A DNA stretch of 64,000 nucleotides from Lachnospiraceae bacterium (GTDB lineage Bacteria; Bacillota; Clostridia; Lachnospirales; Lachnospiraceae): contig JAFYYS010000021.1 in the NCBI GenBank assembly GCA_017546025.1, forward strand, positions 1 to 64,000, in the 5' to 3' direction. The notes beneath the pieces were generated by a model. That model was given only the letters and a program-made list of their open reading frames with translations, was not told the DNA's origin and ran no database searches. Each line of letters begins with the position of its first letter. The stretch's first letter is position 1. A program made the translations under genes and the position numbers. Below are positions 1 through 64,000 of the stretch, one piece after another.

Positions 1-35
1 CAGGTTCAATTTTTTGATGAGAATGGACAAGTGCG

Positions 36-145
36 CTCAGCCCCCACTAACAGACCCCAAATAAGAGGCATTGTAAAAGGGTCAGCCCCCACGGACTGAC
101 CCCAATTAACTTTGGGAAACCCCACTAAACTTTGGAGACCCGATT
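36..145. repeat. Degenerate short repeats, possible IS end remnant
   Basis: Two pairs of imperfect direct repeats are visible. The first pair, about 25 bp each, starts with TCAGCCCCCAC near 37 and 82; the second pair, about 22 bp each, starts with CCCC and contains AAACTTTGG or TAACTTTGG, near 108 and 123. The copy near 81-104 is also a small palindrome (GGTCAG/CTGACC). Repeated blocks of this kind occur at the ends of some insertion sequences, but no transposase is visible beside them. I see no gene in 1-192. Confidence 0.3.
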
Positions 146-192
146 TATCATCTGACCGTTTTACTTATTCTTTTCAATATTCGCTCTGCCGC

Positions 193-208
193 TTAGTTCT
201 CGATGCTG
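193..208 (-). other. att-like lysS 3'-end copy, outer part
   Basis: This is the distal fragment of a second lysS 3' end, including the stop codon (TTA at 193-195 on the plus strand). With the IS256 element and one target duplication removed it joins 1574-1591. The joined 34 bases match the end of intact lysS (16645-16678) at 31 positions. All three differences fall at third codon positions: Asp to Glu, and silent Arg and Leu changes. It is read as the outer attachment site of the island. Confidence 0.75.
201..208. repeat. Target-site duplication of the IS256 element (left)
   Basis: The 8-bp sequence CGATGCTG at 201-208 is repeated exactly at 1566-1573. Eight bases is the usual duplication length for the IS256 family. 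Confidence 0.85.
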
Positions 209-236
209 GATAAGGTAAAATAAGTTTCGCAAATTT
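209..236. repeat. IS256 left terminal inverted repeat
   Basis: It matches the reverse complement of 1538-1565 at about two thirds of positions. The strongest block is TTTCGCAAATT at the inner end and GATA at the tip. Confidence 0.75.
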
Positions 237-317
237 ATAAAAAGATAGACATGGACTATCTCCACTCGGTATTATTGAGTTACCACACACAATACAACCC
301 GAGGAGGAGCTAGAACC

Positions 318-1511
318 ATGTCTGATAACATTATACAATTAAACGAGGCCGCAATAAAGGGGGAATTGAAGGATCTCGTCAAAAACAGTGTGGAAGAGAC
401 CCTGAATGCCCTTCTGAATCACGAAGCCGATGAACTGGTCAATGCGGAGCGCTACGAGCGTTCCGGCAAACGACAAGGCTATCGTTCCGGCCATTATGAT
501 CGGAACTTTACGACTACGTCCGGTGATGTTACGCTGCACGTTCCGAAGCTGAAAGGAATCCAGTTCGAAACGGCAATCATTGAGCGTTATCGCCGCCGTG
601 AAACTTCCATTGAAGAGGCCCTGATTGAAATGTACCTGGCAGGCGTTTCTGTTCGCCGTGTGGAAGATATCACGGAGGCATTGTGGGGAACCCGCGTGTC
701 CTCCGGCACGATAAGCAACCTCAATCAGAAAGCCTACGAAAACATCGAAAAATGGCGTTGCAGGCCAATCACCGATAAGTATGCCTATGTCTATGTTGAC
801 GGTGTCTATCTGAAACGAAGCTGGGGCGGCGAAGTGCAAAACGTATCCGTTCTGATTGCCATCGGCGTCAATCAGGATGGTTACCGTGAGATTCTCGGCG
901 CAGCTGAAGGCATGAAGGAGGATCACGAAAGCTGGCATAACTTCCTCGTATGGCTGAAGGAACGCGGCCTCGATGGGATTCGTCTGTTTATCGGTGACAA
1001 GAATCTCGGAATGCTGGAAACCATCCATGAAGTGTTCCCGGATGCCAGGTACCAGCGTTGCATCGTCCATTTTTACAGAAATGTTTTCTCTGTCGTGCCC
1101 CGGGGAAGGGTCCGTGAGGTATCCATGATGCTCAAGGCCATCCACGCTCAGGAAAGCAAGGCGGCAGCACGCGAAAAGGCGGCTCAGGTCGCTGAGAATC
1201 TTCGCGAAATGAAGCTGAAGGCGGCTGCAAAAAAGGTAGAGGACAGCATAGAGGAAACCCTCACCTTTATGGACTTCCCAAGCCAGCACTGGACCAGGAT
1301 CAGAACCAACAATACCCTGGAACGACTTAACCGTGAGATTAAGCGGCGCACCAGGCCCATCGGAGCATTTCCGGATGGCAACAGTGCACTGATGCTGGTA
1401 TGTGCAAGACTACGGCACGTAGCAGGCACGGAATGGGGAACCAAACGCTATATGAACATGGATCATCTCATGGAAATGGATAACAACCGGGATGATGGTT
1501 TGGCCGGGTAA
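318..1511 (+). CDS. IS256-family transposase
   Basis: This 397-aa DDE transposase of the IS256 (Transposase_mut) family catalyses cut-and-paste or copy-out movement of its own element. The catalytic triad is visible: Asp161 (YVYVDGVYLK), Asp227 (FIGDKNLGM) and Glu335 (NNTLERLNRE). The family signature around the Glu (NNTxERLNREIKRR) is complete, and the length is normal for the family, about 390-410 aa. A GAGGAGG ribosome binding site lies before the ATG at 318. The gene fills most of the element at 209-1565. No frameshift or missing residue is seen, so the enzyme is probably functional. Confidence 0.95.
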   Translation: MSDNIIQLNEAAIKGELKDLVKNSVEETLNALLNHEADELVNAERYERSGKRQGYRSGHYDRNFTTTSGDVTLHVPKLKGIQFETAIIERYRRRETSIEEALIEMYLAGVSVRRVEDITEALWGTRVSSGTISNLNQKAYENIEKWRCRPITDKYAYVYVDGVYLKRSWGGEVQNVSVLIAIGVNQDGYREILGAAEGMKEDHESWHNFLVWLKERGLDGIRLFIGDKNLGMLETIHEVFPDARYQRCIVHFYRNVFSVVPRGRVREVSMMLKAIHAQESKAAAREKAAQVAENLREMKLKAAAKKVEDSIEETLTFMDFPSQHWTRIRTNNTLERLNREIKRRTRPIGAFPDGNSALMLVCARLRHVAGTEWGTKRYMNMDHLMEMDNNRDDGLAG

Positions 1512-1537
1512 CGGCCGGCAACCGAGCGGTCAAAACT

Positions 1538-1565
1538 GAATTTGCGAAATTATCTTGACACTATC
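1538..1565. repeat. IS256 right terminal inverted repeat
   Basis: Inverted partner of 209-236. It is followed at 1566-1573 by the second copy of the 8-bp duplication CGATGCTG. Confidence 0.75.
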
Positions 1566-1573
1566 CGATGCTG

Positions 1574-1591
1574 CGCATTGTCGGGAATAGC
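1574..1591 (-). other. att-like lysS 3'-end copy, inner part
   Basis: Continuation of the lysS 3'-end duplicate cut by the IS256 element. Read on the minus strand it encodes LFPTMRS, to be completed by IEN-stop from 193-208, against LFPTMRSIDN-stop in the intact gene. Similarity to lysS stops just inside, as expected for an attachment site rather than a gene duplication. Confidence 0.72.
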
Positions 1592-1735
1592 GACAACCTA
1601 AACGGCATCAATCTGTAATGCACGGTATTAAAGGGTTTTGCAACAATGAGCAGTTGCCACAACCATGGTACCGAGAAGCACCAAACCACAAAAAATTGCT
1701 TTATTTCTGTTGTAGTAACCCCGTTTTTCAAGCAG

Positions 1736-1911
1736 TTATCCGTATCTACGGATCTCTTCTAAAAAACGTCTAATCTTGCTGCTAAATTCTCTAGTGATTC
1801 TTTTTTCTTTGCGTAATTGACTTCTGCGTAAATGTCAAGTGTGGTCTAAACATTCGCATGACCCATTACTTCCTGAATAACTTTAATATTTGTTTCTGTC
1901 TCACATATCCC
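1736..1911 (-). pseudogene. Tyrosine recombinase (integrase) C-terminal remnant
   Basis: Reading the minus strand gives CETETNIKVIQEVMGHANV, then a TAG stop at 1846-1848, then TTLDIYAEVNYAKKKESLEN and a tail ending at the TAA (1736-1738). This is the conserved end of a phage-type integrase: the helix with the LGH/MGH box, then the strand carrying the catalytic tyrosine (DIYAE). The first Arg, the HxxR box and the N-terminal domains are not found upstream, so it is a fragment as well as being interrupted by a stop. Its place beside the att copy identifies it as the former integrase of the island. Confidence 0.8.
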
Positions 1912-1965
1912 GATCCATATTCAATCCTCCGTTTTAATAACACTATTCCGCATTCTTTTTTCCCT

Positions 1966-2548
1966 CTATTCTTCAGTCGCAACCTTTCCTTCACAGTTTA
2001 TTTCCTTACAACACTTATGGATAGCCATCGCCTGAGCAAGGCTTCTTTCCTCTCGAGCGGTAATAACAGGTTTTGCATCAAGTGCATACAGGTGACACAC
2101 TCTGTGAGCATGGTACAGTACCCCGTAAGCATTGTTCCCACGCCCCAACCGTTCCTGTGCTACATCATCTATCATTTCTACCTTAGGCAGTGGTTTCAGG
2201 TACTTCTCCCAAGCATCATACAAATCGGTCTCTTTAAGCAGTTCCGAGACATCCACTTCCTCGTCCCAAAGTTCTTTCCAGTATTTTGAAAGAGCGCGAA
2301 GTTCGTCCAACATCACCCGGACTGATTCTTTCAACTCCGTCAATGCGCCTTCGTCCCCCCTCATGCCACACTTATAGACACGAATCTGGCCGTAACTCTC
2401 ATCAAACGGATCTTCATCCTCTACTCCAACCAAAAGCGTTCCGTCTTCTGTAATCATTCCAAACAAAAAAGTCAAGATAGTTATCCCACGGCATTTCCTG
2501 CAAATTCTCAATATCATTTATTACAATTAGCCTTCCATTCCAATTCAT
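1966..2548 (-). pseudogene. Frameshifted hypothetical protein
   Basis: A gene starts at the ATG at 2548 behind a GAGGAGG site and reads MNWNGRLIVINDIENLQE and on to DNYLDFFV. It then leaves frame in a run of six T (minus strand, about 2463-2470). The next frame continues coherently with ITEDGTLLVGVEDEDPFDE to a stop at 1966. One extra T explains the break; a sequencing error or slippage there is possible. The joined product would be about 193 aa, acidic and soluble. I do not recognise the family. It is the last gene of the island's minus-strand run. Confidence 0.6.
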
Positions 2549-2567
2549 ATATGTCCTCCTCTTTCTG

Positions 2568-3851
2568 CTATTGAAGTTCATCAAGAGCACTCTCATAGAC
2601 TCTTTTGACTTTTTCCATTTCTTCTGCCAAAGTTTTACACAAAGAATCCAGGCTAGATGTATCGTCAATTCTGTTAGAATTAACAAGCTTTGTCGCAAAT
2701 AGATTTCTCGTATTTCTCACAATTGAATATTTCGAAGAGGGGATATACTCCTTTCCTTTTATCATCTGATTAACTCTGCTACGAACATCATTCAACGAAG
2801 GTGTTTTCCCCTCAAAATGAACGCACAACGAAACCTCTACGCGTCCTTCGTTATCAATCATGTTGTTATTGTCAAGTCTTGTGGATCCATCAGGAAAAAG
2901 TACCTCAAAATGAAGATTATTGCCATATGCCCAATCTTTCTTATACCAATAACACCAGTTCTTACTTCCTTCAATCCCACTGTTTTCATATCCTGAATTA
3001 AAGCATTCTTCATTGATTTTTGTATAAATTCGTTTCCGAATTTCGCTAAATAGGGCTCCTCTTGTAGTAATCATCTGGTTAATTACAACACTGTTACTGC
3101 AGATAAAATCTATAATGTCATTCGATATTTCCATGGCATTCTCCTCTTGTCTTAAGATGTTTGTCTCCATATTCTTAATATACTCACAAAACAAAAAAGA
3201 TGCACGTAAATTGTTAATGGGATTAATTGGAATACTCTTTATTCTATTTATGAAATCTTCGTGAGCCACCGGGATAAAATCACCAAAATCTTCCTTGTCG
3301 ATTGAAGCGATTGTTTTTCTAATCGCAAGGAATATCATATAAATAGGTCTCGAAGGATACTTCCTCTTTAGCTCCTTGGTATAACTTGTGAGTTGGTTTT
3401 TTTTACTCAACCCAGAAAAAACCTTATTTTCAATAGCGATTACGAAGTCTTCTCCTTCATGCTTTGCTTCAATCAAAAAATCAATTCTATCATTTGTAGA
3501 CAGAAAAACTTCTCTGGTCTTATGATATTCCCCTGGTCTTTCACTATCTACATATACAATATCGGTTTCACTTAAACGATTTTGTATATTTGCACAATCT
3601 AGTAGTTGATTCAGCGGCTCTACTCCTATCGAGTTCAAATGCGGTGATAGAATAAAAGCCAACCAATCAGATATGAAATCTTCGTCTGTTGTTTTACCAA
3701 AGATGTACGGCATTAAATGCTCCGTCACCCGAATTGATTCGTTTAGTTCCTTTTTAAGATACTTCGTATCCTTGTTAAACTTTTTCCAATCAGCACTAAT
3801 TAATTCAGCAAAATCTTCACTTTTTAGTTCTGGCAAGTCAATGAAGTCCAT
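2568..3851 (-). CDS. PD-(D/E)XK nuclease family protein (PDDEXK_4-like)
   Basis: 427 aa. The N-terminal third carries a PD-(D/E)XK nuclease core: Asp124 in NDRIDFLIEA, then Glu141 and Lys143 in VIAIENKVFSG, and Gln153 in the following helix. This is the pattern of the PDDEXK_4 group, stand-alone proteins often found in defence or mobile regions. The C-terminal half (about 230-427) is not recognised. A GGAGG site precedes the ATG at 3851. Two more proteins of the same group lie in this island (3935-5059 and 12867-13979), but sequence identity between them is low. DNA cleavage is inferred from the motif; the biological target is unknown. Confidence 0.75.
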   Translation of the reverse strand: MDFIDLPELKSEDFAELISADWKKFNKDTKYLKKELNESIRVTEHLMPYIFGKTTDEDFISDWLAFILSPHLNSIGVEPLNQLLDCANIQNRLSETDIVYVDSERPGEYHKTREVFLSTNDRIDFLIEAKHEGEDFVIAIENKVFSGLSKKNQLTSYTKELKRKYPSRPIYMIFLAIRKTIASIDKEDFGDFIPVAHEDFINRIKSIPINPINNLRASFLFCEYIKNMETNILRQEENAMEISNDIIDFICSNSVVINQMITTRGALFSEIRKRIYTKINEECFNSGYENSGIEGSKNWCYWYKKDWAYGNNLHFEVLFPDGSTRLDNNNMIDNEGRVEVSLCVHFEGKTPSLNDVRSRVNQMIKGKEYIPSSKYSIVRNTRNLFATKLVNSNRIDDTSSLDSLCKTLAEEMEKVKRVYESALDELQ

Positions 3852-3934
3852 CTTGTTTCCTCCGTTTCATTACTCCTCATGTATACTAAAGAAACACACT
3901 TTTAGTTTTCCACAAGTGTACCTTCTCAAAAAGT

Positions 3935-5059
3935 TCATCTCTTGGCCATTTGCTTTTCAACATCTTCTATAGCCGAACAAATATCAATCTTTTTCATTTT
4001 ATAATTATGACAATTCTCAATTCCTTTCTTTTTCAAATAATATGGAGTCTTTACCCCATCAGGGGCAACATGTTTCCATCTATTCTCTCTCCAACCTTGT
4101 TCGTTTATTTCACAGCAGGCGTATATATAGAGATTATCTTGAACACAGATTTTTATTATTTGCTGCTCGGGATTCTTTCTCTTTAAAACAAAGAATACGC
4201 GTAAATCGGTTTCCTCTTCATCAGTGCCAATCAACTCATTGCTATCAACCAAATCATATTTATCCTCTGGATATTCTAGTGTATTTCTTAAATAGGAGCA
4301 AACCACTCTTCTCCATAATTGATCATGATCCATTGCCAAGATGTGCGTTATGGCATAAGATACTTCGCAAGATTTCCAATCGTCGATTTTTGTTTCTTCT
4401 ATCATTTTATCCATTTCATTTCCCACCAGTAGATTGTTTATTGATTCAGCATATTGATTTATCAAATACTTTTTAGGCCCTCCATCCCTATAATTACATT
4501 GAATTTCTTGCAACCAATTTCTTAAACGGTCAAAGCCTAGTGAACAGAACTGTCCCACCTTCAAGTAGCGTCCATCCCTACCAATACTATTTTCAGATGG
4601 GTCTTTCCCCGATGGGGTAAGATAATATATCTTTTTCGTATTACCAATATCTTTGAAATACTGAATATAGTAATCGAACAACTGATGTTCCTGATCTTTA
4701 GCGTAAATCTTTACTTCAATAGGATAACACCCTTTTGCTGTTGTAATTAGGATGTCACATCTTCTATTATAATCAGTTCTATCCTCCAGAATCACTTGAG
4801 TTTTTTCGCATGGGTCTTCTATTTCCAACACTTTTTCTAAAAACAATTTAACATTTCGGGTGCGTTCCTCTTCCCCATCATTCATACTACTCCGCGGGTC
4901 CAGAATAGCACCTAGCATTCGGCACATTAACACTTCTTTATAATCGATTCCCAGAATAGAGAATACATTAATTTCTGAAGTTGTTCCTTTGGTAAGGTCG
5001 TTTTCTTCAGTACCCAACAACGTTTTCTGAATTGTTTTAAGTTCTTTATGAATACACAC
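3935..5059 (-). CDS. PD-(D/E)XK nuclease family protein (PDDEXK_4-like)
   Basis: 374 aa, starting at a GTG (5059) behind GGAGGTGAT. The N-terminal helix MCRMLGAILDP is typical of PDDEXK_4 proteins, which often have a conserved helix before the catalytic core. The core is Asp102 (RRCDILI), Glu115 and Lys117 (YPIEVKIYA), then Gln126 in a helix (DQEHQLFDYY). The rest (about 190-374) matches nothing I recognise. The A+T content is higher than in neighbouring core genes, consistent with transfer. It lies upstream of the first PD-(D/E)XK gene on the same strand with an 83-bp gap, so the two may be co-expressed. Confidence 0.75.
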   Translation of the reverse strand: MCIHKELKTIQKTLLGTEENDLTKGTTSEINVFSILGIDYKEVLMCRMLGAILDPRSSMNDGEEERTRNVKLFLEKVLEIEDPCEKTQVILEDRTDYNRRCDILITTAKGCYPIEVKIYAKDQEHQLFDYYIQYFKDIGNTKKIYYLTPSGKDPSENSIGRDGRYLKVGQFCSLGFDRLRNWLQEIQCNYRDGGPKKYLINQYAESINNLLVGNEMDKMIEETKIDDWKSCEVSYAITHILAMDHDQLWRRVVCSYLRNTLEYPEDKYDLVDSNELIGTDEEETDLRVFFVLKRKNPEQQIIKICVQDNLYIYACCEINEQGWRENRWKHVAPDGVKTPYYLKKKGIENCHNYKMKKIDICSAIEDVEKQMAKR

Positions 5060-5100
5060 TTTATCACCTCCTTTTTCATCAACACAAAAATACTGCTAAT

Positions 5101-6579
5101 CTATTCTGCAACCTCCCTCAGCTTCTCCAGCACCTTCACCATAGCGTAAGTATCAAGCCCGCAGTATTTAAGGAGGTTGGCGCGAAGCTTTTCGACTTCG
5201 TCCGGCGGGAGGGATGCCATTGCCGGGAAGGCGTTCATGGCCTCGCCACCGTTGTGAATCTGGTCGAGGTTGTGGTAGTCGAGTTCCGGGTCGTCAGGGC
5301 AAAGTGCTGGAAGCACGTACTTGATGGAGTAGGAGCCCTGCATTGCCTCTGAATACCAGGCTTGACTCTGGAACGGAATCATCAGGTCGTGCATATTCTT
5401 GTGGATATTCATAAGGTGTTCCGCAAGGTCCGAGTAGGTGTCAGCAAGGCTCATGATGACTTCCTTCTCGAATTTCATATTGTAGGCCATGCTGCACACA
5501 TTTTCCGGTATATCGGCGCAAAGGCGCTCGGCAAGAGCACGGCGCGGATCGGTGCCCTCTTTCGCGAGGAATTCTCTGTGATCCAGCCGGCCATCCGCGT
5601 ATTCGATGTGCAGGGAGTACTGGAACGGAATCTGCCCGTACGGCTTGCACCCCTCCCATTCCGGAACTGCCATCTGAAACGTTTCGAAGTCCAGATGGTA
5701 AATCGGGTAGCTGAGCGTTTTCAGGAACTCTCTGATTGCACCACGATCAATCTCGTCCGGCTTATGATAGAAAGCCGTCTCAACCTGACGCCATTGCTTC
5801 TCGCTAAGGTGCGGGGTCTTGCGGATAATGTCCTCGAAAGTCACGATTCCTTTATGGTAATACTCGAATTTCTTGTGTTTCTTCAGCCGGTGGATATTAA
5901 ACACCGACTGCTCCGGGACATCCTTCCAGCAATGCTGACAATAGGCGCATTCATACGGGTCCCAACAATATACTCCAATCTTCTGCTCAGGTTCTTCCAC
6001 CTGCTCCGCATATGCGCGAAATGCCACAACATTGTTCGCAACTTCGTCATACCGGCTCTTGCAGGCATCGGTATAATCCTCCACGGCAAATAAGCCCTGA
6101 ATATCAAGGCTTACATGAAATACATAACTATTATCTAGGTGCATGTTGAAGACCCGTTTAACATTGAGGCCACAGCGGGTCAGAACATAATTCTGAAACG
6201 CCATGTCGTCCACATAGATGGCCTTCACCTCGGTAGAACTCTTCACCTCAATGATGTCCCAGCCGTCGCCGTTCCGGCGAAGTATATCCACGGCGCAATA
6301 CAGACCGTCGATGGAGAAGCTCGCCTCGGCTATGGTTTCCGCGCCCGCCTCGATCAGCTCCTGCGTCCTTTGGCACATAGCCTTCTTGTCGTCGCTGTAC
6401 TCCACCTCACTGTAATCTCCGAAGTAGCCGCGTGCCAGTTCGCCGACCCTTGTGCCATTTGCCAGAATTGCCTCCGACGCCGTATCGACGGCCTCTTCCG
6501 GCATGTGCTTGTCCATCCACAGAATCTTTGGGCACTGAACGCCCTTACAATATCTTGATTTGCTAAGTCCGATTGCCAT
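5101..6579 (-). CDS. DUF2779 protein: Cas4-like nuclease plus DEDD exonuclease fold
   Basis: 492 aa. The N-terminal half is a RecB/Cas4-like nuclease: Asp98 (AVDILRR), Glu111 and Lys113 (IIEVKSST). Cysteines at 11 and 16 (CKGVQCP) and a cluster at 205-217 (CWDPYECAYCQHCW) could hold an iron-sulphur cluster as in Cas4 and AddB. The C-terminal half is a DEDD-type RNase H-fold exonuclease region (YHLDFETF at about 294-301, a later Asp in YCGLDTYA). This two-part layout is the DUF2779 family. The role is probably processing of DNA or RNA ends; the true substrate is unknown. GC content is higher than in the preceding two nuclease genes, so the island is a mosaic. Confidence 0.8.
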   Translation of the reverse strand: MAIGLSKSRYCKGVQCPKILWMDKHMPEEAVDTASEAILANGTRVGELARGYFGDYSEVEYSDDKKAMCQRTQELIEAGAETIAEASFSIDGLYCAVDILRRNGDGWDIIEVKSSTEVKAIYVDDMAFQNYVLTRCGLNVKRVFNMHLDNSYVFHVSLDIQGLFAVEDYTDACKSRYDEVANNVVAFRAYAEQVEEPEQKIGVYCWDPYECAYCQHCWKDVPEQSVFNIHRLKKHKKFEYYHKGIVTFEDIIRKTPHLSEKQWRQVETAFYHKPDEIDRGAIREFLKTLSYPIYHLDFETFQMAVPEWEGCKPYGQIPFQYSLHIEYADGRLDHREFLAKEGTDPRRALAERLCADIPENVCSMAYNMKFEKEVIMSLADTYSDLAEHLMNIHKNMHDLMIPFQSQAWYSEAMQGSYSIKYVLPALCPDDPELDYHNLDQIHNGGEAMNAFPAMASLPPDEVEKLRANLLKYCGLDTYAMVKVLEKLREVAE

Positions 6580-6623
6580 GGAAATACCTCTTTAGTCATG
6601 CAGGATTTGCGTATTCTTCTGTA

Positions 6624-7256
6624 TCAGTGTCCGTCTTCTATTGTTTCAATCAGATTATTCAACATCTTCTTCACTCGTGCATCACGACAATGATCTAATT
6701 TATTGCTTGCAATATCGACATAGTGACGATAAAACCTGTTGACTTTTTTACTGCGACTAGTTAGCGCCTTACTCTTCGCATAGCTTGTGAGGACCATATC
6801 AATTTTCCTTTTAAGGAATGCAATATCTCCATCAGGCAAGTCATCTTCTCTATCCATTCCATGTGGATTAATGATTGACCCCAAATACAAAGTGAAATCT
6901 TCTAAGCTAATCTCAGGATTAGCATTAAAACCACTCACATTACGCGTTCCTTCTATTTCGTCTATATTCACTCTGCTCTCATCAATATAAAGCGTAAATA
7001 CAGTATTCGCCTCAAGTATATTTCCATCGTCATCATATTCTGCAATTGCCAATTCCGCCATCAGGGACTCTTCGATTTGATAAATGGAAAACAGCTTCTG
7101 AAATGCTTCCGGATCTCTTCCCGCATCGATTTCTTCTATTAACCACTCTACTTCACCCTCGGCGTCTTCTTTGGAATCGCAGCGCCACTCAGCATAGACT
7201 TCATACTCGTAAATACTATCAAAGAAAAGTCTCAATTCTACACGATAGTTTTCCAT
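6624..7256 (-). CDS. Hypothetical protein
   Basis: 210 aa from the ATG at 7256, chosen over the in-frame TTG one codon upstream because GGAGATA lies at the right distance. It is acidic and soluble, with no signal peptide or membrane segment. The N-terminal half looks like alternating strands (YRVELRLFFDSIYEYEVYAEW); the C-terminal part is helical and basic (SKALTSRSKKVNRFYRHYVD). No family recognised. A+T-rich, like the PD-(D/E)XK genes nearby. Confidence 0.6.
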   Translation of the reverse strand: MENYRVELRLFFDSIYEYEVYAEWRCDSKEDAEGEVEWLIEEIDAGRDPEAFQKLFSIYQIEESLMAELAIAEYDDDGNILEANTVFTLYIDESRVNIDEIEGTRNVSGFNANPEISLEDFTLYLGSIINPHGMDREDDLPDGDIAFLKRKIDMVLTSYAKSKALTSRSKKVNRFYRHYVDIASNKLDHCRDARVKKMLNNLIETIEDGH

Positions 7257-7422
7257 CAATTATCTCCTTCCCAGCCTATTTGCGAAAATGAATCCGATGC
7301 AAATTAGTATATATTTATAATACCTAACACATTTTTCTCCCGTCAACGAATTAAAAATGTAAGATTATTCGTTTTAGGGACGCAGCCTCAATTTGATTAT
7401 CTTCATGTCATGTATCCCGACA

Positions 7423-7995
7423 TCAATCTTCTTTCTTTGCTTTCGCAATCATCTCCGCTATCGCCTTGCTCCTTTGCTCGTACGCAAGCAGCGTCTTCTC
7501 GCCGTATTCCAGCATACCTTCGTCCAATACGGCAAATGTGATTTCCATCCTGTAGTCGGGATTTTCCCGAAGGAAGTTACGGCACGTTCTGATGGCAACG
7601 TCCCATGCCAGCTCCATCGGATAGCCGTAGTGTCCTGTCGAGATAAGCGGGAAACCAATCGAGTGGATGCCATTTTCCTTCGCCAAGATCAAAGCATTCC
7701 GATAAGCGCTGGCCAGTGTTTCGGGCTCTCCGCGGGTACCATCGCTCCAGATTGGTCCGACCGCATGGATGACATACTTCGCGGGAAGCGCAAACCCGGG
7801 CGTGATGACAGCATTTCCGCTGTCGCAGTGCCCAATCCGGTCACAGGCTGCTGCCATCTCCTTTTCCCCGGCGGCGCGGAAGATACACCCGCTCACGCCG
7901 CCTCCTTCCTGCAGCCGGGTATTTGCCGCATTCACGATTGCTTCTGTGGGAAGCCTTGTGATATCAACTTTTCTGATTTCGATTGAACTAGTCAT
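7423..7995 (-). CDS. Macro domain protein (ADP-ribose hydrolase family)
   Basis: 190 aa, essentially a single macro domain of the YmdB/MacroD type. Visible motifs are the nucleotide-binding start (DITRLPTEAIVNAAN), the glycine loop with catalytic-type residues (GGGVSGCIFRAAG) and the second phosphate loop (PLISTGHYGYP). Family members bind ADP-ribose and many remove it from proteins, nucleic acids or O-acetyl-ADP-ribose. A C-terminal helix rich in Lys and Ala follows. The ribosome binding site is weak (GGGAAAAAG). Its place beside nuclease-fold genes in an island fits a role in defence or toxin reversal, but no partner ADP-ribosyltransferase is visible. Confidence 0.88.
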   Translation of the reverse strand: MTSSIEIRKVDITRLPTEAIVNAANTRLQEGGGVSGCIFRAAGEKEMAAACDRIGHCDSGNAVITPGFALPAKYVIHAVGPIWSDGTRGEPETLASAYRNALILAKENGIHSIGFPLISTGHYGYPMELAWDVAIRTCRNFLRENPDYRMEITFAVLDEGMLEYGEKTLLAYEQRSKAIAEMIAKAKKED

Positions 7996-8103
7996 TTCTT
8001 TTTCCCCATTTTATGTTCGATTTCTGTTAATTCTTCGAGTCATGGATAAACAGCCTCTCCTGCTTTGTGTCGTCTTTTCGCATTGTTCATTACCTGGATT
8101 TTC

Positions 8104-8808
8104 TTACTTTCCCATCTGAAACACCTTCCCGTCATCCAACCGGAGCAGCACCGGCTCGTTGCCGTATGCTGCCCCAACATCGATATCGGTCCAGGTTCTC
8201 GTTCGGAGGATTCCGCCATTGCATCGCGGGTCAAGGGATCTCGTCGGTGTATGCCCGAAAACCGTATGGACATCGTCGAAATACTCGTCCGTAAGCTCCG
8301 GCCATGCCCAGATCAGTTCGTCGACCGAATAGTCCGAGAGCTTCCGGTCCTTGCGGAAGTTGTCGAAGCCTGCGTGCAGAAGGATGTAATCCTTCCCGCC
8401 CGCCATGACCGTCTCGTAGAGCGGGCACTCCTTCAGGTATTCGAAGATGTCCCGCTGCGTCTCGCGCGGGAGCTTTCGAAGCTCACGAATCGTCACGTCG
8501 CCGCCGTTGTCGATATAGTTGCTGAGTATCGCCAGTTTTTCCTGCGTAATCGCGGCTGCGGTCTCCGCCGTAATCTCATCAAGGACGAACTCGCAGGCAA
8601 GTAACATTGCCTCGTGGTTACCGAGAAGGAGCGTCGCATTTGGCGCGGTGAGGAGCCACCGGAGGATGCCAATGCCGCCGTCACCGTTTCGGTCAATCAC
8701 GTCGCCGAGGATGAACAGGTAGTCGTCGCCCGAAAAATCTGCCTTCTTAAGAAGCCGCTTCAGCTTTTCCAAGGGGTAGCCGTGCAGGTCTGAAATCGTG
8801 TAAATCAT
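8104..8808 (-). CDS. PPP-type metallophosphoesterase
   Basis: 234 aa from the ATG at 8808 (AGGAGGAGCT directly upstream). All metal-binding motifs of the bacterial PrpA/ApaH-like phosphatases are present: DLHG, GDVIDRN, GNHE, a central histidine (LLHAGFDN) and GHTPT. It should hydrolyse phosphoester bonds on Ser/Thr/Tyr residues or nucleotides, in the cytoplasm. The start lies inside the 3' end of the upstream PcfJ-like gene (overlap 62 bp), so the two are likely co-translated. Confidence 0.88.
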   Translation of the reverse strand: MIYTISDLHGYPLEKLKRLLKKADFSGDDYLFILGDVIDRNGDGGIGILRWLLTAPNATLLLGNHEAMLLACEFVLDEITAETAAAITQEKLAILSNYIDNGGDVTIRELRKLPRETQRDIFEYLKECPLYETVMAGGKDYILLHAGFDNFRKDRKLSDYSVDELIWAWPELTDEYFDDVHTVFGHTPTRSLDPRCNGGILRTRTWTDIDVGAAYGNEPVLLRLDDGKVFQMGK

Positions 8809-10081
8809 AGAGCTCCTCCTTTTGCTTTGTCTGAAGCCACTGCTCATACTCTTTGAGGAACTCTGCGACTTCGTCTGATACATCGATATTGAACGTGGCC
8901 TTGGCTTCTACAACTTTGTTTTGCTCAACACGAAAGGTTACATACGGGAAGATTAGCTTTTCGTTCTTTCGGAGAAACAGGATTGTCGTATCTCCGTCGG
9001 CGTGCTTCTCCATATAATCCAGAACGCAGTTTTCCTGCCCTGCCGCCTCTACATGAAACGCAAAGACATCTGCAGGCATAATGATGGAGTACCGTTCATT
9101 TTGATACTCATATCCGCCTTTCTTCTTTCTGTTCTGAATCAAGCGGTTTAATCCTTCATTTTTCCCCAGATTTCCATCGATGCCATTCAGTAAGCGGTTT
9201 AACCGCAAGGCTTCGTGCCAGTCCGGCAGCTTTCGCTTTTTAAGGAACGGAAATTGTTCTCTCCAATTCAAATATTCTTTATAGCCGTGAAGTATTTGCT
9301 TCACACATGAATTGTAATCTTTCATCCGGTTAAAAATGGTCCGATTGAACTTTTCACCTTCGAAGATTCCTCCGGGAAGCAACTCGTCAAGATATTGCCA
9401 CTGTCCGCTTGAAATATCTTTTTCGAAGTATCCGGAATACCTCTGATAGACCTCTTTACAGCGGTCTATGCTCTCCTGCGTGCAAAACTTGTTCGCCCCG
9501 GACCGTCCGAGAACGCGTAAAAGTCTCAATGGTAATCCGCAATCGATGATGGTCTCCGGCCTAGTTCCAAGCAGGTTGTAGCAGGGTATCTTTTCAATAA
9601 TCCTTGCATAATTGAACAGTTCTGCTTTATACAGAATCTCCCTCGCGCCGGAACGATGGCTTGCAAAATATGCATGCTCTAAAATCTCATGAGTCAACTC
9701 ATATTTTGACAAATGCCACTCTGGAAAACTCCTTTGAAGCCTCTCTAGATCTTCTGAGAGATTCTTCAAAAAATATATGGTGTTTTGATGCAACAGTTCA
9801 AGGAACCGCTCTTCCTCTTCCGCCTCCATCCGGAGCCCGGGGGCAATGACAAACCTAGAGACATCCTTTGTCACCGGGTCATAGAAGTACAGGTCTAGAT
9901 ACCTTTTTTCTTCTTTCTCCCTGACTACCGGGTAAGCATATCGAATCCAATCATCGTCTGACTTGGCGGATGACCAATCCTCCGAGTTCGGATCAATCAG
10001 CATCGGATCAGCCGGATACTCTCCCGTGTCCACCTCAGGACACGGGAACAGTCTTCTTTCAATCTGTCGAATTGGTGTCAT
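8747..10081 (-). CDS. PcfJ-like protein
   Basis: 444 aa. The C-terminal part (about 320-425) fits the PcfJ family: YSIIMPADVFAFHVEA, a Cys-containing helix (ENCVLDYMEKHADGDT), then ILFLRKNEKL and PYVTFRVEQNKVVEAKA, the strand-turn pattern of that domain. PcfJ proteins are encoded on conjugative plasmids and integrative elements of Firmicutes; their function is not settled. The N-terminal 300 residues are helical and poorly conserved. The start at 10081 has AAGGAGG. Downstream the phosphatase gene overlaps it. This is the clearest sign that the island derives from a conjugative or mobilisable element. Confidence 0.65.
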   Translation of the reverse strand: MTPIRQIERRLFPCPEVDTGEYPADPMLIDPNSEDWSSAKSDDDWIRYAYPVVREKEEKRYLDLYFYDPVTKDVSRFVIAPGLRMEAEEEERFLELLHQNTIYFLKNLSEDLERLQRSFPEWHLSKYELTHEILEHAYFASHRSGAREILYKAELFNYARIIEKIPCYNLLGTRPETIIDCGLPLRLLRVLGRSGANKFCTQESIDRCKEVYQRYSGYFEKDISSGQWQYLDELLPGGIFEGEKFNRTIFNRMKDYNSCVKQILHGYKEYLNWREQFPFLKKRKLPDWHEALRLNRLLNGIDGNLGKNEGLNRLIQNRKKKGGYEYQNERYSIIMPADVFAFHVEAAGQENCVLDYMEKHADGDTTILFLRKNEKLIFPYVTFRVEQNKVVEAKATFNIDVSDEVAEFLKEYEQWLQTKQKEELYDLHDFRPARLPLGKAEAAS

Positions 10082-10119
10082 AACCTTGTCCTCCTTGCAT
10101 TAGAAGGCTGTGCGCTTCA

Positions 10120-11382
10120 TCAGCCGCAGGATTCGCGGATGCGGCGGATGTCGGAGTAGAGAAGGGTCCCCTTGCTCATCAGTTCTTCGACCGTCTTCTC
10201 AAGGAATTCACGATTCTTATAGAGGATGCTCCTTGTCTGACGCATGTAGCGCTCCAACTCCGCATGGACAACTGCCTCATTTCGGGCAACATAGTTCTCA
10301 GACATCTTCGAGAATTTGCTGACTGATACATCAAGCAATGCAATTCCCGCACCGGCATCTATCGAGATATAATCGCGAATAGCATCTGACGCACGGTCCA
10401 AGTCCTCAGAGCATCCCTTCGTACACTCTTCCGGATAAAACATCTCTGTCGCGGCTTTACCGGCGAGACTCACCATGATATCATCTTCGCCGTCGATTTC
10501 CTTGCAGACATGGATGAAACCTTCGCGGTGCTCGCTTCCGGTGACGCGAATAGATACAAGACCGACACTTCCGGGCTTCAACGCCTCCGCAACAACAAGA
10601 TGCCCGGCCTCATGTGCTGCCGTCTTGCGCTCCTCTTCGCCGGGTGTCTTATTGTAATCCTCGGGAACCCTGTATTTCATTGTCAGAACTGCTTTGATCG
10701 CGTGCTCCATTTCCACTTTATCCTTGCGATCGTAAGCCGCATAGATAGCCGCCTCGTTGATGATAGTCTCGAGCTCCGCGCAGGAATTGTAGCTGATCAT
10801 GTTGGCGAGGTCCTCCGTATTCACATCTTCCGAGAGACTCTTCTCCGAAAGATAATGCGCAATAATCTTGTGGGCGTCCTCTTCACTCGGCACATCCACC
10901 TCAATCTTACGGTCGAAGCGGCCTGCGCGTTTTAAGGACGGAGGCATCTTTCGGATGTCATTGGCCGTTGCGAATACCAGCACTTCCTTATCTTTTACCT
11001 CGTCGATTCCGGCCTGGATTGCCACGTACTCCTCGGCATCACGATGGTCTTCGTCCTCATTTGCGAACTTGTCCATGTCATCAAGGAAGATGATTGCGGG
11101 AGCACACTTACCGGCGTCGCGAAATGCCTTTGTGATCTCGTCCACGAAATCCTCGGACGACTTATTTCGGCGAAGCGTGTAGGTCTTGAGGCCGCAGTCT
11201 TCGATGAAGCACTTCGCCATTAAAGATTTACCGAGGCCGGGCCGCCCGTAAAGCAGGATGCCCTTCGGGAGCTTTGCTCCAATCTTTCTGTAGATGTCCG
11301 GATTCTTGACCATGTCGCTGATTTGCATCAGCTCAGCCTTAATTGTGTCGTACCCAATGATTCTGTCGTATGCGTTAGCCAT
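10120..11382 (-). CDS. Soluble FtsH-like AAA+ metalloprotease
   Basis: 420 aa from the ATG at 11382 (AAAGGAG upstream). Residues 1-240 form an AAA+ ATPase: Walker A GRPGLGKS (46-53), Walker B IIFLDDMDK (97-105), sensor ATAND and the arginine finger region KRAGRFDRKIEV. Residues 250-420 form an FtsH-type zinc protease (M41): HEAGH at 257-261, with the third ligand probably Asp327 (SEDLDRAS). Cellular FtsH is about 600 aa with two membrane helices; here those are absent, so this is a cytosolic form. It lies in an island operon before the PcfJ-like and phosphatase genes. Likely an ATP-driven protease or unfoldase for an element-specific target. Confidence 0.88.
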   Translation of the reverse strand: MANAYDRIIGYDTIKAELMQISDMVKNPDIYRKIGAKLPKGILLYGRPGLGKSLMAKCFIEDCGLKTYTLRRNKSSEDFVDEITKAFRDAGKCAPAIIFLDDMDKFANEDEDHRDAEEYVAIQAGIDEVKDKEVLVFATANDIRKMPPSLKRAGRFDRKIEVDVPSEEDAHKIIAHYLSEKSLSEDVNTEDLANMISYNSCAELETIINEAAIYAAYDRKDKVEMEHAIKAVLTMKYRVPEDYNKTPGEEERKTAAHEAGHLVVAEALKPGSVGLVSIRVTGSEHREGFIHVCKEIDGEDDIMVSLAGKAATEMFYPEECTKGCSEDLDRASDAIRDYISIDAGAGIALLDVSVSKFSKMSENYVARNEAVVHAELERYMRQTRSILYKNREFLEKTVEELMSKGTLLYSDIRRIRESCG

Positions 11383-11531
11383 ATTATTGTCTCCTTTCGA
11401 GGGGTGAGTGTGATGAAAGGCGGATTTCATACTGCGGCGATCCGAGTATTCTTTCTAGTCCGCTTCACCTTATTACCGTTTTGGATGGTCCAATAAAGTC
11501 GGGCCAAATGTTAAATCTTTGTAAAACTTTT

Positions 11532-11846
11532 TCAAACGTTGTTTGCTCTCTTTTCTTCCTCGATTTCTTTAGTCAACTGCTCAGCCTTCTCATAGATATT
11601 ATGGTCGACAAGACACATTGACGACGGTTCTTTACTTTTCAGGCGGTAAAGTTCGTCAACGAAGTCCTCGATTCCAATCTGGTCGCGAAGGATGGCCTGG
11701 TACAGAAGAATCTGCCTATATGTATTAAGTCGTTCGCCGGAGTTATACCCTCCACGAAGGTATTTCTTTGCTGTCTCATCATCAAAAAAGTCAAACTTCG
11801 TACAGTCCCAAAGCGTATCCGAAAACAATCTATTCCCGTCAGTCAT
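11532..11846 (-). CDS. Hypothetical protein
   Basis: 104 aa, acidic and predicted mainly helical, with a charged C-terminal helix (KAEQLTKEIEEEKRANN). No membrane segment and no family recognised. It starts six bases after the stop of the upstream gene (11853-12251), and an AGGTGCA-type site overlaps the junction, so the two are probably co-translated and may form a complex. Confidence 0.6.
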   Translation of the reverse strand: MTDGNRLFSDTLWDCTKFDFFDDETAKKYLRGGYNSGERLNTYRQILLYQAILRDQIGIEDFVDELYRLKSKEPSSMCLVDHNIYEKAEQLTKEIEEEKRANNV

Positions 11847-11852
11847 TGCACC

Positions 11853-12251
11853 TTAATCCTTGTTTTCTTCAAAGGAAAAACCATCGTCTTTCAGTCCGGT
11901 CATCTGTTCCAGGTATTCTATACGCTTTTCGTACTGTTCCATAAGTTCCGGCGTCGGCTGTTTCTCATCCTTCTTTTTTTCTTTTGAGTGTTTCTTTTTA
12001 AGTCCTTCCGGTTCCGGTATCGCCCCGCTTAGGATCTCATACTTTTGGACATAAGACAGAATGTGATAGCCATTCAGGATGTTGATTGCCTCTATTTCTG
12101 TGATATTACACCGGCTTTGAAGTTCAAGTCGTAATTGTCGCCTTGCCCCGGTATCAAGCCCATCATCATCCAGAAGCTGCTCCGCACGTTTTCTATACTC
12201 GCGACAGATTTCCATGGTCAGCCATTCGAAGCCTTTGTCGTTGTCAGCCAT
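11853..12251 (-). CDS. Hypothetical protein
   Basis: 132 aa. The N-terminal half is helical (EICREYRKRAEQLLDDDG); a very basic linker follows (KKKHSKEKKKDEKQ), then a short predicted coiled coil (LMEQYEKRIEYLEQMTGL). GAGGAAGG precedes the ATG at 12251. First gene of a short pair with 11532-11846, upstream of the FtsH-like protease. It could be an adaptor or substrate, but this is only inference from position. Confidence 0.6.
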   Translation of the reverse strand: MADNDKGFEWLTMEICREYRKRAEQLLDDDGLDTGARRQLRLELQSRCNITEIEAINILNGYHILSYVQKYEILSGAIPEPEGLKKKHSKEKKKDEKQPTPELMEQYEKRIEYLEQMTGLKDDGFSFEENKD

Positions 12252-12276
12252 ACGATATTCCTTCCTCTCTTCTTTA

Positions 12277-12618
12277 TCAGGAATCCGTTTCTATATCCAT
12301 ATAGCAACGATAATGTCTGCTCCCGTCGTAATGAACCTTCGGCTCGGTGTCAATTCCGAACTGCCTTTTGATCTCCGGGATGTGCTCCGCGCCGATGTGC
12401 GGGCTCATGTAGATGACCGGCTTCCCGCCGCCCGTAATCTCCACACGCCCGCGCGGGTAATAGTTATAAGGTTTGTTGCATTTCGGCGGCTTCACCGAAT
12501 CCCACAGCAGGCGGTGATTGTAATTGTTGCCGCTCTTGGCAACCCCGACCATCGCGCCTTCTTCGAAGACAAATGCAAATACTCTATTCTCGATTACCCA
12601 AAAGACTCCTCTTTTCAT
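12277..12618 (-). CDS. Hypothetical protein
   Basis: 113 aa, single domain, rich in Tyr, His and Gly (SGNNYNHRLLWD, YNYYPRGRVEITGGG, HYDGSRHYRCYMDIE). Probably a small beta-rich fold; no signal peptide. It heads the minus-strand block 12618-8104, with a terminator of the preceding gene upstream (12741-12769). Function not recognised. Confidence 0.6.
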   Translation of the reverse strand: MKRGVFWVIENRVFAFVFEEGAMVGVAKSGNNYNHRLLWDSVKPPKCNKPYNYYPRGRVEITGGGKPVIYMSPHIGAEHIPEIKRQFGIDTEPKVHYDGSRHYRCYMDIETDS

Positions 12619-12740
12619 TGCCTTTTTCCTCGCATTTTCATCGCCGCAAAGTATTTTATGGGATTCTTGCCTATACTATAAATACCACAATGGATGTCCC
12701 ATTTTCCGTACATCCGGTCTGTTCCTCTGATAAATGGCAC

Positions 12741-12769
12741 AAAAAAGTCGCCCCACGAGGGGGCGACTT
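12741..12769 (-). terminator. Rho-independent terminator
   Basis: Perfect 10-bp stem (AAGTCGCCCC/GGGGCGACTT, 12745-12769) with a 5-base loop, followed on the minus strand by six T. It ends the transcript of the PD-(D/E)XK gene at 12867-13979. Confidence 0.9.
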
Positions 12770-12866
12770 GGATTGATGCACGGAACAATGCGATTCTTCT
12801 ATGCCTTATTCTTATGTTTTGCGTCATATCATGTTTGACTCTATGAGACTACGGTATAGTTTACTA

Positions 12867-13979
12867 TCAACTATTCTTTATCTTTGTCCATACGGAATCC
12901 GTAATAAGCCTCACGGCTTCAGCTAACTTTTCTCCGCTCGCTTTCCAATTCAGCAAATAGTCAGACAAGTTAATCGTGATCAATGCTGATTCCATTGAGT
13001 TCCCTGCATAACGGTTTTTAACATCACTCCATTCAATACCGGTCTGTTCCTTCGTTTCCTCTATAACCTCTTTGCATATGTTCAAAAATCTATCATAGTA
13101 TTCAGAATGTCTTCTCTTCTTATCCGAATCAGACCTTTCGCCTTTTTCAATCCACTCATAATACCGTAAGGACAAATATGGTCCTTTAACATTTGTGTCA
13201 ATACGCCAGAATAATTGATAGCAATCCTGTGTATTCGGATACGTTTTTTCCTCACATATATTAAGTTCTGTCCAAGGTCGCCCTGAGCTAGATCCATTAC
13301 TAACCTTAAATGCTTTTCCCTTCCCATCCCAAAGTGCTTCAGGGAAGAACGTTCGCATAAGATTATGCTGAGCAATATATTCCCATGATACAAAGAACAC
13401 TCCATTTGAATACCTTCCGGTAAAATCACCATATGTGTCATACCATTCAAGATTCTGTTTTAGAAAAGCAACATAAGAATCTAAGATTTCCGACTTATTT
13501 CTGTATTCCTTCTTTGAAATAGTATTCAAAAAGCGCTGTCCTTCAACTTTTGTATCGGCTTGGACAAGTTTGTCTTCATCATAGAAAAACCCCGTTTTAA
13601 AGTATACCGTTCGGATATCTGTAAATGGCTCGTCCTCATTAATGCCATACAGTTTTTGGGCTGCACTTTGCGAAAAGAGCCTTTTGTATTTTTCAATCTG
13701 ATTATCATGTTCAGATGAATATGTCTTATCTTCTATAATCAATAAAACCCTTTGCTTGTGCAAGGCAACAACTATATCTGCATTTCCTATCTGTGTCTTT
13801 ATTGTAACTTTTTGGTTTGAATCAAAATCTTGTACTCCAAGCAGTTTAAACAAATCAATAGCAAGATTGCACAACTCGGATTCCGGATGATTAACCCAGT
13901 TCAGTAACCAACAGATAACGGCATCTTGGGATAGTTCCTTTTTGGCAAAACTGAAAAGATTATTAATCCTCTTTTCCAT
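12867..13979 (-). CDS. PD-(D/E)XK nuclease family protein (PDDEXK_4-like)
   Basis: 370 aa. The N-terminus shows the family's conserved helix (LSQDAVICWLLNW), then the nuclease core with Asp68 (GNADIVV), Glu83 and Lys85 (LLIIEDKTYS) and Gln94. The C-terminal 200 residues are not recognised. It starts behind GAGGAGG and ends at its own strong terminator, so it forms a separate transcription unit. It is the third protein of this type in the island and has its own A+T-rich base composition. Confidence 0.78.
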   Translation of the reverse strand: MEKRINNLFSFAKKELSQDAVICWLLNWVNHPESELCNLAIDLFKLLGVQDFDSNQKVTIKTQIGNADIVVALHKQRVLLIIEDKTYSSEHDNQIEKYKRLFSQSAAQKLYGINEDEPFTDIRTVYFKTGFFYDEDKLVQADTKVEGQRFLNTISKKEYRNKSEILDSYVAFLKQNLEWYDTYGDFTGRYSNGVFFVSWEYIAQHNLMRTFFPEALWDGKGKAFKVSNGSSSGRPWTELNICEEKTYPNTQDCYQLFWRIDTNVKGPYLSLRYYEWIEKGERSDSDKKRRHSEYYDRFLNICKEVIEETKEQTGIEWSDVKNRYAGNSMESALITINLSDYLLNWKASGEKLAEAVRLITDSVWTKIKNS

Positions 13980-14113
13980 CGATTCTACCTCCTCAAATAA
14001 TCATTAAGATTTTTTATTGGTATCCCTGTCAAGGGATGCCAATATCCGATAAACGTAGTGTATCGGGGCCTTGCTGCATTTTCGAACTATTCTGTCCGAT
14101 TATCCGACAAGGT

Positions 14114-14758
14114 TCAGTCCCATAGATCCCAGTACCACTCTTTCAGCATGTCCATGGCTTCGCTCCAGCACTTGTGATGGTACTTTTCAAGCCGTTCCTG
14201 CTCTGCACGGTATTTCTCGTAAATATCCTTATACTCCGGAACTTCATCCATGAAATGCATGGTTGATAAACCTGTTTTCTTCTCTTCAGAAATCTCTTTC
14301 TTCGTCCGGAGTTTTTCGCCCCAAGTACCATATTTCTTCTCAAATTCCTCGAAGCATCTGAAGTCCTCCTCTTCGTACGGATTCTTCTTGGAACAGGTCT
14401 CTTCATTGCTTTCGCGCCAGAGGAAAATCATCTTGTTGAGGATTTTGTCCCATTTGGCGTGGCATGCATCGTCATCTTCATCAAGGTGCGGTGAGCCGTG
14501 GCGGTTCTTCTTCAGATTAAGCAGCATATCCGGGATCAGACGCTGCAGATACCGATCCATACTCCAGACATCGTAATCCGAGTATCCGCGCTTGATTCGC
14601 TGCATGCTCCAGACAATATTCTGCCCGAAGCCCCTGATTCTTTCCCAAAGCGGAAAATCACTGAGTCTTGCCGAAGTCTTCATCCGTTCACGGTTCCAGA
14701 CACTGTTCGGGAAAGAACCTCTGCGCTTTTCCTTAGTTGCTTTCTTCACCTTTTCCAT
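14114..14758 (-). CDS. Hypothetical protein
   Basis: 214 aa, strongly charged, with a basic N-terminus (MEKVKKATKEKRRGSF) and many aromatic residues (YSDYDVWSMDRYLQRLIP, MLKEWYWDLWD). No membrane segment. It looks like the uncharacterised proteins common in clostridial phages and plasmids, but I cannot name a family. The start overlaps the end of the WYL regulator gene by 26 bp, which suggests translational coupling. Confidence 0.55.
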   Translation of the reverse strand: MEKVKKATKEKRRGSFPNSVWNRERMKTSARLSDFPLWERIRGFGQNIVWSMQRIKRGYSDYDVWSMDRYLQRLIPDMLLNLKKNRHGSPHLDEDDDACHAKWDKILNKMIFLWRESNEETCSKKNPYEEEDFRCFEEFEKKYGTWGEKLRTKKEISEEKKTGLSTMHFMDEVPEYKDIYEKYRAEQERLEKYHHKCWSEAMDMLKEWYWDLWD

Positions 14759-15734
14759 ACTTTTCCATCCCCTTTTGGATTGACTCGCGGATCTTCTCCC
14801 TTAGTTTCTCCGGTGCGGTCACTTCCACATAATCGATATACTGCATTGCCCAGTGCTCCATGGCGTTCGGGCTGGCCTTGAACGTCACCTTGACGCGGGC
14901 CGGGTCGTCGGTCGCGCGAACGCGAATGCCGGTGCCGAACCAGTCGATGACCTGGTCGATGACCGAAGCGTCCACAAGCATGTCAATCGTCTCAGGTTTG
15001 TCCGAGTACATGTACGGCTTGGTCTCCGCAAGCTCCTTGATGCTGATGCCGTGCTCGTAGCCCGAGACCTTGGTAATCGGCGTCGCCTTTTCTTCGGTCA
15101 CGGTCATGTTCGTAATCCGTTCCAGGCGATGAAACACCATATTGCCCCAATACTCGCTGTACGCCATCAGGTAGTAGCGCTGGTTGTGAAGGATCATCCG
15201 ATATGGGCTCACAATCTGGTGTGAGCTCTTGTGGAGCTTTAGGTCGGTACTGTATTTGTTATAATCATACTCAAGTCTCTTACCGGCCGCAATAGCCTGG
15301 TCGGCTAATTCGATGTTATAAAAGAGCGCCTGGTTATCGGTCTTTCCCCAATCGTTAACCGAATGAATATACTTTGCATTTGTCCGAAAATGCTTACTCG
15401 TAAGCCGGCAGATGCGATCAATCAAATCCTTCGACTGCCTGGCCGTAATGTAGCGGCTGCTGAGTACGCCGTCAATCAGCAGGTGCAGTTCGGAATCCTC
15501 AAAGTTGGTCCCGACCAGATAACTGCCGTCCCGGCCGGAGACAATCTCAAACCCGGATTCTTTCAGAAGCGACAGGTTCCGGCTGATTGCCTTCCGCTCG
15601 AGAACGATTCCGTAATCGCGGTCGAGGATGCGCTGAATCTTTTCCTGCGTAATCGGATGCTTCGCGTTGGTGTTCTCCTTCAGAATCTGCAGAATCCTAA
15701 GCAATGCCATCTTCTTGGGTTCGTAGCCTTCCAT
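14733..15734 (-). CDS. WYL-domain transcriptional regulator
   Basis: 333 aa from the ATG at 15734, preceded by AAGGAGG at six bases. Residues 1-70 form a winged helix (MALLRILQILKEN, RKAISRNLSLLKESGF); the central WYL domain follows (HQIVSPYRMILHNQRYYLMAYSE at its core), then a C-terminal WCX region. WYL proteins sense ligands, often nucleic acids or nucleotides, and commonly repress defence or mobile-element genes. It is transcribed toward the island cargo and coupled to the downstream unknown gene, so it is the best candidate for the island's controller. Confidence 0.85.
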   Translation of the reverse strand: MEGYEPKKMALLRILQILKENTNAKHPITQEKIQRILDRDYGIVLERKAISRNLSLLKESGFEIVSGRDGSYLVGTNFEDSELHLLIDGVLSSRYITARQSKDLIDRICRLTSKHFRTNAKYIHSVNDWGKTDNQALFYNIELADQAIAAGKRLEYDYNKYSTDLKLHKSSHQIVSPYRMILHNQRYYLMAYSEYWGNMVFHRLERITNMTVTEEKATPITKVSGYEHGISIKELAETKPYMYSDKPETIDMLVDASVIDQVIDWFGTGIRVRATDDPARVKVTFKASPNAMEHWAMQYIDYVEVTAPEKLREKIRESIQKGMEKYGKGEESN

Positions 15735-15827
15735 GGCGGGCCTCCTTCTCATATCATGATTATGTGCACATTTTCTATTCTATATTTACCAAAATGGATG
15801 TGACATTTTTGGTACGTTTGTGTCTTT

Positions 15828-16409
15828 TCATTGTACCATTTGAGGGGAAAAAGGGCAAGAGAAAGCTGCGCTAGCGCAAGCGGTTGTAAGCTTCGCCTGC
15901 GCCTTAGGCTTGGCATTGCAACATCCGCTATGAATCACCTTCTCCGGAAAGCGGATAACCCTAGCTCCAGATTCATACTCGAACAAGCGGATGTCATTAA
16001 AGCGGATAATGCCATTGATCGTGATAATCGCATATGCCACGATGTTTCCAATGAGTCTGAAATCTGCATCAAACACAGGAATCCGTCTGTATTTGAAGGA
16101 ATACTCTATCGAGATTGGCTGCTCGCTGTTAAATTCCCTACATGTCGGCTTCTCCGGACGATAGGTTTTTTCGATATTTGATATGATTTCCTTCTTCGCC
16201 TTTGCATCAAGAATGGAAATCTGTGGCCACTTGGACACTTTGTCTTTTTTCCCTTGCGGAAGGAATAAACACATCCCCCCGCCCTTTCCCTTACCGATTC
16301 TTACCGGAAAGATACCAAAGACGCCACCAAACGAAATCTTAACTACCGCACTCTTAATTCCACTGCTTTTCTTTGGCCATACGCTGATTACATACTTTGG
16401 CAATTGCAT
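15828..16409 (-). CDS. SpoVG-like protein, possibly two tandem domains
   Basis: 193 aa from the ATG at 16409, which has TAGGAGG upstream. The second half contains VFDADFRLIGNIVAYAIITI, then IIRFNDIRLFEYESGARVIRFP, matching the SpoVG pattern of an (A/S)xA strand followed by a V/I-x-(D/G)-I-(R/K)-hydrophobic strand and a (G/S)xxV-x-(M/F)P turn. The first half (IKSAVVKISFGGVFGIFPVRIGKG, then GMCLFLPQGKK) appears to be a diverged copy. SpoVG is a small DNA/RNA-binding regulator, and homologues are frequent on integrative elements of Firmicutes. First gene of the island next to lysS. Possible role: regulation of the element. Confidence 0.55.
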   Translation of the reverse strand: MQLPKYVISVWPKKSSGIKSAVVKISFGGVFGIFPVRIGKGKGGGMCLFLPQGKKDKVSKWPQISILDAKAKKEIISNIEKTYRPEKPTCREFNSEQPISIEYSFKYRRIPVFDADFRLIGNIVAYAIITINGIIRFNDIRLFEYESGARVIRFPEKVIHSGCCNAKPKAQAKLTTACASAAFSCPFSPQMVQ

Positions 16410-16445
16410 GTATAAACCTCCTATGATTGTTGGCTTGACGGTAAA

Positions 16446-16490
16446 CAAAAAAGACACTTTTCTAACTCAATGACATTAGAAAAGTGTCTT
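16446..16490 (-). terminator. Rho-independent terminator downstream of lysS
   Basis: Perfect 15-bp inverted repeat (AAGACACTTTTCTAA at 16451-16465 and its complement at 16476-16490, 10-base loop), followed on the minus strand by six T. It would stop greA-lysS read-through just before the first island gene, whose start is at 16409. Confidence 0.88.
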
Positions 16491-16644
16491 ATCAATCTTG
16501 CGAATGATTCGGTTTGTTTTAAGAAGTCTCCTGTCAGTCCTCGTCTTTACTCGTGGTTTCTAACAGAAATTGTAATAAAAGTGTAATAATCAGACGATTT
16601 TTGTGGTATCTCAAATACCGCAAAGCCTTGATTTTACAGGCTTT

Positions 16645-16678
16645 TTAGTTGTCGATGCTACGCATTGTCGGGAACAGC
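16645..16678 (-). other. att site: intact 3' end of lysS
   Basis: The last 34 bases of lysS, including the stop. They match the reconstructed distal copy (193-208 plus 1574-1591) at 31 positions and in the same direction. This end may have been supplied by the element on integration, as is common for elements that restore the gene they enter. A short inverted repeat (AAAGCC/GGCTTT) lies immediately beyond it at 16622-16646. Confidence 0.75.
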
Positions 16679-18252
16679 AAAACATCTCTGATTGCTGCGC
16701 TGTCGGTCAGAAGCATGGCGAGACGGTCGAGGCCGTAGCCGATACCGCCGGTAGGCGGCATGCCGATCTCGAGGGCGTTCATGAAGTCCTCATCGGTCGT
16801 ATTTGCCTCTTCGTCGCCGGCTGCAAGTGCCTTCTCCTGCGCTTTAAAACGCTCACGCTGGTCGATCGGATCGTTCAGCTCGGAATAGGCGTTGCACATC
16901 TCCCAGGTGTTGATATAGAGCTCAAAACGCTCTACATAGCCCGGCTTGTCGGGCTTACGCTTGGTGAGCGGAGAAATCTCCACCGGATGGTCCATGATAA
17001 ATGTGGGCTGAACGAGATGTTCCTCAACAAACGTATCGAAGAACAGGTTCAGGATGTCGCCCTTCGTATGGCGTGCCTCGAACTCCACATGGCGTTCCTT
17101 GGCAAGCGCCTTGGCCTCCTCATCGGAAGCAACCTGATCGAAATCGATGCCGGTGTACTGCTTAACGGCCTCAATCATCGTAAGTCTTGCAAACGGCTTT
17201 CCGAGGTCAATCTCGGTACCATTGTAGTTAATCTTCTCGGAACCGCATACTTCCTTGGCAAGGTAACGGAACATCGACTCGGTCAGTTCCATCATGCCGT
17301 AGTAATCGGTATATGCCTGATAAAGCTCCATGAGCGTGAACTCAGGGTTATGTCTCGTATCGCAGCCCTCGTTACGGAATACGCGGCCGATTTCGAATAC
17401 GTGCTCCAGTCCGCCGACGATCAGTCTCTTCAGATAAAGCTCAAGGCTGATACGAAGCTTTACATCCTCATCAAGGGAATTGTAATGCGTCTCAAACGGT
17501 CTTGCGGCTGCTCCGCCTGCGTTGGCAACGAGCATGGGCGTTTCAACCTCCATGAAGCCGCGGCCGGCAAGGAAGCTTCTGATGCAGGAAATCATCTTCG
17601 ATCTCTTGACGAACGTCTCCTTTACCTCGGGGTTCATGATGAGGTCGGTATAACGCTGACGGTAACGCATGTCGGTATTGGTCATGCCGTGGAACTTCTC
17701 CGGAAGAACCTGAAGGCTCTTGCTGAGAAGAATCAGCTCGGAAGCATGCACGGAAATCTCGCCGGTCATCGTACGGAAGGCATAACCCTTAACACCGTAG
17801 ATGTCACCGATGTCGGACTTCTTGAAATCCGCATAGCTGTCCTCTCCGATGGCGTCTCTTGCCACGTATACCTGGATGCTTCCCTTCAGATCCTGAAGAT
17901 TGATGAAGGAAGCCTTACCCATAACACGCTTGAACATCATACGGCCCGCAATCGAAACCTCAATCGGCTGTGCGTCCATGATGGCTCTGCGCTCATTGTA
18001 ATCATTCTTCTTCACCTCACGGGCGGCTGCCTCGTCAAGGCCCTCGGTATCGGGCGCAGTGCGGCCTGCAAGAAGCTTCTCCTCAAGCTCGGTGTAAAGC
18101 TTCTTCACCTCATCCGTGTGGTGCGTCTGGTCATATTTGGTAATCTGGAACGGATCCTTTCCGGCAGCCTGCAGATCCGCAAGCTTCTGACGGCGAATCT
18201 TCAAAAGCTCGCCGAGATCCTCATTCCGGTTTTCATTGTTCTGATCTGACAC
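16645..18252 (-). CDS. lysS: Lysyl-tRNA synthetase, class II
   Basis: 535 aa. Charges tRNA-Lys with lysine using ATP, in the cytoplasm. The N-terminal OB-fold anticodon-binding domain covers about 60-190 (VSIAGRMMFKRVMGKASFINLQD). The class II core follows: motif 1 (GFMEVETPMLVANAGGAAARPF), motif 2 (FEIGRVFRNEG, HNPEFTLMELYQAY) and motif 3 (GIGYGLDRLAM). It is slightly longer than the usual 490-505 aa because of an acidic N-terminal extension and a spacer near residues 70-90. It is 20 bp downstream of greA, a common clostridial arrangement. The 3' end doubles as the island attachment site. Confidence 0.98.
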   Translation of the reverse strand: MSDQNNENRNEDLGELLKIRRQKLADLQAAGKDPFQITKYDQTHHTDEVKKLYTELEEKLLAGRTAPDTEGLDEAAAREVKKNDYNERRAIMDAQPIEVSIAGRMMFKRVMGKASFINLQDLKGSIQVYVARDAIGEDSYADFKKSDIGDIYGVKGYAFRTMTGEISVHASELILLSKSLQVLPEKFHGMTNTDMRYRQRYTDLIMNPEVKETFVKRSKMISCIRSFLAGRGFMEVETPMLVANAGGAAARPFETHYNSLDEDVKLRISLELYLKRLIVGGLEHVFEIGRVFRNEGCDTRHNPEFTLMELYQAYTDYYGMMELTESMFRYLAKEVCGSEKINYNGTEIDLGKPFARLTMIEAVKQYTGIDFDQVASDEEAKALAKERHVEFEARHTKGDILNLFFDTFVEEHLVQPTFIMDHPVEISPLTKRKPDKPGYVERFELYINTWEMCNAYSELNDPIDQRERFKAQEKALAAGDEEANTTDEDFMNALEIGMPPTGGIGYGLDRLAMLLTDSAAIRDVLLFPTMRSIDN

Positions 18253-18272
18253 GATAAACCTCCGTGCATCCT

Positions 18273-18767
18273 TTAGTTGCTTGCCTTGTGGATGCTCATA
18301 ATCTTATACGTCATAACGCCGGACGGAACCTCTACGGTGATCTTACTGCCCTTCTTGGCGCCGATCAGCTCACGTCCTACAGGGGACTCGTTGGAAATCT
18401 TACCCTTCAGGGCATTGGCTTCCGTGGAACCTACCAGCTTATATACGACCGATTTACCGGTCTCAACGTTCTGCAGCTTCACTTCACATCCGATGTTGAC
18501 GGTATCAAGGTCGATTTCGTCCTCGTCTACAACTTCTACGTTCTTCAGGAGTTCTTCGAGCTCTTCGATACGGGCTTCGATTTCTCTCTGCTCTTCCTTG
18601 GCGGCATCATATTCCGCGTTCTCGGAAAGGTCGCCCTGCTCTCTGGCTTCCTTGATCTTGTTCGCGATTTCTTTCCGTCTGACGGTTCTCAGCTCGTCAA
18701 GCTCAGCTTCCAGCTTCTTCAAGCCCTGGGACGTAAGAATCTTCTTTTCAACATTTTTCTGTGCCAT
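18273..18767 (-). CDS. greA: Transcription elongation factor GreA
   Basis: 164 aa from the ATG at 18767, which has GGAGG upstream; an in-frame start further up has no such site. GreA rescues backtracked RNA polymerase by stimulating cleavage of the nascent RNA. The N-terminal coiled coil with the acidic tip is clear (GDLSENAEYDAAKEEQ), followed by the C-terminal FKBP-like domain (ESPVGRELIGAKKGSKITV). First gene of the greA-lysS operon. Confidence 0.97.
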   Translation of the reverse strand: MAQKNVEKKILTSQGLKKLEAELDELRTVRRKEIANKIKEAREQGDLSENAEYDAAKEEQREIEARIEELEELLKNVEVVDEDEIDLDTVNIGCEVKLQNVETGKSVVYKLVGSTEANALKGKISNESPVGRELIGAKKGSKITVEVPSGVMTYKIMSIHKASN

Positions 18768-18962
18768 GATAGCCTCCGTGAAATTCTTTCTTCGGATCCA
18801 TAGAGAATCCTCTATTATAAAACACTTTCGCAAGTATAGAACATATCGGGACGCTTTGTCAATCTTTTTTCGCCCTCTTCCGCGGAAAATGCAAATACAA
18901 AGTATACTATAGCAAAAATGCCGCGTTCATTCAAGCAAAACCTGCCGAAAAACAGCCGAAAT

Positions 18963-18986
18963 CCCCGGCGCCATCTGACGCCGGGG
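18963..18986 (-). terminator. Terminator of the GH94 gene
   Basis: Stem CCCCGGCG/CGCCGGGG with an 8-base loop, followed on the minus strand by ATTTCGGCTGTTTTT. It lies 20 bp past the stop of the phosphorylase gene. Confidence 0.75.
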
Positions 18987-19006
18987 ACCTATTATTATGT
19001 ATTCAG

Positions 19007-21388
19007 TTACATTTCGATGACAATGTCATTTTCCTGCTTCAGAATATCGTCGCGGATAAGCTTGCCGTCGATCTTCGCGCCGTTCACGGTAACGCTCTTC
19101 ACGCCGTGCTCACTGCCGTTCGGATTGTTCACGGTAACGTTCAGCACTTTGCCGCGGAATACCTTGCGCATCGTGTAGCTCTTCCATGCGGAAGGAATCG
19201 AAGGATCGATGACGATGCCGTCGGCTTCGGGATTAAGACCCAGGATGCCTTCGGTCGTTCCGACCATGACGGTCGAAGCGGTACCGGTCAGCCAGTGCAC
19301 ATGTGCACGGCCGGCAAACGGGCTGTCCTTGCCTTCTACGAACTGGCCGAATACGTAAGGCTCAAGATTACGAACCTCAATGCGGTCGTTGTAGCTTGCA
19401 GGCGCTGCCTCGGTCCAGTACTGATAAGCGCGGTTGCCGTGTCCGAGCTTGGACTCCGCAAGAATCAGCCAGCCCTGCGGCTGCGAGAAGATACCTGCGT
19501 TCTCCTTCACGCACTTATTAAAGCAAACCATCAAAGCGCCGTCAAAGGCGTGGTTCTCATAAGCGGGATACATAACCATCGCGCCGTAAGGCGTGTTCAG
19601 CTCGCGTGCAACGGAATCCATTGCAAGCTCCTGCTTCTCCTTCGTGCCGAAGTCGGCGATGACCGACCAGGACTGCGGATTGAGCCACATGGAAGCCTCG
19701 GGATCGGTTCTCTTACCGATGACCTCGCCGTCCTCCTTGTAGCCGCGGATGTAACGGTCCTCGTTCCAGCAGTCGGAAAGAATCGTTTCCATCTTCTCGT
19801 TTACGGAATCGAGATACTTGATGTACTCGGTGTCACCCTTCAGAACAGCATACTTACGAAGGATCTTCACAGCGTATACAAGCTGGAACGCAACGAAGGT
19901 GCTCTCACCCTTCTTACCAAGGCGTACGCAGTCATTCCAGTCTGCGTGCAGACCTGCCGGCATGCCGTGGTTTCCGAGGTTGTTCATGGAAAATGCGATC
20001 GCGCGCTTTAAGTGATCGTAAACCGTTCCCTTTTCGCCGTTGTTCGCATACCAGATTTCCTCATCAAGGAAAGCGATGTTGCCGCTCTCGGAAATGTACT
20101 TGTAAACGGTCGGGAAGAGCCACAGAGCGTCGTCTGCGCGGTAGCTCGGATGACCGGTCTCCTTCACATAGGAAGGGTCGTCCGGCGTGTTCTCATGACC
20201 GGGATTGTGGTTATACTTAACAAGCGGAAGTCCGGCGCCGTTCGTAACCTGTGCGGAAAGCATGAACCGGATCTGGTCGGCAGCCATCTCAGGCGCCAGG
20301 TGGATGATGCCCTGGATGTCCTGCACGGTATCACGGTAACCGAAGCCGTTACGAAGACCGCAGTACTGGAAGGATGCGGCTCTGGACCAGGTAAATGTGA
20401 TGAAGCAGTTATAAGCATTCCATACATTCACCATATTGTTGAAGTTCTCGTCCGGCGTATTGACCTGCAGATTGTCAAGCTTACTGTGCCAGTACTCTTT
20501 CAATACGGAAAGTTCCTGCTCAACAACGCCGTCCTTCTCATAGCGTGCAATGATCTTCTGTGCTTCCTTCTCGGGTTTCTGGCCGAGAATATAGGTGAAT
20601 CTCTTAGACTCGCCCGGGGCAAGCTCTACGATGCTCTCAAGAGCGCCGCAGGAGTTGCCGCAGTAATTCAGCTCACCCTTAAGGCCTTCTGCTACACCGA
20701 CCGGATTTGCGTAGCTTCTGTAGTTTCCTACGAAGCGGTCGCGGTCGCCGCAGTAGTTGTCAACCTTCGCGCCGGCAAGACCTAAAAAGCGCTCCTTATT
20801 GGGGTCGTGGAAGTTCTCATTTTCCTTCTGCAGAACCATGTTGCCACAGAAATAGGTGTGGCTGATGAACAGCGTGTACTGCAGGTTTACCTGGTCCTGC
20901 TCATAGTTGTTATCGTTAACGAATTCGCAGTAGCCCGTGACGGAAAGTTTGCGGGGCTTATCGCCGGTGTTCGTGACAACGGCATTCCAAACCTCATAGG
21001 TGGCGTCCTTCGGTACATAGTAAGACGTTTCGGTCTTGATTCCCTTGTATTCCGAAGTGATGACCGTGTAAGCGGTACCGTGGCGGCACTCGCTCTTATA
21101 GCTCTCAAGCGGCTTGCAGACCGGTGCCCAGGCAGCCGACCAGAACTCTCCGTCCGCGTGGTCGCGAAGGTAGATGTAACGGCCCGGCTGGTCAAGTGCC
21201 ACACCGTTGAAGCGGTAACGGATGATACGTCCGTTTGCTCCGGACTTTACAAAGCTGTAACCGCCTGCGTTGTTGCTGATAATGGCGCCGTATTCCGGCG
21301 ATCCGAGATAATTGGCCCATGCGGACGGGGTGTCCGGACGGGTGATGACATATTCACGGGCTTTTCCGTCAAAGTAACCGTAATTCAT
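19007..21388 (-). CDS. GH94 disaccharide phosphorylase (cellobiose phosphorylase-like)
   Basis: 793 aa, full length for GH94 (about 800). These enzymes cleave beta-linked disaccharides with inorganic phosphate to give a sugar 1-phosphate and a free sugar, saving ATP. The N-terminal beta-sandwich starts typically (YGYFDGKAREYVITRPDTP, NYLG, NNAGGYSF). The (alpha/alpha)6 barrel contains the catalytic acid region ADWNDC followed by GESTFVAFQ, and phosphate-binding segments near HVHWLTGTAST. Cellobiose is the best guess; chitobiose or laminaribiose cannot be excluded. No signal peptide, so it acts on imported sugars. It stands alone between terminators. Confidence 0.88.
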   Translation of the reverse strand: MNYGYFDGKAREYVITRPDTPSAWANYLGSPEYGAIISNNAGGYSFVKSGANGRIIRYRFNGVALDQPGRYIYLRDHADGEFWSAAWAPVCKPLESYKSECRHGTAYTVITSEYKGIKTETSYYVPKDATYEVWNAVVTNTGDKPRKLSVTGYCEFVNDNNYEQDQVNLQYTLFISHTYFCGNMVLQKENENFHDPNKERFLGLAGAKVDNYCGDRDRFVGNYRSYANPVGVAEGLKGELNYCGNSCGALESIVELAPGESKRFTYILGQKPEKEAQKIIARYEKDGVVEQELSVLKEYWHSKLDNLQVNTPDENFNNMVNVWNAYNCFITFTWSRAASFQYCGLRNGFGYRDTVQDIQGIIHLAPEMAADQIRFMLSAQVTNGAGLPLVKYNHNPGHENTPDDPSYVKETGHPSYRADDALWLFPTVYKYISESGNIAFLDEEIWYANNGEKGTVYDHLKRAIAFSMNNLGNHGMPAGLHADWNDCVRLGKKGESTFVAFQLVYAVKILRKYAVLKGDTEYIKYLDSVNEKMETILSDCWNEDRYIRGYKEDGEVIGKRTDPEASMWLNPQSWSVIADFGTKEKQELAMDSVARELNTPYGAMVMYPAYENHAFDGALMVCFNKCVKENAGIFSQPQGWLILAESKLGHGNRAYQYWTEAAPASYNDRIEVRNLEPYVFGQFVEGKDSPFAGRAHVHWLTGTASTVMVGTTEGILGLNPEADGIVIDPSIPSAWKSYTMRKVFRGKVLNVTVNNPNGSEHGVKSVTVNGAKIDGKLIRDDILKQENDIVIEM

Positions 21389-21444
21389 AGCATTTTCCTT
21401 TCATAAAAAGAATTCCGGGGCAATGCCCAACAAATAAATTATAA

Positions 21445-21475
21445 AGGAGACCCGACATATCCGTCAAGGTCTCCT
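21445..21475 (-). terminator. Terminator downstream of the HAD gene
   Basis: 8-bp stem AGGAGACC/GGTCTCCT with a 15-base loop, followed on the minus strand by TTTATAATTTATTT. It separates the amidase/HAD unit from the GH94 gene. Confidence 0.7.
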
Positions 21476-21530
21476 GCCTTCTTACTATCGCTTAATACAA
21501 ATCAAATGGAAAATGGAATAGAAAATTACA

Positions 21531-22211
21531 TTATTCCGTCTTTTGCGTCAAATAATCCGCCAATGCCTTCATTCCGGGCATGCTAAAGTCGGCTTCCGGG
21601 GTCGGTTCGCCGATGCGGCACGTGTCCGCGCCGATGTTCTTACCGAACCGGATGTCCGAACTCAGGCTGTCGCCGACCACCAGGTAATGACGCACATCAG
21701 GATCGCCTGTCAGCTGCACCACGGCTTCAAAGAAACGCGGGTCAGGCTTGTCGACGCCGATTTCGTCCGAAATGACGATGCCTTCCATATACTTATGAAA
21801 GCTTGCTCCTGCGAAGCGGGCCTTCTGGATGTAGGTCGTGCCGTTCGTGATGACATAAAGCTTATAACGCTCCGCGAGGCGTCTGCAGGCATCCTCCGTT
21901 TCGGGGTATTCCACAACGGTTTCCGCGAGAATGTCCATATATACCTTATTGACATGCATGACATCGTCGCACGTAAGGCCGAGTGCCTGAATGAAGTCCT
22001 TAAAGCGGCCCTCTTTTAATTGGTCGCGAGTGACTTCCTTTCTCTCAAGGCGCTTCCAGTAGCCGTCGTTGATGCGGTGATATAAGGCGGTGTCCTCCGC
22101 CGTCAGTTCCTTTTGAAATAACGTTGCAAAGGTCTTTCTGAGGGATATCTGCTCCGTCTCGTTAAAGTCCAGCAAAGTATTGTCAAAATCAAGAAGCAGA
22201 TAACGGTACAT
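21531..22211 (-). CDS. HAD-superfamily hydrolase, YjjG/YfnB-type nucleotidase
   Basis: 226 aa. All four HAD motifs are present: DFDNTLLDF (motif I, nucleophile Asp), VITNGT (II), the Lys in VDKPDPRFFEA (III) and VVGDSLSSDI (IV). The helical cap after motif I and the sequence around KPDPRFF resemble YjjG/YfnB, house-cleaning 5'-nucleotidases acting on (d)UMP, dTMP or non-canonical nucleotides. The gene begins 12 bp after the amidase stop, in one operon with it. Confidence 0.88.
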   Translation of the reverse strand: MYRYLLLDFDNTLLDFNETEQISLRKTFATLFQKELTAEDTALYHRINDGYWKRLERKEVTRDQLKEGRFKDFIQALGLTCDDVMHVNKVYMDILAETVVEYPETEDACRRLAERYKLYVITNGTTYIQKARFAGASFHKYMEGIVISDEIGVDKPDPRFFEAVVQLTGDPDVRHYLVVGDSLSSDIRFGKNIGADTCRIGEPTPEADFSMPGMKALADYLTQKTE

Positions 22212-22223
22212 AGAAATCCTTTC

Positions 22224-23516
22224 TTACGTTTCGGGCCCGGAGTCGTCCACCAGATCGTCATCGGAGCCGGGCGGGTCCGGAATCCTTTCAAGATTCAGAT
22301 ACGCGGCAATTGCGAAGGCGTCGCCTTCCGCGAGCCGGTTAATCTTCTCTTCGGTATCCCAAAACATCCGGTCATACCTGCTGTCCATGAAGCAGTGCTC
22401 GATGATGACCGAAGGAATGCCGACCTCAGACGGCAGGCGGACCATCAGATAGCCGTCCATCAGATTGCCGTTCTTGTCGCGCATCATGGCGCTCCGCTTC
22501 CGTTTGATGCCGGTTTTATTGAGTCCGATCTTGCCCATCTCCTCCAGGAGATATGAGGCAAAGAGACGTTCCTGTTCGCTGACCTGCGGATTGGTTCCGA
22601 CAAGAACCATTGAGCCGATCTGGCGCCCGTCATACGCGTTGAAGTGAAGGCTTAAAACAAGGTCGGCCTCTTTCTGCATCGCGAAGCGCGCCCGGTACTC
22701 GAGATCGTCATCCGGGTCCCATTCGTCATAAACATAATCGCCGGAACGTGTCATGTAAACAACAATGTTCCGATAATGTGTCTCCAGGTAATCACGGAGA
22801 TACTTTCCGACCTGGAGGTTAATGTCCTTCTCTTTCACGCCGAAGCAGGTCGCTCCGGGGTACTTGCCGCCGTGACCCGGATCCAGAACAACGACATACA
22901 CGCCGTCGCCGTCACGGTCGGGACCGTGCGTTCCGGTCGGATTCTGAATCACGTCAACATCAATCAGAGAAACCGGTCCGGGCGTCGGGCGAAGCCAGTC
23001 GGAAATCTGCGTCGTGCTGCACTGCGCGTAGCCTTCCACGTCCTGCCCGTCCACGTTAGCGGAAATATAATACCAGGGCTCGTTAAAGACGTTGACAAGC
23101 CTGCCCTTGATATACACGCGCGTTCCGTACCGCACCCATGTCGTGCGCTCGGCAAGCCGGCTCGGCTCGCTGCGAAGCCAGTAGCCCATCTGGAATATGC
23201 CGGGCGTCGGTTCCGGATAGGTTTCCTCATCAAAGCGTTCAAACGTGAGGTCAATCTCCTCCGGCGTGTCGCGGTCTCTTATGGGCACCTCCGTCGGCGT
23301 CGGAATCGGCGTCGCGTCAGGGGTTAAAGCTTCCGTCGGTGTAGGCGTCGGGAGGATTGCGACATACTCGGGCGTGATGACATTTTCCGCGGCCTTCTCT
23401 ACGGGAATCTCAATGTCACTCGTCTCCTGCGGTTCAGGAGCGCACCAAATCAAGACCCCGATCAGAAAAGCGGGAATCAGGCAATGCAATACCGTCTTCG
23501 TGTGTTTACCGGCCAT
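22224..23516 (-). CDS. N-acetylmuramoyl-L-alanine amidase (Amidase_3) with SH3-like domain
   Basis: 430 aa, exported. It has a membrane signal segment at 8-27, a Thr/Pro-rich linker (PTPTPTEALTPD), an SH3-like domain (about 110-175, VRYGTRVYIKGRLVNV, PWYYISANVDGQ) and a C-terminal Amidase_3 domain. Zinc and catalytic residues are visible: DPGHGG, Glu in VKEKDIN, SLHFNA and IEHCFMD. It cuts the bond between MurNAc and the peptide stem in peptidoglycan. No lipobox Cys follows the signal, so it is membrane-anchored or released. It is the middle gene of the unit from 23878 to 21531. Confidence 0.92.
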   Translation of the reverse strand: MAGKHTKTVLHCLIPAFLIGVLIWCAPEPQETSDIEIPVEKAAENVITPEYVAILPTPTPTEALTPDATPIPTPTEVPIRDRDTPEEIDLTFERFDEETYPEPTPGIFQMGYWLRSEPSRLAERTTWVRYGTRVYIKGRLVNVFNEPWYYISANVDGQDVEGYAQCSTTQISDWLRPTPGPVSLIDVDVIQNPTGTHGPDRDGDGVYVVVLDPGHGGKYPGATCFGVKEKDINLQVGKYLRDYLETHYRNIVVYMTRSGDYVYDEWDPDDDLEYRARFAMQKEADLVLSLHFNAYDGRQIGSMVLVGTNPQVSEQERLFASYLLEEMGKIGLNKTGIKRKRSAMMRDKNGNLMDGYLMVRLPSEVGIPSVIIEHCFMDSRYDRMFWDTEEKINRLAEGDAFAIAAYLNLERIPDPPGSDDDLVDDSGPET

Positions 23517-23584
23517 ATAAAACGTGCCCCCTGATGATTACGCGGAAATGGTACAACTCGGTTCGCCCACACACTTTACAACAA

Positions 23585-23878
23585 TCAGCCCTGCTTTCCG
23601 TCGGACTGACGAATCATATCTTCAACAACAATATCGTAAATCTCCCCGACCGAGAAAGCATACTCCAAAAGCTTCCAGGGCTCGTTCGTGTGGAAATGCA
23701 CCTTCACAAGGCTCTCATCTCCGACTGCAATCAGGGAATTCCCTTCAAAATGCGAGGTGATGTATTCTGCGATTTCATCCTCGTCCAGATCCCGGTCTCT
23801 TCGGTCAATCAAAAACTGGGTATCAAAGCGGTATGCGAAAGGATCGTCTTCCGCATCAATGCTGATGATCGGCTCCAT
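23585..23878 (-). CDS. Stand-alone FakA C-domain-like protein
   Basis: 97 aa. The sequence (FDTQFLIDRRDRDLDEDEI, HFEGNSLIAVGDESLVKVHFHTNEP, LEYAFSVGEIYDIVVEDM) matches the region of fatty-acid kinase FakA/YloV that follows the DAK2 domain and ends with the GDxxxVKVHxHTxxP motif. Full FakA has about 550 aa, so the kinase part is missing here. GGAGG lies before the ATG at 23878, so it appears to be a real small gene. It could be an accessory subunit or a regulatory domain; the function is unknown. Confidence 0.7.
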   Translation of the reverse strand: MEPIISIDAEDDPFAYRFDTQFLIDRRDRDLDEDEIAEYITSHFEGNSLIAVGDESLVKVHFHTNEPWKLLEYAFSVGEIYDIVVEDMIRQSDGKQG

Positions 23879-23958
23879 AACTGCCTCCGTTTCTTCGTAT
23901 CAATCATAATGGAAAATACCACTGAAAACAGTATACCGCAGATTCGTTTCAAACACAA

Positions 23959-23988
23959 CAAAAAAACCACAGCAATCAACTGTGGTTT
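23959..23988 (-). terminator. Terminator of tRNA-Gln
   Basis: 9-bp stem (AAACCACAG/CTGTGGTTT) with a 7-base loop and a run of seven or eight T on the minus strand, directly after the tRNA. Confidence 0.9.
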
Positions 23989-23992
23989 GAAG

Positions 23993-24064
23993 CTGGGCTA
24001 CAAGGATTCGAACCTTGAACTGACGGAGTCAGAGTCCGTTGCCTTACCGTTTGGCGATAGCCCA
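23993..24064 (-). tRNA. tRNA-Gln (anticodon CTG)
   Basis: 72 nt. The acceptor stem is TGGGCTA/TAGCCCA with G as discriminator. The D arm is GCC...GGC. The anticodon stem ACGGA/TCCGT encloses the loop CT-CTG-AC, and the T arm is CAAGG-TTCGAAT-CCTTG. CCA is not encoded. The anticodon reads CAG. Confidence 0.95.
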
Positions 24065-24304
24065 ATATGCGGTGTCCCTCGACACAAACGTTATTATACT
24101 GTAAGTCCTTCTGATTTGCAAGCACTAATTTCACAAATTTTTGACGGAAAATATGGTATTCATGTATCCTTAATCCGATTTTCATCGGATTTTCACAAAA
24201 AATAGTAAATAACATCTTTCTTTTTTTGACCTTTTAATGTATAATGTGATTTACCACCAATGAGTAATTGGGGGGAAAAAAGACCGCGAAAGGAGTATAG
24301 TAAT

Positions 24305-24766
24305 ATGAAGAATCTGACCAAACTTGCTGTCCTTGCTGCACTTGCAGGAGGAGCCTATTACCTCGTGAAGAACCTTACCGCTGAAGAGCCCGCTGCTGTT
24401 CCGGCTGACAATGACGACCTTTTTGAAGGCGATTTTGAGACCGGTGAGGCTGCCGAGACCGAAGAAACTGCTGCTGCAGGAAAGTTCGAAACCTACAAGC
24501 AGAAGGCTTCCGAGATTGCCAAGAAGGCAGGCGAGAAAGCTACCGAATTCGGCAAGAAGGTTGCCGCTAAGGCCGGTGAGGCTAAGGACTTCGTAGAGAA
24601 GAAGGTTGAGGAGCTCAAGAACAAGGATGCTGCCGATGAGCTTACCGATGCTGTTGACGAGGCTGCTGAGCAGATCGAAGACGCTGCTGAGGAAGCTGCA
24701 GAGTTCGTAGGCGACGCTGTTGACGAGTTCAAGCCTGTTGATGATCAGGAAGATCCTGAGGCTTAA
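24305..24766 (+). CDS. Ala/Glu/Lys-rich helical protein with N-terminal membrane segment
   Basis: 153 aa from the ATG at 24305, with AAAGGAG upstream; the earlier in-frame ATG lacks such a site. An N-terminal hydrophobic segment (LAVLAALAGGAYYLV, residues 5-20) is followed by an acidic stretch and then long amphipathic repeats of Ala, Lys and Glu (KASEIAKKAGEKATEFGKK, VEKKVEELKNKDAADELTD). This is the style of YtxH-like or LEA-like proteins, linked in some bacteria to stress or envelope roles. A strong terminator follows. It is alone on the plus strand between minus-strand genes. Confidence 0.75.
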   Translation: MKNLTKLAVLAALAGGAYYLVKNLTAEEPAAVPADNDDLFEGDFETGEAAETEETAAAGKFETYKQKASEIAKKAGEKATEFGKKVAAKAGEAKDFVEKKVEELKNKDAADELTDAVDEAAEQIEDAAEEAAEFVGDAVDEFKPVDDQEDPEA

Positions 24767-24787
24767 TTTCGCAAGACAAGAAAACAA

Positions 24788-24820
24788 AAGGCTGTCCGGT
24801 TTATCCGGGCAGCCTTTTTT
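24788..24820 (+). terminator. Rho-independent terminator
   Basis: 12-bp stem AAGGCTGTCCGG/CCGGGCAGCCTT with one G-U pair, a 5-base loop and a T run (24815-24820). It ends the gene at 24305-24766. Confidence 0.9.
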
Positions 24821-24840
24821 CGTCCCATTTTCCAATTCAG

Positions 24841-24886
24841 GGCAAAGAAAAGGATAACAGGCGTCCCCGTTATCCTCTTCTTTGCC
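24841..24886 (-). terminator. Long hairpin, likely terminator of hom
   Basis: Inverted repeat with 18-bp arms and one mismatch (24841-24858 and 24869-24886). On the minus strand the inner stem AGGATAAC/GTTATCCT is followed by TTTTCTTTG. It lies 190 bp past the hom stop. The rest of 24,890-25,071 holds a second small hairpin (CCTTGGC/GCCAAAGG near 24959-24981) but no convincing gene. Confidence 0.65.
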
Positions 24887-25071
24887 TCATCCATTGTCTG
24901 AGGACTCTTTCCCTTTTTTGGTACGACTTTATTTCCAGATAATGTTTCCGAAGTTTTCTCCTTGGCTTTTATTGCCAAAGGAGGCTTCTCTGACATTATG
25001 AATCTGGCATACTGTACTCTCTAGTATATCATGCGACGGCGTCAAGTCAACCTTTTTTGCGTTATTCCGTG

Positions 25072-26277
25072 CTAAATCTCATATCTGATGCGGTTAATAA
25101 CCGTAAAATCGGCCGCTTTTTCGCGGAAATCCTTCTCGGTCATGACCTGCGTGACAAATGCAAATTCGGTCGATTCACACTCCAAAATGGAGATTTCTTT
25201 TGCAATCGGGAAAATCTGACGTGCCTTTTCGGCTTCGGCGATCGGCACACGTACGAAGAATTTATTCTCGATGTCGTCTCTTGCGCCGAGAACCATCTTC
25301 TCACGCTCCCAAAGAATCGGGATGTTCACGTGGCGGTGCTTTGCTGCGTCAATGACGTCGGATACGACTGCGCTGGCGGTCGGGAGCTTTCCGGCACCCA
25401 TGCCGTAGCATACAACGTCGCCGAGCATGTTACCGCGCACCATGATGGCATTGTACACGCCGTTTACGGGATACAGAGGATTCTTCTTACGAACCATGTA
25501 AGGCGCTACAATCGCGTAAACAAGGCCGTCCTTTAAGTAGCTTCGACCGAGAAGCTTAATGCCGTGCTTCATGGCCTTAGCGTACAAAACATCGATGTCG
25601 GTAATACCGACGATGCCTTCGGTATAGATATCCCGGTAATCCACCTGTCTTGCGTAGGCAAGCGAAGTCAGGATGGCAATCTTTCTGCATGCGTCATGAC
25701 CTTCGATGTCTGCGGCGGGATTCCGCTCAGCGAAACCCTTCGCCTGAGCGTCCTTCAGGGCATCCTCAAAGGAAGCGCCCGTCTCACGCATCATCGTCAT
25801 CATATAGTTGGTCGTGCCGTTTAAGATGCCGCATACCTCTTCCACTTCGTCAGCCGTGATGGAACGGATCAGCTGTCTGATGACAGGAATGCCGCCGCCT
25901 ACACTGGCCTCAAATAAGAAGTTAATCTTGCGGGATCTTGCAATCTCTACGAATTCCGCACCGTGAACCGCTACCAGTTCCTTATTGGAGGTGCAGACGC
26001 TTCTGCCGCTCTCAAGAGCTTCCTTCGTGTACTCGTAGGCAGGATGGATGCCTCCCATCACTTCTACGATGATCTCCACCTCGGGATCCTCAATGATCTG
26101 ACGGAAATCATGCGTCAGATAAGGCTCCACGGGATTCCCCGGAAAATCTCTCAAATCCAGAACATATTTTATGTCGAGGGGAAATCCGACACGCTTCGCA
26201 ATAATGTCCTTGTTCTTCATCAAAACATCGAACACGCCGGCGCCAACCGTACCGTATCCCAAAATCGCTACATACAT
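25072..26277 (-). CDS. hom: Homoserine dehydrogenase
   Basis: 401 aa. Reduces aspartate semialdehyde to homoserine with NAD(P)H, the branch point to threonine, methionine and isoleucine. The N-terminal Rossmann motif is GYGTVGAGV. The catalytic region contains the conserved GGGIPVIRQL, GILNGTTNYM and AKGFAERNPAADIEGHDACRK. A C-terminal ACT-like segment (about 330-401, FFVRVPIAEAEKARQIFPIA) probably binds threonine for feedback inhibition. It is 59 bp downstream of the UPF0735 ACT gene, with a small hairpin (GCAGTCCG/GGACTGC) between. Confidence 0.97.
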   Translation of the reverse strand: MYVAILGYGTVGAGVFDVLMKNKDIIAKRVGFPLDIKYVLDLRDFPGNPVEPYLTHDFRQIIEDPEVEIIVEVMGGIHPAYEYTKEALESGRSVCTSNKELVAVHGAEFVEIARSRKINFLFEASVGGGIPVIRQLIRSITADEVEEVCGILNGTTNYMMTMMRETGASFEDALKDAQAKGFAERNPAADIEGHDACRKIAILTSLAYARQVDYRDIYTEGIVGITDIDVLYAKAMKHGIKLLGRSYLKDGLVYAIVAPYMVRKKNPLYPVNGVYNAIMVRGNMLGDVVCYGMGAGKLPTASAVVSDVIDAAKHRHVNIPILWEREKMVLGARDDIENKFFVRVPIAEAEKARQIFPIAKEISILECESTEFAFVTQVMTEKDFREKAADFTVINRIRYEI

Positions 26278-26336
26278 CGCTGTCTCCTTCGCAGTCCGCC
26301 CCCGGACTGCTCCCTGTAATCTGTAACCCCTTTATA

Positions 26337-26777
26337 CTACTCGCTTCCGAGAATCTTCAGATAATGCACACCCTTTAAGCTTCTCAGTTCCGAAAGCAAC
26401 ACTTCCGTGGAAGCCGTTTCCGGAAGAATTTCCATCCCCAATGCCACAGAGGCAACCCCGCCGGTCGGAATGCTTTGCTGAATCGTCAGGATGTTCGCAT
26501 TGCAGCCTGCAATCTTCTGCAGGATGGAGGAAAGAATCCCCTGCTTATCATCCACCTGAAGCATGACATTCAATGTCTTACCGCGGGAATTCTCGTGGAA
26601 CGGAACGATATCGTCCTTATACTTGTAAAACGAACTCCTGCTCAGTCCGACCTGGTCGGCTGCCTCACTTACGGTCAGGCTTTCGTCACAGGCCAGCATG
26701 TGCTTTACCTCAACAACCTTAAGCAAAACCTCGGGAAGCGCGGCTCTTTTCACGATATAGTATTCTTCGGAACCCAT
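26337..26777 (-). CDS. UPF0735 ACT-domain protein (PheB-like)
   Basis: 146 aa from the ATG at 26777, which has AAAAGGAGG upstream; the longer upstream frame has no such site. It has an N-terminal helix-turn-helix-like part (SVSEAADQVGLSRSSFYKYKD; initial residue shown as read, LTVSEAAD) and a C-terminal ACT domain (VMLQVDDKQGILSSIL). This is the UPF0735 family, usually 145-150 aa, often next to hom or pheA. It probably senses an amino acid and controls the adjacent hom gene. Confidence 0.9.
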   Translation of the reverse strand: MGSEEYYIVKRAALPEVLLKVVEVKHMLACDESLTVSEAADQVGLSRSSFYKYKDDIVPFHENSRGKTLNVMLQVDDKQGILSSILQKIAGCNANILTIQQSIPTGGVASVALGMEILPETASTEVLLSELRSLKGVHYLKILGSE

Positions 26778-26908
26778 AACGCACCTCCTTTTCTTTTTGC
26801 CCGTGTTGTTTGCGACAGAAACACATTTGTCCACGATTAAAAGAATTCTACCACAAAAGGTTGAAAAATGCAACAAAGAATTCAATCGTTCATTTTTTGA
26901 AAAAACAT

Positions 26909-26937
26909 AAGAGACAGGCCGAAAAAACCTGTCTCTT
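26909..26937 (-). terminator. Terminator after the 51-aa peptide gene
   Basis: 10-bp stem AAGAGACAGG/CCTGTCTCTT with a 9-base loop, followed on the minus strand by ATGTTTTTTC. It closes the adhesin-peptide transcript. Confidence 0.85.
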
Positions 26938-26967
26938 TGCAAATCTTGAAATTTTAAATTGTCGATA

Positions 26968-27123
26968 TCAGACGCGCCGGATATCAAAGCTTCCGCCCGG
27001 AACGCTGCGCTTGCCGGGTGCGGGTCCGTCGCCGCCTTCACTGCCCCAGCTTTCGACGATTACATCGGGGCACTCGAAATCCATGATTTCGATATCCACC
27101 GGTTCGAATATTTCCTTTTCCAT
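26968..27123 (-). CDS. Small acidic peptide of unknown function
   Basis: 51 aa from the ATG at 27123, preceded by GAGGGA at five bases. The N-terminal half is MEKEIFEPVDIEIMDFECPD followed by VIVESWGSEGG, and the C-terminus is Gly/Pro-rich and ends in RRV. Short clostridial proteins with the pattern E-P-x-x-x-I-x-x-F-x-x-x-D-V-I are often seen near surface proteins, but I know no function. It starts 31 bp after the adhesin stop, shares its terminator and has no signal peptide. Most likely co-transcribed with the adhesin. Confidence 0.65.
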   Translation of the reverse strand: MEKEIFEPVDIEIMDFECPDVIVESWGSEGGDGPAPGKRSVPGGSFDIRRV

Positions 27124-27154
27124 AGTATTCCCTCGCATAAATCTTCTATTCACA

Positions 27155-30079
27155 CTATCTGAGCGTCCAGTATTCGTTCGACTTGATGCATACCGGATAA
27201 TACGCCCAGACATACTCCACACCGTCCTTCTCGTAATAAACCGTGAAGTACAGGGTTTCGTTCTTATAGGCTTCTGCCGGGAATATCAGACGGATGATTC
27301 TCATGCCGTCATAATCATTCTTATAAGGGTCACTCGGAAGGAGCTGCTGAATCGTCTTTCCGTTTGGATTCACACCGGGCATTGCACTGAACGTATTCGT
27401 AAAACCGTTGTTGAAATCCGTTACGGACGCTTTCTTTGCCTCATAAAGGACTGGATCCTTTGCGCCGTATCCCTTCGTGGAAACTCTGATTCTCGTGTAA
27501 TCGGCTCTTTCCCTGTCAATCCCGCAGACGAAGGAAATCATTAAGAATTTCTCATCGTCGTATTTTCCGCTTTCGAGCATTGCGGTACTGTAATCGGAAT
27601 TACCGTGCTGGATGTAATTGAAACCCCAGTAATCTTTCTCAGTCGTCTTATCGGCCTTAATTCTGTCTACCAGGCTCGGCGCCGGGATGTAATGGCTGTT
27701 TCTGAAAAAGATGATGTTGGAATACAGCCACGGCGAATTCTCAATCGTCTCCGTTCTGCGAACGGTTGCCTCGAAGATTACGTCTCTGTAATCAAAAGCA
27801 TACGTGCTGCCCGGGTTATAGGTGTTTCCTGTTTCGATGTCACGCCATACAACCGTGTAGTTCTCGTTAAGGTAATTCTCTCCGAGAAGCTCCATCTTCG
27901 ATGTTGTATCAAGGTCCGGAATGTTGCTGAACGTTCCGAGACCACGGTAGTTCTTGTAGTTGTTCTTAAAGACCTCCGTCTTCGTTCCGTCCGTTCCGAC
28001 GAAATAGAAGGTCGCCTTATACTTCAGTGCAAGAACGATATGGTAGGTAGCGGCAACACCGTTCTCATCAACCAGAGCGCCGTCAGCCGGGAAGGAAACC
28101 CTGCTGTCCGCCTTCGTGATCTCGCGGTAATCATCGGGTACCTGATAGCTGATGCCGAATACGGCTTTGTCACCATCGTAATACTGCTGTCCGGCACCGT
28201 AAGTGCCGTTACCCTTTGACTGGTTTCCGAAAAGCGGAACCAGAGTCGTATAGATGCCTTCGTAGTAATCAAATGTTACTTCTTTATTCAGTTCGGAGTC
28301 GGTCTCCTTAACCTGTACCGCTTCGCCGGTCAGTGTGTTAAGCGTCTCGCGTGTTTCCGAAGTGTTGTCGGAGTATTTCTCCGTCAGCGTAACATTATAG
28401 GAAGCGGGACGCTTTGCGTCCTGATTCTGCTTGTCGTCCCAACGGACATCGACAGCAACCTTGGCAAGCGGATACATGATGAAGTATACGTTGGATTTGC
28501 CAAAGGTGTAAGAAAGGCTGTCAAGCGCGATATCGTCGTGTCGGGTAAAGTTCTTATAGGTGTTTGCTTCCTTCAGCTTCGGGCCTTCAACAGCTTCAAA
28601 CCAGTCCTTGCCGTCGGTATAAACCTCGAACTTCGGATCGATTCCGAGCTCGTGCATCGTCTTATAGATGGCAAATGAGGAATCATCTCCCATTGCCTCA
28701 AAGAAAGCCTCGGATGTTACATCCGCCGCAATCGTCTCGCCTTCATAGAAACCGGCATTATACTGTACGCCCTTCTTCGGCATCGGAGCAGCGTTCTGTC
28801 CGATCAGAAGCTGATACATGGAAGCGGGCATCTCTTTAAGAACCGTCTTGCCGTGATCATCGACCGTATAATACAGGTAGTGAGGCGTATATTCTGTAAT
28901 ATAGGAAGCAGGCATCTGAAAGCCGTAAGCGCCGGTCTGACGTTGAATCGTAACCGTCTTACCGATGAGCTGACCTGCGTTATGCCCACCGTTTGCAGGG
29001 CCGCCGGATTCACTTTGCGCATCAACGATATCTGCTTTTGGCGCTAAAACGGAACCTCTGCTGTTGCCGCCGAGGCTGACCTTATCTGCTTCATAGAAAT
29101 TGAATAAAACGCGAGTATTCCGGAGTTCGTTCTGTCCTAATGTAGTTCCGTTCAACGAAAGAACATTCTGCAGCTGTCCGCTCCAAAAAATATCCTTACC
29201 GGAAACATTGATGATGCAATAGCTTCCATCAGGAATCTGAATGTCGAATGTGTTCTCAGGACGTTCAAACTGTTCCTCTGTCAAATGAAAGATGTTCAGT
29301 CTGGGATCCTCGCCTTTCAAAATAAGGGTACCATATGCAGCTTTTGAATCAGTTACAGTCCCGTTTGATGCGAAATCTGCAAATAGTTTGCTTCTTTTCT
29401 TAAGGAATTCCATTTCCTTCTTGAAGTCGATTACACCGTCCTTTGGCGTCGCATAAATTCGCTCCAGGTAGTTTTCTTCCTGATTGGGCGCTGTAATCGT
29501 CGTTACCTCGTTGGAAACAATAAAGCTGTGGTTCCCGCTGTAATTGCCCTGAACTCTTCCGAAAGACTTCGTCTCGTCATTATTACAGATGACAGCGGCA
29601 ACATAAGGCTGGTTGTCATCCGGCAGGGTCCCGTCGGTATAAGCCCCCTTTATGCAGATGCCATGAACCGGTCCGTTCTTCACCTCAAACTGCTTTGCGG
29701 CAGCACGTCCCTCAAAATCGCTGAACTGCGGATTGTCGATGTAAACCTTCTCGCCGAACAAAGAAAAGTGACCTGCTGTTCCCAAAGCGTATTCCTTGTC
29801 CTTGTTCGTGCCGTACAGGAGTCTGTCCCTGTTTTCATCGGTCACTTCATGCGTGCCTTCGACTCCTTTACTGTCAAGTCTCCATGTAATATCCCTGCTG
29901 ATTACATTGTTGAGATTTCCCGCCACGCTCATATAGAGTGCGGCGCGGGTTTGGGATGCGGCGGCATCACCCTCTCCGCTTTGTTCCTTCGCAAGCGCAG
30001 CGCCGGGAAGGGCAGATGTGACCAGCATTACCGCCGAAAGGACGGTAACCGTCACCTTTTTCAATATTGATTCTCGCAT
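27155..30079 (-). CDS. Large secreted surface protein (choice-of-anchor A-like domain)
   Basis: 974 aa from the ATG at 30079 (AAGGAG upstream). The signal peptide is MRESILKKVTVTVLSAVMLV, cleaved near ALPGAALA. Residues about 35-400 resemble the choice-of-anchor A beta-helix seen in collagen-binding-like adhesins (NLNNVISRDITWRL near the start; FYEADKVSLGGNSRGSVLAP and NAGQLIGKTVTI near the end). Later parts contain Cna-B-like beta-sandwich segments (KVAVDVRWDDKQNQDAKRPA, SYNVTLTEKY). There is no LPXTG or C-terminal membrane anchor, so how it stays on the cell is unclear. It has its own promoter (30229-30257) and is followed by a 51-aa peptide gene. Confidence 0.7.
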   Translation of the reverse strand: MRESILKKVTVTVLSAVMLVTSALPGAALAKEQSGEGDAAASQTRAALYMSVAGNLNNVISRDITWRLDSKGVEGTHEVTDENRDRLLYGTNKDKEYALGTAGHFSLFGEKVYIDNPQFSDFEGRAAAKQFEVKNGPVHGICIKGAYTDGTLPDDNQPYVAAVICNNDETKSFGRVQGNYSGNHSFIVSNEVTTITAPNQEENYLERIYATPKDGVIDFKKEMEFLKKRSKLFADFASNGTVTDSKAAYGTLILKGEDPRLNIFHLTEEQFERPENTFDIQIPDGSYCIINVSGKDIFWSGQLQNVLSLNGTTLGQNELRNTRVLFNFYEADKVSLGGNSRGSVLAPKADIVDAQSESGGPANGGHNAGQLIGKTVTIQRQTGAYGFQMPASYITEYTPHYLYYTVDDHGKTVLKEMPASMYQLLIGQNAAPMPKKGVQYNAGFYEGETIAADVTSEAFFEAMGDDSSFAIYKTMHELGIDPKFEVYTDGKDWFEAVEGPKLKEANTYKNFTRHDDIALDSLSYTFGKSNVYFIMYPLAKVAVDVRWDDKQNQDAKRPASYNVTLTEKYSDNTSETRETLNTLTGEAVQVKETDSELNKEVTFDYYEGIYTTLVPLFGNQSKGNGTYGAGQQYYDGDKAVFGISYQVPDDYREITKADSRVSFPADGALVDENGVAATYHIVLALKYKATFYFVGTDGTKTEVFKNNYKNYRGLGTFSNIPDLDTTSKMELLGENYLNENYTVVWRDIETGNTYNPGSTYAFDYRDVIFEATVRRTETIENSPWLYSNIIFFRNSHYIPAPSLVDRIKADKTTEKDYWGFNYIQHGNSDYSTAMLESGKYDDEKFLMISFVCGIDRERADYTRIRVSTKGYGAKDPVLYEAKKASVTDFNNGFTNTFSAMPGVNPNGKTIQQLLPSDPYKNDYDGMRIIRLIFPAEAYKNETLYFTVYYEKDGVEYVWAYYPVCIKSNEYWTLR

Positions 30080-30228
30080 AAATAAAACTCCTTTTCGGGC
30101 TCTTTTTATAGAAAAGTGCAACAATTACGCATTTTTACATATCTAAAGAAGCCTCTGAAACTACACCCTGGGTTCGTCTGCGGCTCAAAACAGTAAAAAA
30201 ATCGCAGAAAAACTCGAACGCCACTATC
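30080..30228 (-). promoter_or_regulatory. Structured 5' leader of the adhesin gene
   Basis: An untranslated leader of about 140-150 nt between the -10 box and the start codon. It can form a two-part stem (GTTCG and TCTGCG paired with CGCAGA and CGAAC, about 30178-30217), followed by an unpaired CCAGGGTGTAG stretch. It matches no riboswitch class I can name. Confidence 0.35.
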
Positions 30229-30257
30229 TATTGTACGTCGGGTATAAAGAATTGTCA
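30229..30257 (-). promoter_or_regulatory. SigA-type promoter of the adhesin gene
   Basis: On the minus strand, TTGACA (30257-30252), a 17-base spacer, then TACAAT (30234-30229). This is close to the consensus for the housekeeping sigma factor. Confidence 0.75.
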
Positions 30258-30367
30258 ACACGAAAAGTAATGGAATTTGTCATATTCTTGAGATTTTTTG
30301 TACAAGATATCACATTTTCACATTTTTCCGTAAAAATATTATGTTTTCTCTTTTTGCGCACAAAAAT

Positions 30368-30389
30368 GGAGGAACTTGTCTGTTCCTCC
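30368..30389 (-). terminator. Terminator of the LRR/CAP gene
   Basis: 8-bp stem GGAGGAAC/GTTCCTCC with a 6-base loop, followed on the minus strand by ATTTTTGTG. The plus strand also has a six-A/T flank, so it may work both ways. Confidence 0.85.
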
Positions 30390-30413
30390 AAAAAATACAC
30401 CATTCTATATATT

Positions 30414-33005
30414 TTAGTGGTTTGTATATACTTTTGCGGCGTCTCCGAAGCGTAAAAGCCGGTCTGCAAGCGCATAAGCAGCCGGATTTTGCTCTTTTGC
30501 AAGCTTACAATACCCTTCCATGCTCACCGTAAGGCGATTGCTCAATGTCGTGTTGTTGCCTACAACGTAAAGCGTATATCCGTTTCTGCACTCCGTCACG
30601 GAAACACCCGTCACATCCACGCGGTACGTTCCACCGCCCAGGTCTGTCCACCGGTCCGAAGGAACGGATTTATAAACCGTCTTCCCGTTCTGCACATAGG
30701 AAATGTAGGCTTCCTCTCCCGAAAGTTTCCGGTTCGTTCTGATGAAAAAACTGATAGACGGACGGCTCTCAAGCGAAAGGCTGAAGCTGTAAACCGAGAA
30801 CGTATCCGCACCCGTGTTCTCATTCGCATAAGAAGAATCGCTCAGGCTCGCCTGCTTCTGCGTGCCGTATTTCAGATATGCTGTGATTCCCGCATCGGCA
30901 AGCCGTCCCGTATGATATCCGAAAAACCTCTGTGCCTCCGCGCCGTAGCAAAGCATATCGACCAAAAGGGTACGAAGCTTGGCGTCCGCTTTTCCGCCGG
31001 TCAGCATCGAAAGGACATACTCCTCAATGCTGTAATCTCCGGATTCGTATACCGTCTCCTCTCCGCTCTTTAACCCGATAAAGGAAACTCCGAGCTTCGA
31101 CGTCATCTCCTTTGCCGCAAGCCCGTAATAAGAGTACACACGACACTTCTTTCCGTTATAATTTTCCGTCGTGTAAACGCTTACCTTCTCGGTTCTCGTG
31201 CTGCTTACCTTGTCGCCCGCGTAAACCGGAACCTCAAGCTTCAGATAAGAGCTGTCAAATTTCGAGGCAACGGAATCCGAAACATAAAAGACAAGGCCGA
31301 ACGCATTCCCGAACTGGCAGGCATAAGCGACGATCGCCTCATCCTCCTGCTGCGTGTTTCCGCCGTTCCCGCCGTTCCCGTTCACATGAACGGGCGGCAC
31401 GTATGTATTTTTATTGCCGTCCTTGCTAAGGTCTGTTCCGCCCGGAACGGGCTTCTCCGCTTCCGGCTTCACGCTCAGATAATCGGCGAACAGAACCTCA
31501 CCTGTTTTCTCGCTGCTTCCGCCCGCCGGAGCAATGCCGTCTCCGCTGCCGGTTCCGAGCATGCATACCAGATAGGTCACATCCCCCTTTTTGATGGAGG
31601 CAATGCCGATGCTTTTGTAATCCGCGCTGCCAAGCTTACTCTTATTCATGGCATCCGCTTTTAAGCCGGATGCAGCCTTCTGCGCCGTGTCATAAGTGGA
31701 GCCGATTAACAGGCATTCCGCATAGGCCGTCTGCTGCGAGCCGTCCGGTTCGGTCGGATTCAGGCTGTCATAGTATACGGTAATCTGCATGGCGCGCGTA
31801 AGAGCTTTGCCGGTCAGCGCGCTGTCCCACGTAAGAGCGGTCTTTCCGCCCCGGAAGGTTTCGTTGATTATGTCAAGAAGCGCCAGGGAAATATCCCGGT
31901 CTTCCGTTCCCTGCACCGAAACCGTATGGGTTTTCACGTAGTTCTTTCCGCACTTTGAAAAGCCGCTCACGACACTGCTGATATCCGTTGCAAAGGCATC
32001 CGTCGCCACCCTTAACATGCTCGCGGGAAATGAGGACACCGTAAGCGAATTGCACCCGGCAAACGCCTTGCTGTCAATCTCCCGAACACCTTCCTCAAAT
32101 GTAACCGAATTAAGTGCCGAACACCCCGAAAAGGCTCTCGCGGAAATCGTGGTATGGCACGAAATTTCAGCTTTACGAAGCGCGGTCATGCCGGTAAACG
32201 CATATGTTTCAATCGTGTGGACATCCGCCGGAATCACAAGCCTTGTAATGCCCTTATTCTTTGCAAATGCCCGGGATTTCACCGTCCGCACGAAGGTCGG
32301 AATCGTAAACTCGCCGGACCATGTATAAGGAACCGCAACGAGCGTCTTTCCGTCCTTAGAATACAGTACGCTGTTTACGGAACGGTAAGTCTTCTGTCCG
32401 TCTGCGCATTTATAGCTTGCAAACTCCGGGTTTCCGTCGAACGCCGTATTATCGAAATCCGTCACGGAAGCCGGAAGCGTAAACGAAGTGAAATTACAAT
32501 ACTGGAAAGCACAGGCGCCAATCTTCGTCACGGAATTACACGTAACGGAGGAAAGCGTGCTGCAGTTGGAAAATGCAAAGTCTCCTATTTTCGAAACCTT
32601 TTTCAGGTCAATCTTCTTAAGCCCGAGGCAGTTCATGAACGCCTTCTTCGGAATAGCGGAAAGCGTGGACGGAATTGTCACCGAGCTGACACCCGTCAGT
32701 TCCGCAAAACAACCCTCGCAAAGGCCGGTAACGCCCTCCGCGATGACAATCTTCGTAATGGTCGTACGGTACAGGTTCTCGCCCGTTAATGCTTCCTTTG
32801 CGTTCCACGGGGACTTCGTCACGGTACCGCTTCCCGATATCGTAAGTGTGAAGCCGTCAGCCTTGCTGCCGGAAACCGTATACTGCACGCCGCTTCCGCA
32901 GGAGCCGCACATTTTTTGCTCCGTCCATGAAAAATGCAACACAAAAAAGACGGTAAGAGCCATTACCGTCAATAACGATAGCATTTTCCCAAGTCCGTAC
33001 TTCAT
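30414..33005 (-). CDS. Secreted leucine-rich-repeat (BspA-type) protein with CAP-like domain
   Basis: 863 aa from the ATG at 33005 (GAGGGAC upstream). A signal segment (MLSLLTVMALTVFFVLHF) is followed by several BspA-type leucine-rich repeats (about 60-350), such as IPKKAFMNCLGLKKIDL and ISARAFSGCSALNSVTF. Residues about 365-500 look like a CAP/SCP domain (ALLDIINETFRGGKTALTWD, LTGKALTRAMQI, AECLLIG). A C-terminal beta-rich region of about 300 residues is not recognised. BspA repeats bind host or microbial surfaces. No sorting signal is seen. It is monocistronic between two terminators. Confidence 0.72.
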   Translation of the reverse strand: MKYGLGKMLSLLTVMALTVFFVLHFSWTEQKMCGSCGSGVQYTVSGSKADGFTLTISGSGTVTKSPWNAKEALTGENLYRTTITKIVIAEGVTGLCEGCFAELTGVSSVTIPSTLSAIPKKAFMNCLGLKKIDLKKVSKIGDFAFSNCSTLSSVTCNSVTKIGACAFQYCNFTSFTLPASVTDFDNTAFDGNPEFASYKCADGQKTYRSVNSVLYSKDGKTLVAVPYTWSGEFTIPTFVRTVKSRAFAKNKGITRLVIPADVHTIETYAFTGMTALRKAEISCHTTISARAFSGCSALNSVTFEEGVREIDSKAFAGCNSLTVSSFPASMLRVATDAFATDISSVVSGFSKCGKNYVKTHTVSVQGTEDRDISLALLDIINETFRGGKTALTWDSALTGKALTRAMQITVYYDSLNPTEPDGSQQTAYAECLLIGSTYDTAQKAASGLKADAMNKSKLGSADYKSIGIASIKKGDVTYLVCMLGTGSGDGIAPAGGSSEKTGEVLFADYLSVKPEAEKPVPGGTDLSKDGNKNTYVPPVHVNGNGGNGGNTQQEDEAIVAYACQFGNAFGLVFYVSDSVASKFDSSYLKLEVPVYAGDKVSSTRTEKVSVYTTENYNGKKCRVYSYYGLAAKEMTSKLGVSFIGLKSGEETVYESGDYSIEEYVLSMLTGGKADAKLRTLLVDMLCYGAEAQRFFGYHTGRLADAGITAYLKYGTQKQASLSDSSYANENTGADTFSVYSFSLSLESRPSISFFIRTNRKLSGEEAYISYVQNGKTVYKSVPSDRWTDLGGGTYRVDVTGVSVTECRNGYTLYVVGNNTTLSNRLTVSMEGYCKLAKEQNPAAYALADRLLRFGDAAKVYTNH

Positions 33006-33051
33006 AGTCCCTCGCTCATAAAAACATACGCCAATACCATAGCACAAAAAG

Positions 33052-33080
33052 AGAGAAACCGCAACCCTTACGGTTTCTCT
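33052..33080 (-). terminator. Terminator of the ftsEX-ctpA operon
   Basis: 10-bp stem AGAGAAACCG/CGGTTTCTCT with a 9-base loop, followed on the minus strand by CTTTTTGTGC. Confidence 0.85.
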
Positions 33081-33088
33081 CCGAAATA

Positions 33089-34309
33089 CTACTGAATCTT
33101 CTCTTTTAAGAAGTTAACTGCTGTCTGGAGCTGATTGTCCTGATCCTTAGGGATTTCAATCATCGTTTTCAGTTCCTTGTCGAGTTCGACCTTAATGTCG
33201 GGCTCAAAACCGACGCCGTGGATGTTCCGTCCGAGCGGTGAGAAATACTTGGATGTCGTCACCTTGATGGCGGAACCGTCGCCGAGCGGAATCAGGGACT
33301 GCACGATTCCTTTACCGAAGGACTTCGTGCCGATCAGCGTTGCTACGCCGTAATCCTGCAGGCATCCGGCAAATACTTCCGAAGCGCTCGCGCTGTTGCC
33401 GTTAATCAGAACAGCAATCGGAACGTCAACGGTCTTAGACGACTGTGAAAAGTACTCTTCGCGCTTGCCGTTCTTGTCTTCCATATAAATCAGAAGCTTT
33501 CCTTTCGGAAGGATTCTGTCAAGCATGGAAGTTACGGTGGTAAGCATGCCGCCCGGGTTATCTCTGAGGTCAATGATCAAAGCCTTCATGCCCTTGACCG
33601 TCAGATCGTCGACAGCATCCAGATACTGCTTCTCGGTAACCTTGTCAAACTCCGTGCAGAGAATATATCCGATATCACCCTCGAGCATCTCGTATTCGAT
33701 GGTCGGCTCCTCGACATTGTCGCGGACAACCGTCATGTTGTAATACTCGGAATCCTTCGGACGGTAGATCTTGATATTAACCGACGTTCCTGCTTCGCCG
33801 CGGATTTTCGCCACAACGGAGTCGATTTCCTCTCCGAGTGCATTCTCTCCGTCAATCTCGCAAAGGATGTCGCCGGGAAGAATTCCTGCATTATAGGCGG
33901 GACCGTTTTTGAAGGGCTTTACAAATTCCACGTTTCCGTCAGAATTGGTCGTTACGGTGGAACCGACACCGGCATAGTTGCCGTTCGTCGTCAGCGAAAA
34001 CTCCTGATACTGCTCTGCCGAGAAGTATACCGTGTACGGGTCTCCCAGGCTGTTAATCATGCCTGCATAGATTCCCTCCATCGCTTTGTCGTAATCGATA
34101 TCGCCCATATAGTATTTTTCAAGAACGCCTTTAATCTTCTCGACCTTCATGGAAACAGCGTCCTGATCAATATCGGCGGCCGGCTCCGTCGAAGGGGACT
34201 TGATGTCCGTGACCTTGTTCTCATCCTCTGCCATATCGCAGGCAAGAAGAAGCGACATCATCAGACATACAAGAAGCACCGACAGGCAGCGCCTGCAAAA
34301 AGACTTCAT
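33089..34309 (-). CDS. S41 C-terminal processing peptidase (CtpA-like lipoprotein)
   Basis: 406 aa. Signal peptide with a lipobox (SLLLAC, Cys at about 24), so probably a lipoprotein. A PDZ domain (about 100-180, VGSTVTTNSDGNVEFVKPF, AGILPGDILCEIDG) precedes the S41 protease core with catalytic Ser in NGNSASASEVFAG and Lys in GTKSFGKGIVQ. Such proteases trim secreted proteins and in several bacteria control wall hydrolases. Its place at the end of the ftsE-ftsX-M23 operon suggests it regulates or processes the M23 hydrolase. Confidence 0.93.
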   Translation of the reverse strand: MKSFCRRCLSVLLVCLMMSLLLACDMAEDENKVTDIKSPSTEPAADIDQDAVSMKVEKIKGVLEKYYMGDIDYDKAMEGIYAGMINSLGDPYTVYFSAEQYQEFSLTTNGNYAGVGSTVTTNSDGNVEFVKPFKNGPAYNAGILPGDILCEIDGENALGEEIDSVVAKIRGEAGTSVNIKIYRPKDSEYYNMTVVRDNVEEPTIEYEMLEGDIGYILCTEFDKVTEKQYLDAVDDLTVKGMKALIIDLRDNPGGMLTTVTSMLDRILPKGKLLIYMEDKNGKREEYFSQSSKTVDVPIAVLINGNSASASEVFAGCLQDYGVATLIGTKSFGKGIVQSLIPLGDGSAIKVTTSKYFSPLGRNIHGVGFEPDIKVELDKELKTMIEIPKDQDNQLQTAVNFLKEKIQ

Positions 34310-34336
34310 AAACCAATACTCCCTTGCATCAATATA

Positions 34337-35755
34337 TTACTGCAGCTTCGACAGGTAAGGTGCCGGGTCAATCATCGTGCCGTTCTTCGAAAGTGAAAAA
34401 TGAAGATGCGGCGCCGTGGATACTCCGGTGCTGCCGACAAGTCCGAGGACTTCGCCCTGCTTAACCTTCTGACCCTTCGTTACAAGAATCTTCGACATAT
34501 GCATGTAATGCGTCGAATAACCGTTTCCGTGATTGACAACAACCTGGTTGCCGGACGAGCTGTTATAACCGGCTGTCGTAACCGTTCCGGCAAGAACCGC
34601 AACAATCTGCGCACCGAGCTTACCGCCGATGTCCCAGCCTTTATGGAAGGAACTTGCGCCTGCACACGGTGGAACGCGCGGGCCGAACTTGGAAGCCGTT
34701 CTGTGGTCTCCCGGAAGAGGCCAGATCATCTTATTCAGATCGGTCTCATCCGTCTGCGTGATGCCTGCGGCATTGTTCTGTGCCGTAACATTGCTCGAAG
34801 AATTATTACCGCTGTTCTGCTGCTGTTGCTTTTGCTGCTGAGCCTTTCTGGAAGCCTCTTCCATCTCTCTTCTTCTGGCTTCCTCCTGCTGCCTTCTGCG
34901 GATTTCTTCCTGCTCCTTAATGTAAGCCTGCTGCTCGGCAATCGCCTGATCAAGCGTCTTCTGCGCAGTTGCAAGCTCATTGATGTAAACCTCAAGAAGC
35001 TCCTCGTTAGCGCCAATCAGCTCTTCGTATTTGGCGAAAGCATCCTGCTTGGCCTGGATGATGGACTCAATGTATTCGGCCTCTGCCTGATACATTTCGT
35101 TCGCGGAATCCATTGCAATCTTCTGCTGCTCAAGAATTTCCTTACGGTTCTTGACGTCGTCCTTCATGCGGGCATATTCCGTCAGAAGGTTGTGATCGTA
35201 TTCGTTAATCTTCTGGATGTATTCGTTCGCGTTCAGGATGTCGGAAATGCTCTTCGATTTCAGATACATTTCAAGCTGTTCCATCTGTCCGTTCTCGTAG
35301 ATATAACGGACACGCTTCTTCATTGCGTCATATTGCTTTGCAAGTGCAAGCTCAGCCGCCTCGAGTTCCTCACAGGCTGTATTGTACTCTGCCGTAATTC
35401 GGTCGGCTTCCGCCTGCGTGGCTTCCATCTCAAGCATGGTCTCGCACTGCTTTTTGTCGATTTCTTCGAGGTAAGCAAGAATGTCATCTGCCTGATGCTG
35501 TAAGCTCTTCGTCTCCTGCTCAAGCTTGTTCTTTCTTGCCGCAGCCTCATTCTTTTTCTGTTCGGCTTCTTTCCTCTTCTTTTCGAGTTCCGCGCCCTTG
35601 TTGCTGGCCTGTACAACACTTCTTCCGTTCAGGCCGGCGGCATTTGCTTTCGCTGTGTTTCCGAGGAACGCCCGGAAGGCGAGCACGGGAATCATCAAAC
35701 CGATCACCGCCAGACCGCCTGCAACGTAAAGCAAACGTTTTACTGTCTTGTTCAT
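34337..35755 (-). CDS. M23 peptidoglycan hydrolase with coiled coil (FtsEX-activated type)
   Basis: 472 aa. N-terminal membrane segment (LLYVAGGLAVIGLMIPVLAF), then a long coiled coil (about 50-310, rich in Glu, Lys, Gln), a Gln/Asn/Ser linker and a C-terminal M23 domain (about 355-470) with zinc motifs: His in SSFHKGWDIGG, Asp of the same motif, and HLHFSLSKNG. It cuts peptide cross-links in peptidoglycan. The coiled coil is the part that FtsX grips in PcsB/EnvC-like proteins, and the gene directly follows ftsX, so this is very likely the hydrolase controlled by FtsEX at division. Confidence 0.93.
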   Translation of the reverse strand: MNKTVKRLLYVAGGLAVIGLMIPVLAFRAFLGNTAKANAAGLNGRSVVQASNKGAELEKKRKEAEQKKNEAAARKNKLEQETKSLQHQADDILAYLEEIDKKQCETMLEMEATQAEADRITAEYNTACEELEAAELALAKQYDAMKKRVRYIYENGQMEQLEMYLKSKSISDILNANEYIQKINEYDHNLLTEYARMKDDVKNRKEILEQQKIAMDSANEMYQAEAEYIESIIQAKQDAFAKYEELIGANEELLEVYINELATAQKTLDQAIAEQQAYIKEQEEIRRRQQEEARRREMEEASRKAQQQKQQQQNSGNNSSSNVTAQNNAAGITQTDETDLNKMIWPLPGDHRTASKFGPRVPPCAGASSFHKGWDIGGKLGAQIVAVLAGTVTTAGYNSSSGNQVVVNHGNGYSTHYMHMSKILVTKGQKVKQGEVLGLVGSTGVSTAPHLHFSLSKNGTMIDPAPYLSKLQ

Positions 35756-35785
35756 AGATCCTCCCTTTCGGCCGAAGCCGCTTCG

Positions 35786-36700
35786 TCAGATATGACGAAT
35801 CTTTCGAAGTTCACGGTTCATCGTAATCCAGCTGCCGAGTAAACCGAGACCTAACCCGATTCCCACAATCATCGGGGAAAGTTTAACGAAGATGTCATTT
35901 ACCGCAACAACATCCATGCCGGACTGCATCAGTCCGGAAAGACGGGTTCCCAAAAGCTCAATCACCTTATAGTACACAAGGTACAGGATCGAAAGCGGCA
36001 GCGCTGCGCCCAAAAGGCCGAGCGTCATGCCTTCGACGATGAACGGGAACCGGATAAAACGGTCGGTTGCACCGATCAGGTGCATAATGGAAATCTCGTT
36101 CTTACGAACGGAAACGCCGACGCTTACGGTTGTGCTGATCAAAAACAGCGAAATGACAAGCAATAACACAATCAAAACGCTGGAGCTTAAGCTGACCACG
36201 CGGTTGGTCTTCGTCAGGGCCTGCACAAGCTGCTGCGTGTCATTTACCTGACGCACCCCGTTGATTCGCTTGATTTCCGTTGTCAGTGCGCTTTGGTCTT
36301 CAACCGTGTCGAAGAATATTTCGAACGAAGCGGAATTCGCAAGCGGGTTCTCGTCACCGAAGGACTCGAGAAGCTCGGGATCGGAAAGGTACAGTTCCTT
36401 GAACTCTTCCCAAGCCTGGTCGCCGGAAACGTATTTAACCAGCTTAACGCCCTGCTTCGCCTCAATCTGGTTTCTGATCTCGAGCATCTCCTGCTCGGTC
36501 GTGCCGTCGTTGAAGAAAACGGTGATGCCGACATTGGCTTCTGCTTCTCTGATCATATACCGGAGATTGGTAACAATGAAATACATTACGCCGAATAAGA
36601 ACAGGCAGGTTGTCATGGTCAGAACCGATGCAATCGAGAACATTCTGTTACGGCGGATGTTCTTAAAGCCCTGGCCGATATTATAGAAAAAACTATCCAT
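35786..36700 (-). CDS. ftsX: Cell division protein FtsX
   Basis: 304 aa from the ATG at 36700 ([18 protein letters not shown]), which overlaps the ftsE stop by 8 bases. Membrane subunit of the FtsEX ABC system that couples ATP hydrolysis at the septum to activation of an external wall hydrolase. There is one membrane helix near residues 22-45, an extracellular domain (about 60-165, VGITVFFNDGTTEQEMLEI) and three more helices in the C-terminal half with the typical RKNEISIMHLIGATDRFIRF loop. Complete by length. Confidence 0.96.
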   Translation of the reverse strand: MDSFFYNIGQGFKNIRRNRMFSIASVLTMTTCLFLFGVMYFIVTNLRYMIREAEANVGITVFFNDGTTEQEMLEIRNQIEAKQGVKLVKYVSGDQAWEEFKELYLSDPELLESFGDENPLANSASFEIFFDTVEDQSALTTEIKRINGVRQVNDTQQLVQALTKTNRVVSLSSSVLIVLLLVISLFLISTTVSVGVSVRKNEISIMHLIGATDRFIRFPFIVEGMTLGLLGAALPLSILYLVYYKVIELLGTRLSGLMQSGMDVVAVNDIFVKLSPMIVGIGLGLGLLGSWITMNRELRKIRHI

Positions 36701-38006
36701 AAATATAGCCCCCCTTCTTGTCCTCGACGATGACACCGTCCTGAAGCGTTACAACACGCTTCTGCATCTGGTCAACGACCTCGCGGTCATGCGTTACGAT
36801 TACGACGGTCGTTCCGCGGCGGTTAATCTCCTCGAGAAGAGACATGATCTCGTAGGAGTTCTGGGGGTCAAGGTTACCGGTCGGCTCGTCCGCGAGAATG
36901 ATCATGGGGTTGTTGACCAATGCTCTTGCGATGGCAACACGCTGCTGCTCACCGCCGGACAGCTCGTTCGGAAAACTCTTGTATTTCTGCGAAAGGCCTA
37001 CAAGGTGAAGCACCTTGGAAACCTCCTTCGGAATATCGCGCTTCGGCGCTCCGACAACTCTTTGGGCAAATGCCACGTTGTCGTATACGTTTCGGTCCGG
37101 CAGCAGGCGGAAATCCTGGAACACGATACCGATGTTACGGCGGTACTTGGACACCTGCCGTCTGCGGAGCTTTGCAAGATCCTTGCCGGCGATGTAAATG
37201 TTGCCGCCGGAAGGAGAAATCTCTCTCATCATCAGACGAATCATCGTGGATTTACCGGATCCGCTCGGTCCTACGATAAATACGAACTCGCCCTTCTGTA
37301 TCTCAAAGGAAACATCAACAAGGGCGACGCTGTCTTCAATCTGGCCCTCATATTCCTTGTGAACGTTTTTGAAAAGAATGACCGGAGGCTCTGCCTCCCG
37401 CTCCGTTTCAACTGCCTCGGGTGCTTCGGCTTCTTCGGCTTTCGCCGCTTCTTCGGAAGCAGGCTCTTCTTTGTCAGCTGTGACGGCTTCGTCAATCAGC
37501 TCGTCAAGCTTATCGTCATCCGCCACTGTTGCGACGGTTTCCGCAAGAAGCTCTTCGGCTGCATCGCCGGCTTTCGTCACATTTTCCTCTGCGGCATCGG
37601 CGGCTTTTGTTACAACATCTGCTGTTTCGTCAACGGCCTCAGCTGCTTCGCCGGCGGCCTCAACTGCTTCGCTGGCGGCTTCAACTGCATCCCCGGCGGT
37701 CTCTTTCACTTCGTCGGCTGCTTCGGCAACGCTGTCAGCAACCTCTTCGGTTACGGACTGCGTCACTTCTTCGGCGGTTTCGGTGATTTCATCAACCGCT
37801 TCGGCTGCCTCGTCCTTAACGGACTCCGTGACGGCCTCGGTAAAATCAACAGCTGCATCAGCAGTCTCTTCGGCTGCTTCGCTCACTGCTTCAGTCACTT
37901 CTTCTGCTATTGTGCCGGCTGCTTCGGCAATCTCTGCCGAGGCTTCCGAAACGGCTTCCGAAACCGCATCGGGATTAACCGGATTCAGAACATTCTCTTC
38001 TGTCAT
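36693..38006 (-). CDS. ftsE: Cell division ATP-binding protein FtsE with long acidic N-terminal extension
   Basis: 437 aa, where FtsE is normally about 225-230. Residues 209-437 are a complete FtsE: Walker A GPSGSGKS (246-253), a Q-loop (IVFQDFRLL), signature LSGGEQQRV and Walker [12 protein letters not shown]. Residues 1-205 are a low-complexity stretch almost only of Ala, Glu, Val, Asp, Thr and Ser, probably helical or disordered and very acidic. No other start with a good ribosome site is obvious at residue 205, although an internal start cannot be ruled out. Overlaps ftsX by 8 bases. Confidence 0.93.
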
Positions 38007-38028
38007 TTTGCCTCCACCATTGAGAAAA

Positions 38029-39117
38029 CTAGTTCTCCATGCTCTCCATATACTTCATGTACTTCACAACCATCAGCGCAATCTTAAATGTGATGGCATC
38101 ATCGAACACTCTCAGGTTCAGGTTTGTGCTCTTCTGCAGCTTGTCGAGACGGTAGACAAGCGTGTTTCTGTGGATATACAGTTCTCTGGATGTTTCGGAA
38201 ACATTCAGACTGTTTTCAAAGAACTTGTTGATTGTAACAAGCGTCTCCTCGTCGAAATCGTCCGGCGATTTGCCGTCGAAGATTTCGCGGATGAACATTC
38301 TGCAAAGCGGCATCGGAAGCTGGAAGATAAGTCTTCCGATTCCGAGATTGTTGTAAGCCACAACCTTGCGCTCGCTGTAAAAGATCTTGCCGACATCGAG
38401 AGCCATCTTTGCTTCCTTGTAGGATCTCGAGATGTCTTTGATCTCGTTAACAATCGTACCGTATGCGACATGCACCTTGCTCATTGCCTCGGTGTTCAGC
38501 ATGTCCACAATCACCTTTGCGGTGCCCATCAGATTGTCATACGTATCGGACGGCTTCAGCTCCTTCACGATGATGATGTTTCTCTCATCAACCGCCGTGA
38601 TGAAATCATGCGGCTTTCCGGCAAAAAGCGTGCGCACCGTCTCGAGTGCGTTCGTGTCCTTTTCGTTCTTCGTCTCAATCAGATATACGACTCTTCTTGC
38701 CTCCGCATCGATGTGCAGCTTCTTCGCGCGGTTGTAAATGTCTACGAGAAGCAGGTTATCCAGCAGAAGGTTCTTGATGAAGTTGTCTTTATCGAAACGC
38801 TCCTTATAGGCAACAAGCAGATTCTGAATCTGGAAGGTGGCAAGCTTGCCGACCATGTAAACATCGTCCGAATCGCCTCTTGCAAGCAGAATATACTCAA
38901 GCTGATGGTCATCGTACACCTTAAAGAACTGGCATTCCGAAATGACCTGGCTGTCCGCCGGTGAATCGGCAAACGCCGCAACCATGGGCTCCAGCCCCTC
39001 TGTATTGTTCATTGTGGACGCGAGCGGCTTGCCCTCCGTGTCCATAATGCATAAATCCACACGGGTAATGGATTTCATCCCGTCAATCGTATTTTGTAAA
39101 ATCTGATTGGAAATCAT
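38029..39117 (-). CDS. PucR/CdaR-family transcriptional regulator
   Basis: 362 aa. The N-terminus resembles a sugar-diacid-binding sensor of the CdaR type (ITRVDLCIMDTEGKPLAST). The middle (about 130-260) is the GGDEF-like fold of this family. The C-terminal PucR helix-turn-helix is clear (FFENSLNVSETSRELYIHRNTLVYRLDKLQ). Such proteins usually activate genes for uptake and use of a small molecule. It lies 22 bp upstream of ftsE on the same strand, an unusual neighbour for a division operon. Confidence 0.85.
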   Translation of the reverse strand: MISNQILQNTIDGMKSITRVDLCIMDTEGKPLASTMNNTEGLEPMVAAFADSPADSQVISECQFFKVYDDHQLEYILLARGDSDDVYMVGKLATFQIQNLLVAYKERFDKDNFIKNLLLDNLLLVDIYNRAKKLHIDAEARRVVYLIETKNEKDTNALETVRTLFAGKPHDFITAVDERNIIIVKELKPSDTYDNLMGTAKVIVDMLNTEAMSKVHVAYGTIVNEIKDISRSYKEAKMALDVGKIFYSERKVVAYNNLGIGRLIFQLPMPLCRMFIREIFDGKSPDDFDEETLVTINKFFENSLNVSETSRELYIHRNTLVYRLDKLQKSTNLNLRVFDDAITFKIALMVVKYMKYMESMEN

Positions 39118-39347
39118 TGTAAGACACCCTTCTCCGAAAATTTATTCCGTCTTCCGCGCCGCATTTTTGTGGAAAATACAACGCAAAAAAGCCCGTAAAA
39201 ACCTAGCATTATTCTAACATCATTGATTTCAATAGGCAAGGAAAAAATGGCTTTGAAACACAATTATTACAGATTCGTCACGAAATGGACACAGAATGAA
39301 AAATGAGGATGCGGCGTCGCATTTGCCATAGAGAAATGTGCAGCAAA

Positions 39348-39378
39348 AACGGGGCGGAAGAAACTCTTCCGTCCCGTT
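39348..39378 (-). terminator. Terminator of the transglutaminase-like pair
   Basis: About 13-bp stem (AACGGGGCGGAAG/CTTCCGTCCCGTT, one mismatch), 5-base loop, and TTTTTGCTG on the minus strand. The rest of 39,118-39,347 shows no gene. Confidence 0.82.
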
Positions 39379-39383
39379 AAAGT

Positions 39384-40628
39384 TCAGGGTGTCCGTTTTT
39401 TCGGCACCTCCGGATCGTCAAATGCTTCGACATCGTCCGGATATCCGTTTTTAAGCCGTGTCTCGTAGTTCACGGTGTCTGCAGCCGGATAGTCCGACTT
39501 CTGCCAGTAGTGCTCGGTATTCTCGAAAAATTCCGACGTTTCGTTGAAGTAATCAAAGTAGACTTCTGTCTTTCCGTCCCAGCCCCAGCACGGATCGACC
39601 TGGTACCAGTACGGTCCGATTTTGACCATGTTCCAGCCGTGCGGATTACGCTCGTAATGGGCTTGTCCGACCACGTCAATACATTCGATTTCCACCATGG
39701 AGCAAAGCAGATGGAATGCGGAGGAATAGCCCGTGCAGATGGCATGACCGTGCACAAGCGCCCCGTAAGCATTGTCGCTGTTGACTCTGTCTCCCTCCAG
39801 GGAATAGTGTTTCTCGTCGTATTTGACCTGGCCCGCCACATATACGTAGATGGCCTTCTCTGCTTCCGGCAGGGTCACCTCGCGGTCGCCGAGAATATCA
39901 GCCAGAATCTCCGAGCAGCAGTCGTACAGCTCTAAATCCAACGGGTCGGTAAGCAGCGCGCGGTTTTGCTCGCGGTATGCCCGAACAATCTCCGGGTTGA
40001 ACCCGCTCTCATAGCCCTCGGTATGATACTGAGGTTCCTGATTGGAAGGATCCGGCGACGGCGTGATTCTGTTTTCCGGCGTCCCGAAACGCGGTTCGTA
40101 TCCTTTTTTGATTGCCGCAAGGGCGCTCTGACAGCTTGCTTCGATATTACCGGAAACAAGATAAATCACATAGGGACCTTCCGCGAGAACACGTCCTCTT
40201 CGCAGCTTATCCGCCTCAACCGGCGCATATCCCGTGAATGTTTCCGTCCGGGCTTTAAGCCTCGTTTGAAACGCTTTCTCAATCCTGTCCCGCTTCTCTT
40301 TCGTATCTGTTACGGCGACAATGACCTCATCCGCGACAACGCCTTCGCCCCCGACGATATAAAAGTCCGTCATGCACTGTGCCACTTCGGCGTCGTAGAA
40401 CATGCTCTCAAAGTATGACGACGTTTCTTCAAAACCCGCCCCGAAGGAGCCGCCTTCCGTAAAATCCGGCGTGTCGAAATACACGCTCATGCAAATCTCA
40501 TATGCGGAAACGTTGCCGTAATCCTCCGTATTGAGAGTTTCTTTCTTCTCCTTTTTCCCGCTGCAGCCCTGCAGCAAAAGTGCCGCAAGAAAAACCGCCA
40601 GCAGCCGGTACCTTCTCCTCTTATTCAT
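39384..40628 (-). CDS. Transglutaminase-like lipoprotein
   Basis: 414 aa from the ATG at 40628. Signal peptide with lipobox (LLLQGC, Cys near 20). A variable N-terminal region (about 30-190) precedes a transglutaminase-type papain-like fold (about 240-400): catalytic Cys in HAICTGYSSAF, His in PHGWNMVKIG and Asp in QVDPCWGW. Such domains act as proteases or cross-linking enzymes on surface proteins, or as isopeptidases. Close paralogue of the gene just upstream (40648-41988), with 19 bp between them. Confidence 0.88.
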   Translation of the reverse strand: MNKRRRYRLLAVFLAALLLQGCSGKKEKKETLNTEDYGNVSAYEICMSVYFDTPDFTEGGSFGAGFEETSSYFESMFYDAEVAQCMTDFYIVGGEGVVADEVIVAVTDTKEKRDRIEKAFQTRLKARTETFTGYAPVEADKLRRGRVLAEGPYVIYLVSGNIEASCQSALAAIKKGYEPRFGTPENRITPSPDPSNQEPQYHTEGYESGFNPEIVRAYREQNRALLTDPLDLELYDCCSEILADILGDREVTLPEAEKAIYVYVAGQVKYDEKHYSLEGDRVNSDNAYGALVHGHAICTGYSSAFHLLCSMVEIECIDVVGQAHYERNPHGWNMVKIGPYWYQVDPCWGWDGKTEVYFDYFNETSEFFENTEHYWQKSDYPAADTVNYETRLKNGYPDDVEAFDDPEVPKKRTP

Positions 40629-40647
40629 CTGTAATCCCCCAAAAATC

Positions 40648-41988
40648 CTACTTCTCGACCCAAATCTTCTTGGTTTCCGGCGATTCGAACGTATCACTTG
40701 CCGCAATGCCTTCGTAGCCGACCTTCTTACGCTCCTCGTAGGTCAAAGTGTCCGCCTCGGGAAGCCCTTCCTTGTCCCAGTAATGCTCGGTATCGGTCAT
40801 CATCTGTTCCGTGATGTTCATGTAGTAAAAGTTATACGAACCGCTTCCTGTCCAGCCCCAGCAAGGGTCGACGTAATACCAGCACGGACCGAGCTTAATC
40901 ATGTTCCAGCCGTGTGCTTCTCGTTCCCGGAAAGCAGTTCCGTTTACGTTGATGACCTCAAGCCCGATCATCGAGCAAAGCAGGTTAAACGTGGACGAAT
41001 AGCCGGTACAGATGGCCACGTGGCGGAACAGCGCGCCGTACGGGTTGTCGGAATTCACGAAGTTGCCTTCGATGGAATAATGGGTATAGTCGTAATCAAT
41101 ATGCGTTACGATATAGCGGTAAATCTCAGTCTCCGCCTGTACGGCAGACATCGATTTGCCGCCGAGAACCTCATCGAGAATCTCGCTGCAGCGGTCAAAA
41201 AGCTCCTGATCCTGCAGGTCGGTCAACAGAGCGCGGTTCTTCTGCTGATAGGCCGTTACGATAAGCGGATTGAAACCGTTCTCATAGCCTGTGCCGTATG
41301 CTTTGTCAACGTTATACGGGCTCGGTTCTTCGGTCGGTATGACAGGATGCGGTGCATCCTCGGTAGGCGTCGGTGTATCAACCGGTACCTCCGTCGGGGT
41401 GGGCGTCGGGGTCGGTGTTGCAGGCAGTTCGGTTGGCGTCGGCTGACCGTAAATCTCCTCGTAACCCTTCTTCGTCACCATATTCAGGGCCTTCTTCGCC
41501 CCGTCCATGTCATCGCAGACAACCATGACAATATACTCGCCGTATTCGAAAACTTTGGCCTTTTCAAGCTTCTTCACCTCTTCGGGTGCATATCCGGTGA
41601 ACATCTGCTTGCGGTACGCAATCCGTTCCTCGAAAACCTTCTTCACCTTTTCGCGGTTAGCACTTTTCTTCACAACGGCAGCGGCAACCTCATCCGAAGA
41701 TGCGCCGGCAGAACCGATATAGTAATAGTCCGATACAAGGTCCGTAAAGTCAGCCTTATCATACAAAACGGTGAAAACCTCTTCCGAATCGTTCATGGAA
41801 GCATCCTCGGTATTGCCGAGTGCAAAATCCTTCTGACTGTCCTTAACCGACATACAGATTTCATACGCCGAAACCTTGCCGTACTCCTTCTCTTCTTCCT
41901 CATCGTCTTTGTCTGACTTGCAGGAAACAAGGCCTGCAAGCGACAGGATCAAGATGGCAAATACCATCCAAAATTTCATCTTCTTCAT
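40648..41988 (-). CDS. Transglutaminase-like lipoprotein (paralogue)
   Basis: 446 aa from the ATG at 41988. Lipobox AGLVSC near residue 22. Same order as its neighbour: a DYGNVSAYEIC-like N-terminal motif (here YGKVSAYEICMSV), a Thr/Pro-rich linker (TPTPTPTEVPVDTPTPTED), then the transglutaminase fold with Cys (VAICTGYSSTF), His (AHGWNMIKLG) and Asp (YVDPCWGW). The two genes are a tandem duplication and form one operon ending at 39348. Confidence 0.88.
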   Translation of the reverse strand: MKKMKFWMVFAILILSLAGLVSCKSDKDDEEEEKEYGKVSAYEICMSVKDSQKDFALGNTEDASMNDSEEVFTVLYDKADFTDLVSDYYYIGSAGASSDEVAAAVVKKSANREKVKKVFEERIAYRKQMFTGYAPEEVKKLEKAKVFEYGEYIVMVVCDDMDGAKKALNMVTKKGYEEIYGQPTPTELPATPTPTPTPTEVPVDTPTPTEDAPHPVIPTEEPSPYNVDKAYGTGYENGFNPLIVTAYQQKNRALLTDLQDQELFDRCSEILDEVLGGKSMSAVQAETEIYRYIVTHIDYDYTHYSIEGNFVNSDNPYGALFRHVAICTGYSSTFNLLCSMIGLEVINVNGTAFREREAHGWNMIKLGPCWYYVDPCWGWTGSGSYNFYYMNITEQMMTDTEHYWDKEGLPEADTLTYEERKKVGYEGIAASDTFESPETKKIWVEK

Positions 41989-42024
41989 TACTTTTCTTTC
42001 TCCCTCTTGTCTTTGCAAAAAAAT

Positions 42025-42050
42025 ACAGGGGTCGCGTAAGCAACCCCTGT
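42025..42050 (-). terminator. Terminator of msmK
   Basis: 8-bp stem ACAGGGGT/ACCCCTGT with a 10-base loop, followed by seven T on the minus strand. It separates msmK from the lipoprotein pair. Confidence 0.85.
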
Positions 42051-42065
42051 GAAACCTTCAAATAA

Positions 42066-43178
42066 TTAGTGCGTGATGATCTGCTCGGTGTCCTTATCGA
42101 AGATATGCATCTTAGCAAGATCCATAGCGATCGTAACGGTGTCGCCGGGTCTTGCAGTCGTACGAGGATCAACACGTGCGGTGATATCATAATCATCAAC
42201 GGAGAAGTACAGGAATACTTCTGCGCCGAGAAGCTCGTATACACGAACGGTAGCAGCGAAGGAAGCTTCCGGATGAGCCATGATGAAGTCTTCGTTGTCC
42301 TTGATGTCCTCAGGACGAATACCGAGAACAACTTCTCTGTCTTCATAGCCGCCGTCAATGAGCTTCTTAGCTCTTGCTTCCGGAACAAGGATACGGTTGG
42401 AACCGAAGTTCAGATATACATCGCCGCCCTCAACAGAAACAAGGCAATCCAGGAAGTTCATCTGAGGAGATCCCATGAAACCTGCTACGAACAGGTTGCC
42501 GGGCTTATCGTACAGATTCTGAGGAGTGTCAACCTGCTGGATAACACCGTCCTTCATAACTACGATTCTGGTACCGAGCGTCATAGCCTCGGTCTGGTCA
42601 TGGGTTACGTAGATGATCGTAGCTTCCAGTCTCTGATGGATCTTGGAAATCTCAATTCTCATCTGTACACGGAGCTTAGCGTCCAGGTTGGACAGCGGCT
42701 CGTCCATAAGGAATACCTTAGGATTACGTACGATAGCACGTCCCATGGCTACACGCTGTCTCTGACCACCGGAGAGAGCCTTCGGCTTACGGTCAAGCAG
42801 CTGCTCGATGCCGAGGATCTTAGCTGCCTCGTTAACGAGCTTTTCAATCTGGTCCTTCGGAACTTTACGAAGCTTCAAACCAAATGCCATATTATCGAAT
42901 ACGGACATATGAGGGTACAGAGCGTAGTTCTGGAATACCATTGCGATATCTCTGTCCTTAGGTTCTACGTCGTTCATCAGTCTGTCGCCGATATAGAGCT
43001 CACCGGCGGTGATTTCCTCGAGACCTGCAATCATACGGAGCGTTGTAGACTTACCGCAACCGGACGGGCCTACGAAAATAATGAACTCCTGATCCTTGAT
43101 GTCAAGGTTGAAATCCTTAACTGCAACAAATCCGTTAGGATATGTCTTGTTAATGTTGATCAGCTTTAAACTTGCCAT
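42066..43178 (-). CDS. msmK: Sugar ABC transporter ATP-binding protein (MsmK/UgpC type)
   Basis: 370 aa. Complete ABC ATPase: Walker [11 protein letters not shown]-loop [11 protein letters not shown], signature LSGGQRQRV, Walker [13 protein letters not shown], and the C-terminal regulatory OB-type domain of the MalK group (GIRPEDI). It energises carbohydrate importers in the membrane. No permease or binding protein lies beside it, and it has its own terminator, which fits the shared MsmK-type ATPase that serves several sugar transporters in Firmicutes. The gene symbol is a family assignment. Confidence 0.92.
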
Positions 43179-43456
43179 TTTTTGCCTCCTAAAATTGATA
43201 TGTGCGCGTATTCACACAAACAGCATAGCATTATTCTACACAAGGCGAACGGAAAATGCCATAGCGCAAATAACCAAAGAACATTTCCGTATTTTGTTGA
43301 AATTGACCAACTTTAGCCCTTCGGGTGATACTCTTGTGCTATTTGTCTAGTTTTTATACCGGAAATATAGCGAAAATATATAAAAAACAGCCCATATTTG
43401 CATTTTTTGATAATTTTTGCTAAACTGATTTCATCATTTTCAGGGGGTTTTTTGCC

Positions 43457-44179
43457 ATGAAAACGTATCTGATTACCGGTGCCAGCGGCGGAATCGGCTC
43501 CGGAATTGCCAAAAAACTCGCCTCAGAAGGGTGCCGTCTCATTCTGTGCGGGAATAAAAACAGTTCCGCGCTTACCGAAACGGTTCAGTCTCTCGGCGAA
43601 GAAGCCGTTGTGAAGACCTTTCTCGGCGACCTTTCCGACGAAGCATTCGTCAACCGGATGGTTCAGGAATCCCTTGCGGACTTCGGCCGGATTGACGGGC
43701 TCGTGCATGCAGCCGGGATTGCTTCGCTCGGTCTGATGACCGACCTTTCGCTTACGGACTGGAACGCCATCTTCGGCGCCAATCTCACCTCGGCTTTCCT
43801 GCTTTCGAAGGCGCTGGCGCCGCATTTCATCAACAGAAAGGAAGGAAGAATCATTCTGCTCTCTTCTGTCTGGGGCGGACGCGGAGCCTCCTGTGAGGTT
43901 GCCTATTCCGCAACAAAGGGCGGCATTGATTCGTTCACGAAAGCACTTGCGAAGGAGCTCGCGCCGAGCGGCATCGCCGTCAACGCGCTTGCGCCCGGCA
44001 TGGTAGACACGCCGATGAACGGCATGCTTTCCGAAGAAGAAAAGGAACAAATCATCGAAGAGATTCCCGCCTGCCGGATGACCGATCCCGAAGAAGTAGC
44101 AGACATGGTATCGCTTCTTTTACAGGCACCGTCGTATCTTACCGGTCAGGTCATCGGTTTCAACGGCGGATGGTATTAG
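43457..44179 (+). CDS. SDR-family oxidoreductase (FabG-like)
   Basis: 240 aa. Classical short-chain dehydrogenase: the cofactor motif is TGASGGIGSGIA, the NAAG-type motif reads HAAGIAS, catalytic Ser in LLSSVWG, and Tyr and Lys in YSATKGG. It is closest in style to 3-oxoacyl-ACP reductase FabG, but the gene is not in a fatty-acid operon, so the substrate is open. It stands alone with its own terminator at 44199-44230, and the start has GGGGG upstream. Confidence 0.88.
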   Translation: MKTYLITGASGGIGSGIAKKLASEGCRLILCGNKNSSALTETVQSLGEEAVVKTFLGDLSDEAFVNRMVQESLADFGRIDGLVHAAGIASLGLMTDLSLTDWNAIFGANLTSAFLLSKALAPHFINRKEGRIILLSSVWGGRGASCEVAYSATKGGIDSFTKALAKELAPSGIAVNALAPGMVDTPMNGMLSEEEKEQIIEEIPACRMTDPEEVADMVSLLLQAPSYLTGQVIGFNGGWY

Positions 44180-44198
44180 CATTTATCACAAAAAACGA

Positions 44199-44228
44199 AC
44201 TCCCGGGTCGGATGCCCGGGAGTCTTTT
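44199..44228. terminator. Shared terminator between SDR and amidase genes
   Basis: 9-bp stem ACTCCCGGG/CCCGGGAGT with a 7-base loop and a TTTTTA run on the plus strand. The amidase gene on the minus strand ends directly beside it, so it can act in both directions. Confidence 0.82.
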
Positions 44229-45034
44229 TATTTCTTAGAAAACTTTTCAATCATGAACCGGGCCATGGCTTCCGCCTCGACGGCAGCCAGTCTTTTGATG
44301 GCCGCATCGTCCTTGATGAACTCGTAATCCTTGTCGTTGTCCATGAAGCAGGACTCGAGGATTACCGCGGGAATGTTCAGCGAAGCACCGTGACGGCAGA
44401 TGGCGTAATAGTCAACCGGCACGCCGTTCTCGTCAAATGTGTCGCCGCTGTTTCTCGTTACATAGCCGGTATTTCCGTTTTTCGGAATGCCGATGGAAGC
44501 GGTTGCGTCTAAGAGCTTGTTCGCCAGTTCCACCGAAATGTCGTGAATGTTGGGCTGCTTCGAGATGCAGACCATCGTGCCGCGAAGATTGTGTTTTTCG
44601 GAGGCGTTCAGGTGAATGCTGACAAGAATCTGTGCGCCGCAGTTTTTGGCGAACTCAACCCTCTGTCTGAGGTCCGGTCCGATATCCGACGAGAACGTCT
44701 CATTGTCCTCTCTCGTCAGGTAAACCGTGATTTCCGGATAATGCTCGTTTATGTAGGCACGGATTTCCTTGCTGAGCTGCAGCACAAGATACCGCTCCTG
44801 CTGGCCGTGATAGATGGCACCCTCCCATCTGCCGCCGTGGCCGGGATCAAGACAAAGTACCAGAGGCTTTACCGGATCCTCCGTCGGCGTCGGTGTGGCA
44901 GTAGGTGTCATCGGTTCGTCTTCCACCGAGTTTTTGATGTGGTCGACCTTTCCGTAGTCATCCTCTTCCTTACCGCATCCGATAGCGGCAAATGCCATGA
45001 TCAGGCATAAAAAAAGAACATACGCGCGTTTCAT
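44228..45034 (-). CDS. N-acetylmuramoyl-L-alanine amidase (Amidase_3) lipoprotein
   Basis: 268 aa from the ATG at 45034. Signal peptide with lipobox (FAAIGC, Cys at about 20), a short Thr/Pro linker (TPTATPTPTEDP), then Amidase_3 with LDPGHGG, Glu in QQERYL, SIHLNA and LESCFMD. It cleaves peptide stems from peptidoglycan at the outer face of the membrane. It is a smaller relative of the amidase at 22224-23516, without the SH3-like domain. Confidence 0.92.
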   Translation of the reverse strand: MKRAYVLFLCLIMAFAAIGCGKEEDDYGKVDHIKNSVEDEPMTPTATPTPTEDPVKPLVLCLDPGHGGRWEGAIYHGQQERYLVLQLSKEIRAYINEHYPEITVYLTREDNETFSSDIGPDLRQRVEFAKNCGAQILVSIHLNASEKHNLRGTMVCISKQPNIHDISVELANKLLDATASIGIPKNGNTGYVTRNSGDTFDENGVPVDYYAICRHGASLNIPAVILESCFMDNDKDYEFIKDDAAIKRLAAVEAEAMARFMIEKFSKK

Positions 45035-45064
45035 AAGATTATCCCCCCTGGATAATAAAGAATT

Positions 45065-45097
45065 AAGCCTTCCCGAGTATACCACCCGGGAAGGCTT
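45065..45097. terminator. Rho-independent terminator
   Basis: 11-bp stem AAGCCTTCCCG/CGGGAAGGCTT with an 11-base loop. T runs on both sides are usable, the stronger one on the plus strand. Positioned to end the 45159-48872 transcript. Confidence 0.75.
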
Positions 45098-45158
45098 TTT
45101 TCAATCTCCGTTTTCAAGTTTTCACAAAATATTGTATTTATTCACGAATGCATCACAA

Positions 45159-48100
45159 TTATATTGTGCAGCCGAGAAAGCTCATGTTCTCCTGCTCGTA
45201 TCCGAACGTGATGCAGTCCGCGGAAAGAAGCGTCGTATTGAACACGCTGCGCTCGAACCGGCCACGCCCCTGTCCGGTCTTTGTGCCGATGCCGACAATC
45301 TCGGCGCCCTCGCAATTGAGGTTCAGCTCGGAGCCTTCAATCCGGATATCCGCCAAGCCGTCCCGACAGCCGATGCCGACACAAGCCTTCGCTTTGATTC
45401 CGGCCTGCAGCTCCACATGCATGGCCGTCACCTTAACCGGCTTGCTTCCGAGGCTTCCGACCGCCGCCTGGGTATCGCCCGAGGACGTATGGTTGATCTT
45501 CGCATCCTTCAGGGTCACATCGGCCTCCCCGAGAATGCTTCCGATGCCGCACGCTTTGTCCGCATTGATTTCCGTCTTGATTCTCGTGTTCTTAATCAGA
45601 ATCGGTGCGGTATTGTTGGCAATGCCGATGCCGAGCGCCCGCTCGCCGCTTATGGTAAGGTACAGATTCTTGCAGCTTTCGAAGGTGATTCCGGCCTTCT
45701 GGTTCGAATACCCGCCGCCGATGCCGACACAGTCCTTGCCGTCCAGCTTCAGATTGATCTCGCCGCCCATATTGACCGTAATCCGGCCGATGGTCTGCGT
45801 GCTGTCGCCGCCGATGCCGTATGCCCGGTCACCGGTGCCGTAAATCGTCAGCTTGCCGTCGCCTGTTACGGTCAGTCGGGAACTCTCCGGCACACGGATG
45901 CCCTTTCGGTTCATCACGGCCGTTCCTTCCACCGCAATCGTGACATCGCAGTTGTTTCCGATTTCGATGCACGGATGTCTCTGGTACGAATCGAGGCTGA
46001 CTCTTCTTAAATGAATCGTCGTCACCGTATTGTCCGGCACACGGATCAAAACATCCGTCGGGATTCTCGGATTGCCGACAAAGGTCAGTTCTCTTCTGTT
46101 GATCACAAACTCGGTATAATGTTCGGTCGTGACAAGAGGCAGCAGCATAATCTCCTGCTCCTTGTCCACGATGTAAGTCTTCTTCTGCCTGGATTCCACG
46201 GTCTGCAGATTGAGGGACGTGATCTCATTTTTCACATCCCGGTCAATCTCATCGAGGAACCGCTCGTTCGGTCTTGCTGTATAAAAGCCCTGGATCAGGT
46301 CCACGCCGAGACGGATGACGGTATTCATCTCCTCCTTTGTCTCGACGCCCTCCGCGAGCGCAAGGAAGCCGTTTTCTCTGGCAAATTCGACGATGTTCGC
46401 GACAAAGTACTGCTTCTTGCTGTCGGTCTCGATGCCTTCAATCAGGCCGCGGTCGATTTTTACGAAATCGGGCATGTAATTGAGCAGGTTCGTAACGTTC
46501 GAGTAGCCCGTGCCGTAATCGTCAACGGCGATGCGGAAGCCCTGCTCCCGGCTTCTCTTGCGGATGGCCGAAAGCTGTTCTTCGTTCGGCTCGGTCTGCT
46601 CGGTGAACTCGACGACAACCTGGGACAGAACGCCCGGGTAATCCATGACGAATTCACGGTAATCGGATTCCTTCAGTGTCGCCTTCGGAATGCTGTTCAA
46701 AAACATCTTGCGGTCGGTAAAGAGACGGCTGTTTCTTGTCATGATCTCCGCTACGTTACGGAAGGTCAGAAGCTCGATGTCATACAGCTTGCCGAGTGCC
46801 TCCGCGCAGTGCAGGATTGTCATCGGCGAAAGGTTCTCGTCCGTGCCGGAGCGCATCAGCGCCTCATACGCATAGATGGTGCCGGTCTTTGCGCTGATAA
46901 TCGGCTGGAAGCGGTAGACGAAACGGTTCTCGTCAATCAGCTTGCGGACCGCCTCCCGCTCTTCCGCCGTAATCTCATAGGTCTGCTCGGTCTTGACGGA
47001 ATAGGTGCCCTGCTTGCGGTTCTTCTTCTCCGCCAAAGCTTCGTTCGTATACTCTTCAATCTGGGCGGGATCCGTGATGTCCTTCACAATCGTCGCGGAA
47101 ACGATGTCGATGGTGTACGGTCTGCCGCCGAACTGGTTCAGCGTATCAAGACGCTTCTTGATCTCTTTAAGAAGCGCGTCCGTATCAGGCGCCTTCTCGT
47201 AGATGCCTGCGATGACAAATTCGTCGTTTCCGAGACGGGCGCAGATATCCCGGTCGTTCATCGCATTTTGCAGAATCTTGGTCAGGATCTGCAGCGCCTC
47301 GTTTCCTTCGTCGCGTCCGTAGAGCTCGTTGATGCTCGAGAAGCGGCTGATGTCGAGGGAAAGGATGCTGATTTTCGCATGGTCCGGGGACATATGCGAG
47401 TACTGGTCCTTCAAAACCTCGAGGTAGCCCTTGAAGTTATATAGACCGGTCATGCTGTCACGGATGGCATTTTTCGTATAATAGTCGCCGAAAACAGTCC
47501 TCTGGCGCTGGCACTCAAGCGATGTCTCGAGGCTTCGCATCCATTTGGCAAATGACACGTTTAACCCGCAAGGATTGCTGCCGTAGCATATTGCGGCATA
47601 ACCGAATACGCGGCTCATGAAATGCACCGATGCAAAATAGAACACGCGCGGATGGTCGCACTCTTCATAGAGGGCGGGCAGAAGCGTCTTTCTCGGGAAG
47701 AATTCCTCCGAGGAAACCTTGCGCACTTCGGAATGGTTGAGCGCTAAAAGGATATTGTCGGTAAATCCGACGACGTTATCCGTCATGTGAAGTGCCTGTT
47801 CGTTAAGGCACAGGTAACACGACTCACACTCCTTACCGAGATAGCGTTCGTAATAGTCCAAAAGCCAGAGCCAGGATTCGAAATCCTCGGCGCCGGCAAT
47901 TTCTTCCTGCATGAAGTTGTAGGGAGAATCGAAATGACGGTCTTTCGTCAAAAGGTTCTCCATTCGGATTCGGGAATAGTCACCGAGGGCATAGAAATCA
48001 CAGCCGCAGGTGGCTTTCGGGACAAGCACGCACTCGTGCTCGCGATAGACGGGAGGATACTTCTCCTCCCCGAGAATGCTGTTAACCAGCTTTCTGGCCG

Positions 48101-48872
48101 CATTGACGGCCATGACGGACGGGTCACGGAAGATTGTCGTACACGTCGTTCCTCGAAGCGTTTCGTCAATATCAAGGTTATATCCGCAAATCATGATGTC
48201 CCGCGGAACGTGGATGCCGTGGTCCTCAAGGGCGCAAATCAGGCCGGAAACGGACTCGGTATTGCCGCAGATGATGGCTTCCGGAAGGCCTTTTTCACTG
48301 TCGAGCATCGACTGCACAATCTCCGCTTCCTTACCGACGATTGCCGAGCCGCGACGGATGCTTGTGTCGTCAACGGACAGACCGTTTCGAAGCAGTGCTT
48401 CCGCAAAATAGCCCTCGAGTTCCTCACGGTATGAGGCGTCCTCGATTTCACTTGAAATGTATTCAATCCACTTTGCATGGTGCACCTTACACAGATGCTC
48501 CACGAGCATGGTAATGCCTTCCTCTTCCTTGAAGGTCACGGTCGGAAAATCATACTTCGGCCGTTCGAGGCAGTATATAGGCTTTTTGAATTCGTCGCGG
48601 AGTTTCAGCAGGAAACGGTTCTGCTCCTCGGGCATCTGAAAGGATCCCGGGTAGACTAAAAAGCCGTCAAACATTTCGGGATTGATCAGGTCATAAACGG
48701 CGGTGTCGCCCTTCCGGTAAGCCTCGGGCATATCGGAAAGCGCGGTCGTCGTAAAGATGCACACATCCACATCCATGGCAAGCAGTTCTTCCTGAAGCTT
48801 CTTGGAAGCATTCTTGAAGAACTGATGATGCATCTCGGATAGTATGATTCCCACCAGCAAACGTTTCTTCAT
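45159..48872 (-). CDS. LacI-type sensor/GGDEF-like/EAL protein with C-terminal beta-helix
   Basis: 1,237 aa, no signal peptide or membrane helix. Residues 1-290 have the fold of a LacI-type periplasmic-binding domain (GIILSEMHHQFF, AIICGNTESVSGLICALEDHGIHVPRDI). A helical linker region (300-460) leads to a GGDEF domain (about 470-625) whose signature reads GNDEF (548-552), so activity is doubtful. The EAL domain (about 645-885) keeps the key residues: E670-A-L, N726, E755, D784-D785 (DDYGTGYS), K805 (VKID) and E841 (AEGVE), consistent with cyclic-di-GMP hydrolysis. Residues 930-1237 look like a right-handed beta-helix with about seven repeats of 27-31 residues carrying xGIG. The likely role is ligand-controlled c-di-GMP turnover. 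Confidence 0.85.
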   Translation of the reverse strand: MKKRLLVGIILSEMHHQFFKNASKKLQEELLAMDVDVCIFTTTALSDMPEAYRKGDTAVYDLINPEMFDGFLVYPGSFQMPEEQNRFLLKLRDEFKKPIYCLERPKYDFPTVTFKEEEGITMLVEHLCKVHHAKWIEYISSEIEDASYREELEGYFAEALLRNGLSVDDTSIRRGSAIVGKEAEIVQSMLDSEKGLPEAIICGNTESVSGLICALEDHGIHVPRDIMICGYNLDIDETLRGTTCTTIFRDPSVMAVNAARKLVNSILGEEKYPPVYREHECVLVPKATCGCDFYALGDYSRIRMENLLTKDRHFDSPYNFMQEEIAGAEDFESWLWLLDYYERYLGKECESCYLCLNEQALHMTDNVVGFTDNILLALNHSEVRKVSSEEFFPRKTLLPALYEECDHPRVFYFASVHFMSRVFGYAAICYGSNPCGLNVSFAKWMRSLETSLECQRQRTVFGDYYTKNAIRDSMTGLYNFKGYLEVLKDQYSHMSPDHAKISILSLDISRFSSINELYGRDEGNEALQILTKILQNAMNDRDICARLGNDEFVIAGIYEKAPDTDALLKEIKKRLDTLNQFGGRPYTIDIVSATIVKDITDPAQIEEYTNEALAEKKNRKQGTYSVKTEQTYEITAEEREAVRKLIDENRFVYRFQPIISAKTGTIYAYEALMRSGTDENLSPMTILHCAEALGKLYDIELLTFRNVAEIMTRNSRLFTDRKMFLNSIPKATLKESDYREFVMDYPGVLSQVVVEFTEQTEPNEEQLSAIRKRSREQGFRIAVDDYGTGYSNVTNLLNYMPDFVKIDRGLIEGIETDSKKQYFVANIVEFARENGFLALAEGVETKEEMNTVIRLGVDLIQGFYTARPNERFLDEIDRDVKNEITSLNLQTVESRQKKTYIVDKEQEIMLLPLVTTEHYTEFVINRRELTFVGNPRIPTDVLIRVPDNTVTTIHLRRVSLDSYQRHPCIEIGNNCDVTIAVEGTAVMNRKGIRVPESSRLTVTGDGKLTIYGTGDRAYGIGGDSTQTIGRITVNMGGEINLKLDGKDCVGIGGGYSNQKAGITFESCKNLYLTISGERALGIGIANNTAPILIKNTRIKTEINADKACGIGSILGEADVTLKDAKINHTSSGDTQAAVGSLGSKPVKVTAMHVELQAGIKAKACVGIGCRDGLADIRIEGSELNLNCEGAEIVGIGTKTGQGRGRFERSVFNTTLLSADCITFGYEQENMSFLGCTI

Positions 48873-48917
48873 CTTGCCGCCCCTCGCTGCAAACGATCCG
48901 TCTGTCGAACGGTTCTG

Positions 48918-49853
48918 CTATCTGATGTACCAGGAGGTATAACGGTGTCCCGGTCTCAGCTCATCCCCAATCAATTCGGAAACGGTAACAAAAACGTACC
49001 CTTCCTTTGAGAGACGGTCAATGGCCAAACAGAACGCGTCGTAACTGTTATAGTAGATTTCATGCATCAGGACGATACTTCCGTCCTTTGTTTCCCTCAT
49101 AATCTTGTCCACGGTCTTCTGGATGTTCGTCGAACGAACCTCTTCGGTACCGGATCCCTTATTCTTCCAGTCCTCCGTATCGACGGACCAGAGAATGACC
49201 GGATAACGTGCGGCAGCCACCTGCTTATCCGTGAAATTGCCCCCCGGCGGACGGAAAAGAGTCGGCTCTTTGCCCGTTACCTCTTTAATCTTCGCCGCTG
49301 TCTTGTCAAGCTCTTCGTCAAGCTTATCGGGATTTCTGTCGAAATAATACTCGTGCGTCCACGCGTGGATTCCGATCTCCATGCCCATATCTGCCGCATA
49401 TTTCAAATCCGCGCCCGTTTCTGCATCAATGCGGTTTCCGACAACGAACCACGTTGCCTTGCCGCCGTAGGAGGCGAGCTTATCCACGAACTTTCTCGTC
49501 AGATCGCTGTGCGGGCCGTCGTCGAAGGTAAATGCCACCCTTTTCACCCCGACCGGAACCGGCGACGGCGTCGGTGTGTATTCAGGCTCCGGTGTCGGTG
49601 TCGGCGTATCGGTCGGTACCGAAAGCGTCGGATTGTTGCTCGCGTGCTGTTGCCAGCTCAGATCCGGCTCTGCCGGTTCCGGTCCTTTCAGTTTCCTGTC
49701 AACCATGACGATTACGCAGATAATCACACCAATCAGTGCAACAACAAAAAGAACCGCCAAAACCCGATTCATCATCACTTTGCGATGACGTCTCTTCCTG
49801 GCCGCTCTTAACCGTTCCGACTTCTTTAATCTCTCAAATTCTTCTCTTGTCAT
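48918..49853 (-). CDS. Polysaccharide deacetylase (NodB/CE4), membrane-anchored
   Basis: 311 aa from the ATG at 49853. Basic N-terminus (RLRAARKRRHRK), a single membrane helix (VLAVLFVVALIGVIICVIVM), a Thr/Pro linker (TDTPTPTPEPEYTPTPSP) and a NodB domain with the five CE4 motifs: TFDDGPH (catalytic Asp), HAWTHEYY (metal His pair), RPPGGNF, DTEDW and LMHEIY. It probably removes acetyl groups from peptidoglycan or another surface glycan outside the cell, which protects against lysozyme in other Firmicutes. Confidence 0.92.
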   Translation of the reverse strand: MTREEFERLKKSERLRAARKRRHRKVMMNRVLAVLFVVALIGVIICVIVMVDRKLKGPEPAEPDLSWQQHASNNPTLSVPTDTPTPTPEPEYTPTPSPVPVGVKRVAFTFDDGPHSDLTRKFVDKLASYGGKATWFVVGNRIDAETGADLKYAADMGMEIGIHAWTHEYYFDRNPDKLDEELDKTAAKIKEVTGKEPTLFRPPGGNFTDKQVAAARYPVILWSVDTEDWKNKGSGTEEVRSTNIQKTVDKIMRETKDGSIVLMHEIYYNSYDAFCLAIDRLSKEGYVFVTVSELIGDELRPGHRYTSWYIR

Positions 49854-49917
49854 AAAAAGCTTTCTCCCGCCGGCTGTCCCGGCATCCCCTGCGGTCCTTT
49901 CAACCAAAAACACGGAA

Positions 49918-49988
49918 AGCAGGCAACGGGAATCGAACCCGCCTCCTCAGCTTGGGAAGCTGATATACTACCGATGTACTATGCCTGC
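49918..49988 (-). tRNA. tRNA-Gly (anticodon CCC)
   Basis: 71 nt. Acceptor stem GCAGGCA/TGCCTGC. Anticodon stem TCAGC/GCTGA with loop TT-CCC-AA. T arm GCGGG-TTCGATT-CCCGT. CCA not encoded. Reads GGG. Confidence 0.95.
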
Positions 49989-50034
49989 AAAACGGATATG
50001 ACGCAGTCCCGCGCTCCGTCAAATAAACGAACAA

Positions 50035-50066
50035 CGACTGCCCTTATATTATACAGGGCAGCCGTC
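50035..50066 (-). terminator. Probable terminator of the aldo/keto reductase gene
   Basis: Stem CGACTGCCC/GGGCAGCCG with a 12-base A/T loop, followed on the minus strand by TTGTTCGTTTATTT. The T run is weak, so confidence is moderate. Confidence 0.55.
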
Positions 50067-50123
50067 TGAAATTCAATAGCAAGTTTACGGCGTCGCTTAC
50101 GCCGCATGCGGTAAAACAAATGC

Positions 50124-51248
50124 TTACAGGGAGTCCATCTCCTCCCTGCAAAGCTGCAGGCTCTCGATGATCGGAAGCTGCTGCGGGCAGGCTGCCTCAC
50201 AGGCACCGCACCCGAGACAGTTGTCAGGCTTTGCCTCGGCGGAAATGTCATGTCCCCACTGCCAGCGGGCACTGTTCACATTGCCGTACATACCGAAATT
50301 GTTCCAAATCCGGAAGTTCTTCGGAATATCCACGCCGTTCGGACACGGCATGCAGTACCGGCATCCCGTGCAGCCGATTCTGACACGCGCACGGATGGCT
50401 GCCGCGGTCTCCTCGATTGCCTTTTCCTCTGCTTCGGAAAGAGGCTCGAAGTCGGTAAACGTATTCAGGTTATCCGCAAGCTGGTCCTCGGCGGACATGC
50501 CGGAAAGAATGACGTGCACAATCGGTCTGGAGCCGACAAAGCGAAGCGCCCACGAAGCAGGCGAAGCATCCGGACGGATGGCACGGAGTCCGGTCATGAC
50601 CTCCTCGGGAAGCGTGGCAAGCGTGCCGCCCTTAATCGGTTCCATGATGACAAGCGGGATACCCTTTTCGATGCACAGCTTCATGCCGCGCTCTCCTGCC
50701 TGGTCATAACGGTCCATATAGTTATACTGAATCTGGCAGAAATCCCAGTCACGGTAATTGACGATTTCCTCGAAAGCATCATACTCATCGTGGAAGGAAA
50801 AACCGAAATACCGGATCTTACCCTGCTCCTTCATTTCGGCGAGGTATTCCGGAACGCCGTAGGACACCATCTCGCGGAAGGAACCGCGGTTAAGGGCATG
50901 CAACAGATAGAAGTCGATGTAATCCTTCTGCAGCCTGTTGAGCTGCTTCTCAAGCATATCCTTCGCGTCCTGTAAACTGTGAATCTCCCAGCACGGAAGC
51001 TTGGTCGCCAGAAAATACGACGAACGGTCGTATTTCTTCAAAAGCTCGCCGACAACAAGCTCCGACTCGCCGCCGTGATACGGATAGGCGGTATCGAAGT
51101 AGTTTACGCCGGCATTATAAGCCGTATCAAACATCGCAGCAGTCCGCTCGCGGTCAATTTTACCGTCCTTAACGGGCAGTCTCATGCAGCCGAAGCCGAG
51201 GAGCGAAGTTTTGATTCCGAGTTTCTCGAACAGTCTTTTTTCCATCAT
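50124..51248 (-). CDS. Aldo/keto reductase with two ferredoxin-like cysteine motifs
   Basis: 374 aa. TIM-barrel aldo/keto reductase (about 1-275) with catalytic Asp and Tyr (YFDTAYPYHGGES), Lys (ATKLPC) and His (YLLHAL). The C-terminal 90 residues carry CTGCRYCMPCP and CLGCGACEAACP, the two 4Fe-4S motifs common in this clostridial subgroup. It reduces an aldehyde or ketone, perhaps using ferredoxin-type electrons. The substrate is unknown. Two ATGs in tandem at the start make the first codon uncertain by one. Confidence 0.9.
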   Translation of the reverse strand: MMEKRLFEKLGIKTSLLGFGCMRLPVKDGKIDRERTAAMFDTAYNAGVNYFDTAYPYHGGESELVVGELLKKYDRSSYFLATKLPCWEIHSLQDAKDMLEKQLNRLQKDYIDFYLLHALNRGSFREMVSYGVPEYLAEMKEQGKIRYFGFSFHDEYDAFEEIVNYRDWDFCQIQYNYMDRYDQAGERGMKLCIEKGIPLVIMEPIKGGTLATLPEEVMTGLRAIRPDASPASWALRFVGSRPIVHVILSGMSAEDQLADNLNTFTDFEPLSEAEEKAIEETAAAIRARVRIGCTGCRYCMPCPNGVDIPKNFRIWNNFGMYGNVNSARWQWGHDISAEAKPDNCLGCGACEAACPQQLPIIESLQLCREEMDSL

Positions 51249-51310
51249 GGCAAACCCCTTTCCGCTGAGTCATCAGCATTCTCACAGGGCTTGCACCGAA
51301 TCGGGACTCT

Positions 51311-52156
51311 CTATTTCGAATAGAACAGTACGCCGAGTGTTCCGGGGCCGCAATGACTGGAAATCACGCAGCCGGCCCTTGTGATATAAACGTGTTCAAA
51401 GATTCCGAGCGAAGCAACATAATCCGCAATCTCCTGTGCGGTCTCGTCGCTTGCGGTATGCGTAATGAAGACACGGTCGGTTTCGGCATTCCGAAGTTCC
51501 GGCTCCAGATCCTTCGCATACTCCTTCAAAACCTTGGAAATCTTGCCGCGGTATTTCTTCGCGACACCCATCTTACCGTCCTTTACGGCAATCATGGGCT
51601 TAATCATGAATGCTGCGCCGAGAAGTGCAGCAACTGCGCCGCAGCGTCCGCCGCGATGCAGATAGGTCATCGTGTCAATGCAGAACGAAGCACGTACGCG
51701 TCCGCGCGCTTCTTCAATCCGCTTTACAATTTCCGCGCCGCTCATGCCCTGCTTTGCATAATCGCAGGCACGGAGCACCTGAAGGCCGATGCCGGTCGAA
51801 AGGTTGGCAGAATCGATTACATGAATATTCTCGTAGCCGAGATCCTCCGCAGCGAGCCGGATTGTCTGTGCCGTGCTTGAAAGCGCCTCTCCGATTCCGA
51901 GATAGACAACCTCGTCTCCCGCATCCATGAAGGGCTTTAAAAAGTCCTCCACCAGTCCGAGATCCGGTGCCGAAGTCTTCGGCGTTGCCTTGTTCGCATC
52001 CGACCACTGAAACAGTTCCTTCTGCGTGATGTCCTGTCCGTCCCTGTAGGACGTGTCTCCCATGATGATATTTAACGGGATTACCGCCAATCCGAATTCC
52101 TTCACAAGATCCGCAGACAAATCGCATGTGCTGTCCGTTACAATTCTTACTGCCAT
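51311..52156 (-). CDS. DegV family fatty-acid-binding protein
   Basis: 281 aa. Starts with the DegV signature (RIVTDSTCDLSADLVKEFGLAVIPLNI), followed by YRDGQDIT, the SAP motif (KTSAPDLGLV), the domain 2 core (CIDTMTYLHRGGRCGAVAALLGA) and a GPGTLGV end. Members bind fatty acids and deliver them to fatty-acid kinase FakA. A FakA C-domain-like protein occurs elsewhere in this window (23585-23878) but is not adjacent. Confidence 0.93.
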   Translation of the reverse strand: MAVRIVTDSTCDLSADLVKEFGLAVIPLNIIMGDTSYRDGQDITQKELFQWSDANKATPKTSAPDLGLVEDFLKPFMDAGDEVVYLGIGEALSSTAQTIRLAAEDLGYENIHVIDSANLSTGIGLQVLRACDYAKQGMSGAEIVKRIEEARGRVRASFCIDTMTYLHRGGRCGAVAALLGAAFMIKPMIAVKDGKMGVAKKYRGKISKVLKEYAKDLEPELRNAETDRVFITHTASDETAQEIADYVASLGIFEHVYITRAGCVISSHCGPGTLGVLFYSK

Positions 52157-52319
52157 CGCCAGTTCCTACCTCTTTTGAAATGGTTTCGGCGGCATCATAA
52201 CCATTATAAATGCTATATGCCGCTCATACAATGTATTATACCTTCCGATTTGCTCTCCGTCAATGCGGTATGAGTATGAAAAACCTCAACAATTCTTGAG
52301 GAAAACCTTGAAAAATCGG

Positions 52320-52347
52320 TTGTTTTCCCCTTGGGAAATGCTATAAT
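52320..52347 (+). promoter_or_regulatory. Promoter of the aquaporin gene
   Basis: TTGTTT (52320-52325), 16-base spacer, then TATAAT (52342-52347) with an extended -10 TG at 52339-52340. An inverted repeat CCTCAA/TTGAGG lies 20 bp upstream (52284-52301) and could be an operator. Confidence 0.65.
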
Positions 52348-52428
52348 AAAAGGAGGAATTGCGGCGAACGTCGCATTTTCCAAAGAGCTCTTACAAAGAG
52401 CCGTGAATCATATTTAGGAGGTGTATTT

Positions 52429-53139
52429 ATGAAGAAGTACCTGGCTGAGTTTATCGGCACACTTGTTCTCGTCCTCATCGGTTGCGGTACCGCCATGCTT
52501 GTCGGCTGTAATGTACCCGGCGGTTATCTGATTACCGCATTTGCCTTCGGCCTTGTCATTGTTGCCATGGCATACTCCATCGGCAACATCTCCGGCTGTC
52601 ACATCAATCCCGCCGTATCACTCGGCGTTTGCATTTCCGGCGGAATCGAAGTTACGGAAATGTTCCTGTACTGGCTTGCCCAGTGCCTCGGCGCATTTGC
52701 CGGAGCAGGTTTGCTCGCTGCAATCTTCATTCCCGCAAAGATTACGGACCAGACCGGCGGTTTCGGTACGAACGGTCTTGCCGGCGTGAATGACTGCATC
52801 GGAACCGGTCTTCTCGTTGAGTTCCTGCTGACCTTCATCTTCGTTCTGACCATCCTCGGCGTAACCAGTAAGAAAGCCAACCACGGCTCGTTCGCAGGCC
52901 TTGTAATCGGCTTCACGCTTGTTCTCGTTCATATCCTCGGCATCGGTCTTACCGGCACGTCCGTTAACCCGGCACGTTCCCTCGGCCCCGCTATCGTGAA
53001 CGCAATCGCCAACGGCAACACGGATTCACTTGCAGTGCTTTGGATCTTCTGGTTGGGACCGCTTGCCGGTGCCGCCTGCGCAGCATTTGTTTATAAGTTC
53101 CTGGAATCCGACGATAAGAAGAAGGAAAAAGCTAAATAA
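52429..53139 (+). CDS. aqpZ: Aquaporin Z-like channel (MIP family)
   Basis: 236 aa with six predicted membrane helices. Both NPA boxes are present (CHINPAVSLG and SVNPARSLG). The residues around the second box (HILGIGLTGTSVNPARS) match the water-specific AqpZ pattern more than the glycerol channel GlpF, which has Asp after NPAR. AGGAGG precedes the ATG at 52429. It moves water, possibly small solutes, across the cytoplasmic membrane. The lysine-rich C-terminus (DDKKKEKAK) is cytoplasmic. Confidence 0.92.
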   Translation: MKKYLAEFIGTLVLVLIGCGTAMLVGCNVPGGYLITAFAFGLVIVAMAYSIGNISGCHINPAVSLGVCISGGIEVTEMFLYWLAQCLGAFAGAGLLAAIFIPAKITDQTGGFGTNGLAGVNDCIGTGLLVEFLLTFIFVLTILGVTSKKANHGSFAGLVIGFTLVLVHILGIGLTGTSVNPARSLGPAIVNAIANGNTDSLAVLWIFWLGPLAGAACAAFVYKFLESDDKKKEKAK

Positions 53140-53153
53140 ATAAGTAACGCAAA

Positions 53154-53184
53154 AAGGACGGCCCCGATCGGGACCGTCCTTTTA
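53154..53184. terminator. Bidirectional terminator between aqpZ and the VanW-Dlt-like operon
   Basis: 8-bp stem AAGGACGG/CCGTCCTT with inner pairing, T run on the plus strand and A run on the other side. It lies 15 bp from both stop codons. Confidence 0.8.
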
Positions 53185-53202
53185 TTATGCCTTGCTTCGA
53201 TT

Positions 53203-54750
53203 CTAAGCAGTCTTCCGCTCCGCGTAAGGAAGCAGCTCGAGTATGATGACCGCCAAAAGATAAAAGACGATGCAGCACGCAATCGCAAACAGCGGATACA
53301 TCGTGCGGTTGCCGATGGTCTGAAAGACTTCTGCGAGATCCCGTACGCCGATGCATCCCGCAACCGTCGTCCACTGAAGCATCGTTACGGCTGTCCGTCG
53401 TGCCGGACGGGATGCGAGGAATCTGAGTCTTTGCCTGAAGCCGTATGCATTCGGACCGGTGTCATCCAGGTCTGCATCATTTTCTGTTGTTTCCGCAGTT
53501 GCCTCAGCGTCCTTTCCCGAGGCCGATGCCTCATACAGCAGACCCGCGCCGTTTAAGCCGATTCCTAGCGCCGCCGGGATGAGTAACGGTATGTGAACTC
53601 CCGCGAGCACAACGCCGCCGAGAAGCAGTAAAAGAAGCGGTACCGGAATGCTCCGGAATATGTATGCTAGTCCCGCAGCTGTCTTTTGCAGCACTGTCTT
53701 CGGGCTCTCCGAAAGTGCCTTCAGCGCAAGCCAGAATAGCGAAGCGATGACACAGGCAAGAAGCATCAAAACTGCCGTGGTGATAACAGCGGAAATAATC
53801 TGCCGATACGCACCGCCGGAAATCAGATTGTCCTTAATCACATTCATCCATCCGCTCACTTTCCTGCCCTCCTTTCGCATCAGTAAACGATATTCCTTCA
53901 CGCCGAAATAACCTGTCGACGTAAGGTATTTCGGCGTCGTCAGCGAGTGGTTCTCACTCGTCGCGCCGACACAAAGCATATCGACCCGCCCTGCCATCAG
54001 GCTGACGTAGGCCGTTTCTTCCTGCAGATTTACAAACACCGGCCGGTACCCGAGGCTTTCGGCCAAAGCACCTGCAATCTCCGCTGCCGCGCCATGCGCC
54101 GTCCCGCCTTCGTAAACCGCAAGAGGCGGTACCGCCCCGGTGACTCCGATATAAAAATTCCGTCCCGCCTTCTTCGGCGATGTTTCCGCGCGTTCCGAAA
54201 GCATTTCCTTCGGGAACGTCCACGTTTCCCCGATCAGCCCGCGCTCCAGTCCTCCAAGCGCCTTCAGTGCCGCCAGGAAGCTGTCGGCGTTACTCCTTAA
54301 TGCTTCCGATTCAGGCGCAAAGGCAAATGCGAACGAGAACCGTTCTTCTCCGCCTCCGGGCGTTTCGGCCGGGGCAAATGAGACGTACTCTCCGCTTTGC
54401 TCCAGATACTCCGCCGTCACATCCGCTGCCCAGATTGCGGAAACCTTTCCGCAGTCAAGCGCCTTCCGGGCGCTTTCAAAATCCGGGAAGGAAACATATT
54501 CCGGGACAGTCGTTCCGAAATATCCTTCCGCGAACAGCTTCATCGAGTCATCCGGCATGCCGTTTGCGACGCCTCCGACCGAGGACAGGGCAGGTATTCT
54601 GCCGTCCTTTGAAAGAGCCACCCGCACTTCGTCCGCACCGGGTCCCGAAGCCGCTTTCTTTCCTCCCGAGGCTGCTTCTGCAAAGACAAGCAGAAGTAGC
54701 AGCAGGGAAGTCAGAAGCAGGGCAATCCATTTTCCTCGTGGTGAAATCAT
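53203..54750 (-). CDS. GlnP-like binding-protein/permease fusion
   Basis: 515 aa from the ATG at 54750, four bases after the propeller gene stop. N-terminal signal/membrane segment (WIALLLTSLLLLLLVFAEA). Two SBP_bac_3-like domains follow (about 35-190, and about 195-315 with FYIGVTGAVPPLAVYEGG). The last 190 residues form the permease of polar amino acid ABC importers (LAYIFRSIPVPLLLLLLGG, TMLQWTTVAGCIGVRDLAEV). The layout matches GlnP of lactic acid bacteria, which carries binding domains fused to the permease. No ATPase subunit is nearby. Last gene of the operon from 59422. Confidence 0.75.
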   Translation of the reverse strand: MISPRGKWIALLLTSLLLLLLVFAEAASGGKKAASGPGADEVRVALSKDGRIPALSSVGGVANGMPDDSMKLFAEGYFGTTVPEYVSFPDFESARKALDCGKVSAIWAADVTAEYLEQSGEYVSFAPAETPGGGEERFSFAFAFAPESEALRSNADSFLAALKALGGLERGLIGETWTFPKEMLSERAETSPKKAGRNFYIGVTGAVPPLAVYEGGTAHGAAAEIAGALAESLGYRPVFVNLQEETAYVSLMAGRVDMLCVGATSENHSLTTPKYLTSTGYFGVKEYRLLMRKEGRKVSGWMNVIKDNLISGGAYRQIISAVITTAVLMLLACVIASLFWLALKALSESPKTVLQKTAAGLAYIFRSIPVPLLLLLLGGVVLAGVHIPLLIPAALGIGLNGAGLLYEASASGKDAEATAETTENDADLDDTGPNAYGFRQRLRFLASRPARRTAVTMLQWTTVAGCIGVRDLAEVFQTIGNRTMYPLFAIACCIVFYLLAVIILELLPYAERKTA

Positions 54751-54754
54751 AAAA

Positions 54755-56527
54755 TTATTCAATCCTTGCTCCGATAATGTATTCGCTTCGAAGACCGACA
54801 ACAAGCCGGTTTCCGAACACGGCAGGCGTTGACTCGATGTTGGCGCCGTAATTGATTCTGTCAAGCGTCTTTCCGGTCAGTGCGTCGATGAGACATATAT
54901 CCCCGTTTCCGCAGCACTGAATCAGTCGCGCCGAACCGTCCGTGCAATAGGTTAGACAGCCCGAACTCCACGCGTCGCACGGCAGCTCCTTCCGCCACGC
55001 TTCCTCTCCGGTATCCTTGTTAAGAGCAACCAGATAACCGGTGTTGACCGAAGGCGTCTTGGATACGGCAAAATAGATATACGGGGCTGCCGCACCGCTC
55101 CCCGACGCACCCGACGAGAGAATCCCGCCGGCAAGTCCCGAAACGGTGTGAACCTCATAAGGTTTCTTCCAAATGATACGTCCGTCGGTCGCATTCAGCT
55201 TATAAACGCACGCTTCTCCGGTATGATAGCGGGACGTGTGGTATTTGAGCGTCGTCCCGACATAGATTGCAGCGCTGCCGTCCTCCGAAATCTCGAGCAC
55301 CGGACTCGCGTTAATATCCTCCCCGAGATCCTGCACCCAGACGGGTTGCATCGTATTCAGATCAAGACACTGGAATATGCCGCCGTTGTCGCCGAAGAAC
55401 AGGAACCGTCCCCAAACAACCGCGCTCGATTCCGAACCCGAGCCGATATCGCTCTCGCTCGCTTCGAAGCGGTCATGCGCCGCTTTCGAATCATACACAT
55501 AGCGGACAACCTCGTCCGGATCGATGCTCAGCGTTCCCGCTTCCGCATCATACTTTGAGTTAAGCCGCACCGTATAGAGTACGCCGTTCTCACCCGGACA
55601 GATTACCGTATCGGCTTCCGCTGCGAAAACCGGCGAGCTGTCAAAGCCGTGCCATCTGCGCGGGGCGAACGTGTCATTTGCCGCAAATTCATAAAGCTTC
55701 TTCCCGTTAATCAGGCTGTACACGAATATCCGCGCGCTTACCTGCTCGCCGAACGGCCCCGTTGCTGAATCGCCGGAACCGCAAATCAGAAGCGGCATAT
55801 CAGGATGCAGGGAACACGTGCCTTTGAACGTCATGCCGACGTGAATCGGGTCGCGGGTCGCCTTTCCGGTTTCAAGGTCGAGGAAATGAATCATTCCGTC
55901 CATTCCCGGATAGATGACTTCGCAGAGGCCTTCCTTCGCTTTGGCCTCCTCGTAAAGGTTCATTTTGCTTCTCTGTTCGCGGGTCCACCCGACAACGAGC
56001 GGCTGCCCGGTCCAGCCGTTACCGGACCAGTAATTGACACCGTCATCCTTCAAGAACCGGCCGGTTTTCACCTCCCAGTCCTTTGCGAGATGCTCTCCTG
56101 CTCCCGTAACCGTGCCAAATGAGGACATGCTCCGAAGGTAGTTCCCGCGAAACGTAAGGATTCCACGGTTGGGTGTATTCGTTCCGATCAGACCGTCGGT
56201 GAATTCGATAGCCCGGCTTCTTTCATATTCCGTAACAACACTTCCGTTCACGATAACCTTAACCGAATTGAGATACTTCTCCGGTTCGGTCTCCGGCGAA
56301 GCCTTCGGCGTTCCCTTTGCAGTGCCCGCCTCCGCATGATACTCCACGCTGAGGCTTCCTTTGGTCTTCACGAAATAGTTATAGACATAGGACAGGTTTC
56401 CTTTGACCTTTACAAGCAGCACAAAAAAACCGCACAGTACTGTTATCAATACTGCCGCAGCCGCAATCAGAACGACGCGCAGAGCGCACCGTTTTCCCTT
56501 TGCCTGTTGTCCCTTTTTCTTACTCAT
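54755..56527 (-). CDS. Membrane-anchored PQQ-like beta-propeller protein
   Basis: 590 aa. Basic N-terminus, one membrane helix (VVLIAAAAVLITVLCGFFVLL, residues about 18-38), a low-complexity linker, then a beta-propeller (about 120-590) with PQQ/BamB-like blades such as HFLDLETGKATRDPI, LNTMQPVWVQDLG, LNATDGRIIWKK and LNKDTGEEAWRKEL. It should face outside the cell. It starts inside the carrier-protein gene (8-base overlap), so it is made together with the adenylase and carrier. PQQ binding itself is unproven; many such propellers only bind proteins or glycans. Confidence 0.85.
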   Translation of the reverse strand: MSKKKGQQAKGKRCALRVVLIAAAAVLITVLCGFFVLLVKVKGNLSYVYNYFVKTKGSLSVEYHAEAGTAKGTPKASPETEPEKYLNSVKVIVNGSVVTEYERSRAIEFTDGLIGTNTPNRGILTFRGNYLRSMSSFGTVTGAGEHLAKDWEVKTGRFLKDDGVNYWSGNGWTGQPLVVGWTREQRSKMNLYEEAKAKEGLCEVIYPGMDGMIHFLDLETGKATRDPIHVGMTFKGTCSLHPDMPLLICGSGDSATGPFGEQVSARIFVYSLINGKKLYEFAANDTFAPRRWHGFDSSPVFAAEADTVICPGENGVLYTVRLNSKYDAEAGTLSIDPDEVVRYVYDSKAAHDRFEASESDIGSGSESSAVVWGRFLFFGDNGGIFQCLDLNTMQPVWVQDLGEDINASPVLEISEDGSAAIYVGTTLKYHTSRYHTGEACVYKLNATDGRIIWKKPYEVHTVSGLAGGILSSGASGSGAAAPYIYFAVSKTPSVNTGYLVALNKDTGEEAWRKELPCDAWSSGCLTYCTDGSARLIQCCGNGDICLIDALTGKTLDRINYGANIESTPAVFGNRLVVGLRSEYIIGARIE

Positions 56528-56753
56528 TCGCGTTTTTATACTCCCGGATCAGACGCTCAATCCCCTCCGCCGAACGCAGACAGTTGCGGTCGATACGGGT
56601 GGGCTGCAACTCGATTCCTGCATCCTCAAGCGCCTCAAACAGCTCGATTACGGCAAGGGAATCCAAAAGCCCGCTCTCGATGAGATCGACTCCCTCGTCG
56701 TACACTGCCTTGTCCTCGCAGATTTCAAATAACAGTTTTTTTACGTCTATCAT
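56520..56753 (-). CDS. Carrier protein (DltC-like)
   Basis: 77 aa. A single acyl/peptidyl carrier domain with the phosphopantetheine serine in SGLLDSLAVIELFEALED (Ser at about 32, DSL motif). Length and motif match DltC. It overlaps the upstream adenylase gene by ATGA and the downstream propeller gene by 8 bases. It is expected to carry an aminoacyl or acyl group activated by the adenylase. Confidence 0.88.
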   Translation of the reverse strand: MIDVKKLLFEICEDKAVYDEGVDLIESGLLDSLAVIELFEALEDAGIELQPTRIDRNCLRSAEGIERLIREYKNANE

Positions 56754-58225
56754 ATGCGTTCAAGCGCCTTTCTGTCTGTTTTGCCGTTCGCATTCCGCGG
56801 CAGGCTTTCCGTAACCGTCACGGTCTTCGGAATCATGTATGCGGGAAGCATCTCAGATAGCTCTCGTCGGATGCTTTCGGGGGTGCAGCTGCTTCCTTTT
56901 TCCGGTACGGCAAATGCCTGAATTGTCTTTACAATCCCGTCCGGATTCCGCTTCGCGATAACGGCACACTCCGCCACGCCCGCAATCCGGTTGATTGCAC
57001 ACTCAATCCCGTCGAGCTCGATTCGGTAGCCTTTGTATTTGACCTGGGAATCGTTCCTGCCGGTATAGTATAAAAGACCGTCGCAGATGTACCCGCCGTC
57101 ACCGGTCCGGTAGCCGTTCACACCGTTCTCGATGAAATGTCCGCCGTCGCGTCCGTCAAGATACCCATTGAAAACCGAAGGGCCGGACAGCACAATCTCA
57201 TCTTCCGAAACGGTAATATCCGTTGCAGCCGAAGCAATCTCACCGACCGGAAGCTCTCCTTCTGCTTCCGTCATTTCCGAAGTAATCTGCACCGCACACA
57301 CCGCGCACGTTGCTTCGGTCGGTCCGTACGCATTGATCAGGCTGATATCCGGAAACCGTGCGAACAGTTTCCGTACGGGCTTCTTCTCAAGCCGCTCACC
57401 GCAGCAGAATATCGCCTTAAGCTCCGGCAAATTCCCTTTCGTAAACGTTTCCTCAATCAGACACAGTTTCAGTGCCGAGGGCGTCAGCACCGCCAGATGG
57501 ATATTTCCGTTTGCGAACACGCCTGTCATGGTTCCCGCCTGACTGCTGTCCGCTGCCGACGTGCCTGCTGCCATATCTCCCGCTGCTGCCGGTCCGCCGG
57601 GAATTGCCGTCCACGTGTGTCCATTGCAAAGCGCGTAATAAAGATCCGCGACACTTAAGTCAAAACCAAGCGCCGCCTGGTTCAGCACATTCAGCTCGCG
57701 GTACTCTGCGAGCGGTCCGAATGACCCGATCCAGCGGGCGAAATTATCCAGATTGGCATACGAAACGGGAACCCCTTTAGGCGTCCCCGTGCTTCCCGAT
57801 GTAAAAATGATATATGCGGTCTCATTGTCTGAGTTCAGTTCTATGTTATCCCGGAATCCGGCAAGTTCCGGCAGCGTAAGCACTTCCGCCTCAATAGCGG
57901 AATCGTGTGCTCCTTCCTCCCTCTGCGAAATCACAAGCGTCGCTCCGGCCATACGGACGGTTTCCGCATACCTTTTTTCAGGTACGGCGCTTCCGACCGG
58001 GACATACGCCCGCTTCGAAAGAAGGCATGCAAGCACTGCCGTAATCTCCCACACGCCGTGGTCTCCGTGAAGGATTACCGGCGAGGTTCCCTGTCTCCGA
58101 AGAAGTCCTGCCGTCTCCGAAGCCTGCTGCCACAGTTCCCGGTAGGTGATGCTCTCCCCGCCGATTCTGCAGGCAGTACGGTCCGGCCATTGCTCCGCCG
58201 CTTTACGCAGCCGCTCAGTAATCAT
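56750..58225 (-). CDS. Amino-acid adenylating enzyme (DltA-like)
   Basis: 491 aa. A complete ANL-family adenylation domain: P-loop FTSGSTGTPKG, GFDLSVADLYYAL, AYGPTEATCAV, YRTGDGGY, GRNDSQVKYKGYRIELDGIE and the catalytic lysine at the end (NANGKTDRKAL). The overall pattern is nearest to DltA, the D-alanine:carrier ligase, but the substrate pocket is not identical to DltA and the insert near 215-240 is rich in Ala and Ser. It starts four bases inside the VanW gene end (ATGA). No DltB or DltD gene is present here, so the usual teichoic acid D-alanylation is unlikely to be completed by this operon alone. Confidence 0.85.
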   Translation of the reverse strand: MITERLRKAAEQWPDRTACRIGGESITYRELWQQASETAGLLRRQGTSPVILHGDHGVWEITAVLACLLSKRAYVPVGSAVPEKRYAETVRMAGATLVISQREEGAHDSAIEAEVLTLPELAGFRDNIELNSDNETAYIIFTSGSTGTPKGVPVSYANLDNFARWIGSFGPLAEYRELNVLNQAALGFDLSVADLYYALCNGHTWTAIPGGPAAAGDMAAGTSAADSSQAGTMTGVFANGNIHLAVLTPSALKLCLIEETFTKGNLPELKAIFCCGERLEKKPVRKLFARFPDISLINAYGPTEATCAVCAVQITSEMTEAEGELPVGEIASAATDITVSEDEIVLSGPSVFNGYLDGRDGGHFIENGVNGYRTGDGGYICDGLLYYTGRNDSQVKYKGYRIELDGIECAINRIAGVAECAVIAKRNPDGIVKTIQAFAVPEKGSSCTPESIRRELSEMLPAYMIPKTVTVTESLPRNANGKTDRKALERI

Positions 58226-59043
58226 CGGATCTCCTCCTCGGGAATCAGCGAATAGTCGTAAACAACTTCGGAATGATTGTCGAGAATCAGTTCCTTGCGA
58301 ATCTCCTCGCCGCTCTTACGGTCAATCACGCTGCGGTACACCTTCGAGATGCGATAGTATTTGTCACCCTCTTTGTGATAATGCGAATCCTCCTCAAAGA
58401 GGCGATAGCGGTACGGGAGCTCGTTAATAGCCCGCAGTTCTCCGCACAGCTCTCCGTTCTCGCACCACACGAGAATCTGCACGTCGGTGTCAAGATTGTT
58501 TCGGAAACGGTAATCGCGGTTGTTGTAGCATACCGACGTCCCGGTTCCGAACGGCACGCGACGGCGCTCATCCGGGAACAGTGCGTCCGAATGATGATGC
58601 AACTCGGTTACCTTCAAAGAACTGTTCAATACGAGCCAGTGAATCATATTGGCCATCTGGCACAGCCCTCCGCCGATGCCCGACGACAGCTTACCCTGAC
58701 GGATATTGAGTCCTTCCTTGTACCCTTTGCGCGCGGTCGGACGTCCTACCGTCCGCCAGAACGAGAATACTTCGCCCGGATGAACGACGATGCCGTTAAT
58801 CTTCTCACAGGCGAGCTCGATATTGGTGACCTTATTCTCCTGCAGGCGCAGGTCTACCCCGTTCAGGCGACGCACCATCACGGAGCTGTGGCTTTTCACG
58901 ATGACCGGGAGCTGACTCTCCCGATACTCTTTCGCGAACCGTCCCCCCGTAAAGAGATCTTTGCATTTGCGCTTTAAGATCTCTTTCTCGGTTGAGATCC
59001 GATAACATGTCGGATTGATCTGACAAAACAACTTTCTTCCCAT
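58222..59043 (-). CDS. VanW family protein
   Basis: 273 aa from the ATG at 59043. VanW domain with the typical core: NKVTNIELACEKINGIVVHPGEVFSF, then GRPTARKGYKEG, GIGGGLCQMANMIHWLVL and HHHSDALFPDE. VanW proteins accompany some glycopeptide-resistance and envelope operons; their biochemical function is not established. The N-terminus has no clear signal peptide. It overlaps the adenylase gene by four bases, so both are translated together. Confidence 0.88.
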   Translation of the reverse strand: MGRKLFCQINPTCYRISTEKEILKRKCKDLFTGGRFAKEYRESQLPVIVKSHSSVMVRRLNGVDLRLQENKVTNIELACEKINGIVVHPGEVFSFWRTVGRPTARKGYKEGLNIRQGKLSSGIGGGLCQMANMIHWLVLNSSLKVTELHHHSDALFPDERRRVPFGTGTSVCYNNRDYRFRNNLDTDVQILVWCENGELCGELRAINELPYRYRLFEEDSHYHKEGDKYYRISKVYRSVIDRKSGEEIRKELILDNHSEVVYDYSLIPEEEIR

Positions 59044-59074
59044 CTTACCCCCACACAGGCTTATAAGCCTCTCT

Positions 59075-59422
59075 TTATCTTCCGGCTTCCTTCCTCCGGA
59101 GCATTTCGTCATACTGCCGGTACATCTTCTGCACGCTGTTCTCAAGCAAATAATAGTGGCAGATGTACGGCACCATAAGAATCAGGAGTGCTACCGTCAG
59201 AAGCAGCAGTCCGACACTCGGCGACGCCACCGCAAAGAAAATCGTGCCGACCGTCAGTATGGCGAAAAGTACAGTCACGATCAGGTGAATCAGGCGCTCA
59301 TGCATAAAGAATCCGATCTGAACAAGATGCTTTTCTATTTCCCTGCCGTAATCAATTCCCTCAGGCGGGTTTGCAAGCATATCGTCAATCTGTTTCAAAT
59401 ACATCTTAATCCGTTCACCCAT
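59075..59422 (-). CDS. Small membrane protein
   Basis: 115 aa from the ATG at 59422; a GTG one codon upstream is also possible. Helical N-terminus (LKQIDDMLANPPEG, YGREIEKHLVQIGFFMHER), two adjoining membrane helices (LIVTVLFAILTVGTIFFAVA and VGLLLLTVALLILMVPYIC) and a charged C-terminus. No family recognised. First gene of the VanW-DltA-DltC-propeller-permease operon, 31 bp before VanW. Confidence 0.7.
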   Translation of the reverse strand: MGERIKMYLKQIDDMLANPPEGIDYGREIEKHLVQIGFFMHERLIHLIVTVLFAILTVGTIFFAVASPSVGLLLLTVALLILMVPYICHYYLLENSVQKMYRQYDEMLRRKEAGR

Positions 59423-59549
59423 CACATGAACCTCCTTCGTGCCGATATTCCATTATATCACACGCGCCTTCGTAAGTAAATGGTTTTTAACTGTGAAAAA
59501 TACCATAAAAACCGCCCGAAAATCCGCCTGAAATCTCCTCTTTTTCACC

Positions 59550-59579
59550 TTGACACTCTCCTATATGTTGTGTTATGCT
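59550..59579 (+). promoter_or_regulatory. Promoter of the pfl operon
   Basis: TTGACA at 59550-59555, an 18-base spacer and TATGCT at 59574-59579, placed just before the riboswitch. Confidence 0.6.
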
Positions 59580-59595
59580 TTAGACAAATCAAAAA

Positions 59596-59667
59596 GATAT
59601 TGTTTCTGACGGTTCAGTGGAGTCCACCACAGGGAAGCAATATCCGTTTTAAGCCGACCGTCTGGGC
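59596..59667 (+). promoter_or_regulatory. ZTP (pfl) riboswitch aptamer
   Basis: P1 is GATATTG (59596-59602) paired with CAATATC (59638-59644), enclosing CTGACGG and a hairpin CAGTGG/CCACCA then AGGGAAG. Then comes the hallmark 3' segment GCCGACCGTCTGGGC (59653-59667). This is the consensus of the pfl motif, which binds ZTP/ZMP, signals of low 10-formyl-tetrahydrofolate. The motif is named after pfl genes, and pflB follows directly. The final GGGC is shared with the terminator stem downstream. Confidence 0.85.
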
Positions 59668-59699
59668 AATATTTTCGAAAGAAAGTATTGCCCTTTATT
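59664..59699 (+). terminator. Riboswitch-controlled terminator
   Basis: A 12-bp stem (59664-59675 with 59682-59693) and T run (59694-59696 onwards). Its 5' strand begins with the GGGC needed for the aptamer pseudoknot, so ligand binding and termination should exclude each other. Predicted behaviour is ON with ZTP. Confidence 0.8.
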
Positions 59700-59763
59700 A
59701 TTTCATAAAACAACGCGGGAACACTTCGACGTGACGAAGGACCGATGTAAGGAGGATGAAGGT

Positions 59764-61995
59764 ATGGAAGCTTGGGAAGGATTCAAAGGTCAAACCTGGA
59801 AAGACGAAATCAACGTAAGGGATTTCATTCAGAACAACTATACGCCTTATGAGGGTGACGGGGCATTTCTCGCGGGCGCAACCGAACGGACCTCGAAGCT
59901 GATGGGCAAGCTCTCCCACCTCTTCGATCTTGAGCAGCAGTTCGGCGGCGTACTCGATATCGACACCCAGCATGTTACCTCGCTTCTTAACTATAAGCCC
60001 GGCTACCTTGACAAGGACAACGAACTGATTGTCGGCCTGCAGACCGACCGCCCGCTTCGCCGCGGCGTGAACCCGTTCGGCGGCCTGAATATGACGAGAA
60101 AGGCCTGCCAGGCTTACGGCTACGAGCTCTCCGAAAAAGTTGAGGAGGAATTCCTTTACCGCACGACGCACAACGACGGCGTATTCCGCGTATACAGTGA
60201 CGAAATCAGAAAGGCCCGTCACGTCGGCATCATCACCGGTCTTCCGGATGCCTACGGCCGTGGCCGCATCATCGGCGATTACCGCCGTGTCGCACTGTAC
60301 GGCGTGGACCGTCTGATTGCCGAAAAGCAGAAGGACAAGGCTGACCTTGCCGCTTCCCAGCCGATGGATGCCGAGACCATCCGCCGCCTTGAGGAGCTTT
60401 ACCAGCAGATTAACTTTCTCGGTAAGCTGAAGGATATGGCGCTTCTTTACGGCATCGACATCAGTAAGCCCGCAACGAATTCGAAGGAAGCCATCCAGTG
60501 GCTGTACTTCGGCTACCTCGGCGCCATCAAGGAGCAGAACGGTGCTGCCATGAGCCTCGGCCGTACCTCGACCTTCCTTGACATTTATTTTGAGCGTGAT
60601 TTGCAAAACGGTGTATACACCGAGTCCGAGCTGCAGGAGCTTCTTGATGACTTCGTCATGAAGCTTCGCATGGCCCGTCACTTAAGAACACCCGAATATA
60701 ACGAACTCTTCGCAGGCGATCCGATGTGGATCACCGAGTCTGTCGGCGGCATGGGTGAGGACGGCCGCACGCTTGTCACGAAGAACTCCTTCCGTATCCT
60801 CAATACACTTTACACGCTCGGTCCTTCCGCAGAGCCGAACCTGACCGTTCTGTGGTCCAGGGATCTTCCCGAGAACTTCAAGCAGTTTGCCACGAAGGTT
60901 TCCTGCGACACCGACGCAATCCAGTACGAAAATGACGACCTGATGCGTCCGATTTACGGCGACGATTACGGTATTGCCTGCTGCGTATCCGCCATGCGGC
61001 TCGGCAAGGACATGCAGTTCTTCGGTGCAAGAGCAAACCTCGCCAAGCTTCTTCTGATGAGCTTAAACGGCGGCCGCGACGAGCGCTACAACCTGCAGGT
61101 CGGCCCGGAGATGCCGGTTTACGAGGACGAGTATCTTGACTATGACAAAGTATGCGAGCGCATGGCATTTTACAGAGACTGGCTCGCCAAGACCTACGTC
61201 ACCGCGATGAATATGATCCATTACATGCATGACAAATACGCCTACGAGAAGACGCAGATGGCTTTGCATGATACGAACGTTCACCGCTACATGGCATTCG
61301 GCGTTGCCGGCCTTTCGGTGCTTGCCGATTCCCTCTCCGCGATTAAGTTCGCGAAGGTAAAGGCCATCCGCGATCCCGAAACCGGTCTCATCAAGGATTT
61401 CGAGACGACCGGCACGTTTCCGTGCTACGGCAACGACGACGACCGCGTTGACCTTCTTGCGAAGGAACAGACCGAGCTCTTCCTCGCAGCGCTTAAGAAG
61501 ATTCCGACTTACCGGAATGCCGAGCATACGCTTTCGATTCTGACCATCACGTCGAACGTCATGTACGGCAAGAAGACCGGCAATACGCCTGACGGACGCC
61601 GCGCCGGCGAGCCGTTCGCACCCGGTGCCAACCCGATGCACGGCAGAGATAAGAGCGGCGCTCTCGCATCGCTCAACTCGGTTGCGAAGCTTTCCTACAA
61701 GACCTGCAAGGACGGCATCAGCAACACGTTCTCGATCATTCCGCAGGCACTCGGCCATAACGAGAAGGAACGCTGCAGCAACCTGATTAACATCCTCGAC
61801 GGTTACTTTGCACAGATGGCGCACCACCTGAACGTCAACGTTTTGAACCGTGAGACGCTGATCGACGCGATGAACCATCCGGAGAAGTATCCGACGCTCA
61901 CAATCCGCGTATCCGGCTACGCCGTAACGTTCAACAAGCTGACGCTTGAGCAGAAGAAGGAAGTCATTTCGAGAACGTTCCACGAAGCCGTATAA
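59764..61995 (+). CDS. pflB: Formate C-acetyltransferase (pyruvate formate-lyase)
   Basis: 743 aa from the ATG at 59764 (TAAGGAGG at eight bases); an earlier in-frame start lacks such spacing. Converts pyruvate and CoA to acetyl-CoA and formate under anaerobic conditions. The adjacent active-site cysteines are Cys406-Cys407 (GIACCVSAM), and the glycyl-radical site is Gly718 (RVSGYAVTF). Full length. The oxygen-sensitive radical is installed by PflA, encoded next. Expression is controlled by the ZTP riboswitch in the leader, which links formate production to the one-carbon pool. Confidence 0.98.
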
Positions 61996-62013
61996 ATCAT
62001 CGGCAAACCCAAG

Positions 62014-62040
62014 TCGGGCGGGAAATCCCGCCCGATTTCT
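62014..62040 (+). terminator. Intercistronic hairpin between pflB and pflA
   Basis: GC-rich stem TCGGGCGG/CCGCCCGA with a tiny A-rich loop, then ATTTCTTT. It may partly terminate, lowering pflA relative to pflB, or protect the pflB mRNA 3' end. Confidence 0.65.
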
Positions 62041-62052
62041 TTCGGAGGAATC

Positions 62053-62856
62053 ATGACCGCTTTGGAAAATACAACGATGAATAGCGGTACGGCCGTTACG
62101 GGCCGCATCCACTCGTTTCAGTCCCTCGGCGCCGTGGACGGCCCGGGGTTACGTTTCGTTGTGTTTTTGCAGGGCTGTCCGATGCGGTGCATGTACTGCC
62201 ATAATCCCGACACCTGGCTGCCGGAAGGCGGAACGGAATACACCGTAGACGAAGTCGTACAGAAGATTCTCCGCTACCGTACCTACTTTGGTAAGGACGG
62301 CGGCGTGACCGTTTCCGGCGGCGAAGCGCTCTTCCAGGCGGAGTTCGTTACCGGGCTTTTCCACGCCCTGAAGGCGGAAGGCATTCATACCTGTCTTGAT
62401 ACAAGCGGCGTACGGCAGACCGGCATAAAAACCGACAAAAACGAGTCAATTTGTTCTACAGATGTAGAACAAATTCTTCAAAATCTCCTCGCCGTAACCG
62501 ACCTTGTCATCTGCGACATTAAGTTCACGACAGAAAAAGACTACCTCGCTTATGCAGGAGGCAGTCTTTCAACCGTACTCTCTTTTCTTTCTCTTACCGA
62601 GGCCGCAGGCGTTCCGCTTTGGGTCCGCCATGTCATCGTGCCCGGCTTCACTGATTCCGAGGCCGAAGTGCAGACGATGATCGATCTGGCGCGACGCCAC
62701 ACAAATCTCAGCCGCATTGAACTGCTGCCGTTTCGTAAGCTCTGCGTCACCAAATACGAAAGTCTCGGCATTCCGTTCCGCTGCGCGGATGTTCCTGAAT
62801 GTGACGAGGCAACGATCAAACGTCTTTCTTCTCTCATTCCCAAAAACCTTCGGTAA
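62053..62856 (+). CDS. pflA: Pyruvate formate-lyase activating enzyme
   Basis: 267 aa. Radical SAM enzyme that makes the glycyl radical on PflB. The 4Fe-4S motif is CPMRCMYC (Cys42, 46, 49), preceded by the typical GPGLRFVVFLQG. SAM-binding region GGVTVSGGEAL (about 83-93). GGAGG precedes the ATG at 62053. It is slightly longer than usual because of an unusual segment at about 122-138 (TGIKTDKNESICSTDVE) encoded by DNA that contains a 28-bp palindrome. 57 bp downstream of pflB. Confidence 0.96.
   Translation: MTALENTTMNSGTAVTGRIHSFQSLGAVDGPGLRFVVFLQGCPMRCMYCHNPDTWLPEGGTEYTVDEVVQKILRYRTYFGKDGGVTVSGGEALFQAEFVTGLFHALKAEGIHTCLDTSGVRQTGIKTDKNESICSTDVEQILQNLLAVTDLVICDIKFTTEKDYLAYAGGSLSTVLSFLSLTEAAGVPLWVRHVIVPGFTDSEAEVQTMIDLARRHTNLSRIELLPFRKLCVTKYESLGIPFRCADVPECDEATIKRLSSLIPKNLR
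62448..62475. repeat. 28-bp palindrome inside pflA
   Basis: Perfect 12-bp arms AATTTGTTCTAC/GTAGAACAAATT with the 4-base centre AGAT. Base composition is much more A+T-rich than the surrounding gene. The centre CTACAGATGTAG resembles BlaI/MecI-type operators (TACAnnTGTA), but no such regulator is seen here. Confidence 0.9.
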
Positions 62857-62899
62857 TCTTCTGTCGTCCTGATATTGCTCTGATGCTGTTACGCCCCGT

Positions 62900-63685
62900 C
62901 TACCCGAGCGCCACATCTAAAGCCATCATCAGCGTGAATCCGAACGAAAACATCAAAACACCGATATTGCTGTGCTCTCCCGACGACATCTCGGGAATCA
63001 GCTCCTCCACCACGACATACATCATGGCGCCGGCCGCAAAGCTTAAAAGATACGGCATTGCCGGAACCAGAAGCCCCGCTGCCAGTATCGTAAGAAGCCC
63101 GAACACCGGCTCCACGGCACCCGACAACGCGCCGTCCCGGAATGCTCCGAGGCGGCTTTTTCCGTTTGCGTGAAGCGGCATCGAAATGATTGCGCCCTCC
63201 GGAAAATTCTGAATCGCGATACCGACCGAAAGTGCTAGCGCCCCTCCTGCCGTGATCGTCGCATTTTCCGCAAGCAGGCCCGCGTAAACGACACCGACCG
63301 CCATGCCCTCGGGGATGTTGTGAAGCGTCACCGCAAGCACCATCATCGTTGTCTTGCCAAGACGGCTTTTCACACCCTCGGGCTTGTCACTGTCCATATG
63401 CAGGTGCGGGATGACCGAGTCGAGAAACAGCAGCAAAAGCACGCCGAGCCAGAAGCCGACAACGGCGGGGACAAATGCCATCTTTCCCATGCTCTCCGAC
63501 TGATCCATCGCAGGCATCAGAAGGCTCCAGATTGAAGCCGCAACCATTACGCCCGCGGCAAAGCCCGTGAGCGCTCTCTGTACCTTTTCATTCAGCTGAC
63601 CGCGCATGAAGAACACGCAGGCTGCACCGCCCGCGGTTCCGAGAAACGGAATCAGCAGGCCGATGATTACTTCTTTCGTAAACAT
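62900..63685 (-). CDS. ZIP family metal transporter (ZupT-like)
   Basis: 261 aa with about eight membrane helices. ZIP motifs are present: HNIPEG (helix 4), NFPEGAI (helix 5) and VVEELIPE. Imports Zn, Mn or Fe ions. A short His/Asp loop (HLHMDSDKPEG) lies between helices 3 and 4. It is transcribed away from a DtxR/MntR-type regulator gene, with two operator-like palindromes between them, so metal-dependent repression is very likely. Confidence 0.92.
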   Translation of the reverse strand: MFTKEVIIGLLIPFLGTAGGAACVFFMRGQLNEKVQRALTGFAAGVMVAASIWSLLMPAMDQSESMGKMAFVPAVVGFWLGVLLLLFLDSVIPHLHMDSDKPEGVKSRLGKTTMMVLAVTLHNIPEGMAVGVVYAGLLAENATITAGGALALSVGIAIQNFPEGAIISMPLHANGKSRLGAFRDGALSGAVEPVFGLLTILAAGLLVPAMPYLLSFAAGAMMYVVVEELIPEMSSGEHSNIGVLMFSFGFTLMMALDVALG

Positions 63686-63732
63686 ACCGTTTCCTCCTGC
63701 CTTTATTCATCGGGCTGTGCAACTCTTTGTGA

Positions 63733-63750
63733 AGTTAGCCTCGCCTAACT
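63733..63750. promoter_or_regulatory. Operator-like palindrome 1 (zip/dtxR)
   Basis: AGTTAG-n6-CTAACT. Resembles the AGGTTAG...CTAACCT half sites of DtxR-family operators. Shares arm sequence and spacing with site 2, 29 bp away centre to centre. Confidence 0.72.
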
Positions 63751-63761
63751 ACACACATTAT

Positions 63762-63779
63762 AGTTAGTGTACGCTAACT
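63762..63779. promoter_or_regulatory. Operator-like palindrome 2 (zip/dtxR)
   Basis: A second AGTTAG-n6-CTAACT site. Between the two centres lies an A+T-rich stretch (CATTATAG) that could be a -10 region, so binding would block transcription of the zip gene or its divergent neighbour. Confidence 0.72.
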
Positions 63780-63888
63780 TGTCAAGACGGTAATCTCCTT
63801 CTTTTTTACTGAAATTGCAGGAAAGAGACATTGCTATTTTGGCTATTTTGTGGTAAAGTGACAAAAAGGCTCGAAAAGGAGAAATGCC

Positions 63889-64000
63889 ATGGCACTACAG
63901 GAATCCGGAGAGATGTATCTCGAAACCATCTATGTATTATCGCTGAACTCTTCTGCCGTACGCAGCATCGACGTTGCGGAATACATGGGATTTTCCAAGC
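63889..64000 (+). CDS. DtxR/MntR-family metal-dependent regulator (partial)
   Basis: 37 codons are visible before the window ends: MALQESGEMYLETIYVLSLN, then VRSIDVAEYMGFSK. This is the start of the N-terminal winged helix of the DtxR/MntR family (E-x-Y-L-E-x-I-Y, then the helix-turn-helix). AAAGGAG precedes the ATG at 63889; an ATG five bases upstream is out of frame. It should repress the divergent ZIP gene, probably in response to Mn, Fe or Zn. The metal cannot be told from this piece. Confidence 0.85.
   Translation, partial: MALQESGEMYLETIYVLSLNSSAVRSIDVAEYMGFSK

Follow-up and report, generated by a model that had tools for sequence, protein, structure and literature searches.

The window, by which we mean the whole 64,000-nucleotide stretch of Lachnospiraceae DNA analyzed here, carries a six-gene operon on its minus strand, with successive junctions of +31, −4, −4, −8 and +4 bases. 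The first gene, SMALL (59075..59422), lies after a promoter-like site, TTTACT-17-TATAAT with a TG before the second hexamer (59452..59480, minus strand); this is a consensus match only, and five such sites were found across the scanned region with 4.7 expected by chance. SMALL is a 115-residue membrane protein whose long hydrophobic stretch (residues 38–93) probably forms two helices. It matched no family in the domain-profile search and, among the loci compared, is confined to the window's own genome and L034, the window's nearest relative. Then follow VanW (58222..59043), a 273-residue VanW-domain protein; ADEN (56750..58225), a stand-alone DltA-like adenylase of 491 residues; CARR (56520..56753), a DltC-like carrier protein of 77 residues; PROP (54755..56527), a PQQ/BamB-like β-propeller of 590 residues, whose reading frame overlaps that of CARR; and PERM (53203..54750), 515 residues, which combines a permuted SBP_bac_3 domain with an amino-acid ABC permease domain. 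Behind PERM lies a strong intrinsic terminator on the same strand (53145..53187; 14-bp stem, 4-nt loop and T run; −24.9 kcal/mol, z −5.99). The sequence-only reading had described six linked genes on one strand, and all junctions are as it gave them. The terminator hairpin is absent from the listing of a separate promoter and terminator scan of the region. Between the window and L034, pN/pS is 0.09–0.23 for the five genes compared, ADEN being left out because the L034 copy has an in-frame stop. The host of the operon is a gut bacterium.

ADEN contains an AMP-binding domain (164 bits, cut-off 29.9), and its nearest models are those of DltA: PRK04813 at 347 bits (cut-off 476) and TIGR01734 at 340 bits (cut-off 560). 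The carrier domain of CARR scores 18.6 bits, just under the Pfam cut-off of 20.8, and the DltC model PRK05087 gives 26 bits (cut-off 68); Ser32, in the motif LLDSLA, is invariant in 10/10 rows. Hydropathy scans found no hydrophobic segment in either protein, and the window's genome encodes one phosphopantetheinyl transferase domain. The earlier suggestion of an aminoacylation-type unit with DltA/DltC-like parts, and with neither DltB nor DltD among the six genes, was supported. The ten adenylases found with VanW and CARR (hereafter the trio) and 15 dlt-linked adenylases fall on opposite sides of a branch with support 98/88. The D-selecting cysteine of BcDltA (Cys269) is kept as ADEN Cys275 in all ten trio rows, and the pocket otherwise differs from that of most DltAs elsewhere, with Ala in place of Met201 and Ala in place of the Thr of NTYGP (Ser in L138). 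These pocket changes alone are no proof of a different substrate, because the dlt operon L190 (DltB 488 bits, DltD 330 bits) has an adenylase in which neither the pocket Met nor the Cys is present. L190 was the one tested among six neighbourhoods fetched from 16 other genomes (L186–L191), the other five being judged by eye. Of 19 adenylase places with intermediate scores (320–401 bits), 17 were fetched; a membrane protein adjoins the adenylase in 16 of these (L088–L103), the remaining one, L062, being too short to tell. This membrane protein exceeds the DltB cut-off in all ten places tested (L088–L094, L096, L098 and L103), and the other six were assigned by eye.

DltD was not found in the window's genome or in nine other genomes, three of which carry the trio, so that none of four trio genomes tested has it; B. 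subtilis, L. lactis, L089 and L190 served as positive controls. The search for MBOAT proteins covered, among trio genomes, the window's own, which encodes two AlgI-like members. They score 155 and 163 bits with the DltB model (cut-off 375), whereas 11 control MBOATs from dlt operons reach 467–505 bits. Both are encoded on contigs other than that of the operon. Because DltD is missing from the four trio genomes and the MBOATs score far below the DltB cut-off, standard teichoic-acid D-alanylation by ADEN and CARR is unlikely, and on the same results we rejected a standard Dlt pathway with DltB and DltD encoded elsewhere. A dltB/dltD pair elsewhere had been set beforehand as the observation that would speak against an undescribed system; none was found, and the other operon genes are conserved alongside. 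The two MBOATs could in principle replace DltB.

VanW matches the VanW domain (PF04294) at 142 bits (cut-off 27) and the VanW model NF033128 at 182 bits, below its cut-off of 365. Its start position is the same in 9/9 aligned rows (ATG in seven, GTG in two), so that a longer TTG reading frame from 59145 is not needed. Cys128, within GIGGGLCQ, Glu147 and His151 are invariant in 20/20 aligned rows, and we read Cys128 and His151 as the likely counterpart of the Cys-His site that VanW L,D-transpeptidases use (PMC12729407, excerpt). Like LdtCd4 and LdtCd5 of C. difficile and the VanW proteins of vanB and vanG clusters, it has the VanW domain, the GGGLCQ cysteine and the conserved histidine. Unlike them, it falls below the NF033128 cut-off, has no hydrophobic segment (no stretch of 19 residues exceeds 1.01 on the Kyte–Doolittle scale), has no PG-binding domain found in the profile search, where the VanW domain alone matched, and is linked genetically with an adenylase and a carrier; nor does the operon encode a van ligase, dehydrogenase or dipeptidase. 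VanW is the sole protein of its family found in the window's genome and the most conserved of five shared proteins (71–91% identity to the window). Its predicted structure is of low confidence near the active site, where residues 150–175 fall below pLDDT 50, and a search for a relative of solved structure found none.

VanW homologues number more than 14,000, mostly in Gram-positive bacteria, and the activity described comes from two membrane-attached L,D-transpeptidases, some VanW proteins showing no such activity (PMC12729407, excerpt). We examined the neighbours of VanW genes in 15 of 19 places in a family sample and in 31 of 36 in a class sample, some of which end at a contig edge (for example L118/L148 and L210/L217); no match to ADEN or CARR lay beside VanW in 12 of the 15 and 28 of the 31, respectively. 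Most VanW proteins of this kind thus stand alone, and VanW therefore has a function without ADEN and CARR.

PROP matches PQQ_2 at 39 bits (cut-off 27.6) and, in agreement with the membrane-anchored propeller proposed earlier, has a single N-terminal hydrophobic segment (residues 11–46). The co-occurrence of an adenylase, a carrier and a PQQ-like propeller recalls ACSF4/AASDH, the animal β-alanine-activating enzyme, and the sequence-only reading had drawn a parallel with its domain order. The parallel did not hold. We rejected homology on the following grounds: (i) PROP reaches only 62 bits against the ACSF4 propeller family PF13570 (cut-off 133); (ii) the operon has separate proteins in an unfixed order, the adenylase-carrier-propeller order being broken in three (L037, L039 and L044) of the nine loci described below; (iii) the adenylase is nearest to DltA; and (iv) it is missing beside six of eight close PROP relatives.

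In PERM, profile searches found both an SBP_bac_3 domain (35 bits, cut-off 26.4) and a permease domain, as the sequence-only reading had described, and the six-gene operon contains no ATPase gene. PERM differs from a GlnP-type importer in several respects. The halves of its binding domain match in circularly permuted order, as demonstrated on radA-type relatives, a feature absent from the sequence-only reading. In 8/8 rows a Ser occupies the position of the usual Arg, which we take to be the carboxylate clamp of the binding domain; given this replacement, the ligand may be something different from a free amino acid. By eye, no EAA motif was seen in four trio-type rows. PERM appears to be a relic of the GlnP type whose binding domain is permuted, and its action as an ordinary amino-acid importer seems unlikely because the operon lacks an ATPase and the EAA loop is not recognizable. 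L037, L039 and L044 carry an ABC ATPase gene two positions upstream of PROP; the gene in the middle encodes an FtsX-type permease belonging to that ATPase. This ATPase, or an orphan one encoded elsewhere, might still serve PERM.

The distribution of these genes shows that the operon consists of two modules of different history, the VanW-ADEN-CARR trio and the PROP-PERM pair. That the gene set is conserved beyond chance was supported by a scan of genome contigs covering 22 loci: genes for ADEN and CARR adjoin PROP in nine, and VanW is present in eight of these, the contig of the ninth (L040) ending before VanW. PROP, PERM and the trio occur together in seven of the nine, in two different orders, PERM being missing from L041 and L040. 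The trio with PROP is also found in G189/L086, probably the same genome as L042. The trio occurs without PROP and PERM in G043/L087 (Lachnospiraceae) and, with a frameshifted ADEN, in G433/L138 from another family, where its neighbour is a Wzy_C O-antigen-ligase-like gene; a decayed VanW and a remnant of ADEN occur in G461/L147 from a third family. VanW, rather than PROP, is the constant partner of ADEN and CARR, a point also absent from the sequence-only reading. The trio is rare (3/397 family genomes by ADEN score), and its three broken copies (the in-frame stop in L034 ADEN, the L138 frameshift and the decay in L147) reflect either assembly errors or a dispensable unit. Conversely, six of eight family-sample genomes with close PROP relatives have no adenylase of the ADEN kind alongside, and in six genomes PROP-SBP-permease genes lie near radA-like genes without the trio. 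The PROP tree likewise supports differing histories for PROP-PERM and the trio. PROP-PERM is an older Lachnospiraceae pair that was later joined to the trio in one group of relatives. The labels radA, clpC and HAD phosphatase given to neighbouring genes rest on checks of two, one and two examples, respectively, and otherwise on inspection by eye; the domains of the checked examples fit, RadA itself having no model in the set.

Based on these observations, we tentatively propose, at somewhat less than even confidence, that the trio is a cytosolic three-protein aminoacylation unit in which VanW is the acyltransferase taking the amino acid from CARR. ADEN would adenylate an amino acid that is probably small or of D configuration and, as expected for these families, load it as a thioester onto the phosphopantetheine of CARR. 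VanW, a Cys/His-type relative of the VanW L,D-transpeptidases, would accept the aminoacyl group from CARR on Cys128. From there the group would go to an acceptor with an amine or hydroxyl function at the inner membrane face, likely a cell-wall precursor or membrane lipid. VanW would in this way fill the role that DltB and DltD have in teichoic-acid D-alanylation. Lincosamide synthetase, discussed below, gives a precedent for a stand-alone adenylase and carrier with an unusual condensing step. On the other hand, we know of no experiment in which a carrier protein passes its acyl group to a VanW protein, and the papers cited here report none. Also against the proposal stand the many VanW genes with neither ADEN nor CARR beside them, the rarity of the trio and its broken copies, the weak VanW model, the marginal carrier score of CARR and the two MBOATs. 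In one Lachnospiraceae group the trio was joined to the older membrane pair, and we would guess that PROP and the PERM binding domain, presumably facing outward, may hold, sense or pass the product. The broader picture, of VanW as a carrier-dependent aminoacyltransferase that uses neither tRNA nor DltB, with PROP and a permuted PERM seemingly lacking an ATPase as outward partners, is more doubtful than the trio's role by itself. The proposed unit resembles the Dlt system in pairing a stand-alone adenylase with a small carrier, both from the families that Dlt uses, in its cytosolic beginning and in the retained cysteine; it departs from it in the missing DltB (window's genome) and DltD (four trio genomes), the constant VanW, the separate branch of ADEN and the altered pocket.

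A small-molecule pathway is an unlikely alternative. ADEN, CARR and VanW would release an amino-acid conjugate (a dipeptide, an N-acyl amine or similar), with PROP-PERM serving in export, binding or immunity. A stand-alone adenylase, a carrier and a Cys enzyme are the minimum for amide-bond formation, and the Ser of PERM hints at a ligand that is not a free amino acid. Lincosamide synthetase, with its adenylase LmbC and carrier LmbN, offers a precedent for a non-standard condensing partner in place of an NRPS condensation domain (PMC4351081, excerpt), and a profile search found no such domain in the six operon proteins. That synthetase belongs to a soluble antibiotic pathway, not to an operon with membrane proteins. 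Against the small-molecule reading, the present operon has no tailoring enzymes, and neither module needs the other, because the pair occurs without the trio in six of eight close relatives and the trio without the pair in L087 and L138. The same separate occurrences, the PROP tree, the pairs near radA-like genes in six genomes and the loci without PERM (L041, L040) favour two unrelated functions on one transcript, the trio modifying the envelope and PROP-PERM acting as a housekeeping membrane complex downstream, which we judge equally improbable: the modules are together in seven of nine scan loci in two orders, the reading frames of CARR and PROP overlap here, and PROP-PERM has moved away from radA to sit with the trio. 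Less probable still is cryptic D-alanylation of teichoic acid or a polysaccharide, with ADEN and CARR feeding D-Ala to an AlgI-like MBOAT and VanW an unrelated wall enzyme; the DltA/DltC kinship, the D-selecting cysteine in all ten trio rows and the two MBOATs of the genome agree with it, but DltD is absent from all four trio genomes, the MBOATs score low and lie on other contigs, the ADEN pocket is changed and the constant neighbour is VanW, not an MBOAT.

If VanW is the transferase of the trio, a function would be assigned within an enzyme family that is little understood and whose members beyond the two membrane-attached L,D-transpeptidases have no known role. The conserved genetic link of VanW with ADEN and CARR provides a concrete, testable substrate for a cytosolic VanW, an aminoacyl thioester. 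MprF and Fem, as well as Dlt, put amino acids on envelope molecules, and the proposed unit, if true, would represent a further such route beside them.

The operon on the minus strand of the window is real, conserved and unusual. As the sequence-only reading had it, six genes follow one another on one strand, with junctions of +31, -4, -4, -8 and +4: a membrane protein (SMALL, 59422-59075, hydrophobic segment at residues 38-93); a VanW-domain protein (VanW, 59043-58222, VanW family 142 bits); a DltA-like adenylase (ADEN, 58225-56750, AMP-binding 164 bits, AMP-binding_C 49); a DltC-like carrier (CARR, 56753-56520, PP-binding 18.6 bits, below the cut-off of 20.8); a PQQ/BamB-like propeller (PROP, 56527-54755, PQQ_2 39 bits, hydrophobic segment at residues 11-46); and a binding-protein/permease fusion (PERM, 54750-53203, SBP_bac_3 35 bits), with one N-terminal hydrophobic segment and several from residue 314 onward. 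VanW, ADEN and CARR show no hydrophobic segments. A terminator hairpin of 14 bp lies 3' of PERM (53187-53145, minus strand), and a promoter-like site lies at 59480-59452 (minus strand); such sites are not enriched in the region over shuffles. The operon is flanked by divergent pyruvate-formate-lyase-like and pflA-like genes (59731-62856, the latter recognized by eye) and by a convergent MIP-family channel gene (52429-53139).

We analyzed the conservation of the gene set by scanning genome contigs with PROP, which gave 22 loci. Trio genes (VanW-ADEN-CARR) adjoin PROP in nine: four have the window's gene order (L034, L035, L038, L042), three have the order PROP-PERM-VanW-ADEN-CARR (L037, L039, L044), L041 has the trio and PROP without PERM, and L040, a short contig beginning inside ADEN, has CARR and PROP without PERM. 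Two more (L036, L043) carry PROP with split binding-protein and permease genes and no trio, and the remaining 11 hold distant Clostridiaceae/Ruminiclostridium propellers, also without the trio; in 10 of these 11 (L045-L055, MAGs) two propeller genes stand side by side. Probable same-genome pairs among the loci counted here and below are L042 and G189/L086, L036 and G039, and L043 and G242. Compared with the window's proteins, identity is 71-91% for VanW, 55-91% for CARR, 55-88% for PROP (L034-L044), 43-84% for PERM and 46-65% for ADEN, in an alignment without the L034 ADEN, which is 76% identical by tblastn. Between the window and L034, pN/pS values of 0.09 (VanW), 0.10 (SMALL), 0.12 (CARR), 0.15 (PROP) and 0.23 (PERM) indicate purifying selection on the five genes compared. 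In the three rearranged loci an ABC ATPase and an FtsX-type permease lie immediately upstream of PROP (L037:7999-9758, L039:815-2574, L044:8077-9836). Elsewhere, PERM is followed, with overlapping ends, by large lipoprotein-like proteins (L035:13181-17433, L042:13315-15318, L086:3051-5057), which could belong to the operon at these loci; for the L035 and L042 proteins no family passed its cut-off.

The trio is rare. The ADEN profile finds matches in 145 of 397 family genomes at E <= 1e-60, with more than 500 bits in three only: the window's genome (806), G189 of the same genus (805) and G043 (567), whose locus (L087) has VanW-ADEN-CARR without PROP or PERM. The next 19 places score 322-401 bits and are DltAs where tested; a membrane protein adjoins the adenylase in 16 of the 17 neighbourhoods fetched (L088-L103), scores above the DltB cut-off in all 10 cases tested, and is accompanied in L089 by DltD (255 bits). 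L062, a 3.6-kb contig, is too short for the adenylase's neighbours to be judged, and a lower match in G134 (288 bits, L104) lies outside any such dlt-type operon. In 391 class-sample genomes the ADEN profile matches 17 at E <= 1e-85 and exceeds 430 bits in the window's genome only. The VanW profile finds 36 places in 35 of the same genomes, and ADEN adjoins VanW at three of the 31 inspected: in the window's genome, G433 and G461. In a family sample of 250 genomes VanW occupies 19 places in 18 genomes, with ADEN at three of 15 inspected (window's genome, G189, G043). By these counts, this type of VanW mostly occurs on its own, whereas full-length ADEN of this type was seen only with VanW. Three trio copies are broken, either by true decay or by assembly error: ADEN has a single in-frame stop in L034 (8240-9778); in G433, of another family, it is frameshifted (L138:9377-10802), CARR is intact, and a Wzy_C O-antigen-ligase-like gene overlaps the carrier gene downstream (L138:11021-12583); and in G461, of a third family, a decayed VanW adjoins an ADEN remnant (L147:8276-9101). 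At some loci a stand-alone VanW gene neighbours that of a small HAD phosphatase, the two often abutting (L135, L136, L137, L139, L212, L214, L215, L217; identity tested for L135 and L212, the latter also above the PGP-phosphatase cut-off), which may point to a link between VanW and lipids.

PROP and PERM form a second module. Of the PROP matches, found in 23 of 397 family genomes, eight exceed 550 bits, and two of these have the trio (window's genome, G189). The other six (G039, G355, G242, G127, G134, G115) show no trio beside PROP, which is followed by separate binding-protein and permease genes; clpC- and radA-like genes lie nearby (L023/L036, L193, L192/L043, L024, L025, L026). In the PROP tree, 10 trio-linked and six of these radA-type rows form one clade (100/100), within which the trio-linked rows and two radA-type rows form a 12-row clade (100/100); a single change is found in 38% of bootstrap trees, and the trio-PROP link may have arisen once. 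The window's genome and its congener also encode a second PROP-like propeller (L022:8449-10143 and L197:9061-10803), with neither trio nor PERM match beside it. The proposed parallel with the eukaryotic adenylation-carrier-propeller protein ACSF4/AASDH proves to be a coincidence of order, PROP scoring 62 bits against the ACSF4 propeller PF13570, below its cut-off of 133.

A further reading is that the unit is a Dlt system. The closest NCBIfam models are DltA for ADEN (347 bits, cut-off 476) and DltC for CARR (26 bits, cut-off 68), both matches falling below cut-off. DltD was not found in the window's genome (2.2 Mb, 36 contigs, 98.7% complete) or in nine others, including G189, G043 and G433; the two MBOATs of the window's genome score 155 and 163 bits, far below the DltB cut-off of 375; and a branch (98/88) separates 10 trio adenylases from 15 dlt-linked ones, the L138 row, a C-terminal piece, being placed between them. 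We reject a standard Dlt system, and consider it more likely than not that the target of aminoacylation is not teichoic acid and that the unit works by a non-Dlt route. The single ACPS domain in the window's genome makes activation of CARR possible.

Accounts of BcDltA describe an amino group held by Asp197, a methyl group in a small cavity of Leu, Met and Cys268/269, and selection of the D form by Cys (PMC8972799, PMC4176424). By our own matching of these residues to ADEN, the trio rows keep Asp and Leu (9/9 covering them) and Cys (10/10), and replace Met by Ala (9/9, likewise a tblastn piece of L138), the Thr of NTYGP by Ala (9/10; Ser in L138) and have Cys or Ser at position 307 (9/10; Val in L138). 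Of the 15 dlt-linked rows, 12 keep Met, 13 keep Cys, 13 keep Thr and 14 keep Val at 307. The changed cavity suggests that the amino acid may be other than D-Ala. Two dlt-linked adenylases (L190, L191) have Val/Ile for the D-selecting Cys and lack the pocket Met; since L190 has both DltB and DltD in its dlt operon, such changes are no proof of a non-D-Ala substrate.

According to a 2025 review (PMC12729407), VanW-type LDT activity has been known since 2024, the VanW domain, which cannot be superimposed on YkuD, contains a Cys-His-small residue triad, and some VanW proteins lack LD-transpeptidase activity. All 20 aligned rows, stand-alone VanWs among them, share Cys128 (GGGLCQ), Glu147 and His151; no second VanW was found in the window's genome. 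The structure model of VanW (mean pLDDT 69.7) gives a weak G5-like C-terminal match only. L,D-transpeptidases act via an enzyme thioester, and because a carrier thioester would simply be a more reactive donor for that chemistry, VanW could draw the acyl group from the carrier; by this analogy we propose transfer by VanW tentatively, as somewhat short of an even chance. Of the new findings, the VanW-adenylase-carrier trio is the strongest, and the operon is a new variation on adenylase-carrier systems.
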